The position numbers and the translations under genes are program-made. Below are positions 1 to 64,000 of a DNA stretch of 64,000 nt, in pieces. The stretch covers positions 20,646,209 through 20,710,208 of the forward strand of contig OX424562.1 in assembly GCA_949152475.1 (NCBI GenBank), written 5' to 3'. Each line of letters opens with the position of its first letter. Positions within the stretch are counted from its first letter, which is position 1. This DNA is from Terebella lapidaria (lineage: Eukaryota > Annelida > Polychaeta > Terebellida > Terebellidae). Under the pieces are notes generated by a model. The model saw nothing but the letters and a program-made list of their open reading frames with translations, searched no databases and was not told the DNA's origin.

Positions 1-3000
1 TCCTGGGAAGAACGCCAACAAGATACTGCCTTGAAAACCGGGTCATTATATCCCAGCACTGCGTTCTTTCAGGTGAATATACACTCGTCCAGAAGTCTGG
101 CCTAAAAAATATATGAGGCGATGTTTAACAACAGTTTCCCTTTAAATTGCCTAAGTGAGGTGAACGCTCGCTGATTGGCTGAGCGAATTACTGTACACTG
201 CCCTTAATATATAGGCGTTTCTGAGATATATGAATTATATTTTGTCAGTAGGTAGTCTTATATGTATGTAATTGTGAAACGAAATATAAACCTGATATCC
301 CGATTCAATTCTCTGCTTCAGTCCATTTAATACATATGCTACATGTGCTGGGATTTGCCAGTCTGCCAAATTCTTAGAATTGAAATTGTTGAAAACTCAT
401 TGAGTTTTCATGCAAAAGCCTTGAAAATTTCAGGATGAGTATAGAATATAAGTGCAATTAGCATCAAGACCCAATCGTTGGTATAATTCAATGGCAGTTT
501 GGATTATTTAGTAAAGTAAGATTAAAGAAAACCGTGAATTTATCACACTAAAAACGGAAAATTATCTATAGAACCCATGTCAAACGTAACAAACCACTAA
601 TAATTTATTTAGAAAGTCAAGAATATCAAGGGGTTATTATTTGCATGCAACCTTGTGTCTCTAGAATGATGTCAGGATCAGGGGGCCTGCTTATGATAAG
701 CATGAGCTCGGCATAGGGCCGACCTCAATTCTTGTGATCTGGTCCGGTGGTCAAAATTTCCTAGTCCCTGACACCTGTAGAGGGCTGAGCTATTGAAATG
801 CATCAGTATCATTAATATTGTGCAAACAAATTGTAATTCAAGTCATAATTTAGCCGCTGAGGATAGTTAGAACATTTTTGTATGCCGACCGACCATGTGA
901 TTTATGTGTATTCCACAATTTTCTCCTTAACCACACAAAACACGGCAAATGAACATTGAATTAGGTCGGGAACCTTCAACTGTTACCTAGTCAAACAAAT
1001 TATGACATTTTTTGCGCTCCCAGGCCACGCAGAGTGAAAATTGTGTAATCAGTTAAGGCTACTGTATATTAATTATATTGGCCATTCAACTCAATGTTAA
1101 AAGATCTTACTTTGACGGTCCATAACACCTTCCTAAAAAAAAATCCCAGCCTAACCACTATGCTAGTTTTATCCCTCAACGTATTGGGCATCGCGTGGTA
1201 AGCATGAATATATTTGACGACACATGGGATTTTTCGCTATTCTGCCTTGAATGGACCCGGGGTGAAAATACCCAAAATTATGGGTACTGATGTCCATGCA
1301 AAACCCCTTTGATTTCCCAGCTCCTGGGAAGAACGCCAACAAGATACTGCCTTGAAAACCGGGTCATTATATCCCAGCACTGCGTTCTTTCAGGTGAATA
1401 TACACTCGTCCAGAAGTCTGGCCTAAAAAATATATGAGGCGATGTTTAACAACAGTTTCCCTTTAAATTGCCTAAGTGAGGTGAACGCTCGCTGATTGGC
1501 TGAGCGAATTACTGTACACTGCCCTTAATATATAGGCGTTTCTGAGATATATGAATTATATTTTGTCAGTAGGTAGTCTTATATGTATGTAATTGTGGAA
1601 CGAAATATAAACCTGATATCCCGATTCAATTCTCTGCTTCAGTCCATTTAATACATATGCTACATGTGCTGGGATTTGCCAGTCTGCCAAATTCTTAGAA
1701 TTGAAATTGTTGAAAACTCATTGAGTTTTCATGCAAAAGCCTTGAAAATTTCAGGATGAGTATAGAATATAAGTGCAATTAGCATCAAGACCCAATCGTT
1801 GGTATAATTCAATGGCAGTTTGGATTATTTAGTAAAGTAAGATTAAAGAAAACCGTGAATTTATCACAGTAAAAACGGAAAATTATCTATAGAACCCATG
1901 TCAAACGTAACAAACCACTAATAATTTATTTAGAAAGTCAAGAATATCAAGGGGTTATTATTTGCATGCAACCTTGTGTCTCTAGAATGATGTCAGGATC
2001 AGGGGGCCTGCTTATGATAAGCATGAGCTCGGCATAGGGCCGACCTCAATTCTTGTGATCTGGTCCGGTGGTCAAAATTTCCTAGTCCCTGACACCTGTA
2101 GAGGGCTGAGCTATTGAAATGCATCAGTATCATTAATATTGTGCAAACAAATTGTAATTCAAGTCATAATTTAGCCGCTGAGGATAGTTAGAACATTTTT
2201 GTATGCCGACCGACCATGTGATTTATGTGTATTCCACAATTTTCTCCTTAACCACACAAAACACGGCAAATGAACATTGAATTAGGTCGGGAACCTTCAA
2301 CTGTTACCTAGTCAAACAAATTATGACATTTTTTGCGCTCCCAGGCCACGCAGAGTGAAAATTGTGTAATCAGTTAATATATAGGCGTTTCTGAGATATA
2401 TGAATTATATTTTGTCAGTAGGTAGTCTTATATGTATGTAATTGTGAAACGAAATATAAACCTGATATCCCGATTCAATTCTCTGCTTCAGTCCATTTAA
2501 TACATATGCTACATGTGCTGGGATTTGCCAGTCTGCCAAATTCTTAGAATTGAAATTGTTGAAAACACATTGAGTTTTCATGCAAAAGCCTTGAAAATTT
2601 CAGGATGAGTATAGAATATAAGTGCAATTAGCATCAAGACCCAATCGTTGGTATAATTCAATGGCAGTTTGGATTATTTAGTAAAGTAAGATTAAAGAAA
2701 ACCGTGAATTTATCACACTAAAAACGGAAAATTATCTATAGAACCCATGTCAAACGTAACAAACCACTAATAATTTATTTAGAAAGTCAAGAATATCAAG
2801 GGGTTATTATTTGCATGCAACCTTGTGTCTCTAGAATGATGTCAGGATCAGGGGGCCTGCTTATGATAAGCATGAGCTCGGCATAGGGCCGACCTCAATT
2901 CTTGTGATCTGGTCCGGTGGTCAAAATTTCCTAGTCCCTGACACCTGTAGAGGGCTGAGCTATTGAAATGCATCAGTATCATTAATATTGTGCAAACAAA

Positions 3001-3697
3001 TTGTAATTCAAGTCATAATTTAGCCGCTGAGGATAGTTAGAACATTTTTGTATGCCGACCGACCATGTGATTTATGTGTATTCCACAATTTTCTCCTTAA
3101 CCACACAAAACACGGCAAATGAACATTGAATTAGGTCGGGAACCTTCAACTGTTACCTAGTCAAACAAATTATGACATTTTTTGCGCTCCCAGGCCACGC
3201 AGAGTGAAAATTGTGTAATCAGTTAAGGCTACTGTATATTAATTATATTGGCCATTCAACTCAATGTTAAAAGATCTTACTTTGACGGTCCATAACACCT
3301 TCCTAAAAAAAAATCCCAGCCTAACCACTATGCTAGTTTTATCCCTCAACGTATTGGGCATCGCGTGGTAAGCATGAATATATTTGACGACACATGGGAT
3401 TTTTCGCTATTCTGCCTTGAATGGACCCGGGGTGAAAATACCCAAAATTATGGGTACTGATGTCCATGCAAAACCCCTTTGATTTCCCAGCTCCTGGGAA
3501 GAACGCCAACAAGATACTGCCTTGAAAACCGGGTCATTATATCCCAGCACTGCGTTCTTTCAGGTGAATATACACTCGTCCAGAAGTCTGGCCTAAAAAA
3601 TATATGAGGCGATGTTTAACAACAGTTTCCCTTTAAATTGCCTAAGTGAGGTGAACGCTCGCTGATTGGCTGAGCGAATTACTGTACACTGCCCTTA
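1..3697. repeat. Tandem array of a ~1321 bp unit (about 2.8 units)
   Basis: The sequence starting at 1 recurs nearly identically at 1322, a period of 1321 bp. The second unit stops near 2373 (unit offset about 1053) and jumps to unit offset 204. From 2374 one complete but circularly permuted unit follows: offset 204 to the unit end (3491), then a restart at 3492 running to offset 206 at 3697. Copies differ by only a few substitutions (for example around 274/1595 and 2567). No long reading frame occurs. The left boundary lies outside the window. Function unknown; a satellite-like or young tandem duplication. Confidence 0.93.
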
Positions 3698-3838
3698 CAC
3701 AGTTTGGTGTATGGCTGGCCAAATAGGCCAAATTCGACCGGGTCAGTCATCAGCAGGCAATTGTAGGGGAAAATGGTTGGCCAAATGAGACATATTTGAG
3801 CGGATCATTCATCGGCAGCCAATTTTAGGAAAAAAAAG
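3698..3838 (+). repeat. Dispersed ~140 bp repeat, copy 1
   Basis: This stretch begins exactly where the 1.32 kb array ends and is nearly identical to 15557-15699. Both copies end in an A-rich run and both are preceded by TTA. The A-rich end suggests a short retroposon, but I see no clear A/B box, so the class is not assigned. Confidence 0.75.
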
Positions 3839-4591
3839 AACCAAAATATATTTATGGTAAAAAATTATTTCAGGTTTTGTGTTGAACTCGATGTTTTATG
3901 TCATCACATGATGTGAAAACGTGGAATCTCATCAAAAGTGGAATGGTTGCAAGGTCACATCCGACTACTGATCAAGAAAATAAGCAATCAAACGAAAGAG
4001 CGTAAACGAAAAAGAAGAAATGAATTCAATGTATATGATTAAATTATTTGGGAAATTCGCGAGTCCACTATTACCCGGTTCGACAGAAGGATGGGGTCAA
4101 TGAACCATGGCAGAAAATAAATGAATAAAATTTATAAAATATATCAGAATAGAGGAGAACCGGTCATATGTCGGCGTTTGAGAAGGCAGTCACGTTGGAA
4201 ATTGCTAAAGCTTTTCAGCTATTTTTGCCAGGTTTATCTGGGGCAGAAAAACTATTTTTACACCATTTTGTCGGTAAGGTAACAAGGAAACGCATAACTG
4301 TATCATATATCAGGATACGGTGGATAATGTATGTTTTTATCAGGATTTTAAACTGAATGGTTGTCAATTTTGTGTCACGCATCAACGAACACACTTGTTG
4401 TCGTCAGTTTGGTTAACGGCGTACCTGGTTTATCGATTTTTCTCCGTTTGGCCTCCACGGCCAGCAACCTGGTGGTTGTACGCATGTTATACAGTTTGTG
4501 TGAGCGTGCCTTAGCACAATACCTGTTTTATGTTTCTTCTGTCTGAGTTCATTATGGTTGTCGGTCTAGCAATACAACATTCTTCATAGTC
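3839..4591. other. Region upstream of the LINE ORF, no gene recognised
   Basis: About 750 bases hold only short open frames without recognisable domains. Part is probably the 5' untranslated region of the LINE that follows. I did not find an ORF1 or a clear 5' end of the element here. Confidence 0.4.
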
Positions 4592-7500
4592 GTGTGTGGT
4601 CGCGTTCGCAATGTAGAGTGTTATTGTACAATTGTACAATACACCTGCGTTGCGTCTTTCTATATTTTACTTCATACTCTGGTTGTTTGCTTTAAAATGG
4701 ATTTTCGCTTTACAAAAATTATTATCCTGTTATTAGTTTTCTTCATTGCCAGGAACAATCACCTGCAAAATGAACACCTGGATAATGCCAAATCTGAGGT
4801 AACTGGTGAACCAATGCCCATTAACTGGTTTGTGCTTGCCCGCTATTCTAGGACAAACTGCATACAGTTCCCTAGTAGTGTACGTGCGTTTGGATTGTCC
4901 GCATTGTTGATTTTGGCAGGTGACATCGCCTCAAATCCCGGCCCTGTTAACTTTGCATGTGGAAATTGTCGGTCCATCAGGAACAAAGGTCCGGCCATCG
5001 CGGACTTGGTCACCTCTGCCAAATGTGACATTTTTGGAATAACCGAGACGCACATCAGGACTAATGACACTGCATCATTTCTCAGTGAACTAACCCCTAG
5101 TGGATATAAACTCTTCCATTCCCCTCGCGTTGGAAAGACGGGCGGTGGTGTTGGTTTCCTGGTAAAACAAACTCTGGATGTCTCCCTGGTTGCAGCACCT
5201 AGTTTTGGTTCTTTTGAGAACATTGTCGTTTCTGTACGATGGCGTGATAACACATTGAATTTTGCTTCAATCTATAGACCCCCTGGTTCTGGTATTGCAG
5301 TTTTCCTGGAAGAATTTATGTCATTTTCTGGTTTCATATCGTCCCTGTCTGCCTCAACTATAATCAGCGGTGATTTCAACATCCACATTGATACCGTTTC
5401 AAACACCAGTTGTGATTTCAAATTGATGCTCGATTCCTGTAATTTTGTTCAACATATAAACTTCCCTACTCATATCCATGGCCACACTCTCGATTTACTT
5501 ATCACCCCATCGGATTTCACAGTGGAAAATTTGTGTAGGCTGGGTTGTTTAAGCGACCATTTCTGCATCAGTTGCACACTGGATATCGATTCAGCCCCTA
5601 AACCACCTAGTAAATACATAACATTTCGTCAGTATCATAAGATAAATCACGAAAAACTAAAACAAGATCTGCAAAATACTGCCTTCATTGTATCGCCTTC
5701 TGACAACGTTACCGAACTTTACGACCAATATATAAACAGCCTTTCCTCTGTAATTGATGCTCATGCACCACTAAAAACGAAATGTGTGGACAAACCCACT
5801 CCAGTTTGGATAACTCCGGAATATCGTGAGGCCAAACGGTTACGTAGACAGCTTGAAAGAACTTGGAGAAAAGTCCCATCTGTGCTGAATAGATCGAAAC
5901 TACGACGACAGATCAGTAAATGCAACTCAATCATAAACAATTCAAAACGAGATCATTACACTAATATTATTAAGAACAATTCTGATGATCCAAAAAAACT
6001 ATGGAAAGAAATGAACAATATTTTGCACAGGAAACATCAGGCTGCTTTGCCCGGAGGCAAAGATGACACGCTCCTTGCCAATATGTTTGGTTCTTTCTTC
6101 ACAGACAAAATCACACGTATACGAAACAATTTCACAAAGCAGCCTAAACAGACCACTTCACCAGCGATATCACCTGTTGAGTTCAATCACTTCGAGCCTG
6201 CATCTGAACAGCTTATTCGGAAAGTCATTCTCGATTCTCCTACTAAATCATGTATTCTCGACCCTTGGCCCACTTTCCTGGTTAAAGATTTTGTTGACAT
6301 TTTGGTACCATCTATCACTAAATTGGTTAACTGCTCCATGATGGAAGGTTTAGTGCCTAGTAGATTGAAACAGGCTGTAATTACTCCATTGCTTAAAAAT
6401 CCCTCGTTATCCAAGGAAGAGATGAAAAACTACCGCCCAGTATCGGGTCTATGTTTCATCTCCAAACTGGTTGAACGAGTGGTTGCATCCCAGATTAAAC
6501 AACACTTGGATAAAAACAATTTGGGTAATCCATTCCAGTCTGCCTACAAGAGCGGCCACTCAACAGAAACTGCGTTGTTGAATATAAAGAATGACATACA
6601 CATTTCGTTGTCAAAAAGCATGCCGACTGCTCTGGTATTACTTGATCTTTCGGCTGCTTTCGACACGATCGACCATACAGTTCTCTTGGAATGTCTATCA
6701 TCTTGGTTTGGCTTTGGTGGGACTGCACGCAAGTGGTTCTCGTCCTATTTGTCTGGTAGGGTCCAATCAGTTAAGGTTGGCGACAGCCTTTCAGAGCCCG
6801 CAGATATAAAATTTGGTGTTCCACAGGGATCAGTTCTTGGTCCCATTTTGTTTTCCATGTACACAACACCTCTACATAAAATAATCTCTGCACATAATAC
6901 GGTTAACTATCATTTCTATGCTGATGATACTCAGCTTTATATGCCACTCTCACAAACAAATTGTGCTACGGATCTAGTCACGCTCCAGGAATGTCTCAAA
7001 GATGTCCAAAACTGGATGAATGCAAACAAGCTTAAGCTCAATCCAGATAAAACTGAGTTCATCCTGTTTGGTACCAAGTCTCAAAGGGCTAAGATGGCAG
7101 ATTGTTTTCCAGTGGATGTTCTTGGAAATGAAATCAGTCCTACGGAAAGAGCACGCAATTTAGGTGTTGTTTTTGATTCTGATTTTTCATTCTCCAATCA
7201 GGTTGTTTCTGTTTGTAAATCATGTTTTGTGGGTCTTCGCGACCTAAGAAGGATCAGGCGTAATCTCTCGAAAAGCAATACAATTACATTGGCTAATGCA
7301 CTAGTTAGTAGTAGACTTGATTATTGTAATTCATTGTATAGGTCTTTATCCAGTCGGGATTTGAATAAGTTACAATGTGTTCAGAATACTTTGGCCCGCA
7401 TTGTCACTCGGACATCTAAGTTCTCTCATATTACCCCTGTTCTCAGGTCACTACATTGGTTGCCCATTAGGCACAGAATAGAGTTTAAAACCGCAACAAT

Positions 7501-7693
7501 TATTTATAAATCATTGCATACGGGACTACCTGCATATTTCAACGATCACCTAACTTGCTACACATGTAAAGTGAACACGAGGCGTGGCAATCCTGATAAA
7601 CTGTTCCTCCATGTCCCACTTTATAAACCTTCCATTAATAAATCAAAGGTTCAATTTCAAAACAGTTTGAGTTATGACGGCCCTTCACTTTAG
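4592..7693 (+). CDS. LINE ORF2-type polyprotein: endonuclease and reverse transcriptase, late nonsense codon
   Basis: The 1033-codon frame encodes the protein that nicks target DNA and copies the element RNA into it. Visible in order: a hydrophobic segment at residues 43-53; a 2A-like motif ending in NPGP at 115-118; an APE-type endonuclease from about 120 to 330, with an ITETH block, GDFN at 260-263 and SDH at 321-323; a linker rich in Lys and Arg; and a reverse transcriptase from about 560 to 860. The latter has DLSAAFD at 685-691, FGVPQGS, and catalytic YADD at 776-779. The stop TAG at 7691 sits where relatives usually have Trp. The frame then stays open for 31 codons to TAA at 7787-7789, so a single substitution explains the truncation. 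A second Met at 4697 would place the hydrophobic segment at residues 8-18 like a signal peptide and may be the true start. Confidence 0.9.
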   Translation: MCGRVRNVECYCTIVQYTCVASFYILLHTLVVCFKMDFRFTKIIILLLVFFIARNNHLQNEHLDNAKSEVTGEPMPINWFVLARYSRTNCIQFPSSVRAFGLSALLILAGDIASNPGPVNFACGNCRSIRNKGPAIADLVTSAKCDIFGITETHIRTNDTASFLSELTPSGYKLFHSPRVGKTGGGVGFLVKQTLDVSLVAAPSFGSFENIVVSVRWRDNTLNFASIYRPPGSGIAVFLEEFMSFSGFISSLSASTIISGDFNIHIDTVSNTSCDFKLMLDSCNFVQHINFPTHIHGHTLDLLITPSDFTVENLCRLGCLSDHFCISCTLDIDSAPKPPSKYITFRQYHKINHEKLKQDLQNTAFIVSPSDNVTELYDQYINSLSSVIDAHAPLKTKCVDKPTPVWITPEYREAKRLRRQLERTWRKVPSVLNRSKLRRQISKCNSIINNSKRDHYTNIIKNNSDDPKKLWKEMNNILHRKHQAALPGGKDDTLLANMFGSFFTDKITRIRNNFTKQPKQTTSPAISPVEFNHFEPASEQLIRKVILDSPTKSCILDPWPTFLVKDFVDILVPSITKLVNCSMMEGLVPSRLKQAVITPLLKNPSLSKEEMKNYRPVSGLCFISKLVERVVASQIKQHLDKNNLGNPFQSAYKSGHSTETALLNIKNDIHISLSKSMPTALVLLDLSAAFDTIDHTVLLECLSSWFGFGGTARKWFSSYLSGRVQSVKVGDSLSEPADIKFGVPQGSVLGPILFSMYTTPLHKIISAHNTVNYHFYADDTQLYMPLSQTNCATDLVTLQECLKDVQNWMNANKLKLNPDKTEFILFGTKSQRAKMADCFPVDVLGNEISPTERARNLGVVFDSDFSFSNQVVSVCKSCFVGLRDLRRIRRNLSKSNTITLANALVSSRLDYCNSLYRSLSSRDLNKLQCVQNTLARIVTRTSKFSHITPVLRSLHWLPIRHRIEFKTATIIYKSLHTGLPAYFNDHLTCYTCKVNTRRGNPDKLFLHVPLYKPSINKSKVQFQNSLSYDGPSL
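4919..4945 (+). other. 2A-like ribosome-skipping motif in the LINE ORF
   Basis: Residues 110-118 read GDIASNPGP, directly after a Leu/Ile/Ala-rich run and just before the endonuclease. The 2A consensus is D-x-E-x-NPGP. Here the Glu position is Ala, which is unusual and could weaken activity. 2A-like sequences at this position are known in some CR1/Crack-type LINEs of invertebrates. If active, the ribosome would skip between Gly117 and Pro118, releasing an N-terminal peptide and leaving the endonuclease-RT starting with Pro. Confidence 0.75.
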
Positions 7694-7789
7694 AATTCCC
7701 TACCAAATGATATTCGTTCTGCTCCAACCCTGTCTAGTTTCAGGCATCAGCTTAAGACGCATCTATTTCTGGATGCCTATCCCCCTTAA
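7694..7789 (+). pseudogene. Residual C-terminus of the LINE protein after the nonsense codon
   Basis: The reading frame of the LINE continues for 31 codons past the TAG and ends at TAA 7787-7789. It has the usual CR1/L2 tail: the NSLPNDIR block, then a short FRHQLKTHLF block. This shows the upstream stop is a point mutation rather than the natural end. Confidence 0.85.
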
Positions 7790-7935
7790 CCTTCTCAACA
7801 CAGCCGGTTGTCATCTCGATCACGAACTATTTCTGACCACGTTTTATGATATTGGTTATTAATCAGGACTGTTGCGCCTTAGAATTCGTTATACGAAATT
7901 AAGCGCTATAAAAGTTTGATATATTATTATTATAT

Positions 7936-9000
7936 TCCCTTCTATCTAAAGCTCCTTCAGTCATCAAACGTCGTTAGGTCAGATGGTAATTCAATATTTC
8001 CAACTTTAATATGCCAAAGTGAGTTTAAAACATTTCATAATGTTGTCTATTCTAATGTTTTTATTCGTCTTGTAAATCGGAACATGAAACCACACCAGAG
8101 CTAGTTGCAAATATGAGGACTTTGTCTATCGAAGTGCCCAGCTAGTCTCTAAACTGCTACGACAAGGATATGTTATACCAAGATTTATAGCTGCGTTTAA
8201 GAAATTCTATGGACGTCATCATGATCTGGTTGATAAATACACCAAACACATGTCTGCCATGCAACTAGATCTATTTTCATGTTAATTTTGGGGAATTCAT
8301 GACGGGGGCCACTAGTGGGGCAGGAAATGCTCACTCTTTCCGGAACACTTGATTTCACCTCCTAATGGCCATTTTTGGGTTTTCATGAGTTTCCCTGTCA
8401 TTTTTGTTTTCTCTCACTTCGTATGCCTGATATGACTTTCTGTGCCCGGACTATGTTTTGCTTGCTCGGAATACTTAATACTGGGTATTGATTCCACGTC
8501 TATCCAATATACCCCATACTACACCGAAACTATCATTTTCCCCACGCAAATAACACTTTATATACTCCTAGGCATTATATAAAAATAGGCATACGGGTCT
8601 CACATACAATCTGTTAAACTTTTGCCCACAATTTCTCTCACATGGCGAAACAAACAATCACACGTAAATCGGAACCAAACCGCCGTAAACCAATTTGTAG
8701 GGAACGGATAGTCCCCCGTGCTGTTGGTAACAGTTGAGCGTGAAGAGGTTGACTTCAGTTAGCTATGCAACTTTCCAACTCCGATCTACCAACTTTAAGC
8801 CCCGTCCCCTCCACCCCCCTAGATCATGCTAAAGGGACCTGTCAAATGCCAACACAATTCGAGGGAGGTTTTGAGGATTACACGAGTTTTGGGATTAAAT
8901 CAACAGGAATGTTATGTGTCTGCGTGCATCCATACAGAAATAACGCACCCACACCTTTATGTGTACAGAGACATATCTGTTCTTTTGTCAAAATCCCTAC
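7936..9000. other. No gene recognised
   Basis: AT-rich sequence with only short, low-information frames. I see no domain, RNA gene or clear repeat boundary. Confidence 0.4.
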
Positions 9001-9013
9001 GCGATGAGAAACA

Positions 9014-9302
9014 TGTCAGTTACGATGTTCTGCCGGTCTGGGATGTGCAGATATGATGTTCTACTGGCATACACTGTTCAGTTACGACATTCTGCCGGGA
9101 ATCTGTGTCATATACGACATTCTGCCTGGTTGCATACATAGGAGTTGTCACTTACGGTGTATTTTAACATTTGCATATTTCTTTGTTCATAAGCTGATCT
9201 GAAGCACAAAGCGAAGCGTACATATCCGCGTCGTTACACAGAATGAAATGAAGCCCTAAAACGATTTTGTCCAAAAATGTCACTTACGACGTTCTGCCTT
9301 TC
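9014..9302 (+). repeat. Irregular repeats of a TTACGAC-TTCTGCC motif
   Basis: A ~20 bp motif centred on TTACGAYRTTCTGCC recurs four times at irregular spacing between 9014 and 9128, and once more near 9283-9300. The spacing is not constant, so this is a degenerate motif cluster rather than a clean minisatellite. No function assigned. Confidence 0.5.
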
Positions 9303-12294
9303 ACCCGTCGATATGGAAGTTCGTAAGCATCGGCCGATTTCTGAAATGGGATCTACCGTTTTGGTCGACAATGCTATCTATGAAAGGTCGAACTATCATA
9401 CCGGACATGTATAAATATGTCTTCTTCAGATCAGTGTTCACAAAACCAACTGAACATTTAATGGTTGTACATTTTCATCTTTTTCTAACTCTTGTAGTGG
9501 ATAGTATCATCATGAGCTCAACCATTCATTACACATCATGATGTCATTAGAAAAAACAGGATATCACTCGCAACATAATTATGTAAGACAAATAGATAGT
9601 AATCATCTGAGAGTAGCCTTTAATTTCCGCTCAGTGAGTCTGGCGAACATCCCGCCTTGAATGGCTACATTTAAGGACGAATTGCACGTAAAATCCCGAA
9701 TCTGGAACGCGCCAGTTCTCCATTCACTTATAATGTAAATATAAAGGTAACAAAATCATGAACTTGCAAACATCCATTTGGCACCAGAATTTACTGTGGC
9801 GACCTATAGCCATCAAGGATCACCAACCGAGACTTGGTTCTTGGCTAAATATGATTAATTGTCTGATAATTGTCATTTTCAAATGTCATTTTGTGACTTA
9901 TTTCTCAAAAGACAAGGTACACTCAAAACATGCCCAACGGCAGGATTATCTTTTACTGCAGACAACTAGTAATGTTAGTAAAGGTCACTGGTTGGTTGCG
10001 CTCGGGTGCACCAAATCCGCCTATTGTATTCCTCTCGCAAAAATTCAAGTCGTATATATGCATCTATTATTGGATGGTCACACAACAAAGCGTACATACC
10101 AACAACAGCTTGTTTGTAACGCTGAAGATACTATGCGTTGTTTGCTGGCGCGTGTAAAAGTGATATCTATAATCATCAATTTGTACAATCGCTGTGACAC
10201 TTTTTATAGAACCATGTCTCGGTTCATCATCCATGGCTATACATATCTCTGTTAATGAAGTTTCAAGAAGAAGGGTTGGGTAGTCTTGATGATTTTGTTA
10301 CCTTTATGTTTACATTACAAGTGAATGACAGAGCGACTCACCGCAGTGTTTGGTCTGTTACCCGCAGTCAATCCTTAATAACAACTTGATCATCAGCGAC
10401 GTGAGTATGTAGCTCTCTTGGTATAGTTTTATAAATATTTTTTTGTGAGTACACGTGTCTTCAATATATCTTCTCATAGCACTGCAAATAAACGCAAGCA
10501 AAAAGTGATTTCAACACAAAGACACTTGTCATCGTGAACATAAATGGAACGTTATGTTCCCACGCCAAGATATTCATTATCTCGTAATGACACAAGATAT
10601 TCTCTCCATTATACATAACGTGTGGGATGTTCACATGTGTAAACATATGTATGAATGAGCTTCCTCATCACAAGGTTAGTAAATTCCATGGTAGAATGAG
10701 TTGAATTCTAGCTCCAGCTTTTCATCATGTTTCGAGGAACTAGTCAAACGCTAATTAGCCCTGGTGGAGACAACAAATCAAATATCCGTTATATATGTAT
10801 ATTGTATTGATGAGAATGTATTAATGAGTCCATTGCTTGTCTACAACATCTCATCAGTGAATCAGTTTAAGATAATGAAATCCTGGTTTTGTGTTTCAGG
10901 GAGTCGGCAATATTAATAAGATATCTATTGTAGTGATACCACAAGAAAACCCAAACACATAAAGGTTTGCTTCAAAGTGCAGTCTGCAAATTGATGGAAT
11001 CTTCCACATGTCCATCAAATCAGTGACAGAGGATTACTTTGTTGTTGACTCTGTTGCACTTGGAAGGGTCTACCTGTGACTTCGGAAGGATGCAATCGTG
11101 ACGTCATACATAAAACGAAATCCTAGCACTGGCAATATTTACAGTGACCGTCGTGCACTCATGGATAATATTGGATGTAGATAAAGTATAGTCAATAGTC
11201 TTAAAATGTCATATTTGGATAATGGATTGACTTTTTTTTTCAAACTGGTTTCTGGTCTGCACTCTTGATTGATTTGAACCATACATCGACATTAAAACCT
11301 GGCAACAATGTGTTTTGCAGAATAGTGCCTATCAGGAGTAACGTTGAATGGCAGATGTGTAATTGGATAGGCATCGTAGGGCAAAGTGTATCTCGATATT
11401 TCTCGTGTTTCATCGGTGATATTAGGACGTGTATCCTAACCTTGAGTGGAACTTAACAAGTTCGGTCAATATGCCTGTCACCAAGGACCAATTAACCATC
11501 TATTTCATGCTTACTATGATAATCACTACAATTTGTTGTGCACATATATGCTGCTTTATTTTGCCTACTCGAAGTTTCTCTTAAAGCGCTAAGTACACGT
11601 TAGTGAATTATTTGTGTGGGGAATACTCACACTGATAAGCTGTGGAAAACGGGTGTACTCAGAAATGCGATGTCGTTGTAATGTTGGTTTTTATTACTAG
11701 ATTCAGAGAAGGTAAAGTCACTTGATGCGTCCCATGGCTGGTTTCACAATGTCAAAGGATCGGCACGCTCAATCCTTTATGCCCAGTGTATTACAAGCGA
11801 GAGGAGTGAGCGATAGCTCGAGAGTATGGACAGAAGTGATACCCGGTTGATTGAATGCACACCGTAGATATGTACTTATTCTCAAATTCAGCCGCCACGC
11901 CAATGTGCACGTGAATCGGCGAAAGTGACGAAAAAATAGCTCCCTTCGACGAAAATATTCGTCAGATTATAATAATTAACTGAATTATTTATGTCGAGCT
12001 CTGTAGAACACACGTTCAAAGTATTTTCTCTTCGAAATCAGGTTTTTCCCCCAGTCGAAGAGTATTTCCCCCATGGGAATCTCAGAGAGCGATTACGAAG
12101 TCTCCCCTGCGGGGAAACAACAATTCACCGAGGGTTTATATCAATCTGTATTTGCAAAACTACCAAATTTTGCCCCTTTTCTGTAGTCAAAAGTTCCTTC
12201 TTATCATTTACAGAACCTACACGACAATTTCCAGTGATATCCATTGGAATTGCTGAGTCATTGATTGATTGCACGTCATGATCATGTAACTGTA

Positions 12295-12471
12295 ATGTAC
12301 CAGTTCAACCTGTTAACACTCATATGTACCAGTTTAACTTGTTAACACTCATATGTACCAGTTTAACTTGTTAACACTCATATGTACCAGTTTAACTTGT
12401 TAACACTCATATGTACCAGTTTAACTTGTTAACACTCATATGTACCAGTTTAACTTGTTAACACTCATTAT
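12295..12471 (+). repeat. 29 bp minisatellite, six copies
   Basis: A 29 bp unit containing TGTACCAGTTTAAC and TTGTTAACACTCAT is repeated six times. The first copy differs at a few bases; the rest are nearly identical. It lies inside copy A of the segmental block and is not expanded in copy B, so it grew after that duplication. Confidence 0.95.
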
Positions 12472-12734
12472 GATAACTTAGTGGAAAATCGAACCAATTA
12501 GTACATATTCATTTGACCGAGCCTTTGACTGAACCATGTTATATGGCTGAATACAACAAGCTACAGAATAGTAGGAATGGAAAGTGTTAAGAATATGTCC
12601 AGAGGAAATGTTTTTTTTTTTATTTATGAATTAAATTAATATCTCGCCTATTATTCCCCAGTGCTCGAGTCTTCACTCCAGGTTTTATTTATGCGCATAT
12701 GCCTATATCCTATTCTAAGTGCGGTTCTAATATG

Positions 12735-12960
12735 ATTAAATTGAATTGAATTGAATTTATTTCACCAATCAATAATACATTCATACAGACAATATGATAA
12801 TATGATCTATTACATCAGCGTTATACCAGCGCGTGCAAAAAATCACTGCCTGGGCAAACAGAGTGACACTATTTGCGACCCCCGCTGGTACCACACAAAC
12901 ATCCCTGACATGAGACATTGTGAACTAAAGTTCACACCATAGTAAACGGGCGAAGCCCGC
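12735..12960 (-). mobile_element. Possible 3' end of a retroposon in minus orientation
   Basis: On the minus strand the sequence ends in AATAAA followed by a (TTCAA)n microsatellite, which resembles the 3' tail of a non-LTR retroposon. No reverse transcriptase sequence is left. The element family is not identified, so this is a weak call. Confidence 0.35.
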
Positions 12961-13339
12961 ACATAGCGCGCAACGTATGTCCACCGTGGAATCACTCCCT
13001 GCCCGTCACTGCGGGGGACCTCGAAAAACGGAACCAGCTGAAATTAGTGCGTTTTTAGTATATCCGGGCCCGGGGCCCGGACAATAATATTAATGTTCTT
13101 ATTGCTTCCAGGAACAGTGACCAACCGCCATGACCACCCAAGTAACCAAAGGCACTGACACTGACCATAGCGTTGACTAAACAACCATGAACATCAACCG
13201 TGAAATACCTTTTGATATAATCAAGAATATCTCTTGCGTCAAGCGAACCATATAATTGCCAGTGAATTACCATAAACGTGAATAATTTCCCGTGGATTAC
13301 CTGTGACAACATCGGGTAGACTTTTTTTTAAATATACAA

Positions 13340-13965
13340 ACACAATATGAAGTGCTGGGAGTCTCCCATGACCCCAGCCAAGCCTTGGTCAGGGAGAGGT
13401 TCAGATACCATAGCTAGCCTCAAACTGGAATAATCGGTTTTTGGTTTTCCGGTTGAAAGTGATCAATAGCTGTCCTCAGAGCAGCTGTACAGTGCAAAAG
13501 CTCAAATGTGCCCACAATGTGTCTGAATTTAACATTGAGAAGCGTATTTCAAAAATAGAAACGGAACGTTTCCCATGCGATGACGCAAAAGTAACAAAAA
13601 GCTGGGAATATAGAAAAATACACCGTCCAATTATTTGAATGGTATATGTATGGTATATTATAGTGGTGAAACCCCAACTATTCAGTTTGATTATTTTGTT
13701 TTGCGAATAACGACAATATAGAGAAATTCGTCTCTTTGTTTATATCAGTCCAGATGTCAACAATTCGTTCACATCGTGCGTTTTCACGGTAAGTTTAAAC
13801 TCCACTGCAGGGTCATGTGGATGTATTTTGGAGATTGTAACGGTGCTATATCATATATTATATGCTAGCCAAATGATTTATAATGAATTTCAGAAACGGA
13901 TTATTCCACTTTAAAAAGAACAATCAGACAAAACACCGGATGACAAAACAGATGCCTTCCCGGTA
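13340..13965. repeat. Member of a diverged repeat family also near 17.7, 19.7, 23.8 and 28.2 kb
   Basis: The segment at 13347-13430 resembles 17700-17765. The segment at 13430-13900 resembles 19735-20190, its duplicate at 23813-24270, and 28240-28680. Shared landmarks are a GGTTTTTGGTTTTC-type start, a CAGTGCAAAAG block, and a later ACGGATT block. Similarity is patchy and non-coding in appearance. Confidence 0.6.
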
Positions 13966-15556
13966 ATACTATCATGAACAATTGACATTAAAAGCTCAAC
14001 CATCGTGGTGTTATTCAAGAAAATAAGGTGTCACTCGCAACATACAGTATGTAAGGCAAGTGTATGGCAATCATGAGAGAATAGCATCCCATTTCCACTT
14101 GACCAGTGCGTCTGTGGAATATCCTGTTTTGAATGACTGCATTTAAAAACAGCTGGATGATGACATGTGCCTGCTGATCTCACTGCAAGTAATTATATCA
14201 GTATAATTGTGAGCAAAAACTGTAATCCCCTCATGAACAATCGCCATCATATAATGAATAGAAGATTATTCTCCATCTCGTAATGAAACGAGATATGATA
14301 TCCCTTTTTCAGAACATTTGATGTTCACAAATGTAAACAAATTTATGAATGAGCTTTCTTGTCAAACAAGACTGTAAATTCCATGGTAGAATGTGTTGAA
14401 TTCTAGCGCCAGCTATCCACTACATTTCAAGGAACTAATGAAGCTAATAAGCCCTGATTGGAGATAAGAATATACATCAAATATATTGCAATAATGAGCA
14501 CGTTTGTTGATCATGTAGAATATTCCGTCAGAGATCATTTTCCGAGGACTAGTATAAAATCTTGGTTTTGTGTTTCAGCGAGTTGGCAATTGAGTAGAAT
14601 ATCATAGATCCGAACGAGACGTCTCGTTCAGATCTATCAAAATATCTACTGTAATGATAGCACAATAGAACCCAAAAGCAAAAGGTTTGCAAATTGCTGT
14701 AATCTCCTATGTGTCCATCAAATCAGTGACAGGGGATTACTTTGTTGTCGACTTTGGAAGGGTGTACACATGACGTCGTACATAAACGGAGGTTCTAGCA
14801 CTGGCAATATTTACAGTGACCTTCGTGCACTTATGGATAGTAAGTGAATCATCGAATACTTTCAAATATCATAGTTGGATAATGAATTTGTTTTTTTTCC
14901 AGAACTCTTTTCTTGTCTGCTCACCTGCTTGGTTTAAAACAGTCATTGACATGAAAGTTTGTCACGAATGTGCTTTGTCAAACAGTGTCTATTTATTCAC
15001 ATCGAATGTTAGATGTGGAGCTGGATAGGCATCGTAGGGCAAGGTGTGTCACGATATGTCTCGTGTTTTGTTGGCGGTATTAGCACGTGTATCCTAGTCA
15101 CTTTGGGCGAACATTAGAAAGGTCGGTTAATATGGTCATCATCAAAACACAACCAATCATCTTATTTCATGTTTTTTACTGTTGATGATCACTGCAAATT
15201 GATGTGCAAACATGGTTGTTTATTGTCATCTACTCGAAATTTTTTTTGTGAGGCGCGAGGTTCACGTTAGCGAAATACTGACATCAAAAGCATTGGAAAA
15301 CGGTATATTCAGAAGTAAAAAGTCGTTGTAATTCTGGCTCTATACTAGATCAGGCAAAAAAAGGGTTCTGGTTAGGCACGCGCGTCACATTTAACCCCAC
15401 GCATCACTCGGTATTTGTAAAAACCAAAAAAAAAAAAAAAAATCGCGCGCATCACTATCTGAGAGCCGATTATTTTTTTCTAGTAAATTGACACCCATAT
15501 ACCGATTTTGGTGAGATAATGATCGAGTCAAATGGCCCTGAGTGTCTTTGACATTA

Positions 15557-15699
15557 CACAGTTTGGTGTATGGCTGGCCAAATAGGCCAAATTCGACCGG
15601 GTCAGTCATCAGCAGGCAATTGTAGGGGAAAATGGTTGGCCAAATGAGCCATATTTGAGCGGATCATTCATCGGCAGCCAATTTTAGGGAAAAAAAAGA
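15557..15699 (+). repeat. Dispersed ~140 bp repeat, copy 2
   Basis: Nearly identical to 3698-3838, with the same TTA just upstream and the same A-rich end. It is absent at the corresponding place in segmental copy A, so it inserted after that duplication. Confidence 0.75.
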
Positions 15700-16199
15700 A
15701 AATAACCAGAACCATACTACTTTTTTGGGCCTCCAGATAAAATGAGTCACTTGATGCATCCCATGGTTGGTTTCACAATGTCGAAGGATCAACTATCAGT
15801 TTTCAATATATTAATGGTGCAATTTATACGGTTTATATCAATCTGTATTTACTACCAGATTTTGCCTTCAATTCTGTAAAACAGAAACTATATTATTTCA
15901 GTTCAAATTGTTAAGACTCATAATGTTAACTTGAAGTGGAAAATATAACCAACTAGTACATGTCCATTTGACCCAGCCTTTTGAATGAACCTTGTCATAT
16001 GGCTGAAATAATTGTTCCCATTGCTTTGAGCCAAAGTGACCAGTCGTCTTGTCCCGCCAAGTAATGAAAGGCACTGACATTGACCATAACCTTGACCAAA
16101 CAACTATTAGAATCAACTGTGAAATACCATTTGATATAACAAAGAAACAACCCCCCACACCCCCCCCCCCCCCAAATAAAAAAAGGGGGACAATAAGCC

Positions 16200-16423
16200 A
16201 GTTCGGAAATGTTTGTAGGTCAGGTCAAGTGGTATAAACAAATCGTTTGTATGCACAACGAGAGTTACGATTCACGCCATAAACTCGAAATGAACACATT
16301 TATTTGGTATCGTACAGGCGGATCGAGTATAGTGTCAGTGACAGTGACTCGACAATGGTAGCATGACAACACAAGGTGGCTTTGTTTACACCATTTGACC
16401 TGACCTAAAAACATTTCCGAACT
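16200..16423. mobile_element. MITE with ~42 bp terminal inverted repeats
   Basis: The left end, starting GTTCGGAAATGTTTGTAGGT, is matched in inverted form by the right end, which finishes in CATTTCCGAAC. The inverted repeats extend about 42 bp (16201-16242 and 16381-16422) with few mismatches. The interior is about 140 bp and non-coding. No clear target-site duplication was found. The matching stretch of copy A (about 13220-13260) lacks it, which gives an empty-site comparison. Confidence 0.8.
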
Positions 16424-16523
16424 CAGGTATTGCTAGTGAAATAACATAAACGCGAATAATTGCCAGTGATCATTGCCAGAATCACCTGCAACAATATCAG
16501 GTGGACTCTGATGCATGAACTAA

Positions 16524-16646
16524 CACATTATGTATAGGATAGGGCCCCAGGCTGAGGATCTATTGCAGATAGGAACCCGAGGGCGAAGCGGGAGGGTCCT
16601 ATCTGCAATAGATCCGAAGCCTTGGGCCCTATCCGACATAATTCAG
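16524..16646. mobile_element. Foldback (palindromic) MITE, ~120 bp
   Basis: Left arm 16524-16577 is nearly the exact reverse complement of right arm 16590-16646. They share blocks such as GGATAGGGCCC and GATCTATTGCAGATAGGA. The loop is only about 10-15 bases. The stem would be one of the strongest hairpins in the window. No ORF. Confidence 0.85.
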
Positions 16647-17476
16647 GATTCCCCCAATGATACATTTCACAAACAGAGTTTGGAATATCTGTTTCACCCA
16701 TCAAATACGTTTTTAATAAAATTAATTTTGTATATTCATGATATACAATTTCTCCTATAACCAAAAGCCATGCATATATTAGTTGCTTTTGTTCACATGG
16801 TTCACGACAGCCAGTGACACTCCACCACCTCTCAACCCCCCCCCCCCCCCTCCGCCGATGCATGTCTGTGTTGCCAAGTCTCCTCTCATGCTCCTCTCAT
16901 GTTCTCGCTTCAGTTGTTGTTATTTTGCTACACACAAAAACCGGGAACGAATGCACGTGTATTGCATTGCATGCAATCGCTGAGCTCTCCAGCGTACCAG
17001 TGTCAACAATATTACTCCAAGCACTAAATGTCAACCCAGTCTATATGCGAGTCATACAACTGAACGTGGTCACACTTGAATGAACTCAGTAGCTAACATG
17101 TGAACGGGTATAAACAAACCAATATCAATATGTCATGTCATGTATCACAGAATCGACACCATTTACATATTTGACATCCTGGCTATGAGACACGAATTTA
17201 TAGTGAGTACCAGTACCGTGACACTTTTGGTTAAAGCCCTGGCTGTGTACTGTCCCTGTACATGAAAGATTTGACGTTTTTTGCATACATTCTTCACTGA
17301 CTGGAGGACAGATAATTGTGTTCCATTCTCGGATCGTAGATGAGGCAAGACATTCTAATGGGACAATCTTGTTGTCAATACGATCATCCAGCTCAGAATG
17401 AATCGCCACTACATTTCATTTTCGTGTGCTGCCACCTATCGCCAAATGTTGGTATTATTCAATATAAACACCATCA
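16647..17476. other. No gene recognised
   Basis: Contains a C-homopolymer tract near 16838-16852 and short frames with no recognisable domain. The ORFs over the C tract are low-complexity proline runs. Confidence 0.4.
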
Positions 17477-17824
17477 ACATTGCATGACCTGGTATCTACA
17501 TAGTCCGGCACATCCTGCAGTCTATGATATCATCCGGATTAAATTTCGGCAATGATGAAACGACTCAAGTGAACAAACGTGTAGTTTTTGGCAGACACTG
17601 TTTGTACACTCGTAGTCTTTCCTATTTTCATATTTCTTTCAGGTTCCTCTCTAGATAGGAACCTCCCTGGACTTGTCCATGACAAAAGAATCATGAACTA
17701 TGAAGCGCTGGGAGTCTCCCACGACTCAAGCTAACCTTGGTCCGACCGAAGTTCAGATAGGTAGCCTTAAAGAGACCAACCAGACAAAACACCAGATGCC
17801 AAAACAGAGGTCTAACGGATCAGG

Positions 17825-17949
17825 GACCCAAGTATCATATCCTGCGCCTTCCTCTATATTCAATAAGGATTAAAAATGTGCGAGACGGATTAAATGGTAT
17901 GTTTTCAGTGGACGAGTAGTATTAAGGAGCAGTGTACGGTACTTGGGCC
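17825..17949. mobile_element. 125 bp hAT-type MITE with 8 bp target duplication
   Basis: The ends read GACCCAAGTATCAT and, inverted, GGCCCAAGTACCGT, giving imperfect terminal inverted repeats. It is flanked by a perfect 8 bp direct repeat, GGATCAGG (17817-17824 and 17950-17957). An 8 bp target-site duplication is the hallmark of hAT (and P-type) transposases. A related copy is at 28876-29000 and a duplicate at 21903-22027. Confidence 0.85.
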
Positions 17950-20900
17950 GGATCAGGTAATTAACTCGGCTTATATCATGCTCAGTGACCCGCGACATAA
18001 GGTCGAGCAAGACAGATTGCCAGAATAGTTGCTGCTCAGGCGCCATACATGCAGTCGCACAGTCTGCATCTGACGTTGTCCCTGAGAGTCAGTGGTTTAT
18101 TGTTTTTGATGTTATGAACAAATTAATTTCCATCTGTCTAGTCTGGAGGAAAAGTGTGAACTTGACATGAACATTTTCCGATTTAATTTAATTTATAGCA
18201 CAAATCTGGGAGGTTCATCTTAGGCCATGTTGTTTTTTCTTTGTTTCCTGTCAACTTTTTTTTCGCAAAGTACCAGCCAGCCAAGAAAAAAAATAAACAC
18301 AGAAAAAACACAGATGTTCATTATCACAATAACATCTTTATTCACAAAGTAACTCATGCCAAAAATGTAAAATAAATGGTATTTGGTCATTAGGTAAGCT
18401 ATTAGGTACCTAAGGGGGAAACAGCAAAAATGAAACCATTCACGATATTTATCGATGTTCAATGTTTTGGGGGATAAAAAACACTGTTTTGTGTTCTTTT
18501 TTTGTGGTAAAAAGGGACCAGAAATCTTGTGTTTTTTTCTCACAATATTTGTTATTTTCACTGACGAGAAACAAAGAAAAAAAAACATTGCCTTATGATT
18601 CAACCAGGCGTTATGTCAGTTACAGAATTTAGAAAGCCAAGATAGACACCCTTAGGATCTTCAGATGTGAGGAAGGATGACAATTTTTCATTCATACTGT
18701 ATGTTTGGCGATACACCGTGATGACTCGTCTACCCGTAGTAAATTACCCGAATAAAAGAGAGGGGAAATTGGTAATACGAGATGATGAAGTGTTGCTCTT
18801 ACGAATAAGTTATGCACGTATTGTCACAGGTAAGCTATCTTCCCTTGACGAATAACCAGCGTACAAAAACAATGTAGGTCTTTACCGTGGCTGTTCTCAT
18901 AATTTGCAGGGCGACTGTTTTTGTAGTGGGAAGAACACCCTTGAAATGACTATCGCCATAGGTGATCACAATTGTTCTCATATTATGCAATACACGAAGA
19001 GGAATCACCTACCTTCTATATATAGTAAATAATACCTCATTGAAAAGAAGAAATTGGTAATTTGAGGTGATAGAGTGTCGCTCTCATGCACACGTCTTTC
19101 TTTAACGAATAAACAACTCGTATGATAATAGTACATCGCTTTATTTACATTGGCTGTTTTGAATTATTTGCTAGACATCATTTGCTGGAAAACATTTGCC
19201 ATTTGCTGGAAAACAACCAATTTTAATATCAGCCGATTTTAGCATTCTTGGCTGACTTGTACTAAAAAAGCAACCAATTTTAATATCAGCTAATTTTAGC
19301 ATTCTTGACTAACTTGTACTCAAAATGCATCTCGAAAATGTCAGGAATAGAAAAAAAATCTACACAACTCGATGACAGTTACTGAGAAAATCATAGCTTG
19401 AAAACGCTGATTAGAGAATGATTGGATTGCCGATATTGTCGGTGGCCGGGGTATCAAGACAAATACCGATGACATCAACTCGCCAGCAAATAAATGTGTG
19501 ACGAGTTGGAATCGTGGATTTGGCATTTGGATTAACAATGGATAAATTTGGTAAATACTAAAATCCGTTCCAGCTCTAAATAGTTAATTTCACCACAATG
19601 CTTTGATCACACAGGAGACTTGCACATCATACGTTATCCCCATCTGAAGTATTTATATGAGATCGCATTGTTAATGAATGGGCAGTATATCATATAATTC
19701 TACAATCCCACTGTAACATATCTCGATATCTTAAAGTGCCATGATCGGTTTTTGGTTTTCTCTGCGAAAGTGATCAGTAGATGCCAGTAAGACAGACAAA
19801 CACTGCAACCTCAAATTCGTCAAAATTGGACATTGAAAGCAGTTCACAAAACAGTTCCCACATAGTGATACCAAAACACCAGAAATACTGAGAAAAAAAC
19901 ATCTGTTTGCTCTGATTTGCTTGTACTTCACAAATATTAGCTGTATAATAGCGATGGAACCCACACTATTAAATATGAATCGAATATGCTCCAGATAACG
20001 ACAATAAATGTCAATACGCGACTTTGTTTATGTTTGCGCAAATGTAAACAATTTTACCACAATGTGCGTTTTTTTCAGTATGTTAAAACTTCAAAGTAGG
20101 GTCATCCGAGCGTCGTTTGAAGAATATATTGGTGTTATATCATCAGGAATATGCTAGCCAATTGTTCAAAAATATTTTCCAAAAACGGATTATGCTACTT
20201 TGATGGTTAAAAACAGGACGCATTATCGCTTATATAAAAGTTTGATTCGTGGGAGTACATAAAGGTTAGCCTCATAGAAGTCTACTGTCTGAAAAAATCA
20301 AAAACAAAAATGGTTAAGTGTGCATGTATTAGTTTCAGATGTAGCTTAGCCTATAGAACTTTGTACTCCTCCACACGACTATCCAAACTATTCTGGTATA
20401 ACAAAAAAAGATTAAACATCATTGGGCAGCACTCATCATTTTAAGAATAAATTACTTCATACCCATAATAGTCTTCGAAATTTGACCATTCTTACAAAGC
20501 AATCAAGTTCAAACCGGATTTTGCCTATATATCATATCTGGTTCAAACGGAGAATATACATGTATACACCAATTACCGTCTTTTCGAATGTGAACATTAC
20601 TGGTCTATTGTATGTACATGAAATAATTGTTTTCACGGAGGGACATTTTAGTAGATAAAAGAAGACAGATAGAGTCAACGTTATCATCGAGGTTCTATAC
20701 ATGATGCTGTCAAAGCACTGTGCAACAAGTAATAGTGCACAAATTATTGACGTTAGCTGTTACTTCGTCATCTACGCAGGGGCTTAAACACACATTATCT
20801 TGGACATGTTCCAAATACGATAATTGTACTGCACGACATATATGGTATTCATAGATGTTATGCACATTTCTAAAATTGTAGTCGGATAAGATGAGATGGA

Positions 20901-20981
20901 AATGAATTGTTACGTTTGTCCTGTTTCATGTCGCGTCAGACCAACTTCATCATTATTTTGATTGTTTTTTCCTCTTAAAAA

Positions 20982-21371
20982 TCATCCCCATTCAATATCG
21001 TTGCAAACAATTGGGCAAGTGTTGGAATTGGACACAAAAAATAATGATGGCGTTGTGGAAGTCAAGACCGCCGTGGGATGCAACCGTGCAAACCAAATTC
21101 TGAGCAGTTTCCTGGAGTATATTACTCCAGACAGTTTATTCAGATTTTGAGGGAGTTGATGTGTCTGGTGCAGCATACATGAAACCCATTTCAGCATAAT
21201 AATTGTATGGCTGCTCAGCCTTTCCCCGAAGCTCCTTGACATTCTCGTTTTCCAAGAATGGGACGATATAAATTGCATCAATATAGACATACCGACACTA
21301 ATACATCTGAGCGATAAAAACAATTCGTCATGGCCAAGATTTAATAGCTTCGCATTGATACACGAAAGCAA
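20982..21371 (-). pseudogene. Protein-like fragment of unknown family, minus strand
   Basis: On the minus strand around 21165-21290 the translation contains a block reading FLENENVKELRGKAEQP. A related block reading ENVKELWRKAEQP lies on the plus strand near 42725-42765. Conservation at the protein level with DNA divergence suggests an eroded coding family, perhaps a transposon protein. The frame is broken further on. I do not recognise the family. An identical copy lies in the second duplicate at 25060-25449. Confidence 0.35.
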
Positions 21372-21554
21372 TTAACATGCACTCTGTGATGAGTAAGTTG
21401 AGTGACCTCCAATACTACATTACATTTATACTACCATAATTATGACATTCAGTGCAATGTACTAGTATAATATTTAATATATCAAAAGAAGACATGACCT
21501 CACGTCCAGTTGTGATCTGATATCGGCGACACTAAATTCATGGGTTGGATGTGC

Positions 21555-24500
21555 ACATTGCATGACCTGGTATCTACATAGTCCGGCACATCCTGCAGTC
21601 TATGATATCATCCGGATTAAATTTCGGCAATGATGAAACGACTCAAGTGAACAAACGTGTAGTTTTTGGCAGACACTGTTTGTACACTCGTAGTCTTTCC
21701 TATTTTCATATTTCTTTCAGGTTCCTCTCTAGATAGGAACCTCCCTGGACTTGTCCATGACAAAAGAATCATGAACTATGAAGCGCTGGGAGTCTCCCAC
21801 GACTCAAGCTAACCTTGGTCCGACCGAAGTTCAGATAGGTAGCCTTAAAGAGACCAACCAGACAAAACACCAGATGCCAAAACAGAGGTCTAACGGATCA
21901 GGGACCCAAGTATCATATCCTGCGCCTTCCTCTATATTCAATAAGGATTAAAAATGTGCGAGACGGATTAAATGGTATGTTTTCAGTGGACGAGTAGTAT
22001 TAAGGAGCAGTGTACGGTACTTGGGCCGGATCAGGTAATTAACTCGGCTTATATCATGCTCAGTGACCCGCGACATAAGGTCGAGCAAGACAGATTGCCA
22101 GAATAGTTGCTGCTCAGGCGCCATACATGCAGTCGCACAGTCTGCATCTGACGTTGTCCCTGAGAGTCAGTGGTTTATTGTTTTTGATGTTATGAACAAA
22201 TTAATTTCCATCTGTCTAGTCTGGAGGAAAAGTGTGAACTTGACATGAACATTTTCCGATTTAATTTAATTTATAGCACAAATCTGGGAGGTTCATCTTA
22301 GGCCATGTTGTTTTTTCTTTGTTTCCTGTCAACTTTTTTTTCGCAAAGTACCAGCCAGCCAAGAAAAAAAATAAACACAGAAAAAACACAGATGTTCATT
22401 ATCACAATAACATCTTTATTCACAAAGTAACTCATGCTAAAAATGTAAAATAAATGGTATTTGGTCATTAGGTAAGCTATTAGGTACCTAAGGGGGAAAC
22501 AGCAAAAATGAAACCATTCACGATATTTATCGATGTTCAATGTTTTGGGGGATAAAAAACACTGTTTTGTGTTCTTTTTTTGTGGTAAAAAGGGACCAGA
22601 AATCTTGTGTTTTTTTCTCACAATATTTGTTATTTTCACTGACGAGAAACAAAGAAAAAAAAACATTGCCTTATGATTCAACCAGGCGTTATGTCAGTTA
22701 CAGAATTTAGAAAGCCAAGATAGACACCCTTAGGATCTTCAGATGTGAGGAAGGATGACAATTTTTCATTCATACTGTATGTTTGGCGATACACCGTGAT
22801 GACTCGTCTACCCGTAGTAAATTACCCGAATAAAAGAGAGGGGAAATTGGTAATACGAGATGATGAAGTGTTGCTCTTACGAATAAGTTATGCACGTATT
22901 GTCACAGGTAAGCTATCTTCCCTTGACGAATAACCAGCGTACAAAAACAATGTAGGTCTTTACCGTGGCTGTTCTCATAATTTGCAGGGCGACTGTTTTT
23001 GTAGTGGGAAGAACACCCTTGAAATGACTATCGCCATAGGTGATCACAATTGTTCTCATATTATGCAATACACGAAGAGGAATCACCTACCTTCTATATA
23101 TAGTAAATAATACCTCATTGAAAAGAAGAAATTGGTAATTTGAGGTGATAGAGTGTCGCTCTCATGCACACGTCTTTCTTTAACGAATAAACAACTCGTA
23201 TGATAATAGTACATCGCTTTATTTACATTGGCTGTTTTGAATTATTTGCTAGACATCATTTGCTGGAAAACATTTGCCATTTGCTGGAAAACAACCAATT
23301 TTAATATCAGCCGATTTTAGCATTCTTGGCTGACTTGTACTAAAAAAGCAACCAATTTTAATATCAGCTAATTTTAGCATTCTTGACTAACTTGTACTCA
23401 AAATGCATCTCGAAAATGTCAGGAATAGAAAAAAAATCTACACAACTCGATGACAGTTACTGAGAAAATCATAGCTTGAAAACGCTGATTAGAGAATGAT
23501 TGGATTGCCGATATTGTCGGTGGCCGGGGTATCAAGACAAATACCGATGACATCAACTCGCCAGCAAATAAATGTGTGACGAGTTGGAATCGTGGATTTG
23601 GCATTTGGATTAACAATGGATTAATTTGGTAAATACTAAAATCCGTTCCAGCTCTAAATAGTTAATTTCACCACAATGCTTTGATCACACAGGAGACTTG
23701 CACATCATACGTTATCCCCATCTGAAGTATTTATATGAGATCGCATTGTTAATGAATGGGCAGTATATCATATAATTCTACAATCCCACTGTAACATATC
23801 TCGATATCTTAAAGTGCCATGATCGGTTTTTGGTTTTCTCTGCGAAAGTGATCAGTAGATGCCAGTAAGACAGACAAACACTGCAACCTCAAATTCGTCA
23901 AAATTGGACATTGAAAGCAGTTCACAAAACAGTTCCCACATAGTGATACCAAAACACCAGAAATACTGAGAAAAAAACATCTGTTTGCTCTGATTTGCTT
24001 GTACTTCACAAATATTAGCTGTATAATAGCGATGGAACCCACACTATTAAATATGAATCGAATATGCTCCAGATAACGACAATAAATGTCAATACGCGAC
24101 TTTGTTTATGTTTGCGCAAATGTAAACAATTTTACCACAATGTGCGTTTTTTTCAGTATGTTAAAACTTCAAAGTAGGGTCATCCGAGCGTCGTTTGAAG
24201 AATATATTGGTGTTATATCATCAGGAATATGCTAGCCAATTGTTCAAAAATATTTTCCAAAAACGGATTATGCTACTTTGATGGTTAAAAACAGGACGCA
24301 TTATCGCTTATATAAAAGTTTGATTCGTGGGAGTACATAAAGGTTAGCCTCATAGAAGTCTACTGTCTGAAAAAATCAAAAACAAAAATGGTTAAGTGTG
24401 CATGTATTAGTTTCAGATGTAGCTTAGCCTATAGAACTTTGTACTCCTCCACACGACTATCCAAACTATTCTGGTATAACAAAAAAAGATTAAACATCAT

Positions 24501-25632
24501 TGGGCAGCACTCATCATTTTAAGAATAAATTACTTCATACCCATAATAGTCTTCGAAATTTGACCATTCTTACAAAGCAATCAAGTTCAAACCGGATTTT
24601 GCCTATATATCATATCTGGTTCAAACGGAGAATATACATGTATACACCAATTACCGTCTTTTCGAATGTGAACATTACTGGTCTATTGTATGTACATGAA
24701 ATAATTGTTTTCACGGAGGGACATTTTAGTAGATAAAAGAAGACAGATAGAGTCAACGTTATCATCGAGGTTCTATACATGATGCTGTCAAAGCACTGTG
24801 CAACAAGTAATAGTGCACAAATTATTGACGTTAGCTGTTACTTCGTCATCTACGCAGGGGCTTAAACACACATTATCTTGGACATGTTCCAAATACGATA
24901 ATTGTACTGCACGACATATATGGTATTCATAGATGTTATGCACATTTCTAAAATTGTAGTCGGATAAGATGAGATGGAAATGAATTGTTACGTTTGTCCT
25001 GTTTCATGTCGCGTCAGACCAACTTCATCATTATTTTGATTGTTTTTTCCTCTTAAAAATCATCCCCATTCAATATCGTTGCAAACAATTGGGCAAGTGT
25101 TGGAATTGGACACAAAAAATAATGATGGCGTTGTGGAAGTCAAGACCGCCGTGGGATGCAACCGTGCAAACCAAATTCTGAGCAGTTTCCTGGAGTATAT
25201 TACTCCAGACAGTTTATTCAGATTTTGAGGGAGTTGATGTGTCTGGTGCAGCATACATGAAACCCATTTCAGCATAATAATTGTATGGCTGCTCAGCCTT
25301 TCCCCGAAGCTCCTTGACATTCTCGTTTTCCAAGAATGGGACGATATAAATTGCATCAATATAGACATACCGACACTAATACATCTGAGCGATAAAAACA
25401 ATTCGTCATGGCCAAGATTTAATAGCTTCGCATTGATACACGAAAGCAATTAACATGCACTCTGTGATGAGTAAGTTGAGTGACCTCCAATACTACATTA
25501 CATTTATACTACCATAATTATGACATTCAGTGCAATGTACTAGTATAATATTTAATATATCAAAAGAAGACATGACCTCACGTCCAGTTGTGATCTGATA
25601 TCGGCGACACTAAATTCATGGGTTGGATGTGC
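21555..25632 (+). repeat. 4078 bp direct tandem duplication, copy 2
   Basis: Copy 2 of the head-to-tail duplication, colinear with 17477-21554 over its full length. It ends at GGATGTGC at 25632, after which the sequence leaves the repeat. The near-identity means either a very recent event or an assembly duplication. Confidence 0.97.
21903..22027. mobile_element. Duplicate of the 125 bp hAT-type MITE
   Basis: The same element as at 17825, carried along by the 4078 bp duplication, including its 8 bp flanking repeats. Confidence 0.85.
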
Positions 25633-27249
25633 ATTTCACTGTATACAGTTTTCCACTTTTATCAGGTTGATCAACATGTCTCGTGAGTCCCTCCTTAATA
25701 GGTCTGGCTTGTTTGCTAACCAATGCCTAAAAGAAGTTCGCATGTGATATCATGGAATTTCGCCTTTTTATGAAATGCTGTTCCATTTGTTTTTCATGCG
25801 AGGACAAATTCAATATCAACGAATCTCCTGGCATATTACGCACGTGGTATTTTTTTCAATAGAAATCATCTTGCTGTCAAGCATTCATTCCGTCGTGTTT
25901 ACCTGTATAATACAAAACTTATACATGCAAGAAAGGCACCATAAGAAATCCAAAGCATTAATCCAAGAAGTGACTGGCAAGAATTTGAGAAGATTACGAC
26001 CGAAGTTTTCGATCAAAATGACCGTTTTGATTCGCCAAGGCCATCCAAGGTCAAATTCAAGGCCACCACATCACGCCAATCGTTTATCTGACCACTTTGT
26101 GGTAATCTAAAACAACACCTTCAGTTCATATCCAGTTCAGGGCGACACGCCAAATCTGAGATCTAGTGTTTTTTGTGAGATGGAAGTCACTCGCAATATA
26201 TATATATTAATGTCATTCAATCAGCTCTAGACCAATGAAAGTATCTTTTATCGGTCATGTCAACACAATTTCCATCCATCGAGAAATTGTACGGATTGAC
26301 ATCCAGATAAGAAGTACAGAAACTGCAGTGGGTCACTTTTCCATTGATTTATTACGGTAGCACATTCACTGTGACTGTGTAATTGACACAGTGGATGATG
26401 ACAGTCAAAAGATTCATGGATAATGAACTGACACATTGTGTCATAAATAATATCAGACATTGAAGATCAAATATACACTTCAACTATACAAACATTCGTA
26501 TATTCAAAATATCAAGCATTCACTAATATATTTGAATGCATGATGATTTGTCAATGATGATACTTTTCAGTTGGGAATCTTGGCTGGTGTTATAACCATA
26601 ATACAATAATTACCTATGCATGTTTTAACTGCAAGTGATAGTTGGAGCTGGTATATTCATAGCTATGGGAAGTACAACGTTATTGTGTTACACAACATTA
26701 TTTTAGCGTTTGTGATGGATTTGATGTCAACTACCATTATTCGTTAATTGTGGTTTCAGAAAATTCTCTGTAATTTTTTTTGCTTTCCGCGACGTCTCAT
26801 GAAATCTAACACGTGATTTTGTTTTTATTTCCATGCCATGTTAATATCGTGGGGAAAAACATTCTTTTCACAAAAACCATCTCCGACCCGAAAGCTCATT
26901 GATATCCTGCGTCGGCAAAAACCTATGCAAATAGTAATTCTGGATAAATGTAACATACTTTGATTGCAAATAAGGATTTGTCATCGAGATTTTGAGTACT
27001 GAGTACTGAGATTTAATTTACCAAAAAACTGCATTACATTGTTACAGTATATGCATAGTTATATTAGTATAAGTGGTGTTTATATCAGACCGTTTATTCA
27101 AATTTGTATTTTCTGTATTCAAATTTGTATTTTCTTTGTATTCACTCTCAGAGGAAGATTCCAGATAAATACTCCTGACATTACTGGTAAAGGAAGTAGT
27201 ATGGAATATGGAACATAACTTTTTGACTGGTTTGGTAATCGCTTTTCAG
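25633..27249. other. No gene recognised
   Basis: AT-rich DNA after the tandem duplication, with a TATATATATAT run near 26198-26208. One 111-codon frame at 25775-26110 has no recognisable domain and no composition that sets it apart from chance. Confidence 0.4.
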
Positions 27250-27372
27250 ACTGGCCGTCGTTTTAAGAACCATAGAGTGCAGCTGCTGAGTGGAGACTGG
27301 TGCCGCCAGGAGATTGATCCTACTGCTGAGTTAATTCTTGCTGCCATTAACAGATCGAGATTCAGAAAGTGA
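27250..27372 (+). CDS. Possible terminal exon, 40 codons, unknown protein
   Basis: A good splice acceptor (TTTTCAG) ends at 27249. An open frame of 40 codons follows to TGA at 27370-27372. The translation is protein-like, with balanced charge and the start TGRRFKNHRVQLLSGDWC, unlike the AT-rich frames around it. No domain is recognised and no upstream exon was found, so it may be a chance frame or a gene remnant. Confidence 0.3.
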   Translation, partial: TGRRFKNHRVQLLSGDWCRQEIDPTAELILAAINRSRFRK

Positions 27373-28085
27373 AAATCAATGTACTAAATGAAGTGTAGAA
27401 CACTAAACTATCAATGCTTTTGTATGTGGGGTGACAACATAATTATTGATGGAGATTGCAATCGCAACAACATCAGTCGTCTTGACAACTAGGCACGGGA
27501 CATTTGCAATGACTTCATTACTGTTCAGAATATTGTCAGGAAGTGAAAACAAATCAATATGAACATATATATTATGTTGACTAGTGTTTACTGATTCTAC
27601 AGTAGCAACTCCCTTGATATTTCACAATACATAGTAGGCTTCGATAAAACTACTCATACGTCTATGCTCTTTGCTTTCTGCTTTTCGATGATATAATCTT
27701 CCTCAATTATGCCATCAGTATGATTTTCGTGATATAATCTTCCTCGGTTGAGGCATTAGTATGAAGTAACATCGTAAAACATTTCGTAATTGAAGACAAT
27801 TCTCGCAACTAAAAAAATTGGAAAACTTTACCACTTGATCACAATGATCACGACAAAATGTGAATTGAAACTGGATAGTTCGATAACAACAGAAGTGGCA
27901 TGTACAGAAATTTGATTGGATGATATCTTGTTGATCTGGAGTCACAGACTCACATATAATAAATGAGTGGTGGGGAGGTAATAGGGCCTCGGGTTATAAG
28001 CACAACATCAAAGCATTATCCCACATCTCAGACACAGAACCTTGGATTCTAATCGTGTGAACAATTTCTTTGGTTGTAACGCCAT
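27373..28085. other. No gene recognised
   Basis: AT-rich sequence with a short local duplication: a ~45 bp segment containing ATATAATCTTCCTC occurs at about 27690 and again at about 27731. Nothing else stands out. Confidence 0.4.
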
Positions 28086-28087
28086 CT

Positions 28088-28224
28088 GAATGTGAGTATC
28101 AATCTATTACCACCAATACAACCAAATTTTGATGATGCCAACAACAAACGTAAAATACAATATTTTTTGCAATAGAAACAAAGCCCGACCAAATAGTTCA
28201 TCCAAAGACACACTGGCGTCATCT
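28088..28224 (-). repeat. Dispersed repeat R1, truncated copy
   Basis: Belongs to a family also seen at 36437-36475, 41443-41760, 47363-47730 and 47731-47877. All copies share the same left boundary (…GTAAGTATCAATCTATTACC) but stop at different points on the right. That pattern is expected of a retroposon in minus orientation with variable 5' truncation. This copy ends at about 28224. Confidence 0.75.
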
Positions 28225-28239
28225 TAAAAAGTTCCTCTT

Positions 28240-28680
28240 TAAAGTGGCATCATCGGTTCTTGGTTTCCCGTATGATATTAGATGTCTTCGAAGAAGCTGG
28301 TGCAGTGCAAAAGTTTCAATGTACGCTATGATTTGTCTAAATTTAACATTGGAATCTGATTTTTTTAAATAGTCTCGTACAGGACGGTTTTTTTCCCAAA
28401 ATATGGGAAAATACACAGTCCAATCATGGTTTGATACATTGTTGTGGAGAATCCCCAAATATTCATCCTGCCTACTTGCTTGTTGAAATTAATGACGATA
28501 TATGGAAATAATGTTTTTGTTTTGTGAACAATTCTTTCACATCTTACGTTCTTTCGGTGTTCAAACTCCACTGCAGGTTCATGTGGACGTACTTTAGAGG
28601 TTATACCTATGATATATCATCAATATATCCTAGCCAATTGATTTATTACGATTTTCATAAACGGATTTTATATACTTCAT
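28240..28680. repeat. Diverged repeat family member
   Basis: Patchy similarity to 13430-13900 and 19735-20190, including the region around the CAGTGCAAAAG block and the ACGGATT block near 28660. No coding content recognised. Confidence 0.55.
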
Positions 28681-28875
28681 ATACATGTATAGGGTATGTA
28701 GTGCATGTGTCAATTTTTGTAAGGTATAGGGGGACAAATGTTACGAATATATATATACGTCTGTGGTACCCCGTACATTTCAAGTATCTTCATCATAATC
28801 ATGCTCAATTATTGACATTATTTATTCGTAGATTCATACGAAAAATAGAAAGCATCATATTAGCATACATCTTGT

Positions 28876-29000
28876 GGCCCAAGTATCATATCCTGCGCCT
28901 TCCTCCATATTCAATAAGGATTAAAAAGGTGACAGACGGACTAAATGGTATTCATTCAGTGGACGAGTAGTATTAAGGCGCAGTGTATGATACTTGGGCC
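28876..29000. mobile_element. 125 bp hAT-type MITE, second locus
   Basis: Exactly 125 bp, with better preserved inverted ends than the copy at 17825: GGCCCAAGTATCAT at the left, the inverse at the right. The flanking octamers CATCTTGT and CATCTGTG are similar but not identical, consistent with an aged 8 bp target duplication. The interior is an imperfect foldback. Confidence 0.8.
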
Positions 29001-29898
29001 CATCTGTGAACAATATTATCCCTTGTAGTATATGATTCAAATATGTCGCTAGGAAACATATGAACACCAGACTGATACAGTTGTGATTCAGAATATTTGA
29101 TAAATAATTTCTTTGAATATTTTTGCACGGAATTGTATGGTCAGTTGAAGAAATTAGATTCAGTAACTCGAACACTCAAGTAATATGATCACACATCAGC
29201 GATTTTTCCACAATATGAACTCAGCTACAATCTCATGTCGGCTGGTATTTGGAAGAATTTCATTACCGATAGAATCGTCTGATGAGAAATTTAATTATAT
29301 TTATAATTATTTCATATTGAATAATTGTATTTGAATTGAATTTCTCGGAAAATGAGACAATACAGGTGTAAGACACTTTCCAGAAACACAACGGCTCATG
29401 AAGTAGAATGTATGGAGAAAAAACCAAGTTTCTTAGTAAATTTTTAATATTGCACAAATCAAGTAGTCAGATTGATAATACTTCATCCCAATGGCAGCTC
29501 AATCTTTTATTTTTACAGCATTTGAAATTAGTACTGACCAGTATCACAAACTTATATGTCAGTCTGATAGCAAAAATAATATGGCATGTTGTGATGGCAG
29601 TTTCACATTAATAGTGGAATGGCTACTGATACTTTGCCAAATTGTTACTATCAATGGGAAGGTGATAAATAGCAAGCTCTGGTTGCTAACGTGTTGTCCA
29701 TCCTTCAATAGTTGCGGGCACGTACTTCATGCACGCCAGATTGAAACTCCTAATGTTTTAAAGAAGGGTTTTTGATAAAATTTCAGCAAATTTTGGAAGG
29801 ATTTAAAATAATAAAATTTCAAATTTTTGTATATTTCAATGGAAACATAATCATATTAAAAATTGATTATATTAAAAATATAAATATACGCATAATAT
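29001..29898. other. No gene recognised
   Basis: AT-rich DNA with several short frames lacking domains. It ends at the LTR-like element that begins at 29899. Confidence 0.4.
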
Positions 29899-31269
29899 TG
29901 TAACGGGTTCTTCACCCTTCTGTGACGTCTTGATGAACCGGTTTTCTAGGGAGGTGGGTGAGTTGTTATTTAACCGGAGCTGAAACGGTAAAACTCCGGG
30001 AAACTGCTACTGCTATACGGTTGAACTCCGGCTAGAAGTCTCTGAAGGTTGGTAGCGTGGTCTGGAATGGACCTCTTAACCGTTGTCCGACTGCCAATCT
30101 GCAACTGCACCTGTAAAGTAAGAATCCGGAGGCGTTTCCGTCTCCGGGCACTGCAACTGCTCCGTCGGGATACCGCTTCACTGCAACAGTTCCGTCGTTT
30201 TCCGCCTTACTGCAACTGCGACTGCCCTGGAATAGAGAATCCGGGAACGTTGCCGTTTCCGAATACTGCAACCGCTCTGCCAGGTTCCGCCGCACTGCAA
30301 ACTGCTCCGGTTGGCTGCGCCTCACCGCAACCTGCGACTGCACCTGAAATGGAGAATCTCGGAAGTGTTCTTACTTCCGGTTACCGCAACCGCTCCGTCA
30401 GGTACTGCCTCTGCTACTCCGTCGTCCGGTACCGCCTCTGCAACTGCTTCGTCGTTCCCGTCTCTGCAACTGCTCCGTCCGGTACCGCCTCCGTAGTTGC
30501 TCCGTTGAATTCCACCTCCGTCTCCGTCTCCTTCCTTGGTGATCTGGGTTCTTGGATCACCCTAAGACGTCGTTACAACTTGGTCTTAACCGACTGTGGA
30601 CTTATCTCCCTTCTTTCCGTATTACTTTCTTTTCCGGTGAACTAACTTTATTATAAATTTCAGTTCCCTAACGAACACGGAAAAACAACTCGGTTGAAGT
30701 TTTCATGTTTATTCTCCAAGTGCACAGTCAGAAGACTTATCTGTTATCATCTGGATGACTCTATCCGGAACAAGGGAGTACTCTGCTATGGGAGAAGGGG
30801 TCTGCACAGGTCGACGTCAGGACACCAACCCCGCCGTCCGCTGTGAAGCGGGGGCTTTTATAGACCTGAGACCCACGTCACGTGACCAACCTATTGTGAC
30901 GTCATAGTCCGCCAAAACACTGATATTTTCCGGATTTCTAAAAACACTCTAGAACCATTCAGTGGCTGACACGTCACCTTTTAAACCGAAAACGAGGCTG
31001 ATCACATGACCTTCCGGAAATAACGTCATTACGTTTTTGTACTCCATTGTTCCGACTCCGTCTCCGGTTCCGTCTCCGGCTCCGGCTTTACCAACATCAC
31101 AAATATACCAAGTTCCGAGACGGAAAACCTTTTAAACATTAACAATACGGAACCGTATGAACCTTTAAACACATATACATTTTAATAAACGGTTATTTAA
31201 CCATAATATCACAAAACACTAATAGAATTACCTAGGGGAAACTTTTGGGTACGCCCCAAAACCGTTACA
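29899..31269 (+). mobile_element. Probable solo LTR, 1371 bp
   Basis: The element starts TGTAACGG and ends CCGTTACA, an 8 bp inverted match of the TG...CA type usual for LTRs. It is flanked on both sides by ATAT (29895-29898 and 31270-31273), a 4 bp target duplication. A TATA-like TTTATAG at about 30857 and an AATAAA at 31184 fit plus orientation. GC content is clearly above the neighbours. The interior carries degenerate CTGCAACTGCTCCGTC repeats, which produce a spurious 198-codon frame at 30049-30645. A non-autonomous TIR element is the alternative. Confidence 0.7.
30090..30520 (+). repeat. Degenerate CTGCAACTGCTCCG repeats inside the LTR-like element
   Basis: A motif of roughly 14-25 bp around CTGCAAC and CTCCGTC is repeated many times in the U3-like part of the element. 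Spacing is irregular. The same style of U3 motif expansion is seen, with another motif, in the LTR at 62.6 kb. Confidence 0.7.
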
Positions 31270-31273
31270 ATAT

Positions 31274-32238
31274 GTAGGGTCTCAGACGCCGTTCATGTAC
31301 ACGTATATCCCCATCATGTTCACGATGTACAAACAGAAATGGAAAAAAAACACTGCATACCAAACATATCTTTTGAGATTCGAGTATTACAAGGAAAACT
31401 ACTGCACATGGATTCAGAATATCCCACTATTCTCGATAGTACCTATATGTATCTACTTTCTCATTATAGCGTCCGATGTAATGTGATCTACCAAATAACG
31501 GTGTTTGTGGAGTCATAAGATAATTTGAAGATCAGAATAAATCGAACCAATTTTTGATAATGGCAGATCAACACATCATTGGGTCTCAAAAATTATTGTA
31601 GGAATACTCCATTGCCTCGAGCTCTACATGTAAATATTCAACCTGTTTATGTTACTGAAATCATTCAAGCGTTAACATTGTTTAAATCCTCGTATATATT
31701 CAGTGTCAGGTCTCACTTGTTCTATAAGTTTATTATGTCCAAATATTTATAGTGGTCATCAGATCAGTAGTAACCTGTTGTCTATGGTTATGAGTACTTG
31801 ACGAATGGAGTCTGTTTCAATTACTGAATTTCTTCGCTGCACCAAATAGGTCAAATCATTTAAACGCCAAACGAAACAATCTCCATTGGATGGTTTTGCT
31901 GACAGTGTCAAGTTCCTACTCATTAGTACACGGTTCTATTGTCCTATGCAATCGACTATTTTTCAGAATCCACTACCAGTAGTAGATTATTTGCGTTCAA
32001 TAGATTATTGGAGTATATTATTCAAATAATGTACTCAACTAGACGCTTCCGGTCGCCTACGACCGCTTGGGTGTATCCCCCGTAGCCCTATCATCTCTGT
32101 TGCCCCAAATATATCACTGTCAAGTGTGAAAAACTAGAGCAAGGGCTAAAAAAGATTACCAGAGAAATATTAAATCTCAAGTCACAACTGTTTTCTTTTC
32201 CCCACCAAAATTGCTGCACTGATCTTCCGAGGTTATTG
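31274..32238. other. No gene recognised
   Basis: AT-rich, with a short GC-rich patch near 32040-32085. I see no gene, RNA or clear repeat boundary. Confidence 0.4.
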
Positions 32239-32239
32239 A

Positions 32240-33262
32240 AGGTTGAATTCAAAATCACCACTGAAATCTCTTTATATGAATTTCCATTTCGACATGTTTG
32301 ATAAAATAACGAAAATACAGATAGATCAATCTTTTCACCTATTTATATTTCAACTCAGAATATTTTACAAACTTGGTTCCAAGTTGAAATTCAAAATGAA
32401 AGTTGACCAAAACTGCATTTCAAGATGACGAAATTGGAGCCAGATCGAACTTCTCACCATAAGTTATATTTCGACTCATGATACATGTATGTGCCAAACA
32501 TGGTTTCAAGTTGAAATTCAAAGTAAAAGTTAACCAAAACTGCATTTCAAGATGACAAAATTGGAGCCAGATCGAACTTTTCGTCATAAGTTATATTTTA
32601 ACTCATAATACCTGCCCAACTTGGTTTCAAGTTGAAATTCAAACTAAAAGTTGACCAAAACTGCATTTCAAGATGACGAAATTGGAGCCAGATCAAACTT
32701 TTTGCCATGAGTTATATTTCAACTCATAATATGTGCCAAACTTGGTATTAAGTTGAAATTCAATGTAAAAGTTGACCAAAACTGCATTTCAAGATGACGA
32801 AATTGGAGCCAGATAGAACTTTTCGTCATAAGTTATATTTTAACTCATAATATGTGCCAAACTTGGTTCCGTGTTGAAATTCAAGCTGAAAGTTTACCAA
32901 AACTGCATTTCAAGATGAAGAAATTGGAGCCAGATCGAACTTTTCATCATAAGTTATATTTTAACTCATAATATGTGCCGAACTTGGTTTCAAGTTGAAA
33001 TTCAAACTAAAAATTGACCAAAACTGCATTTCAAGATGACGAAATGGGAGCCAGATCGAACTTTTCACCATAAGTTATATTTCGACTTATAATACGTGCC
33101 AAACTTGCTTTCGAGTTGAAATTCAAAGTAAAAGTTGACCAAAACTGCATTTCAAGATGAAGAAATTGGAGCCAGATCGAATTTTTCACCATAAGTTATA
33201 TTCTAACTCATAATTTGTGCCAAACATGGTCTCAAGTTGAAATTCAAAGTAAAAGTTGATCA
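32240..33262 (+). repeat. 121 bp satellite array, about 8 copies
   Basis: The word GCATTTCAAGATGA recurs at 32414, 32542, 32663, 32784, 32905, 33026 and 33147. The spacing is 121 bp in five of six intervals and 128 bp in the first. Units also share CAAGTTGAAATTCAAA and GGAGCCAGATCGAA. Divergence between copies is roughly 5-10 percent by eye. Edge copies are the most diverged. No coding potential. Confidence 0.95.
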
Positions 33263-33269
33263 GTGTTTT

Positions 33270-34305
33270 CAAAAAAAGCTATTGTGATCAATAATAGACT
33301 TAACTAGCAAGAAATAATGTTAACTTATTTGGTCACAGCCATAAAATCTCTACTGGACAAAGCCTTCACCTTGTTGAGCCCAATGATCATTATTTTTCGT
33401 CTTAACTATTATCATTATGGTCAATAATAGACTTAACATGTAAAAATAATGTTAACTTATTTGGTTACACCCAGAAATTTCTACCGGACAAAACCTTAAC
33501 CTTGTTGAGCTTACCTTGTTGAGCCCAATAATAAATATTTCTTGTCTTAACTATTTTCATTGTGGTCAATAATAGACTTAACATGTAAAAATAATGTTAA
33601 CTCATTCGGTTACACCCAGAAATTTCTACTGGACAAAACCTTAACCTCGTTGAGCTCAATAATAATTGTTTCTCATCTTAACTATTTTTATTGAGGTCAA
33701 TAATAGACTTAACTAGCAAAAAAAATGTTAACTTATTTGGTTACAGACATAAAATGTCTACTGGACAGAATCTTTACCTTGTTGAGCCCAATAATAAATA
33801 TTTCTTGTCTTAACTATTTTTATTGTGGTCAATAATAGACTAAACTAGTAAAAATAATGTTAAATTATTCAGTACACCGATGAAATCTGTACTGGACATA
33901 CTTTCACCTTGTTGAGCTTAAAAATAAATATTTCTCCTCTTAACTTTTTTTATTGTGGACAATAATAGACTTAACTATTTTTATTGTGGTCAATAATAGA
34001 CTTAACTAGTGAAATAATGTTAACTTATTCGGTTACACCAATGAAATTTGTACTGGACAAAACATTTACCTTGTTGAGGTTAATAATAAATATTTCTCGT
34101 CTTAACTATTTTCATTGTGGTCAATAATAGACTTAACTATTAAAAATAATATTAACTTATTCAGTTACACCCAGGAAATCTGTACTGGACAAAACCTTTA
34201 CCTTGTTGAGCCTAATAATAAACGTTTCTCGTCTTAACTATTTTTTATTGTGGACAATAATAGACTTAACTAATAAAACTAATGTTAACTTATTCAGTAA
34301 TATTG
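33270..34305 (+). repeat. ~131 bp satellite array, 8-9 copies
   Basis: The word CAATAATAGACTTAAC or close variants recurs at 33289, 33422, 33567, 33698, 33830, 33960, 33991, 34122 and 34255. Spacing is 130-133 bp except for one 145 bp unit (an internal duplication near 33505-33520) and one 31 bp local duplication near 33960-33990. The unit also carries CCTTGTTGAGC and ACTGGACAAA. It is unrelated in sequence to the 121 bp array that it adjoins. Confidence 0.95.
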
Positions 34306-34539
34306 TCCTGTTTTCACTGGAAACATCAGTTCTCCACTCTGAACAAGAAACCAGTGTCATTATCTTTCATTGTACAGGCTATTGGGATGATTGTACATGT
34401 CAAAATGGATATTTCAAAATTCTGTAATAAGTTAGGCTGTTAACATATTAATATTTATATGATCATTCTAAAAAACGATTGGTTTCGTGTGACAGCCCTT
34501 CCCAACAACACCTCCAAATATTATCGAGATTCGTCAAAA

Positions 34540-34905
34540 ATTGCCATCAGTAGAGCGTTCACAAGCCATGTGTCTCAAACAGGCTGTTTTCGATGCAAAA
34601 TGTGTCCCCAAACGACCAATTCCGTTGCCACGGCAACCAACATCGATTGGTGTCGGGATCTTACCATAATATATGTGCCTGCAAAAAATAATGGTGATCG
34701 GGTGAGAATTGCGGCCTGTAGCGCGTTCACAAGCCATGTGTTTCAAACAGGTTGTTTTCAATGCAAAATGTGTCCCCAAACGACCAATTCAGTTGCCACG
34801 GCAACCAAAATCGATTGGTGTCGGGATCTTACCATTATATATGTGCCTGCAAAAAATAATGGTGATCGGGTGAGAATTGCGGCCTGTAGCGCGTTCACAA
34901 GAAAA
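34540..34905 (+). repeat. 168 bp tandem repeat, just over two copies
   Basis: GCGTTCACAAG recurs at 34555, 34723 and 34891, exactly 168 bp apart. Because 168 is a multiple of three, one frame (34459-34953) stays open with a repeated CKMCPQTTNS peptide. I take this as a by-product of the period and not as a gene, though it cannot be excluded. Confidence 0.9.
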
Positions 34906-34947
34906 TCTCTGCGGACGCGGACGCGGACACGGACGACGAAGCCAAAT

Positions 34948-34981
34948 CCATAGTATCCGCCGAACTTTGTTCGGGGGATAC
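34948..34981. other. Short strong hairpin at the end of the 168 bp repeat
   Basis: GTATCCGCCGAAC and GTTCGGGGGATAC form a stem around a TTT loop at about 34953-34981. It follows a GACGCGGACGC run. It probably marks the end of a degraded transposon. Confidence 0.6.
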
Positions 34982-34985
34982 AATA

Positions 34986-35960
34986 ATCTACTCCTGTGTA
35001 GAAATAACGAACAACAACAAACCGATGTATGAACGCTACATATTTATTCACTACAGGTAAATTACAGCACGAGATGCATCACATTTTGCAAAAACAAAGA
35101 GCAATGTTGGAACATTTCTCAATTCTGGACGTACAGATGATCATTGCAGCCATGAGATGCTGATTAATAATATCCATGGGTTGTATTTGGCTTTTCACTT
35201 CGTGATAAAATCCATTTGCAGATATCCAGTGAAAACGTTATCCTCGATATTTTGATATTCCTTGGATCCGTAGATCCAAAATTGTGAATATTTCTGCCAA
35301 AAATCTCCAGATCATATTCGTGAACATTTCACACATTTCCTGCAAATATACAGAATGTACAAGCCTATGAAACATTAAGTGCTTAGCTCGTCATTTTGAA
35401 AATAACGTAATATTCATGGTGCCTATTTGGCGGCAAATTTACATTGTCGAATAAATAGCGCAAAGTAAAAATACACCTACTCACCTGTATATGATGGATC
35501 GTATATATCGTGGCTAGGGATGGAACTTTTCAACCAGTCTTGAATCCACGCAAAATTCTGCCATAGATGAATCGTATATCTTGAAACGAATTAAAGGATG
35601 CAGAATATTCATATCCATTTTATATGGACTTTAAGGCTACCGCATTTTGATGCAGAAAGTAAAAGAATGTTATCTCTGTTGAACCGTCAATGAAATCAGT
35701 TTAGTAAATGACTCACCTGTTTGCCGATATGTGTTCGCATCATTTTTTAGGTTCTTCCAATGAATGCCGTTTTGAATGCCGTTTTAAATAAAGGAATGCC
35801 GTTCTAAATACTCAAGTAGCATTCCCTGGTACTTTATAGGCTCCCGCTTTGAAATCCAACTGTACTATCCAAATGCTTTCTGTGAGCTTTCCAAATTTTC
35901 CAGTGAGCTTTCTGTGGCAAAAGAGAGCGCGTGTACTTGTACTTGTACTTGGGGTAAGGG
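34986..35960. other. No gene recognised
   Basis: AT-rich sequence with short frames only. GAATGCCGTTYTAAAT recurs locally near 35770-35810. Confidence 0.4.
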
Positions 35961-35964
35961 GGCG

Positions 35965-36222
35965 CCATAACTCGATGATATGCCCCCTAGATAGAAACCC
36001 GGGATCGGGGAAATCCCCTACTCTTTACGATAAATCCCAAGGGATCTTTTAGGTGCCAGATACCATAGACAGTCTCTGACACCACCCGGCCTTTGTTTTT
36101 ACCGCCAGTCGGGCTGCACTGGCGTGGGAGGTTTTCAGGCACAAGTGGCGCTGAGCGGACTCGAACCCACGACCTGTAGATCATGGGCCGAGCGCTCTGC
36201 CACTGCACCATCTCGCCCCCCC
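35965..36222 (-). mobile_element. tRNA-derived SINE, minus strand
   Basis: On the minus strand the 5' part looks like a tRNA: an A-box-like TGGTGCAGTGG near 36205 and a B box GGTTCGAGTCC near 36155, about 40 bases apart, with tRNA-like flanks. A non-tRNA body follows, including a TAAAAGATCCCTTGGG block near 36045, and runs to about 35965. A run of about 17 C residues lies at its 5' side (36217-36233). It would be transcribed by RNA polymerase III from the internal promoter and mobilised by a LINE. No target-site duplication was found. Confidence 0.75.
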
Positions 36223-36436
36223 CCCCCCCCCCCCAGAGAGCGCGTGTGTTGTCGTGTTTTCTTTTATACTGCTTCATTCGAGTAATACTCACAACCGTAT
36301 GAAAAGAGGCGAAAACGACATAACGCGCATTGCGAATCAACTAAAAAACTATTCAATCGGAACCGTGTAAACTGTAGTCATAACAACAGGAAGCTCTGTC
36401 GTATTCAGATAACCATTCAAATATCAGAATTGAGTG

Positions 36437-36475
36437 TAATGTAAGTATCAATATATTACCACCAATACAGTCGTG
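36437..36475 (-). repeat. Dispersed repeat R1, short fragment
   Basis: A ~40 bp piece that begins at the shared left boundary of the R1 family (GTAAGTATCAAT…) and stops early. It supports the common boundary with variable truncation. Confidence 0.6.
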
Positions 36476-36667
36476 ATGTTGGTTCCACTTGACTGCATAA
36501 ATGAGAACAAAATTACTGAAAATCTTGAAACAAATATTGCGCACCATCGGAGGCATGATGTCAAATAGCTTGGTCAAGGAATTCAGTCATCCGAGATGGC
36601 CGTATATTTGTTTGCAAGTAGGTGTGTGTGTGTGTGGGGGGGGGGGGAGTGTTCACTGGAGACCCTG

Positions 36668-36780
36668 TACTAAGTGGGATAATCGGTTCAGTGTCGCGCC
36701 CCTTCGAAATAATGTACTCGGCCTTCGGCCTCGTACATTATTTCGAAGAGGCGCTCCACTTCACCGATTATCCCTTACAT
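36668..36780. mobile_element. Foldback MITE with TTCGAAATAATGTAC arms
   Basis: The left arm contains GGGATAATCGG and CCTTCGAAATAATGTAC. The right arm is its reverse complement, GTACATTATTTCGAAG through CCGATTATCCC. The centre CGGCCTTCGGCC is itself a small palindrome. Together it forms an approximately 110 bp hairpin. A G-run precedes it near 36636-36648. Confidence 0.85.
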
Positions 36781-36824
36781 CAACTGTCCCATGATAGTAT
36801 TAAGATCTCAGATCTGTTGGTGCC

Positions 36825-38248
36825 TTTCAAATGATGGGCCTCGGTTGCTGAACATGGTTCACTGGTCCACTAATTCACTGTCCGTTAACATGTATGTATG
36901 GTTCAAAGTATAATATTGTGCACTGTGTTGTTGGCAACAAAAGTATAAACCGAATTCTAGACCAATATCGGTGAAGAGAGTACATTATCTTCATTCAGCC
37001 ATGCACAATGGTGACCATGTTGGATTTCTCCTATGATGAATGAATGCTTCGCATGTTGAAACGGCTGATGTTAATGTACATGTGTTTATTCCAGATAAAC
37101 GAACTAACTTAATCACATTAAAGTCATGTTCATGCACATTACCTGACTTTAACTGCTCATCGTGATCAAAATCAGTGTTGCCGCGATTGTGTTTATTGCC
37201 AAATTCAATATATCTGTTAGCAGTTGAGGCATTGGGGACGTTTTTATTTTAACCACTGATGTTATTAGGCACCATCAGCATGAAATTAGGGCACCAAATT
37301 AATAACGGCTACACATGTGTTTTAAAATATTGAAGTGTTAATAAAAAGAAATTTGACAAAGTATGCCATTCCCGTGGCCGCCATCCTGGATTTCACGCCA
37401 ATGGACTGTGCTAAATGGATTATGACTATGCTAATGGACTATGACTATGCTTAATTTTTTAATTGTATTCTTAACCTCTAAAACATATGTTTATGTACAA
37501 ATTTCGTGTGTATAGCACAATTAGGGTCAGAGATATACATGTATACAATTTTGTGCTTATCGTTGATAAATCTCGGTCTTTATTACCAAATTCAACATAT
37601 TTTTGAGCGACTGAGGCATAGCGGGACGGTGTTAGTTCTACCACTGATGTAGTACCAGTAGCATGTATTAGAGCACATAATGGGTTATAATGACCATGCA
37701 GAGATGTTTAAAATATTAAAGTTTCATGAACAAATATGACAAAATTTGCCATTAAGAAGGACGCCATATTGGATTTTATGCCGAAGCGCTATGCTGAAGT
37801 AGTTGAAAATATATTTTCTGTATTCCTTGACCTCTGAAACATATGTTCAGGTACCAAGTTCGTGTCTATAGCACAATTAGGGGCAAAGATATATACAAAG
37901 TTGTGTTTCAAGGCGGCCTCGGTTTTGATGGCGGCCATTTTGAAAAGCCGTCATATTGGATAGTTCATCCCGGGACATCAAATGTTAAGAAGTAGATTCT
38001 GACGCTCAAGGGTTCCCTAAACAAAATGACACCCGTCGGTGGACACCCTGGGCTCATGGACTAGTGCTTTTCAAGTGATTGGCCTCGGTTGCTGAACATG
38101 GTTCACTGGTCCACCGGTTCACTCTCCCTTTACATGTCTGTATGGTTCAGAGTCTCATATTGTGTATTGTGTTGTTTTTAATGTTGTTTAATATATTGCT
38201 ATACATGTATCTCCTTTTGGAGGCCGAATGAATGAATAAAAAAAGGGG
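36825..38248 (+). repeat. Direct ~110 bp repeats flanking diverged internal repeats, with a LINE-like 3' tail
   Basis: The segment 36825-36925 is repeated at 38073-38170, about 1.25 kb apart; both contain CCTCGGTTGCTGAACATGGT. Between them lie two diverged units of roughly 390 bp starting near 37180 and 37560, each with a CCAAATTCAAYATAT block, an ACCACTGATG block and a GCCATCYTGGATTT-like block. The right copy continues to a GGAGGCCGAATGAATGAATAAA-type end near 38245, which looks like a non-LTR 3' tail. No coding domain recognised. Confidence 0.6.
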
Positions 38249-38289
38249 CTAAGATAGGTTACCGTACAATATATAATAGCTATTTTGTC

Positions 38290-39420
38290 CCGCAGCCTTG
38301 AAAATCAGGTCACAGTCAAATTCAAAGTCACGAGAGTATTCAGCATATAATATGATTTTCTGTATGTTCACAATTGGATACTAAGCTGTAAACTCAATAA
38401 TAAGAGAGATATTAGTCATTATGTCCTTTGACCTTGAAAATGAATCAAAAGTCAAACTAAAGGTCATCAGAATATTCGGTATATATATTTGCTGAGCTTG
38501 TAAAGTTGACAATAAACAAGATATTAACCATTTTGTCCTGTGAGACCTTGAACATGAGGTCAAAGGTCAAATTCAAGGTCGTGACATTATTCAGCATATA
38601 TCATTCCTATATATCCACAACTGATCCCTAATCTGTGAAGTTGATGAACAAGATATTAGCCGTTCTGTGCTCTGACCTTGAAAATGAGTTCAAAGGTCAA
38701 ATTCCAGGTCATGACAATATTCAACATATATCATTTCCTGTATGTCCACAATTGATTCTCAAGCTGTAAAGTCGATAATAAGCGAGATATTAGCCATTGT
38801 GTTCTGACCATTTTAAAATGAGGTCAAAGGTCAAATTCAAGGTCATGAAAATATTCAGCATATATCATTTCCTACATGTCCGCAATTGATTTCTAAGCTG
38901 TAAAGTGGATAATAAGCAAGATATTAGCTGTTTTGTTCTTTGACCTTGAAAACGAGGTCAAAGGACAAATTCAAGGTCATCAGAATATTCGGCCTATATC
39001 ATTTCCTGTATGTCCACAATTGATTCTCAAGCTATAAAGTCGATAATAAGCGAGATATTAGCCATTGTGGTCTGACCATTTTAAAAGAGGTCAAAGGTCA
39101 AATTCAAGGTCATGACAATATTCGGCATATATCATTTCCTACATGTCCACAATTGATTTCTAAGCTGTAAAGTGGATAATAAGCAAGATACTAGCTGTTT
39201 TGTTCTTTGACCTTGAAAACGAGGTCAAAGGACAAATTCAAGGTCATCAGAATATTCGGCCTATATCATTTCCTATATGTCCACAATTGATTCCTAAGTT
39301 GTATAGTCGGATTAAGCGAGATGTTAGCCATTTTGTGCTCTGACCTTGAAAAAGAAGTTCAAGATTTTATTCGGATTTTATCATTTCCTATATGTCCACA
39401 ATTGATTGCTAAGCTGTAAA
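38290..39420 (+). repeat. ~134 bp minisatellite rich in AGGTCA half-sites, array 1
   Basis: AAGT(C/G)GATAATAAGC recurs at 38769, 38903, 39037 and 39170, a 133-134 bp period. Well-preserved units contain TGACCTTGA, then AGGTCAAAGGTCA, then TCAAGGTCA. These match, respectively, an inverted extended half-site, a direct repeat of AGGTCA with one-base spacing, and an extended half-site. Such elements bind nuclear receptors in animals. Whether any is bound here is unknown. Confidence 0.9.
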
Positions 39421-39427
39421 GTTGATA

Positions 39428-40072
39428 CCGAGGTTTCCCGTAATATGGCCCACCTGATTTATGGCCCATGGGCCATCTTTCGGGAAAAAAATCCCAAAAG
39501 ATGGCCCATGGGCGATAATTCGAATTCATTTTTAATTTTTTTTTTCGCGATGTGATTTTTTCTATAACGCATTTTTTATGTAAACGATTCATTGAACATG
39601 GATATATTCCATCAAACATGTCCCAAGTTTTTACATCATGAAACTGTCACAGGGGCGTCAAAATCACAACGGAGTGAGTGTTACGCTTATTGGCTCGGAA
39701 TAGGGGCGTCAAAATCTCAAGTTCAGTGTGAGGAGTAACTTGCACCGCAGAAAGTTTCAAGTAAAATCAGTATACCATAGGCCCAAACTATATGTATATA
39801 TAGTTTGGGCCTGGAATATGTTAAAAGAGCTTTAGAATGGTATACCGAGGTGTGTATATTTTCATATTAGAGGCTCCGATGCGCAATTTTTATCGATAGG
39901 TGAGATTTCTTTTTCTATTGCCTGATGTTTCTGATGTCTGATGTTTCCGTCATATATTCAGTATTTTGGCGATGTATTGGTGGAAAACGTTTTTTCCGAA
40001 AGATTCGTTTTTTATTTGGCGAGATGCTATTTTCCGAGAGATCGCCCAGGGCCATATTACGGGAAACCCCGG
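39428..40072. mobile_element. 645 bp TIR transposon nested in the minisatellite, TA target duplication
   Basis: The ends are CCGAGGTTTCCCGTAATATG and its near-exact inverse (…ATTACGGGAAACCCCGG). It is flanked by TA on both sides. Removing it with one TA restores the minisatellite word GTTGATAATAAGCGAG, so the pre-insertion sequence can be read directly. A TA target suggests Tc1/mariner-like mobilisation. Internal palindromes occur at about 39465-39515 and 39780-39810. There is no transposase frame, so it is non-autonomous. Confidence 0.88.
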
Positions 40073-40634
40073 TAATAAGCGAGATATTAGCCATTTTGTG
40101 CTCTTACCTTGAAAATGAGGTCAAATTCAAGGTCATGAAAATAATCTGCAAATGTCATTTTCTACGTGTCCACAATTGAATCCTAGTCTCTAATCTCAAT
40201 ATTAAGTGAGATATTAGGCATAATGTGTCCCATTATAAAGCATTGGAGAATTTAACGTGGGAATGTCCCATTTGAGGCCTTTCGAGCAAATGACAATGGC
40301 TGCCACACGCAGACCGTCGATTCACGGGCAACGAAAGTTATACAGATCACAGAGGTATGTGAGGGCAATCTTTTGAAATGAAAATCTCAAAACAGTCTGT
40401 ATAGTTTTTTTTAGAAAATGGCCGCTAAAGTCAGAAATTGGCTGTTTTTCAGCGAAAATGGCCGCCAATTTGAAACAAATGCGAGAATAAAAAAAAAATA
40501 CCCCCCTCTTGAAATATTTTTAGTTATTTTTGTGCAAAATTTCAGAAAGATCCGATCATAAACTTTAAAGATAAAATTGTGGACGGACGACGATGCCGAT
40601 GTATGTAAACCATAGGTACGGAAGCCTAAAAATA

Positions 40635-41442
40635 CGAGCCGAAATTCAGGATCAAGTAGTATGCTTATTTTTGGTTACGGACCACGGATCGTTTGCCATC
40701 CTGATTGTTTGACACTGGACTGACTTTGTCGCACTTGTAAAAGGCGTGGTTTGTGTTGTATTTTGTAATCATGGTAATGACAGATGGAACTCGATGAGTC
40801 TCAACACCAAGTTCAGTCAGCGATTAACAATACAAATCTAAAATTTTCCCATACCCTGTACTTCCATCGATAGTAATGTATGTAATATCCACTGAACATT
40901 AATACACATTAAGTGGACCGATGAAATTGAACGTATATTACTTTTTCAGATGCATTATTCATACTATTGATATGTCTAGTTGCAAAATTTCAATGACAAA
41001 TTGTCAAGCTATATTTTCCACAAATGCGATTTGCATCCGTTTTGACAAACCCATCATACGAAGGAGATGTTTTGATGGAGGGGGTTCCGTAACAAGATTA
41101 TTTCCTCACCAAGGTATCGATATATCTTCAGAATAGAACTCACGCTTTCGACTATAGGGACAGCCAGGACAATGAAAGAGGATTGTCTGAAAATGGAATT
41201 TACTATTTTTGTTGGTGACACCACCTGCATGACAAACGCTAGAATAATGCTGGGATAACACGAAGGCTTTCACACGACGCTAGAATAATGCTGGGGGAAT
41301 ACAAAGGCTTTCGCATCCCATTCAAGTGGGTGTGAAAAAAATACTAGTTTAAATCACTACATATAATTTATCTTACGAATAACTATGTTACCACCGTTCA
41401 TCTCTGAACAGCATCATCATCCTACGTATGTTGGTATATAAT
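40635..41442. other. No gene recognised; one short direct repeat
   Basis: A ~45 bp direct repeat with GCTAGAATAATGCTGGG occurs at about 41236 and 41278. Otherwise the region holds only short frames, such as one of 71 codons at 40921-41136 with no domain. Confidence 0.4.
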
Positions 41443-41760
41443 GCAAGTATCAATCTATTACCATGATTACCACCAATACAGTCAGATTTTGATGATGCCA
41501 ATAACAAACGTAAAATACAACAATTTGCAATAGAAACAAAGCCCGACCAAATAGTTTATCCAAAGACATACTGGCGTCATCAGCGGCAGACAGTGTGTTA
41601 AATGTAGTTGTTTCTGCTGTACACCTGATGGAATTAGTATACAACTGCGCAACAACCTATGAAAATAATTTAGAAATCCGAAACAAACCTCGTGGAACAG
41701 ATATATGACAAGTACGTAAGTACCTAATCACAAGCCAGAAGGCTACTGAGTTGATAAGTA
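41443..41760 (-). repeat. Dispersed repeat R1, longest single copy
   Basis: Starts at the common R1 left boundary and runs about 310 bp to a block with GGCTACTGAGTTGAT. It differs from other copies by a short insertion near 41460 and scattered substitutions. On the minus strand a short frame reads through (SLDKLFGRALF), conserved among copies at the DNA level. I do not recognise a protein. Confidence 0.75.
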
Positions 41761-42399
41761 TCCATTTTTTTTGCATGTTTGAACATGTAACAACATTTCT
41801 GGTATTTTAAATTCAAGATGACACAATCGAAATTCGAGATAGAGTTTATTTTCGATATAAAAAAAAATTATAACAGAAGTAATTTCGCCGAAAACCGTTT
41901 TTTGTTTCCTGTTGTTCACCCTAATACGGTTTTGTGCGATGAAGTCTAGTCGTCAAAAACTATTGTCGTTAGTCAAAAACATACTCTCAAATGAACAATT
42001 ACACCCAGGGGACAGAGAATGATGAGAGACACAGTTATATATGCGTGTAATTTTTATCTGGAAGGTTCGGAACTACCTTCCAGGTTATTAGTGTCCTTCT
42101 GGACAGGATATAAACTGGACATATGGAGGCAATCCACGAGGAGGTAATCATAAGACACGTTGACCAGGCTGATGAAAGTAAAATTACAGTGACAAGCACA
42201 CTTAATCCATCAATCTGGTGAAATGAGATCACATCAGAACATCAGTTCAGATTTTATTGTGATATATCATCTGTGATATATCGCACTCTGTGTCATTGTT
42301 TAATAGTACACAGGCAGAGTAGTACAGACAGATGGCTTTGTCATGGAATAGATAAAAAAAAACATTGATCAGCATCTCACGAAAGGGTGAAACTCCAAA

Positions 42400-42657
42400 A
42401 TGTCACTCGCGGAAGCTTCTTATTGCACCAAAACTCACATTGGTCAACACACAAGCTATTTCTATGGGTTGAAGGCAGGGCGGACTCTTGAGACTGGTTT
42501 CTACACTGAGGGCTACTGCTGCGTCTTACGCTTTATGTGTAATATGTGTAATACTCACTACTGTTGCCTGGTCTACATGTCCAGGTCTGCAAATAAATTG
42601 TGTTTTTTAGGCAGATTGTCATATTGGTCCCAAGGTTTTCCCCCTCTAATTCTTTGA
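42400..42657 (+). CDS. Possible small ORF, 85 aa, cysteine-rich, unknown
   Basis: An ATG-started frame of 85 codons with clustered Cys residues in its second half (CNMCNTHYCC). No signal peptide or known domain is seen. Length alone does not separate it from chance in this sequence. It may be an exon remnant. Confidence 0.2.
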   Translation: MSLAEASYCTKTHIGQHTSYFYGLKAGRTLETGFYTEGYCCVLRFMCNMCNTHYCCLVYMSRSANKLCFLGRLSYWSQGFPPLIL

Positions 42658-42689
42658 TGTATCAGTGTCTGTATGTCTATATCTGTTGA

Positions 42690-42880
42690 TGCGATTTACT
42701 AGCTCTTTTCCTGGAAACGGAGAATGTCAAGGAGCTTTGGCGAAAGGCTGAGCAGCCACACATTCATTATGCGTTGATCGATTTCATGGATACTGCACCA
42801 GACTGCACAAAATCGGAACAAACTGTCTGTAATATGAAGAATAGTAGAACACTGGTCTATATCAATTTGTACCTTTAGAC
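42690..42880 (+). pseudogene. Protein-like fragment related to the one at 21.2 kb
   Basis: Plus-strand translation around 42700-42790 contains ENVKELWRKAEQP, close to ENVKELRGKAEQP encoded on the minus strand near 21230. DNA identity over about 50 bp is also high. The frame decays on both sides. Family unknown. Confidence 0.35.
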
Positions 42881-43671
42881 GAATCTGACTTCTATTGGCC
42901 TTCAGGCCATCATTTGGGTGTGTCTCGTCCTCACAATCACCACAATGAATTGCCTAACACGATTCAATAAATGTTAAATTATGCTATAGCATTTTTGTTT
43001 TGTTTTTCACTGAAGCTGCCACATTATTCGACTATGATACATCATACATGAAATTAACACCTCATTTTCACTCTCATCTTAATTGGTTATATCTTTGGAA
43101 TTGTTTATATGCAATGTGCAGTACAGTCAATTGATCTCAAAAGAAGCTCATTGACAGTTTGGTGTTTAGGCCAAACCAAGCTCTTCCTGTCCCTTTGTAT
43201 CGATACACCTCAGATTATACCGTAAGTATAAAATCATGATTCTACGGTTCAGTGATCTGTGGAAAACGTTATGCTCAATCATGGACTGTGTATATTTCTA
43301 GTGGTAGGACAGGTATTATCTGGTGAATGTGGCCTCCAAAACATTCACTGGTTGCTGTGTTCGATTCAATAATGACGCATGTCGGAGGTTCCATCGCCTC
43401 TTTATAACTGTTTCTTGACGTTTTGATCGACGACGACAGTGTGAATGACGCCTATCTACTCAGAACGATAACCAAAACGCTCTCCTTCTCAAAATCAAAC
43501 GTGACGTGGCCAAGTGTTGGGATACCATGACATACAGCAAAATGATGGGCGATATTGAGGTGTTTTTCATGAAACAGAGTGAGCAGGCATGTTCTCGAGA
43601 CTATTGAGACTAATTATAGAACTATTTATCCAGAACAAACATAACGGTTTATGTATACCAATTCCTTGCAG

Positions 43672-43829
43672 GAAACAGCTCCTGACCGTTCTTCAGCCAT
43701 CTATCGAACCAAGCTGTAATGAGGGAGGTATCACTGTTACTTGGTGTTCATGCAATATTAATGACAGTCTCCACAGCCTCTACAGGATTACAAAATCAGA
43801 CAACTCTTTCACCATTTTCGCTGATGCAG
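43672..43829 (+). CDS. Possible internal exon, unknown protein
   Basis: A 158 bp open segment lies between a good acceptor (CCTTGCAG ending at 43671) and a donor (GCAG/GTCTCT at 43829/43830). Its frame reads ITVTWCSCNINDSLHSLYR and on to FADAG, resembling the strand pattern of an immunoglobulin-like domain (a VTW-C motif). That resemblance is weak. No neighbouring exon was found. Confidence 0.3.
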
Positions 43830-44254
43830 GTCTCTATGTATTGAATATATGGATATATATGATTTTAAAAATAGATAAAATGTATATTATCAGTATTTAG
43901 AAATCCTAGTATTAATTAGATATCTTTAAAAAGATGCACTGAAATTTGTCGAATGACGTAAAGATATTGCTTTGCAGCCTATCAAGATGCCCATAGAAGA
44001 CAGCAAATATAGACAGAAGATGAAGAGAAATCGGGCTTTCCTGGTGTCGTTGGATTTCGACACGCATTAATATAGTTCAGTTTTAAATGTTGAAAAGGAT
44101 ATTTACAACCGAAGGTGTTATTATTCAATCCAACTGTAGGCAAGTATATGGCTTGTTATAGCAGTCAGTAATCATTTAAATATTATTATTCATTAACATA
44201 CATTATAATGATTATATTGGTATAATATGAGATGAATGATACATTTTTGTTTTC

Positions 44255-44640
44255 TTTCATGATATATTTTCTTTTGTAGCTGGCGGTAGATCATAAATCG
44301 GCCATATTGAACGCATGTGCCGGATGGTGATGCACACATGATGCCAAACTGCTTCGCAACACCCAGCTGTATGAGAAAGCGGTTTTTGCAGACATATGCA
44401 TACCCTTTTGCGTAACTGATTATTAACCCTATCCAAGAACACTGGATATATTATCCATCAACGAAAGTGGTTTAATCAAAAGTTCTCGGGACAAAGACAA
44501 GCAGTCGAACGCACAATAGGTCACTTCAAATGGCGCTTTCGTCGACCTCATGATGCACCACTGCATGAGCCTGTGGACATCTGCAATCTCATAATGACAG
44601 ATTACACATGCCATGACGTATGTTGAGTTTGTGATAATGG
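44255..44640 (+). pseudogene. Eroded PIF/Harbinger transposase, C-terminal part
   Basis: Reading across frames, the segment gives a decayed block ending in YLLTLSKNTGYI and then, in one frame at about 44467-44610, WFNQKFSGQRQAVERTIGHF followed by KWRFRR and DICNLIMTDYTCHD. The VER-x-IG-x-x-K-x-RFRR pattern is the C-terminal signature of Harbinger-type DDE transposases (the DDE_Tnp_4 group), containing the catalytic Glu. Frameshifts and stops show that the gene is dead. Upstream catalytic motifs were not found. Confidence 0.7.
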
Positions 44641-46320
44641 TGCGCAAAGGTACATTGAAGAGTTTGGACTGTTGTTTGACGTCGTAAGCCGTCAAAGCCT
44701 TGAGGTTCGAGGGGCGTTCCTATGATATATAAAGTCATGTCACGTCCATCAGCATTGTTCACTTGTTTACATGCTGACAGGGACATTGTACTGTGAACAA
44801 CGCTAATGGACGTGAGGTGACTATTTAAACAAGAAAATGCAGCAAACTGCGGAAGACGACATTAGAGCTCGAGCACATCATCAGCACCACGACAGCTGAA
44901 TATATCTTACACAACGTTAGGCCTACCCCCACCCCCCCCCCCCAAAAAAAAAAAAGAAAGAAGAAGCCATAATTTCATCCCCTATGTGATTCCAATTCAT
45001 TTCCGTATACTAGGATGAAAAACATGGCCCACTTCATTCATATTACTAATAAGTAAACATTTATTTTAAAATCGATCAATGGAACAGATATGCCTGCTAA
45101 AATTATATGGAACCTCATTAAAATATCCTCAAAACATTGGAAACTATGAGGAATATCTGCATCTGATAACATAAGATATAGCCTAACACATGCCTTCAAT
45201 GGGCAAATTAAAATACCAGTTAAGAATAAAAAGACTTCGCAATCCAGCACAGAACACCAGCTTAATTGTCATGTTATAAAATACGTCAAATTACGGTAAA
45301 TGTAGCCGTGGCATCGCAGACGAATCGCTGTGTTTACTTCATAACGCCAAAAAAGTCCACACGCAGATGCCCACAATGAACACATGCATGTATGCATACA
45401 CGAATTGCTGAACAGAAATTGTGTTTCAAAATACGCGTCATTGTGGTAAAATTTGCTTTGCATTCTGGGAACGTCAATTTCCATCGGCTCCGCCATTTTG
45501 GGACGTTTCTAGATAATTTGAACATTTACGTTATTTTCTCAAACCTAGCACATCGATTCATGCCTCATATATCTGTGGAATAGTCAAAGTTTCCCATCAA
45601 GTCGAGAGATTTTACGTCAAGGACAAAGAAAATCCTCATTTGAAGTAGGTATCTAAACGTTTACATGTCAAAACGTGGGTCGATAGGTTGGCATGAAACC
45701 TCCATGAAAAAGTCAGCACATAGACATGTAGAGGGTTGGGGGCTTCGCCCCCAACGCTCTAATGTCAAAAATGAACGCCCCTGTGAGGGTTTATGACATA
45801 ACACAACAGGACCAAATCCGAATAATTATGCAAACATATTTCAGCATGGCTACTATGATGTTACGAATAGGGAACCCCATACCTCCCTAAGTTTTCACTT
45901 AAAATCCGGGCTTCGAAGGCCTAGTTTCTCAGGGAGTAAGTTGTCAGCACCAGAAAAGTGCTACTAAAGTTAAACTTTCATGAAAGTATGGCTAAAGTGA
46001 AGGATCAGCACTCGGCCCTCTGAATTCAAGTTATTTCAAAAATCAATATCAGACACCCCCGCCCCTTTGTTTTGCTCGTAGCTTTGTATTTATTGGTAGT
46101 TACATAGAGCATTCCATAGCAAGGGTGATACAATCACCGTAGTCCGTAGATTGCTCTTCACCGTTCTTTTGTCAATGTCCATGAACTCAACATATAGATA
46201 ACAGATATATAGATAACACGACAGTGAACACATCACTTATATCGCAGTATATTCTTGAAAACACTTAACACGAATATACTAGTACTGGATCTGACTAACC
46301 CAGATCTAACCTTTTATCTT
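44641..46320. other. No gene recognised; one hairpin at 45723-45766
   Basis: A C-run followed by an A-run lies near 44928-44955. At 45723-45766 a stem of GAGGGTTGGGGG pairs with CCCCCAACGCTC around a CTTCG loop. The rest has only short frames without domains. Confidence 0.45.
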
Positions 46321-46324
46321 CACA

Positions 46325-46970
46325 GCCTTCCTGGATCATCACCATGCCGACAACGTATTACGCGCTCATGGTATAGCGCGAAGACGTGCTTCAGAGAAAG
46401 TTAGGGTTTACATCTGTCAAAGATATGGCTGAAATTGCTGGGATCGGCAACATGACAAACAAAGAAATTGTAGACAGCAGGGTTGTATTCAGTGCGGAAC
46501 GGGGAAAGAAAGGGAAACGCGGGGAGAAATGTTCGACTGCCATGTGGAAGATATCCAGTGTCAGTATTTTCACTGATACACTGGATCTACAAATGGAGTT
46601 GTTGAAGTTCATTTCAAAGAGAACTCTGATTCAATGTATTGTGCACACAACGAGGAAAATCATCAGGAGATTTTTTCTCATTACAATGATGCTTTGTTCT
46701 GTGACAGCTGATGTTGTGAAACTGGAACGCGCAGCACAGAAACTAACATCAGCTGGTGTAATGGAGAAGTACGGCTTCATGGACGACAATCAAGATGATT
46801 TTGAGACATGCATTCCAATAAGTACTATTGCCTTCTGGAAAGTTTCCGTGGTTAACTGTTCACAGTACACATGTTCTGAAGTCAGTAAACATGCATACCA
46901 AGAACTAGACAAACGAATCTGTCTTTTCTTGGTTGAATTTGACGAATATCTTCGCTTTTTATTGTAGTGA
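46325..46970 (+). pseudogene. Eroded coding-like segment, unknown family
   Basis: A CACAG acceptor at 46325 is followed by an open frame reading FLDHHHADNVLRAHGIARRR, which stops near 46428. Other frames then carry protein-like stretches, for example EENHQEIFSHYNDALF near 46650-46700. One 193-codon frame (46386-46967) lacks an ATG start. The switching between frames suggests a decayed coding sequence. I cannot name the family. Confidence 0.35.
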
Positions 46971-47362
46971 TGGAGAATGAAAAGCATTGATAACGTTTTT
47001 TTTCCTTCCGTATATTCTCTTCAGATAAAGGATATAATCAACGTCCCAGCTTTGCCATCAAGGGTCAGACAAAAAATTAGCCCAAGGGCTAAGAAAGGTT
47101 ACCGGACAATATACATTTTAGATATTAGCCTTTTGTCCAGTGACCTTGAAAATAAAGTCACTGATAAATTCCAGGCCATGAAATTTTCAACAAATATATC
47201 ACTTCTAGTATGTCGACAATAAATTCCTCAGCTGTAAAGTCGATAATAAGTGAGACATTAGCCATTCTGTGATGTGACTTTGAAAATGAGGTCAAAGTTC
47301 AAGGTCATGAAAATATTCAGTATATATCATTCCTCTATATTCGCAATTGATTCCCATGCTGT

Positions 47363-47877
47363 AAATGTAAGTATCAATCTATTACCACCAATACAATCAG
47401 ATTTTGATGATGCCAATAAGAAACGTAAAATACTACATTTTGCAATAGAAACAAACAAAGCCCGACCAAATAGTTTATCCAAAGACACACTGGCGTCTTC
47501 AGGGGCAGACAATGTGTTAAATGTAGTTGTTTCTACTGTACACCAGATGGAATTAGTATACAACTGCCCAACAACCTATGAAAATAATTTAGAAATCCGA
47601 ATCTAACCCCATGGAATAGATACATGACAAGTACAAAAGTACCCAATCACAAGCCCGAAGGCTACTGAGTTGATGGTATCCTCGGGGACAGATTTAACGT
47701 CCGCCAGCAGTAACGCCGACTCAGTGGTATAAATGTAAGTATCAATCTATTACCACCAATACAATCAAATTTTGATGACGCCAATAAGAAACGTAAAATA
47801 CAACATTTTGCAATAGAAACAAAGCCCGACCAAATAGTTTATCCAAAGACACACTAGCTTCATCAGGGGCAGATGTA
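47363..47877 (-). repeat. Tandem dimer of dispersed repeat R1 inserted in the minisatellite
   Basis: Two R1 copies lie head to tail: 47363-47730 (about 368 bp, the longest seen, including a segment ending in GACTCAGTGGTATAA) and 47731-47877 (truncated). The host word TGTAAA is present on both sides (…GCTGTAAA and ATGTAAAG…), consistent with a ~6 bp target duplication. R1 mobility is therefore supported, and a dimeric form is possible. Confidence 0.7.
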
Positions 47878-47884
47878 AAGATGA

Positions 47885-48545
47885 TAATAAGCGACATATT
47901 AGCCATTTTGTTCTCTGACCTTGAAAATGAGATCAAAGGTCAAATTCTAGATCACCAAAATATTCAGCATACATCATTTCCTATATGTTCACTATGGACC
48001 CCTAAGCTGTAAATTTGATAATAAGCGAGATATAAGCCATTTTGTATTCTGACCTTGAAAATAAAATGACTAACCTTGAAATTAAGGTCAAGGGTCAAAT
48101 TCAAGGTCACTAGAATATTCAGCATATATCATTTCCTATATGTTCACAATTGATTCCTAAGCTGCAAAGTTGCTAATAAGCAAGATATTGGCCATTTTGT
48201 CCTGTGAACTTGAAAATGAGGTCAGAGGTCAAATTCAAGGTCACGAGAATATTCAGCATATATCATTTCCTATATGTTCACAATTGATTCCTAAGCCGTA
48301 AAGTCGATAATAAGCGAGATATTAGCAATTTTGTCCTGTGACCTTGGAAATGAGGTCAAAGGTCAAATTCAAGGTCACGAGAATATTCAGCATATATCAT
48401 TTCCTATATGTTCACAATGGATTCCTAAGCTGTAAAGTCGATAATAAGCGAGATATTAGCCATTTTGTCCTGTGACCTTGAAAATGAGGTCAAAGGTCAA
48501 ATTCAAGGTCACGAGAATATTCAGCATATATAATTTCCTATATGT
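47885..48545 (+). repeat. ~134 bp minisatellite rich in AGGTCA half-sites, array 2
   Basis: AAGTCGATAATAAGCG recurs at 48301 and 48435, 134 bp apart, with earlier units less regular. Units at about 48341-48382 and 48475-48515 hold TGACCTTG, AGGTCAAAGGTCA and TCAAGGTCA in the same order as array 1. A further partial unit sits at about 48830-48900. Confidence 0.88.
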
Positions 48546-49389
48546 CCACAATTGATTCCTAGTCTCTAATCTCAATATTAAGTGAGATATTAGGCTTAAT
48601 GTGTCCCATTATAAAGCATAGGAAAATTTAACATGGGAAAGTCACATCTGGGCCGAGTTTGGGCCCAAAATGGCCCACTTCGAGTGATTCAAGCGCAACG
48701 AAATTTATACATGTCACAGAAGTACATATGAGGAGTGTTATGCATCAATAAGAAAAACAGTTACTGAACAGATTTTGAGAAAACGACCATCAAAGTCCAA
48801 AATTAGCCATTTTCGACGATAACGGCCGCTATGACCTTGAAACCAAGGGCAGAGGTCAAATTCAAGGTCACGAGAATATTCAGCATATATCATTTCCTAT
48901 ATGTCCACAATTGATTCCTAGTCTCTAATCTCAATATTAAGTGAGATATTAGGCTTAATGTGTCCCATTATAAAGCATAGGAGAATTTAACATGGGAAAG
49001 TCCCATTTGGGCCGAGTTTGGGCCAAAATGGCCCACTTCGAGCGATTCAAACGCGACGAAATTGATAGACATCATAGGAGTACATATGAGGAGTGTTATG
49101 TATCAAAAAGAAAAAAAGTTACTGAACAGATTCTGAGAAAATGGCCGCCAAAGTAAAAAATTGGCCGATTTTCGACAAAAACAGCCGCCATTTTGAAAAA
49201 ATTGCGAAAATAAAAAAACTAAAAAATACTTCCTTCTTGAATTATTTTTGTGCATTTTTGTGCAAAATTTCAGAAAGATTGGTCCGTAAACAAAAAAGAT
49301 AAAAATGTGGACGACGCCGACGCCGGACGCCGGGCGCAACGCCATGCCAATAGGTTAGCGGACCAAAGGTCCGGTAACCTAAAAATATC

Positions 49390-49520
49390 CTGCTGAAGAG
49401 AGTGACACCAACACATCCAAAGAACAGTTCAAGATGGAGAACACTGCTTTGAAGCAGAAGATCGCTCGATTGCAGACAGAAAACAGCAACCTGAAAACAA
49501 TATATATGCCACAGTGATTT
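49390..49520 (+). CDS. Coiled-coil coding fragment (leucine-zipper-like)
   Basis: From about 49392 a frame reads SKEQFKMENTALKQKIARLQ and then TENSNLK, ending at TGA 49515-49517. The heptad spacing of Leu/Ile and the acidic-basic pattern are typical of a short coiled coil, as found after the DNA-binding domain in THAP-type transposases. The frame is short and has no identified neighbour, so it may be an exon of the composite transposon that starts here. Confidence 0.4.
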
Positions 49521-49775
49521 GTATCCTACAAATGGTAGGCCCGCCATGTTAATAATATACAAGTGAGGACACAACTTTTCAGGGGTCTTGGCAACAACAC
49601 CTTTAACATGTTCTACCAGGGAAACGAACGTCACCAATCATTCGGATATGTCCTAATAAAGTCAATTTATACTCACAGTACTTGCTATGCATGCATTTAT
49701 TCACTTTCAATGGATTTTTGTCTTCAAGAAATTCACGAGAATTCCTTCCAAGCGCAAGTTGACAGCTACAATCGG
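49497..49775 (+). repeat. Outer inverted repeat, left copy
   Basis: The sequence from about 49497 (CACAGTGATTTGT) through ACAAGTGAGGACACAACTTT (49560) to TTCCAAGCGCAAGTTG (49761) matches, inverted, the segment 62150-62408. Similarity is interrupted by indels. The peptide readings RTQLFRGLG / RTQLLTGLG and IHENSFQAQV / FHENFFQAEV are also similar. These are either outer ends of a ~13 kb transposon or two opposite copies of a dispersed element. Confidence 0.65.
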
Positions 49776-49779
49776 TACC

Positions 49780-50214
49780 GACTAAAATTCGTATTGAAAG
49801 AGGAATTAATCTGGTGGTACCACACTTTCCTGCATACAACTACTTATCGATCTTCCCTTGCATGAAACATTGAACATAATCTGATAATTGGTTCGTATAA
49901 AGGGTACTTCCTTCATACTTACAATTACTTATAATGATATTTGGTACGTCTACATGTGGTATTTAAATGGCCATGCCATTGAATGTAGCAATGGATCCGT
50001 AATGAACTTACTCTGTAGCCTATACCTATACGGTATTGCACCACAATTGAGGGCTTCAGCCACTGTGGTTAAACGTGAATTTATTGAAAACAACTTGTTT
50101 ACATCCAAGGTTACCGAAAAATCACATTGCAGAAAGCATATTGATGTAATTGTAAAAAGCAAATGACTTATTTGACATACCGGTATCATAACTTAACATA
50201 ATTGTAACATTTGA
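49780..50214. other. No gene recognised between outer and inner inverted repeats
   Basis: A 92-codon frame at 49888-50166 starts at TTG and has no domain. It could hold an exon of the composite element, but I see no support beyond the open frame. Confidence 0.35.
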
Positions 50215-50215
50215 C

Positions 50216-50725
50216 GCCCACGCCACACAGGGCACACGCGGCGGGCATCGTAATTACTAGAACTACAACCAGGTAACAGTCTGTCCAGACGAGTCCGGCA
50301 GTCATACATCACATCCTAACACATGAACAACATCATCATCATGATACAACATATACATTAGTTATGGTAATGTAACCGTATGTGGAGCCTGAGATGTCAT
50401 GTGGCTGGCCGGCCTCGCCGAAGGCACTGCCACAGGGATAGAACCCTGGACAGTCCGACGGTCTGCCAGAGCCTGTGTCGCACCATCCCAGGGCGAAAGA
50501 CTGGTGCAGGGACGAGCCCCGAATTAGCATGGTCCCCCTCCTGGCCCCCCTATGGGAGTCGTCCACAGGGCCCTCACGGGCCTTAGCCGGTGAGTGGGAA
50601 TGTACAGATCATGGCCGAGCCCTCTGTCGTCCTCTCGCCTTGCCAGCAGTGAGACAACTCCACTGAACAAGACGGCTTCAGAGTATTTATAACCCCTAAA
50701 GCACGAGACACGAGGGATGACGTAA
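50216..50725. repeat. Left terminal inverted repeat of the helicase/transposase element
   Basis: This ~500 bp GC-rich segment is matched in inverted order by 59595-60035. Shared blocks are CAGGGCAC...GGCGGGC near 50230, GGATAGAACCC near 50436, GGTCTGCCAGAGCCTGTGTC (50460) with CGCACCATCCCAG, CTCGCCTTGCCAGC...GAGACAACTCC near 50632, AGTATTTATA near 50680 and ACACGAGGGATGACGTA near 50707. Identity is moderate with indels. The exact outer end and target duplication could not be fixed. Confidence 0.75.
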
Positions 50726-50947
50726 GACCATTGTTTCAGTACCATGGAGTGAGAGGATTAGAGGACGTTGCTCTGCAGCGCACGTCTTTCGAATACGAGG
50801 CGGCCAAAAGAAGAGTAGTATTTACAAAGAATCTCCTGCCATGATCTTTGAGCGAAATCGCCACATAATATTCGCTCAATGTCAATATGCCCTATATTTT
50901 AAATAACATGTACTGAAAAATAATTCTTTCTGATCGTTATTGCTTTA

Positions 50948-51705
50948 TTAAGGATGTTCGCTCCCTTTGGACCCAAGCAGAGGGGCTAAAATTTGAAATT
51001 CGTTTGATGATATTCATACTTTTAAACAATCATCAATATGATATTGTGCACGCGAAAACAGAGAATTCGGAACAAATATTCTCTTCAGTGTGGAATTATG
51101 GGTAATTTTACCCCCAAAATACCAGCAAAATGGGTCATTTTTTGCCATTTTCACTAAAACCAATATTTAATGAAAACCTGAAAATAGATTTCCCTAAATT
51201 TTTGCTTGTTTATCAACGAACCAATATGCATGTTTTTGATAGAAAAAAATATGGGGGTCACCATGCTATTTTTTCTGTTATAGGTTGTCATATTTGTGAA
51301 TGTCAGTGAATTTTATCCAAATTTCAACAAATTTAGGTAAAATTGTATGTTCTGGATTCATATGGATGCCTGTAGAAGGAAAATTAGCATGGTGACCCCC
51401 ATATTTTTTTCTATCAAAAACATGCACAGCAGTTCGTTGATAAACATACACAATCTCAGAGATATCTATTCACAGGTTTTTATTAAATATTGAATAGAGT
51501 GAAAATTGCCCAAAATGACCCATTTTCCTGGTATTTTGAGGGTAAAATTACCCATAATTCCACACTAAACAAAATATTTACCCCGAATTTGCTGTTTTGG
51601 AATGCACGATATCATATTGATGATTGTTTGAAAGTCTGAAATACATTAAACAAAATTCAAATTTTAGCCCCTCTGCTTGGGTCCAAAAAGAGCGAACAAC
51701 CTTAA
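50948..51705. mobile_element. 758 bp foldback transposon with TTAA target site
   Basis: The two arms (50952-51295 and 51360-51701) are near-exact reverse complements over roughly 340 bp, leaving a central spacer of about 65 bp. The ends are GGATGTTCGCT and its inverse AGCGAACAACC, each bordered by TTAA (50948-50951 and 51702-51705). TTAA targets are typical of piggyBac and Kolobok elements. It is inserted between the left inverted repeat and the helicase gene. No ORF. Transcripts would form a long hairpin. Confidence 0.9.
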
Positions 51706-52121
51706 ATCAAAGTTGTGGAATTCCATTGGCCCGGCAATTTGGTTTCACTAAAAACAAACGCTGCATGTACTGGATTGTTTCGCTTTTCACTTATTTAATA
51801 AAATATTTCATATATTTTTGTTCATATACATGATATGAAGAATAAAAGAATACAAATATTAAAACAACAAACTTTATTAATAATGTCCTGAAAACGGGAT
51901 CCTCACGCCGTGTACCAATGGTGTGTAATTGGGCACGACTATATTGTCGACCGAGTTTGGTCATGTATATCCGCTTTTTACACCTCCCATAAGTCGCCGA
52001 GGGGAATTGAATGGATACTTCTGATTGGCTAATGGTCATTTTAGTCACGTGTCATTCACTATCTTGTGACGCTAATCCGTTTGACCTTCATATGGTCAAA
52101 TTGCAGTAGGGTCAAAATATC

Positions 52122-55100
52122 ATGGTGGACAAAACGGCAATTTTGGACGCCGTACAGGCTGGCCACAACCTACTAATTTTAGGCGCGGCGGGAACAGGGA
52201 AAAGTCTATTGTTGCATGAAGTGCTTAGCACGGTTGGTAACGGGAAAGGAAAGAATGTGGCAATGACAGCAACGACAGGCATTGCTGCCACTCACCTCCC
52301 AGGAGGAATGACTGTCCATAGGTTGGTACCACAGACACATTAATTACTGTTTACATGTTTACTACATTCAGAAAAAATAATTACTGAAAGTAATGTTGAG
52401 GAAGTACATATTCAATATTAAAAAGAATGTTTATGAAGGATGTGTTAGCATGCTTGGATTAAGGTGTTAGGGTTTAAATGCAGATACTGCGGTATACAGG
52501 ATGGAAGGTATGATGCCTCTACCATCATCAACAAACTGAGGACAAACTCCGACTACTCACATATTGCGGAAAGGCTGCGATCAACCGACCTTTTGGTCAT
52601 TGATGAGATATCCATGTTGTCTGCGCACATGTTTGATTTGATTGAAGAGGTATGTGTGACGTGTAAAGTTGTGAATTGTCATGTAGAATGTGATAAACGT
52701 CATATATATCTGAAATATGAACATTGGAATCGGGGCACTGAAATGAATATTGTTTTCTAGGTTGTTCGACGTATCAAGGACAATGGCCTGGTGTTTGGAG
52801 GGGTACAGGTCGTACTGTGTGGCGACCTCTACCAGCTAAAACCCGTTCCAAATGCACAGATTGGTGACCCTGGCCATTACTTCCACCAGTCTGATATATT
52901 CAAGACAGCTGTCCCACACCATTTCACCCTTAAGAGAGTGTATCGCCAAATGGAAGGTAGTAATGGTCCTTGTCCGTTATCATGAAGACTATATGGATAT
53001 ACTGTCATGTTATAATTAAAGATAATCGTGCTGCAAGTTGAATAATACTTCCATATCAGAAGATTTGGTGGGATGCATCCACCAAGTGACGAGAGGGTCT
53101 ATCGATACCACTTCCATGGCACTCCTGAATCGAATGCAACGTCCTCTCCCACCTGGATCAGAGCCACTCAGACTGTTTGCACTTAATGCTGACGTTGAGA
53201 AATGTAATGCTGATCACTTACTGGATATGCCAGGTATGTATGACACATTTGTGTTGCATTTTAGTATATTATTTGATGTGTGTTACCATCATGACACATC
53301 ATGTTATTGTATTCTCAGATATAAATCCAATTACAGTGATGCAAACATTTACTGGATGCAGGAAACACCACATATTGGAACATGTATGTGGCATAATGAA
53401 CTATGTCAATATTACAATGATGATTACAGAACTGTTGGTCATGATAGATACACTGATTCATGAATAAGTTACAAGGTGATAATTATGAACTAACCCATGA
53501 TACAAGTATATAATGAAGTCATATTGTTCTGTACACATTGAAATGGTATAATACATGTGAATACATTTGAGGACATAAACTGTCATCATATAACAATCTA
53601 TATACAGATGCAAACAGATTTCTGTAATGATGAAGTTGTTGGATGACACATTATATGAAGACATTCTTCAATCACATGACACTTTCAACATCAAGGTCAT
53701 TGTAATACATGGAATATCGTAATCATACTCCATTTACAAGCGAGAATGTCTGACGGTAACCCACAATGTCAGTCAAATGTGTTGCTTTCCATGTGGACCC
53801 TCCAAGCTTGACACGGAACGATGTTGTGTTCGTGCAGGGCAAAATTTGCCTGGAAATTCGCGATTCTCCTTGGAGGCATCAGGCCCATGAACATCAACCT
53901 TAACGTCTCTGGTCGAAAGACTCCGCCTGTGAACTGAGGGCGTGTGATGGACCAGACTGCTAGGTGGGCTTTGCGGAGCAGAGACAGACATGGAATATCA
54001 GTCACAGTGTAGGTTGTGGGGCCGATCACAGCCGGCACTACGCAAACCACTGACAAAAAGATATCAGACGGGGAACTCGTTGGTGTTGTTGCCCTCTTTA
54101 GATTCTTGAAACGGACATCATCGTTATCAATTACTTCTTAATTTTGTTGGTATAGAAGTTGAATGGTTTTGCTGCAGGAATGCCAGTATTGGATTTAGTA
54201 CAGCGGGATTTCAGTGATTGACCCAAAATGATGGAATTAACTGTACTGCTATAGGCGGCATATGTGGGATTAGTCGTGTTGCCATTAAAGTGTCCACGCA
54301 TCTGGCAGAAATGATTTTCCACTAGGTCAGTATTGAACCGCGATGGAAGGACTCCACTGGAAGGGAACTCTGTCAGGTGAAGGCGGCACACCTCTGGGAA
54401 AGCTACGAGAAGACATTTCAGGTCCTCTAGGCATTCCCACGTGGGCAGAAGTGATGACTTGCTGGGGCCAGGCTGTATGCGGGATGACGATGACAATTTG
54501 ACAGACTTCTCCCATTGGTCGAACCAGGTCCACACCTTCGAAATAATATTGAAAATAACAGCAAACATGTCCATGTCACACGAAATGACACCAAGGACAG
54601 GAAAAAATAGGATAGGAACATTATGGCCCAAGAAGTACATTTTAAACAAATGTTCTATTACATTTACATTTTCTTACCTGCTGCAGTTGTGCCAGACGAT
54701 CATCAGCCATGGATGTTATTGGCCGGGGATCACGAAACACTCGAATGAGAATACTGGTTTGCTCCAGAAGTTCCACACTTGAAGTCAGGAATGCTCCATC
54801 AGCGCCTAAAAAGTTAGGATTGGAAACATTGTTCACATTGTATATTGTGAGACACGTATTTAATATTATTGCCAAATCAGTACTGCATGGTAAACTCGGA
54901 AAGCAAAACTATTGCATCAGTACCTGCAAAGCTTTGTTGGTAATACTTCATAAGATGTAGCATGTTGTCATCTAGCATATCCTCAGCTAACGCATTACGC
55001 ATCTTTTGCGGACCATCCGGGTTTAAGTGTTCTTCGGTGACGACTCGATGGATGGGTCTACTGTTGGTTTCCCGGTCCCACTGTACTGCATCTTTCCATT

Positions 55101-58100
55101 GCTGCCACTCGATGTAATGACCTCCTTTTTTCATTCTTCTTGTGTGAACACCTTTGGTAATTCCACTGTGTAATATGCTATTCCGTACTTTCTTAATGGC
55201 GTGTGAGAAGTCTTGGCAGTGGACTATTTTTTGGTCAGGGTAGACAAAGTTGACTGCAACATACCTTGCTGTCAGCGGGCATTCGGAGAATTGTGACTTG
55301 ACAAATTGTCGATTTTCCTCACCGCCGTCTTGAAGGGTGAACTGCACTGTGAACCCATAATCACTGAGTTGGGATATGGCATCCCAAATGACGATATTCA
55401 GCTCAGAAGCTTTCATGCTCGTGCATGGGAGGTGACACAGAGGAAATCTGAACCCGGTGTATCCCAGGAAGGATAGTTGCCAAACCTGAGTTGCCAAGGT
55501 GCGGGTGATCTTTCGCTCTTTAAGTGCTCGTAGACATGACCCTTCCAACCCAGTGTCAACCCATCCACTCAAATATGGTTTACCATTTCTGTACACTAGC
55601 ACAAGGTCCTGTTGGATGCTTGCTTCATCATGTACAAGGCCTCCACTCTTGCCACACTCTGGAACTTTGGCTTCCTTGGCAGCTTCATACATCCAGTGTA
55701 GCATATCCCGATGTATGCCTGGTTCCTGGGTGACACTGTTCTTGTAGCGCCGCAGTTGTCGCCCAGAAGGCAGCACCAGGGAGTGGCTGTCCTGCAAGAT
55801 TTTGTAATTTCCCGGGCTGTGCACCCACAGACTCAAGCATAAGCTTAAAACAGTGTGGATTGTCTTTGCTGTTAGGGCATCGTGCTGGGCTTTCAGGAGC
55901 GTTTTCATTTCTTCTGATGCTCCAGGAAACACTTTAAGTAAAATTTGTTCCAAATCCATTTGGTCTGAATCGGAAAGATGGATCTGCTCATTTTGACCTT
56001 CATGCAGTCGTGTCACAGGCTCGTCTCCATTTGTGGCTATGGGCTCATGATCATGTTCAGCCCTCATGGCGACTTTTGCTCTGGCAGCATGTATGTAAGA
56101 GACATCATTGAAGCCATGTTGACAAGATTTACAAATGGATGTGTATGAAGTGATGTGGACCACTTGTTGGCATGAAGTTAGTCGGCACATATCTTCAGTA
56201 CTGGTTTCGCCAACGGAACTGATTTTCTCCTTGATCATTCTTGGATTGTTTGTTGCATCGGGAATATCGTTCGTGCGCTTGCCCATACAGAGGCTGATGA
56301 CCTGAACGATAGTGATGACTGCCTTGATAGACTCCTTAGTCATCTGAAAACTGTTGCAGATGCCAAGATCACTTAAGCCCACAGTACGTCCTCGCACTGT
56401 CAGGGTCCACTGCATGTCAGTTGTATTAAAGGTTATCTCTTTGCCAACAATACTACCGTTCATGACTGTTGTTGTAGGCAACATTACAGTTACATGTTCT
56501 GGGCCAGGCTGACCAACAACCACTGCCTTATTATCAAGGCAATTGACGATGTCTTTCATGTCTATTTCAGTCCTGGTTTGAACTTTCCATCCAACACCCC
56601 TATAGACTGTAACAGGCTTGTCATGCAGTTGTCGTTTGGATGAAACACGAACTTGAGGGAACAATTCCTTCAGGAACTTCCCTGCCCATTTCCTGTCAAA
56701 AGAGTTCTGACTGTACTCTCTATACGCTGTCCATATGTCATCACAACGTACTGTGCCACCAGCATCTGCCACAATATTATCCACCAACCTGCAAAATAAA
56801 ATATTCCTACATTTTCTGATGTCATTAATTAGTTGATATTGGGGAATGCCAAAAAACTAAATTGTTGCTCACATGATATTGCATACATGACACTTATCGC
56901 ATTTGCAAAACTTAACATATTTTGAAATAGAATGAAATGTATGCATTGGGCATGACAAAAGTGTATTGTTGTATTTGTAGTCCATTGTATCAGTCTTAAG
57001 CCTACCTCAGCTCTTATGGTGTCATATTTCCATGGTGACATCATGTGTCTGACATGGGCAAGATGTCACTTATATTTCGTAAGTGGAATTACGCTTGCCA
57101 CATTTCCATTTTTTTATGGTATTTCTTACAGGTGAGATGGTTTGTTTTTCATCTGAGGATCATGGACGTCAAGACCAGTTGTACAATAGCCCTGCTTTGC
57201 AACAGTTGTACCTAAAACTTGACAGTCCAGTAATACTCGTAGTAAATTTGTCCAGTAAACTCGTCAATGGTTTGCGAGGTCATGTTAAAGCCTATGATCA
57301 ACAGTCTGTAACTGTTCACTTTGAGGAAATAGGTGAGATAGTCAACATCCAGAAATTCACATTTTTGGTGTGGAGTGCATTGAACAATGAGGTTATTGCT
57401 ACACGGATACAAATCCCGTTGCGCCTTGCTTTTGCTCTCACTGTCCACAAAGCCCAAGGGTTGAGTGCTGATCGGGTAGAGGTTGACTGTAGAAATATGC
57501 ATGCACCGGGACAGCTAGGTGTCGCCATTGGACGTGTTAGGGCCAAGAAAGGTTTAAGAGTCGTCAACTTCAACAATCACTGCCTATGCAAACACCCCAA
57601 TATTATAACAGATTTTTATGAATCTGCAAGTAAACCGTTGCAACCCGGCATTGAAGGGTGTTGCAGGACTGTGCATGACGACAATATGGATGCCACAACT
57701 GCAGTAACTCACCCGGAACCTCAGCAACAGATTGATGTATGTGATGAGGATGACATCATTGCATGCCTGGATGAGAGTCTCGATCATAACGTGTATGGCG
57801 TCACAGCATCACCAAGTACAGATTGCAGTGAAACTATAGTACAACCTTCTTCCTCTGGAAATAATAATGAATACCCTGATGACTCCATTGGTCCATCAGT
57901 TGCTAACGATGTTCTCCCATATCTTTTGAGCTATAAGTATGACAATGTCCAAACAGATCAGCAACGGCAACTGAACACTACAATAGACAGCCTGCAAAAT
58001 TCCTTCTATGACTTGGGTACCTTCGTCTCCAGAGTCCACAAACATTTTCACACATTAGCCAAACAGATATTTCCCGAACTTTCATGTGAAAATAAACACA

Positions 58101-59803
58101 CCACATCTTTCTACAAGGAAGCCATGGCATATCTTGCAACAAATCAATATAAGGACGCTATCAAATGCTTATTTCACATCACAGATATTAGCAAAGTCCA
58201 CTATCGGGTCTGTTTCCTGATGTGCCAGTACATAAGGAGTCATGTCATCAAATCGATAACCTCAACATTTATGAACCCTGACAATAACAACGTTAACCAG
58301 CAACCTGCAGATTTTCCTGGTTCTGATGGGGGTGATGCCATCATACGATACATCGCTGGCTGGGCCATTGCCAACATGAAGTACAAGCAATCCAGGATTG
58401 TGAGAAAGAATCTGTACAATAAACAGAAAAGGGAGTCAGTGGACACTGCATATGCCAAGGTATTGGCCTTAGAGAAGTTGCTGTGCCCACAAGATTATAT
58501 AAAGGAACATACTGCTTACCCAGCCTCACTGACATATATCGAAAGAAAACAGAACCTTCGGTTCAGCTTGAGCCATGTCAAAGATGCAGTCTTCCTATTT
58601 GTGAAACAATTAGATAATATTATAAGACTGACCCAATCGGAACCGAATATCACCCTTCATGGACCAAACCTGTTCGATTTCTTATATGAGGAACTAACCA
58701 CCAATGGACAATTGAAAACATCATGGTCATCACTCCATACCGATGACACCAGCTGCACAGTTGTTGATGACTTATTCACTGAAGTAATCAATAAATACAC
58801 AATGATGTCCATCGCTCAGTTTCGCAAAGACTATATTATGAAGCTTAAGAGAGAGAAAAAAGAAGCCCATAGAAAGCAGATAAAAATCAAACCAAACGAA
58901 ACTGCATCTGTTTGCAACTACGCTTACATCATGGCAGACACCACTCAAAACAAAGTTGCATCTCACAAACGTTTGCAGTGTGAGCTGGCTCAGAATGCTA
59001 ACTTTCTCGAGAGTTTCACAAAGGAACAATTGCTAGTCATAGGCAAAGTATATGGAGTGCCATGTAAAAAGAGCAACAAGAAAGCAGTTGTCGCACAACA
59101 GATCACCCCAGGCATTACAAATCGTGTAGACGCACCAGATTGGACTCCATACTTGGATGCCTCAGGTACTGGCCTTTCAACAAACTGCATTTTCTGTTCA
59201 AACACGTCAACCACACTAAATTCAAGCACCTTCGTCCCAATGCACGTAATGTATTGTGTCCTGTATACTAAACAACATTGTCATGTAACATTTGTCGCCG
59301 GCCCTCTGGGCCACAAGCGCCTCACCCTGTGGCATGTTCATTGCCAGCTCGTGATTCAGGAGTTAGCACATTCGACATCGCACAGTCCACATGGGGACAG
59401 AACACGGTTATTCGCACGGACAGACAGTAACGTTTTCTTGCAGCTAGGTAGTGCGCAAGTGCCCCATCAGTGGTGTCTGACCCACAATTTAGTATTTTTT
59501 ATGGACCCACAACATACATATGTGGCGATTCCAGCCAAAGATTTCGATAGGAGTTTGGTTGTCCTTCTCTATACTGAAAAAATAGTGCTACGTCATCCCT
59601 GGTACTCATGCGCTGGCAGTATAAATACTGCCAGCCCGTCTTGCTTATTTGGAGTTGTCTCAGAGCTGTCAAGGCGAGGGGATGACGGATGGCACGGCTA
59701 TGTGCTCCATGTCCCCTTTCACTGGCTAAAGTGGGGCAATTTCCAAATGGGGGCTCAGGAGGGGGGCCGCTTCGATCCAGGGGCGCACGCCCCCATGGAT
59801 TAG
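52122..59803 (+). CDS. PIF1-family helicase with long C-terminal extension, five exons
   Basis: Joining exons 52122-52321, 52484-52649, 52761-52956, 53060-53233 and 57132-59803 gives one continuous frame of about 1135 codons. All introns are GT-AG and phases agree. It encodes an ATP-driven DNA-unwinding enzyme: Walker A GAAGTGKS at 21-28, GIQDGR at 70-75, Walker B VIDEIS at 105-110, motif III GDLYQLKPV at 143-151, motif V VHKAQGLSADRV at 350-361, motif VI GRVRAKKGL at 379-387. The extension (about 400-1135) has a YIAGWAI block near 652, a SAP-like helix pair near 874-903 and a Cys/His cluster from about 931. The last ~50 residues run into the right inverted repeat. Intron 4 (53234-57131) contains a transposase gene on the other strand. 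No stop or frameshift interrupts the exons. It probably serves transposition rather than the host. Confidence 0.88.
53770..54139 (-). CDS. Open segment downstream of the transposase, unknown
   Basis: On the minus strand a frame stays open from about 54139 down to TGA near 53770, about 120 codons, overlapping the transposase stop in another frame. It reads VIDNDDVRFKNLKRATTPTS and later TDIPCLSLLRKAHLAVWSIT. The composition is protein-like. It could be a frameshifted extension of the transposase, an alternative 3' exon, or a separate exon. Family not recognised. Confidence 0.4.
54131..56788 (-). CDS. P-superfamily (THAP9-like) DDE transposase, three exons, first exon missing
   Basis: Exons on the minus strand at 56788-54924, 54805-54678 and 54535-54131 join with GT-AG introns and matching phases into about 798 codons. 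The enzyme would cut the element out and insert it elsewhere. Visible parts: an N-terminal region of unknown fold (1-180); a Cys cluster at 201, 206, 219 and 222; an RNase H-like core with HDEASIQQ (Asp387) and LQDGGEEN (Asp487); CQDFSHAIKKVRN at 524-536; a GHYIEW insertion-domain block; and the C-terminal acidic motif FNTDLVENHF (Glu737), followed by NTTNPT as in P and THAP9 proteins. The upstream end is a splice acceptor (TTTTGCAG) with no ATG, so a 5' exon, possibly with a THAP domain, is missing or outside what I could find. It lies entirely in intron 4 of the helicase gene. Confidence 0.82.
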
Positions 59804-60035
59804 TGGTCTGGGATGGTGCCTGGGATGGTGCGACACAGGCTCTGGCAGACCGTCAGGCTGCCCGGGGTTCTATCCCCGCGGCGGACCGTCGGTGAGCCGG
59901 CAAGCAACAACTTACAACATGGTGATGATGCTATATCTGAGTGGTGTCATACTGTACGGGCTTGCTCGGTAAACTCCTACTTAGTGAATGTTCTAAATTA
60001 ATTACCTACACCCGCCGTGCCCTAGGTGAGTGCCT
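59595..60035. repeat. Right terminal inverted repeat of the helicase/transposase element
   Basis: Inverse match of 50216-50725, with the same block order and similar GC content. It contains a TATAAATA box within a short palindrome at 59618-59638. The C-terminus of the helicase frame reads through its inner half to 59803. The corresponding inverse frame in the left repeat also stays open (GVVSLLARREDD against GVVSELSRRGDD). Confidence 0.75.
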
Positions 60036-60179
60036 TATCCACGAAGATCCGGGATAGCGGGTATCAGACTTGACACATATATGCTTAATATTGCACACCT
60101 ATGTTGCCACTTGTACCCAAGGCCACCAGCTACAGATGAGGCTCCCACCACATGAGGATGTGGGAATATTAATCGTTCG

Positions 60180-60250
60180 GCCTAGGCGACAGTCCCTAAG
60201 GGGATAGAACCCTGATAGCCCATAACAATGACAGAGCCTGTTCACACCAC
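60180..60250. repeat. Third short copy of the inverted-repeat core
   Basis: A ~70 bp stretch with GGGGATAGAACCCTGATAGC and CAGAGCCTGTTCACACCA matches the core of the left inverted repeat (50425-50490) in the same orientation. It may be a remnant of another element end. The GGTTCTATCC word on the minus strand resembles a tRNA B box, so an old tRNA-derived origin of this core is possible. Confidence 0.5.
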
Positions 60251-60253
60251 TTC

Positions 60254-60562
60254 ATGGAAGACTGTGTGGTAACTGAGAGCACAGACACCTCCAACACGGC
60301 CACAACCTCTCCTGAGTTGATAATTACCCTCGCTCTTCGGGACGAAGGTGGGTCTTTGCTGATACAGATGAAAAAAATGGGATACCATGGTTTGACTTAC
60401 ACAACATTTATTCGATATGAAAAAGCCAAATCCAAAATTATGTGGACTCAAGCAGCATGCAATAATGTATATGGATCCAAAGATGCCACATCGAACATTG
60501 AAGCAAGTGAAAGCAAAATTAAAACAGTAAACGGAGGGTGGGAAACAGCATGCAACCGATGA
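60254..60562 (+). CDS. ORF of 102 codons, unknown
   Basis: ATG-started frame directly after the 60180 repeat. The middle is protein-like (GYHGLTYTTFIRYEKAKSKI) with balanced charge. No domain recognised, no splice support. It lies within the span of the outer inverted repeats and might be an accessory exon or a chance frame. Confidence 0.3.
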   Translation: MEDCVVTESTDTSNTATTSPELIITLALRDEGGSLLIQMKKMGYHGLTYTTFIRYEKAKSKIMWTQAACNNVYGSKDATSNIEASESKIKTVNGGWETACNR

Positions 60563-61503
60563 CTAAGGTTCGCGGGAATGAAGCAGGGTTATGCATGTTG
60601 GTGGAGTCTAGAAGGGGGTATCCATTGAAAGACTCTCTGGAGGCTGGCCGGCTGCGGTCTGGGTGATACACGCCGCTGGAAGGCGTCAATGATGCGAGTT
60701 CCATGGGTGAATTTATGAAGTTTTCCTGAAACTGAAGTGAATTCATCACTTTGGGGCCATTCAGCCCTTACCAGAACGGAACAGACAGTTGTAATAATTT
60801 TATGAGCTTGACAATGCTATGTCAACAAAAACTACCGTAGCCAGTTTCGTGGAACATGACGGAAACATAAACACATGCTTACATGTATAGTTTCACCGAT
60901 CCATTAATAGAGTTACATATATAACGAAACATTCGCTTCCAATGTTACCCTGCCAAAATAACAAATGGAAGAGATTTTGGGACGAAATGCTGATCGTGAT
61001 ATGAGGCATTCCACACGATCGTATGTGGACTCCTCATGTCAACGTCATTGGAAGATCACTGTGTTTATTTTTGTCTTTTAACGTCATGATATAGTAAGGT
61101 CAAACAAATTGTCCTCCATGAAACAGCACACACTATTTAGGTGTAGGAAGCAGCAAATCAAGGTGTAGGAAGAAATGTAATTAATTTATTGCACATGTTT
61201 TTGTGGTAATCGAACCAAGCACAAATACGTATCTTTGTCCTGTCTTCAAACACGTAACACAATGCACTATGTGGAAACACTGTTCGGTAAAATATTGTAG
61301 GGATAACCACACTAATCTGTAATTTTTATTCCTTCTTATTTTGGTGAGGTGAACCCATAAATAATTATATGAAACATAATATCAATTAATCATATCGTGC
61401 AAGAAAATGTTACATTTCAATTCAAATATATGATTCAATGTCTGCATGCATATTATGAATGGTGTCGTTTCACACTGTCACTTACAATGTACGTTATATT
61501 TTA
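60563..61503. other. No gene recognised
   Basis: AT-rich DNA upstream of the PHD exon. I see no other exon that splices in frame with it. Confidence 0.35.
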
Positions 61504-61504
61504 G

Positions 61505-61698
61505 GGTCACAAACTGAAGAGCCACAGAGCAAACGCCAAAGGGTGGAATTTCCATGCGGCATATGTGATGTGGAGTGCGTTAATTCATGTGTTGGATGTG
61601 ATACATGTGATCGGTGGTTCCACTACAAATGTCTAAAAATTAATTCACGCAATAAATCACTGAAAGCAGCCAAATGGTTCTGCCCCGAATGTAGAAGG
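61505..61698 (+). CDS. PHD-type zinc finger exon
   Basis: An open segment between a splice acceptor (TATTTTAG ending at 61504) and a donor (AGAAG/GTAGGA near 61698) encodes a PHD-like finger. The pattern is CGIC, then a GCDTCDRWFHYKC block, then WFCPEC, giving the Cys4-His-Cys3 ligand order and the conserved Trp before the last Cys pair. PHD fingers read histone tails, and they also occur in transposon and retrotransposon proteins. No adjoining exon was found. Its position between the inner and outer inverted repeats suggests it belongs to the composite transposon, but this is inference. Confidence 0.7.
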
Positions 61699-61704
61699 TA
61701 GGAT

Positions 61705-62140
61705 AAAAATTATATGCATGATCGATAATTGTGTATGTATGTACTGTAATGAATTACAATGCTCAATGTTCCTGTATTATCTGACACAGAAATTCGATAA
61801 TTGTCTTTTGCTCTATCGTACTAATGGAATTAGTCACGGTGAATACACTATTCATACAGTGGCCAATGCAGTTGAATTAGCGGCCTGACGCCAGATTGGA
61901 ATGACCTGTCTACTATTCTGTTGCTATACAAACAAATATCAGAAATGGAATTGGGCGTTCTGAAAAATAAACATATCATACGAATGTATTGCACCAACAT
62001 ACCAAGATACTATGAATGAATTTTTCGTAGACATTTCCTTCTTTGGGATTTAAATTTCAATGATATATGTAATGTGATAAATGTTCCATTTTCAGCCAAT
62101 GACGGTAGACACGACCTTGAACATGTTGAACTTCGTGGTT
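61705..62140. other. No gene recognised
   Basis: AT-rich sequence after the PHD exon, with no further domain visible. Confidence 0.35.
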
Positions 62141-62144
62141 CCCT

Positions 62145-62410
62145 CACACAAGAGCAACTTCCGCTTGGAAGAAATTCTCGTGAAACAGGAGATTGTGAAA
62201 ACTGCTCGAAAGTGATATAATTGCATGGATAGGAAGGATTGTGAGTATGAATTGTGTTTAATATCGTATATGCCACCAACTGCTGCATCTGGTTCCCCTG
62301 TCGTAGGTTGTCACAACGTACTTGCCAAGACCTGTCAAAAGTTGTGTCCTCACTTGTATATTTACAATATGGCGGCGCCCGTTCGTTTGTGGACACAAAT
62401 CACTGTGATA
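62145..62410 (-). repeat. Outer inverted repeat, right copy
   Basis: Inverse of 49497-49775. Matches include CACAGTGATTTGT, ACAAGTGAGGACACAACTTT, GTCTTGGCAA and TTCCAAGCGGAAGTTG, read on the minus strand. It lies just 150 bp left of the LTR retrotransposon. Confidence 0.65.
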
Positions 62411-62638
62411 TATGCGACCTGCAAGGTATTCAGTATGTTGTATAAACTGTTTGTTTGATTACAATGTGTTTTGATCAAATCAATATAGGATTAATCCCAG
62501 CCTTAGTTGTTTGAGCATGAGTATAATGGCAGTCGTTAGCAGAATGAATCCATCACATTGTAACAAAACCATGCAACTGCCGCGCTGAAACGTTCGTTAG
62601 GAACGGTCACGTGATCTACAAAGTCCACTTGCGAAGAC

Positions 62639-62865
62639 ACCGTTCGCGGAAGAACCGTTCGCGGAAGCACGATTGCGGAAGCATCATCAGCGGAAGCATC
62701 ATTCGCGGAAGAACCGTTCGCGGAAGCACGATTGCGGAAGCATCGTCAGCGGAAGCATCAGTCGCGGAAGCACCGTTCGCGGAAGAGGAGCCTTCGCGGA
62801 AGAACCGTTCGCGGACGCAGTCTTCACCACGTGGAGAAGAGTGCGGAAGATACGTTCGCGGACGA
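62639..62865 (+). repeat. CGTTCGCGGAAG motif repeats in U3
   Basis: Variants of a 12-15 bp word (CGTTCGCGGAAG, GATTGCGGAAG, CAGCGGAAG) are repeated about fifteen times. The same word makes up the gag repeat at 63620-63810. Frames over it are basic-acidic low-complexity readings and are not called as genes. Confidence 0.85.
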
Positions 62866-62889
62866 AGATGCGCGCGCAGCCACCCTGGC

Positions 62890-62897
62890 TATATAAG
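62890..62897 (+). promoter_or_regulatory. TATA box of the LTR promoter
   Basis: TATATAAG followed by a GC-rich stretch. Transcription would start about 25-30 bases downstream, near 62920, and define the U3/R border. Confidence 0.65.
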
Positions 62898-63456
62898 GGA
62901 GAGCGGACGGCCGCTCTGAGAGCACTGCAACAGCGACATCGACCGTGGGGAGATCGTCACCGCCACAGCCAAGGGACTCGACGAACTCCGTGCGGACGAC
63001 TCCTTCTTCAGGGCCTTAGAGTCAACCGGGATTAGACCGACTACCTGGAGAAACCATTCGACTAAACGGGACGGGAAACTTCAACGGGAAGGGACAGAGA
63101 GACGCCGCCGGCTAAGAACTCTTTTTAGTTGTGCCCTCGTGCACTATTTATTTTTGAAATGTGATCATACAGTGCTCCATGTCTGAACTTCATATTTGTA
63201 CGTCACGTGGGTGACCAGCCATACAATTGTAAGTTGATTTGATGTATATAAATCTTCAATTTATTTACATCTGAGTTGCTTCTTGCCTAAGTGAAGCCGG
63301 TTAGCTACGGAGTGATGATACACCAGCGTTGGGGGACACCAATTTAGTGACGGCTCTCGAATCACAACGAGCGGGAGTTACATAAAGTCTATACGATCAG
63401 AGAAACCAGGTTTTTTGGGCCACACCGAAAACAAGTCATTACCAAACGTCACAACT

Positions 63457-63474
63457 TGGTGCCGTGACCAGGAT
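63457..63474 (+). other. Primer-binding-site-like sequence
   Basis: TGGTGCCGTGACCAGGAT directly follows a CA dinucleotide and a short spacer. TGG at the start pairs with the CCA end of a tRNA. I do not assign the tRNA. This arrangement is usual just inside the 5' LTR of Ty3/gypsy and BEL elements. Confidence 0.6.
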
Positions 63475-63516
63475 CCCCGAGGGTCTACTGCCAGGGAACG
63501 AACCTCAGCATCACTC

Positions 63517-64000
63517 ATGTCCGGCGAAAACGACGAAACTGCCCCAGGGAAGACAGGAGGTGAAGAGGAAGACTCTTCGCGGACGGCCTCACTTGCGGAC
63601 GAGGAAGACAGCGGTTCGCGGAAGCCGACCTTTGCGGAAGAGGGAGACGACCGTTCGCGGAAGACGTTCGCGGAAGACGACCGTTCGCGGAAGACGTTCG
63701 CGGACGACAACCGTTCGCGGAAGACGACCTTGGCGGAAGAGGCCGACGACCGTTCGCGGAAGACAACGTTCGCGGAAGACGACCGTTCGCGGAAGAGCAG
63801 CTTCACAGCCAGGGGTAGACGGGACGTTTCGACGAGTGAGGAGCAACCAGGGAGGTCGAGACCTTCCATGGGCCAGTCGACTAGTCAACAGAGACCCCGG
63901 AGCCAGACACCCGACAACCGTTTTCTTTTCAGACACGACTCTGGGTGGCAGCACGATCGAGACAGGGAGAGGTCAACCTACCTTGAGAGCGTTAGGAGGG
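63517..64000 (+). CDS. N-terminal part of an LTR-retrotransposon gag-like protein, cut by the window end
   Basis: An ATG at 63517, 43 bases after the primer-binding-like site, opens a frame with no stop up to 64000 (161 codons). The first 40 residues are acidic. They are followed by about six copies of a ten-residue unit of the type DDRSRKTFAE (about residues 40-100), then an Arg/Ser/Gln-rich basic region. Highly charged, disordered N-termini are common in gag proteins, but the capsid fold and zinc knuckles would lie beyond the edge, so the assignment rests on context. The repeat unit is in frame (30 bp) and shares its DNA word with the U3 repeats. Confidence 0.65.
   Translation, partial: MSGENDETAPGKTGGEEEDSSRTASLADEEDSGSRKPTFAEEGDDRSRKTFAEDDRSRKTFADDNRSRKTTLAEEADDRSRKTTFAEDDRSRKSSFTARGRRDVSTSEEQPGRSRPSMGQSTSQQRPRSQTPDNRFLFRHDSGWQHDRDRERSTYLESVRR

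Follow-up and report, generated by a model that had tools for sequence, protein, structure and literature searches.

How a P-type transposase and a PIF1 helicase came to lie together in the genome of Terebella lapidaria, and whether they move as parts of one transposon, is the question raised by the 64,000-nucleotide stretch of DNA analysed here (hereafter, the window). A sequence-only reading had proposed that both genes are co-mobilised in a single P-like element occupying positions 50216-60035. Comparison within the genome bore out the co-mobilisation, with two whole 12.9-kb copies sitting at different loci between different 8-bp target duplications (TSDs), but moved the ends of the element to 49510 and 62407.

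Ends of the element and repeats within it

The ends were delimited by comparing the window with a second genomic copy (G000:C9:13669128-13682041), which has the same ends at another locus and is 99.2% identical across the element. Both copies start with CACAGTGATTTGT, and the colinear match stops at 49510 and 62407, delimiting a PIF1-carrying P-superfamily transposon of 12,898 bp (~12.9 kb). Exact 8-bp TSDs flank each copy and differ between the two: ATATATGC in the window, with identical left (49502-49509) and right (62408-62415) duplications, and CCAGAGAC on both sides of the C9 copy. Since the second copy and these TSDs set the true ends, the element measures 12.9 kb and not 9.8 kb. The left terminal inverted repeat (TIR; 49510-49761, plus strand) starts with CACAGTGATTTGTATCC, and the right TIR (62155-62407, minus strand), placed by the shared ends of the second copy and by alignment to the left one, starts with CACAGTGATTTGTGTCC when read on its own strand. 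These TIRs are ~252 bp long and 72% identical, and the motif ATACAAGTGAGGACACAA occurs at offset 47 of the left TIR and again in the right end. All three insertions whose flanks were read, including one from a second family described below, carry an exact 8-bp TSD (ATATATGC, CCAGAGAC and AGTTCACA); the 7-8 bp anticipated for a P-type element thus proved to be 8 bp once full copies were aligned. Apart from the window and C9 copies, the genome yielded no full copy of the window's family.

The ~450-500 bp inverted repeats that had been taken for the termini do exist and are inverted, but both are internal to the element and represent a dispersed repeat. One copy, ~660 bp long with TG...CA ends, spans 50203-50866 on the plus strand; a diverged copy facing the opposite way lies at approximately 59519-60061 on the minus strand, in the helicase intron between exons 5 and 6 (labelled intron 6). 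Genome-wide, a first look returned 3,583 candidates for this repeat, and all 40 of those scored matched. As termini the repeats were rejected: they occur independently elsewhere in the genome, and both the copy boundary and the TSDs lie outside them, as does the helicase exon encoding a PHD finger. An element bounded at 50216-60035 therefore has next to no chance of being correct, even though the repeats are real and inverted and similar ones occupy corresponding places in the second family. The original proposal had named widespread repeats devoid of both genes as evidence against itself; this is true of the repeats it described, but those are not the ends.

With their TG...CA ends and flanks of TAAT/TAAT in the window, TAGT/TAGT at locus L014 and TATAC/TATAC at L007, the ~660-bp repeats resemble solo LTRs, a label that stays weak because no clear duplication flanks the repeat at L004, L008 and L017. 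Given the corresponding placement of similar repeats in the second family, they may instead be old integral parts of the element. A palindrome with 346-bp arms (84% complementary) at 50948-51705, a MITE-like insertion, is present in the C9 copy too.

A transposase gene nested in a helicase gene

The helicase, encoded on the plus strand, was correctly recognized as PIF1 in the sequence-only reading, and its joined core scores 117 bits against Pfam PIF1. Five exons had been assigned to it, whereas our gene model has seven, encoding 989 amino acids with a PHD finger near the C-terminal end. Exon 1 (52122-52321), within the Pfam core match, carries the Walker A motif GAAGTGKS, and exon 2 (52484-52649) the Walker B motif VIDEIS; they are followed by exon 3 (52761-52956), exon 4 (53060-53233) and exon 5 (57132-59165), which contains the remaining core and a C-terminal extension of ~480 residues common to homologues. 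The PHD finger (Pfam PHD, 39.4 bits) is encoded by exon 6 (61505-61697), which is joined in frame to exon 5 by a GT-AG splice and falls outside the interval first considered; exon 7 (62096-62102) supplies the final codons and stop in the splice model. PHD was also recorded in the helicase homologues P0045, P0050, P0052 and P0055, and was under the cut-off in P0041. An AlphaFold 2 model of the C-terminal part had a mean pLDDT of 52.6 and was left out of account.

The transposase gene sits within helicase intron 4, on the opposite (minus) strand, and matches the P-type family PF21787 with 33.7 bits (cut-off 24.6). Its P-type assignment and three main exons agree with the earlier description: exon 2 (54924-56788), with the N-terminal region and the first two catalytic Asp residues, exon 3 (54678-54805) and exon 4 (54131-54535), with the catalytic Glu (DLVENHF) and the stop. 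There is perhaps an additional short first exon (56887-56918), which is modelled only; it is open, in phase and has a GT donor, but lacks support from relatives, among which no convincing conserved model for it was obtained. The D, D and E columns are invariant in 17 aligned transposases and align to acidic residues of the Drosophila chain that we take to be the catalytic ones. The matched range covers the GTP-binding insertion domain of the P element, and among the P-element residues named in the accessible text of PMC7776569, D528 is kept, and K400 and V401 align to R and N (counted by hand on the alignment). A single-sequence PDB search with the transposase returned no match.

Pfam scans of the window's open reading frames (in which exon 1 is tentative) and of the homologues P0002, P0010 and P0018 detected no THAP domain. 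Residues 1-69 of P0002 instead form an RFX-like winged helix in a predicted model, and Pfam RFX exceeded its cut-off in one of the three scanned homologues, P0018. Transposase relatives were named from molluscs, a sea cucumber and a priapulid; in viral contigs, relatives of neither the transposase nor the helicase were confirmed.

The window copy may be weak or dead, as its transposase exon 2 lacks six residues found in the C9 copy and most homologues. Between these two copies, the transposase differs at 4 synonymous and 4 non-synonymous codons (excluding the 18-nt indel) and the helicase at 8 and 7, respectively, which shows no visible recent constraint on either gene.

A second family and recurrent pairing of the genes

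A second family in the same genome has the same nested layout, with a transposase ~57% and a helicase ~53% identical to those of the window. Its 255-bp TIRs are 99.2% identical, both ends contain ATACAAGTGAGGACACAA, and the insertion is flanked by the 8-bp TSD AGTTCACA. Between two families, helicase dS is saturated and dN is 0.30. More globally, a helicase lies within 15 kb of 46 of 60 merged transposase loci, and the pairing persists in families whose proteins are only 26-42% identical to those of the window; in distant families, the two genes have convergent layouts. Separate occurrence of the two genes, which would have spoken against co-mobilisation, was the less common state: among the loci scored, unpaired ones numbered 14 out of 60 for the transposase and 4 out of 49 for the helicase. 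Some unpaired loci are fragments; others belong to distant families with long open reading frames, which may lack the helicase or carry one diverged beyond detection.

Of the 27 helicase relatives ranking highest in a protein collection, 4 lay on a contig of exactly the same size as that of a transposase relative, compared with none of 79 lower-ranked PIF1 matches. Divergence of transposase and helicase correlated across 18 loci (rho 0.76), a value not counted as evidence, as the loci were hand-picked and related and segment lengths were mixed. Since the pair recurs in many related elements of this genome, transposase and helicase appear to have long travelled together.

Genomic sequence by itself thus shows the ends and TSDs, the existence of two copies and of a second family, the gene layout and the recurrent pairing. 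The locus is very probably one 12.9-kb P-superfamily cut-and-paste transposon with ~250-bp TIRs (CACAGTG...) and 8-bp TSDs, in which a P-type RNase-H transposase and the surrounding PIF1-PHD helicase are co-mobile.

Role of the helicase and relation to known elements

By homology, the transposase would cut at the TIRs and join the ends to the target with an 8-bp stagger. The helicase might act after excision, driving strand-displacement synthesis of the Pif1/polymerase-delta type templated by a homologous copy or a sister. The ~13-kb element would thereby be copied back into the donor gap, and its numbers would increase; through its PHD finger, the helicase might be tethered to chromatin. That the helicase drives such copy-back is a serious possibility, although we stop short of calling it probable.

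Rather less likely, the helicase works before or during cleavage, for instance by opening or reshaping the ends to suit the staggered cut and the unusual arrangement of strands in P-type transposition. P ends are indeed cleaved with a stagger of 17 nt, and the transpososome holds the transposon DNA in a strongly rearranged form; however, P transposition has been reconstituted in vitro with GTP as the required cofactor (PMC7776569, accessible text), a system in which a helicase would seem dispensable, and no physical link between transposase and helicase was seen. Less likely still, the helicase is carried along as a passenger and has no part in transposition. The absence of visible recent constraint between the two copies would suit a passenger, but passengers are expected to decay, so that the adjoining genes in distant families and the dN of 0.30 against a saturated dS count against this role. 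Insertion of a helicase-free P transposon into an intron of an unrelated PIF1 gene, followed by segmental duplication, would account for a transposase lying wholly inside the intron on the other strand, but is highly improbable: TIRs and TSDs enclose the helicase as well, the ~57% identical family shows the same nesting with a different TSD, and distant families have convergent layouts. Finally, Helitrons encode a Pif1-like helicase and an HUH Rep nuclease and lack TIRs and TSDs; a rolling-circle element of Helitron type that also carries a P transposase can practically be dismissed, since, although Helraiser is among the PDB matches, the core matches PIF1 chains far better (best match E 1.5e-62, compared with 1.9e-20 for Helraiser), TIRs and 8-bp TSDs are both present, and no Rep-type match was found among the open reading frames scanned with Pfam.

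The co-mobile element has the P-type catalytic core (PF21787), the D-D-E residues, TIRs and 8-bp TSDs (7-8 bp expected) of the P superfamily. It differs from the Drosophila P element and THAP9 in that their N-terminal THAP domain was not found and homologue P0002 is RFX-like, and from the P element in length (~13 kb compared with ~3 kb) and in its second gene, the PIF1-PHD helicase. AcademH, of the Academ superfamily, reportedly (Kojima 2020) also combines a transposase and a helicase in a DNA transposon, with a transposase of another superfamily. Its TSDs are 9-10 bp (PMC10045372, accessible part), in contrast to 8 bp at the three insertions here. P-element TIRs are 31 bp (PMC7776569, accessible text), compared with ~250 bp here. 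KolobokH and Kolobok-1_CCri, of the Kolobok superfamily, likewise unite transposase and helicase in one element, with the helicase on the complementary strand in Kolobok-1_CCri; there, however, the helicase is RecQ and the TSDs are TTAA (PMC9587614, accessible part), whereas the present animal element has PIF1 and 8-bp TSDs, none of the three being TTAA. Galileo, a Drosophila member of the P superfamily, shares the long TIRs but has a 7-bp TSD, and the accessible parts of PMC2775673 and PMC3573991 do not mention an element-encoded helicase. The literature covered on cut-and-paste transposons with a helicase, which excluded Repbase and most subscription papers and so leaves an earlier description possible, contained none for the P superfamily.

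Most likely, therefore, the element moves by P-type cut-and-paste and has a PIF1-PHD helicase as an accessory protein, which makes it an analogue of AcademH and KolobokH. A broader proposal, which we regard as rather doubtful in its entirety, is an undescribed P-superfamily lineage, with the transposase relatives named above, in which an RFX-like winged helix would have replaced THAP, a P transposase and a PIF1-PHD helicase would be combined, with one gene placed inside an intron of its partner in two or more families, and the helicase would turn cut-and-paste into effectively replicative spread via Pif1/Pol-delta copying into donor breaks.

To gain copies, P elements depend on the host to repair the donor break, and an element with its own repair-type helicase would make this dependence directly testable. 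The element further suggests that P-type transposases can function with another DNA-binding domain. If the reading is true, this would be the third cut-and-paste superfamily with a recruited helicase, here of the PIF1 kind, after AcademH and KolobokH, and recruitment in three superfamilies hints at a common need in eukaryotic transposition.

Element ends and target site duplications

Comparing the window (C8:20646209-20710208) with 60 kb of contig C9 from the same genome revealed one colinear match, spanning window positions 49509-62407 at 99.2% identity, while the remaining matches above 200 bp were short repeats lying off the colinear line. Base 49509 is the final base of the target site duplication, by chance a C in both copies. 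The outer 250 bp of the element form inverted repeats, and its insertions are flanked by 8-bp duplications, ATATATGC/ATATATGC in the window and CCAGAGAC/CCAGAGAC in C9. From the match limits, inverted repeats and duplications, the element occupies 49510-62407 (12,898 bp); the C9 copy measures 12,914 bp. Aligning full copies, as the sequence-only reading had proposed, thus yielded shared ends with differing duplications, and placed these ends outside the ~450-500 bp inverted repeats that it had taken as the element's borders (50216..60035). A 17-base end pattern occurs without mismatch at five genomic sites, four of which are the ends of the two copies; with up to one mismatch, it occurs at 27 sites, compared to 11 for a reversed control pattern. 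The fifth exact site (C16:23142646-23142662), for which no partner is found nearby among the listed sites, might be an isolated end or belong to a small non-autonomous relative.

The supposed terminal repeats are copies of an abundant, dispersed ~660-bp repeat with TG...CA ends, at 50203-50866 (+) and about 59519-60061 (-). Using the left repeat as query returned 3,583 first-look candidates, and all 40 that were scored matched. Thirty loci were cut out and 28 (all but the window and C9 copies) compared with the window: 11 spanned both edges, matching from before 50210 to beyond 50860, and 17 matched partially. Five of the 11 have their own flanks and in six one flank is shared. At the C9 locus the match continued well past the repeat. 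Diverged ~660-bp repeats also lie at corresponding positions in a second P-like family of this genome (loci L067 and L068), so they may be either integral subterminal repeats or repeated insertions. Both element copies further contain a MITE-like palindrome (50948-51705; 346-bp arms, 84% complementary), which has an Rfam match to MIR2646 far under the gathering score. Immediately left of the element, tandem 134-bp and ~358-bp repeats rich in GGTCA/TGACC-type words occupy 48001-49191. Elsewhere in the window, a 1048-aa ORF (4547-7693, +) has an endonuclease domain together with a reverse transcriptase domain, resembling LINE-type retrotransposons.

Structure of the two genes

Both genes of the sequence-only reading were confirmed in the stretch it gave, the helicase on the plus and the transposase on the minus strand. 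Pfam identified PF21787 in a 659-aa ORF on the minus strand (54877-56856), corroborating a P-type transposase. Its model comprises exons at 56788-54924, 54805-54678 and 54535-54131, all enclosed by helicase intron 4, and homologues align as far as the stop codon; a tentative 32-base first exon (56918-56887, -) is possible, without support from relatives. On the plus strand, PIF1 was matched in exons within the originally proposed stretch. The joined helicase core scored 117 bits for PIF1, and its closest structures were likewise PIF1 (E 1.5e-62; Helitron Helraiser, E 1.9e-20). Instead of the five exons first described, GT-AG splicing gave seven with the frame kept (989 aa): 52122-52321, 52484-52649, 52761-52956, 53060-53233, 57132-59165, 61505-61697 and 62096-62102. 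Exon 6, past the former right border, encodes a PHD finger (39.4 bits), also listed in the homologues P0045, P0050, P0052 and P0055 from the protein collection; in P0041 the PHD score is below cut-off.

Aligned with each other, the window and C9 copies differ in 107 columns, of which 71 are substitutions. Both genes are open in each, with 18 nt of the C9 transposase missing in-frame from that of the window. In the helicase, 8 codons differ synonymously and 7 non-synonymously, and in the transposase there are 4 of each kind (indel excluded), so recent constraint is not visible between these copies.

Gene pairing across the genome and beyond

Searching the genome (761.6 Mb, 438 contigs) yielded at least 87 transposase ORF matches (67 of 220 candidates scored) and at least 72 matches to helicase exon 5 (65 of 299), lower bounds because only part of the candidates was scored. 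Merging left at least 60 transposase and 49 helicase loci. A helicase lay within 15 kb of 46 of the 60 transposase loci, against about 0.1 such neighbourhoods expected by chance (60 x 49 x 30 kb / 762 Mb), and within 5 kb of 44; on C11, one merged helicase locus is common to two transposase loci. Among the loci scored, 14 of 60 transposases and 4 of 49 helicases had no partner. As several families contain near-identical copies, for example seven loci at 99.2-99.7%, not all loci are independent events. Paired genes always lay on opposite strands, 38 pairs being divergent as in the window and eight convergent, with the two genes facing (C8:18337194, C2:38421881, C6:37182563, C27:110892, C8:21231218, C1:62543501, C14:11754556 and C12:7803922). 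The latter belong to distant families with 26-42% identity to the window's proteins and a different layout, and represent an older or rearranged arrangement of the partnership.

A copy of the second family (C8:10251905-10264892, 12,988 bp), read in pieces covering all but part of helicase exon 5, starts with CACAGTGGCTCGTGTCC, has 255-bp terminal inverted repeats (TIRs) of 99.2% identity and is bracketed by AGTTCACA on either side. It preserves the window's order of helicase exons 1-4, opposite-strand transposase, helicase exon 5 and PHD exon. The motif ATACAAGTGAGGACACAA, present in all four ends of the window element and this copy, is a candidate transposase site. Between families, dN is 0.30 for the helicase (418 codons) and 0.34 for the transposase (609 codons), with dS saturated and a dN/dS ratio hence not calculable; such values alongside saturated dS fit long-term purifying selection on both genes.

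In the protein collection, we found 39 transposase relatives, with Holothuria, Pinctada, Priapulus and Mytilus among named sources and a distant relative from Chlamydomonas. Helicase searches gave 3 hits, then 104 in a further search. Named sources in the best 27 (P0040-P0066), picked by rank rather than by individual check for the C-terminal extension, were Tegillarca, Holothuria, Mya and Haliotis; those from Holothuria and Haliotis align to just 23-24% of the query. Four of these 27, and none of the 79 lower-ranked hits of the further search, come from a contig exactly as long as that of one of the 39 transposases, equal size being read as the same contig. A search of viral contigs confirmed no relatives of either protein.

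Possible roles of the helicase

Like that of P elements, the transposase would bind to the TIRs, cut the unit out and integrate it elsewhere through an 8-bp staggered target cut. For the helicase, we tentatively favor a repair role, in which element-encoded PIF1 might promote copying of the 13 kb back into the donor gap. This suggestion builds on accounts of host pathways, including Bloom helicase, that mend P donor breaks (PMC7776569) and of break-induced replication driven by Pif1 with Pol delta (PMC13237216). Remodelling of the element ends by the helicase appears less probable than this repair role, and a mere passenger helicase is more doubtful still.

A literature search aimed at P elements, with Repbase outside its scope, found none with an encoded helicase. 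AcademH and KolobokH provide precedent for a transposase together with a helicase; AcademH differs from the window element in superfamily and target duplication, and KolobokH in superfamily, target duplication and helicase type. Together, the helicase-carrying P element is well supported as an element, its mechanism being a proposal, and a transposase-helicase combination known from AcademH and KolobokH is here found in a P element.
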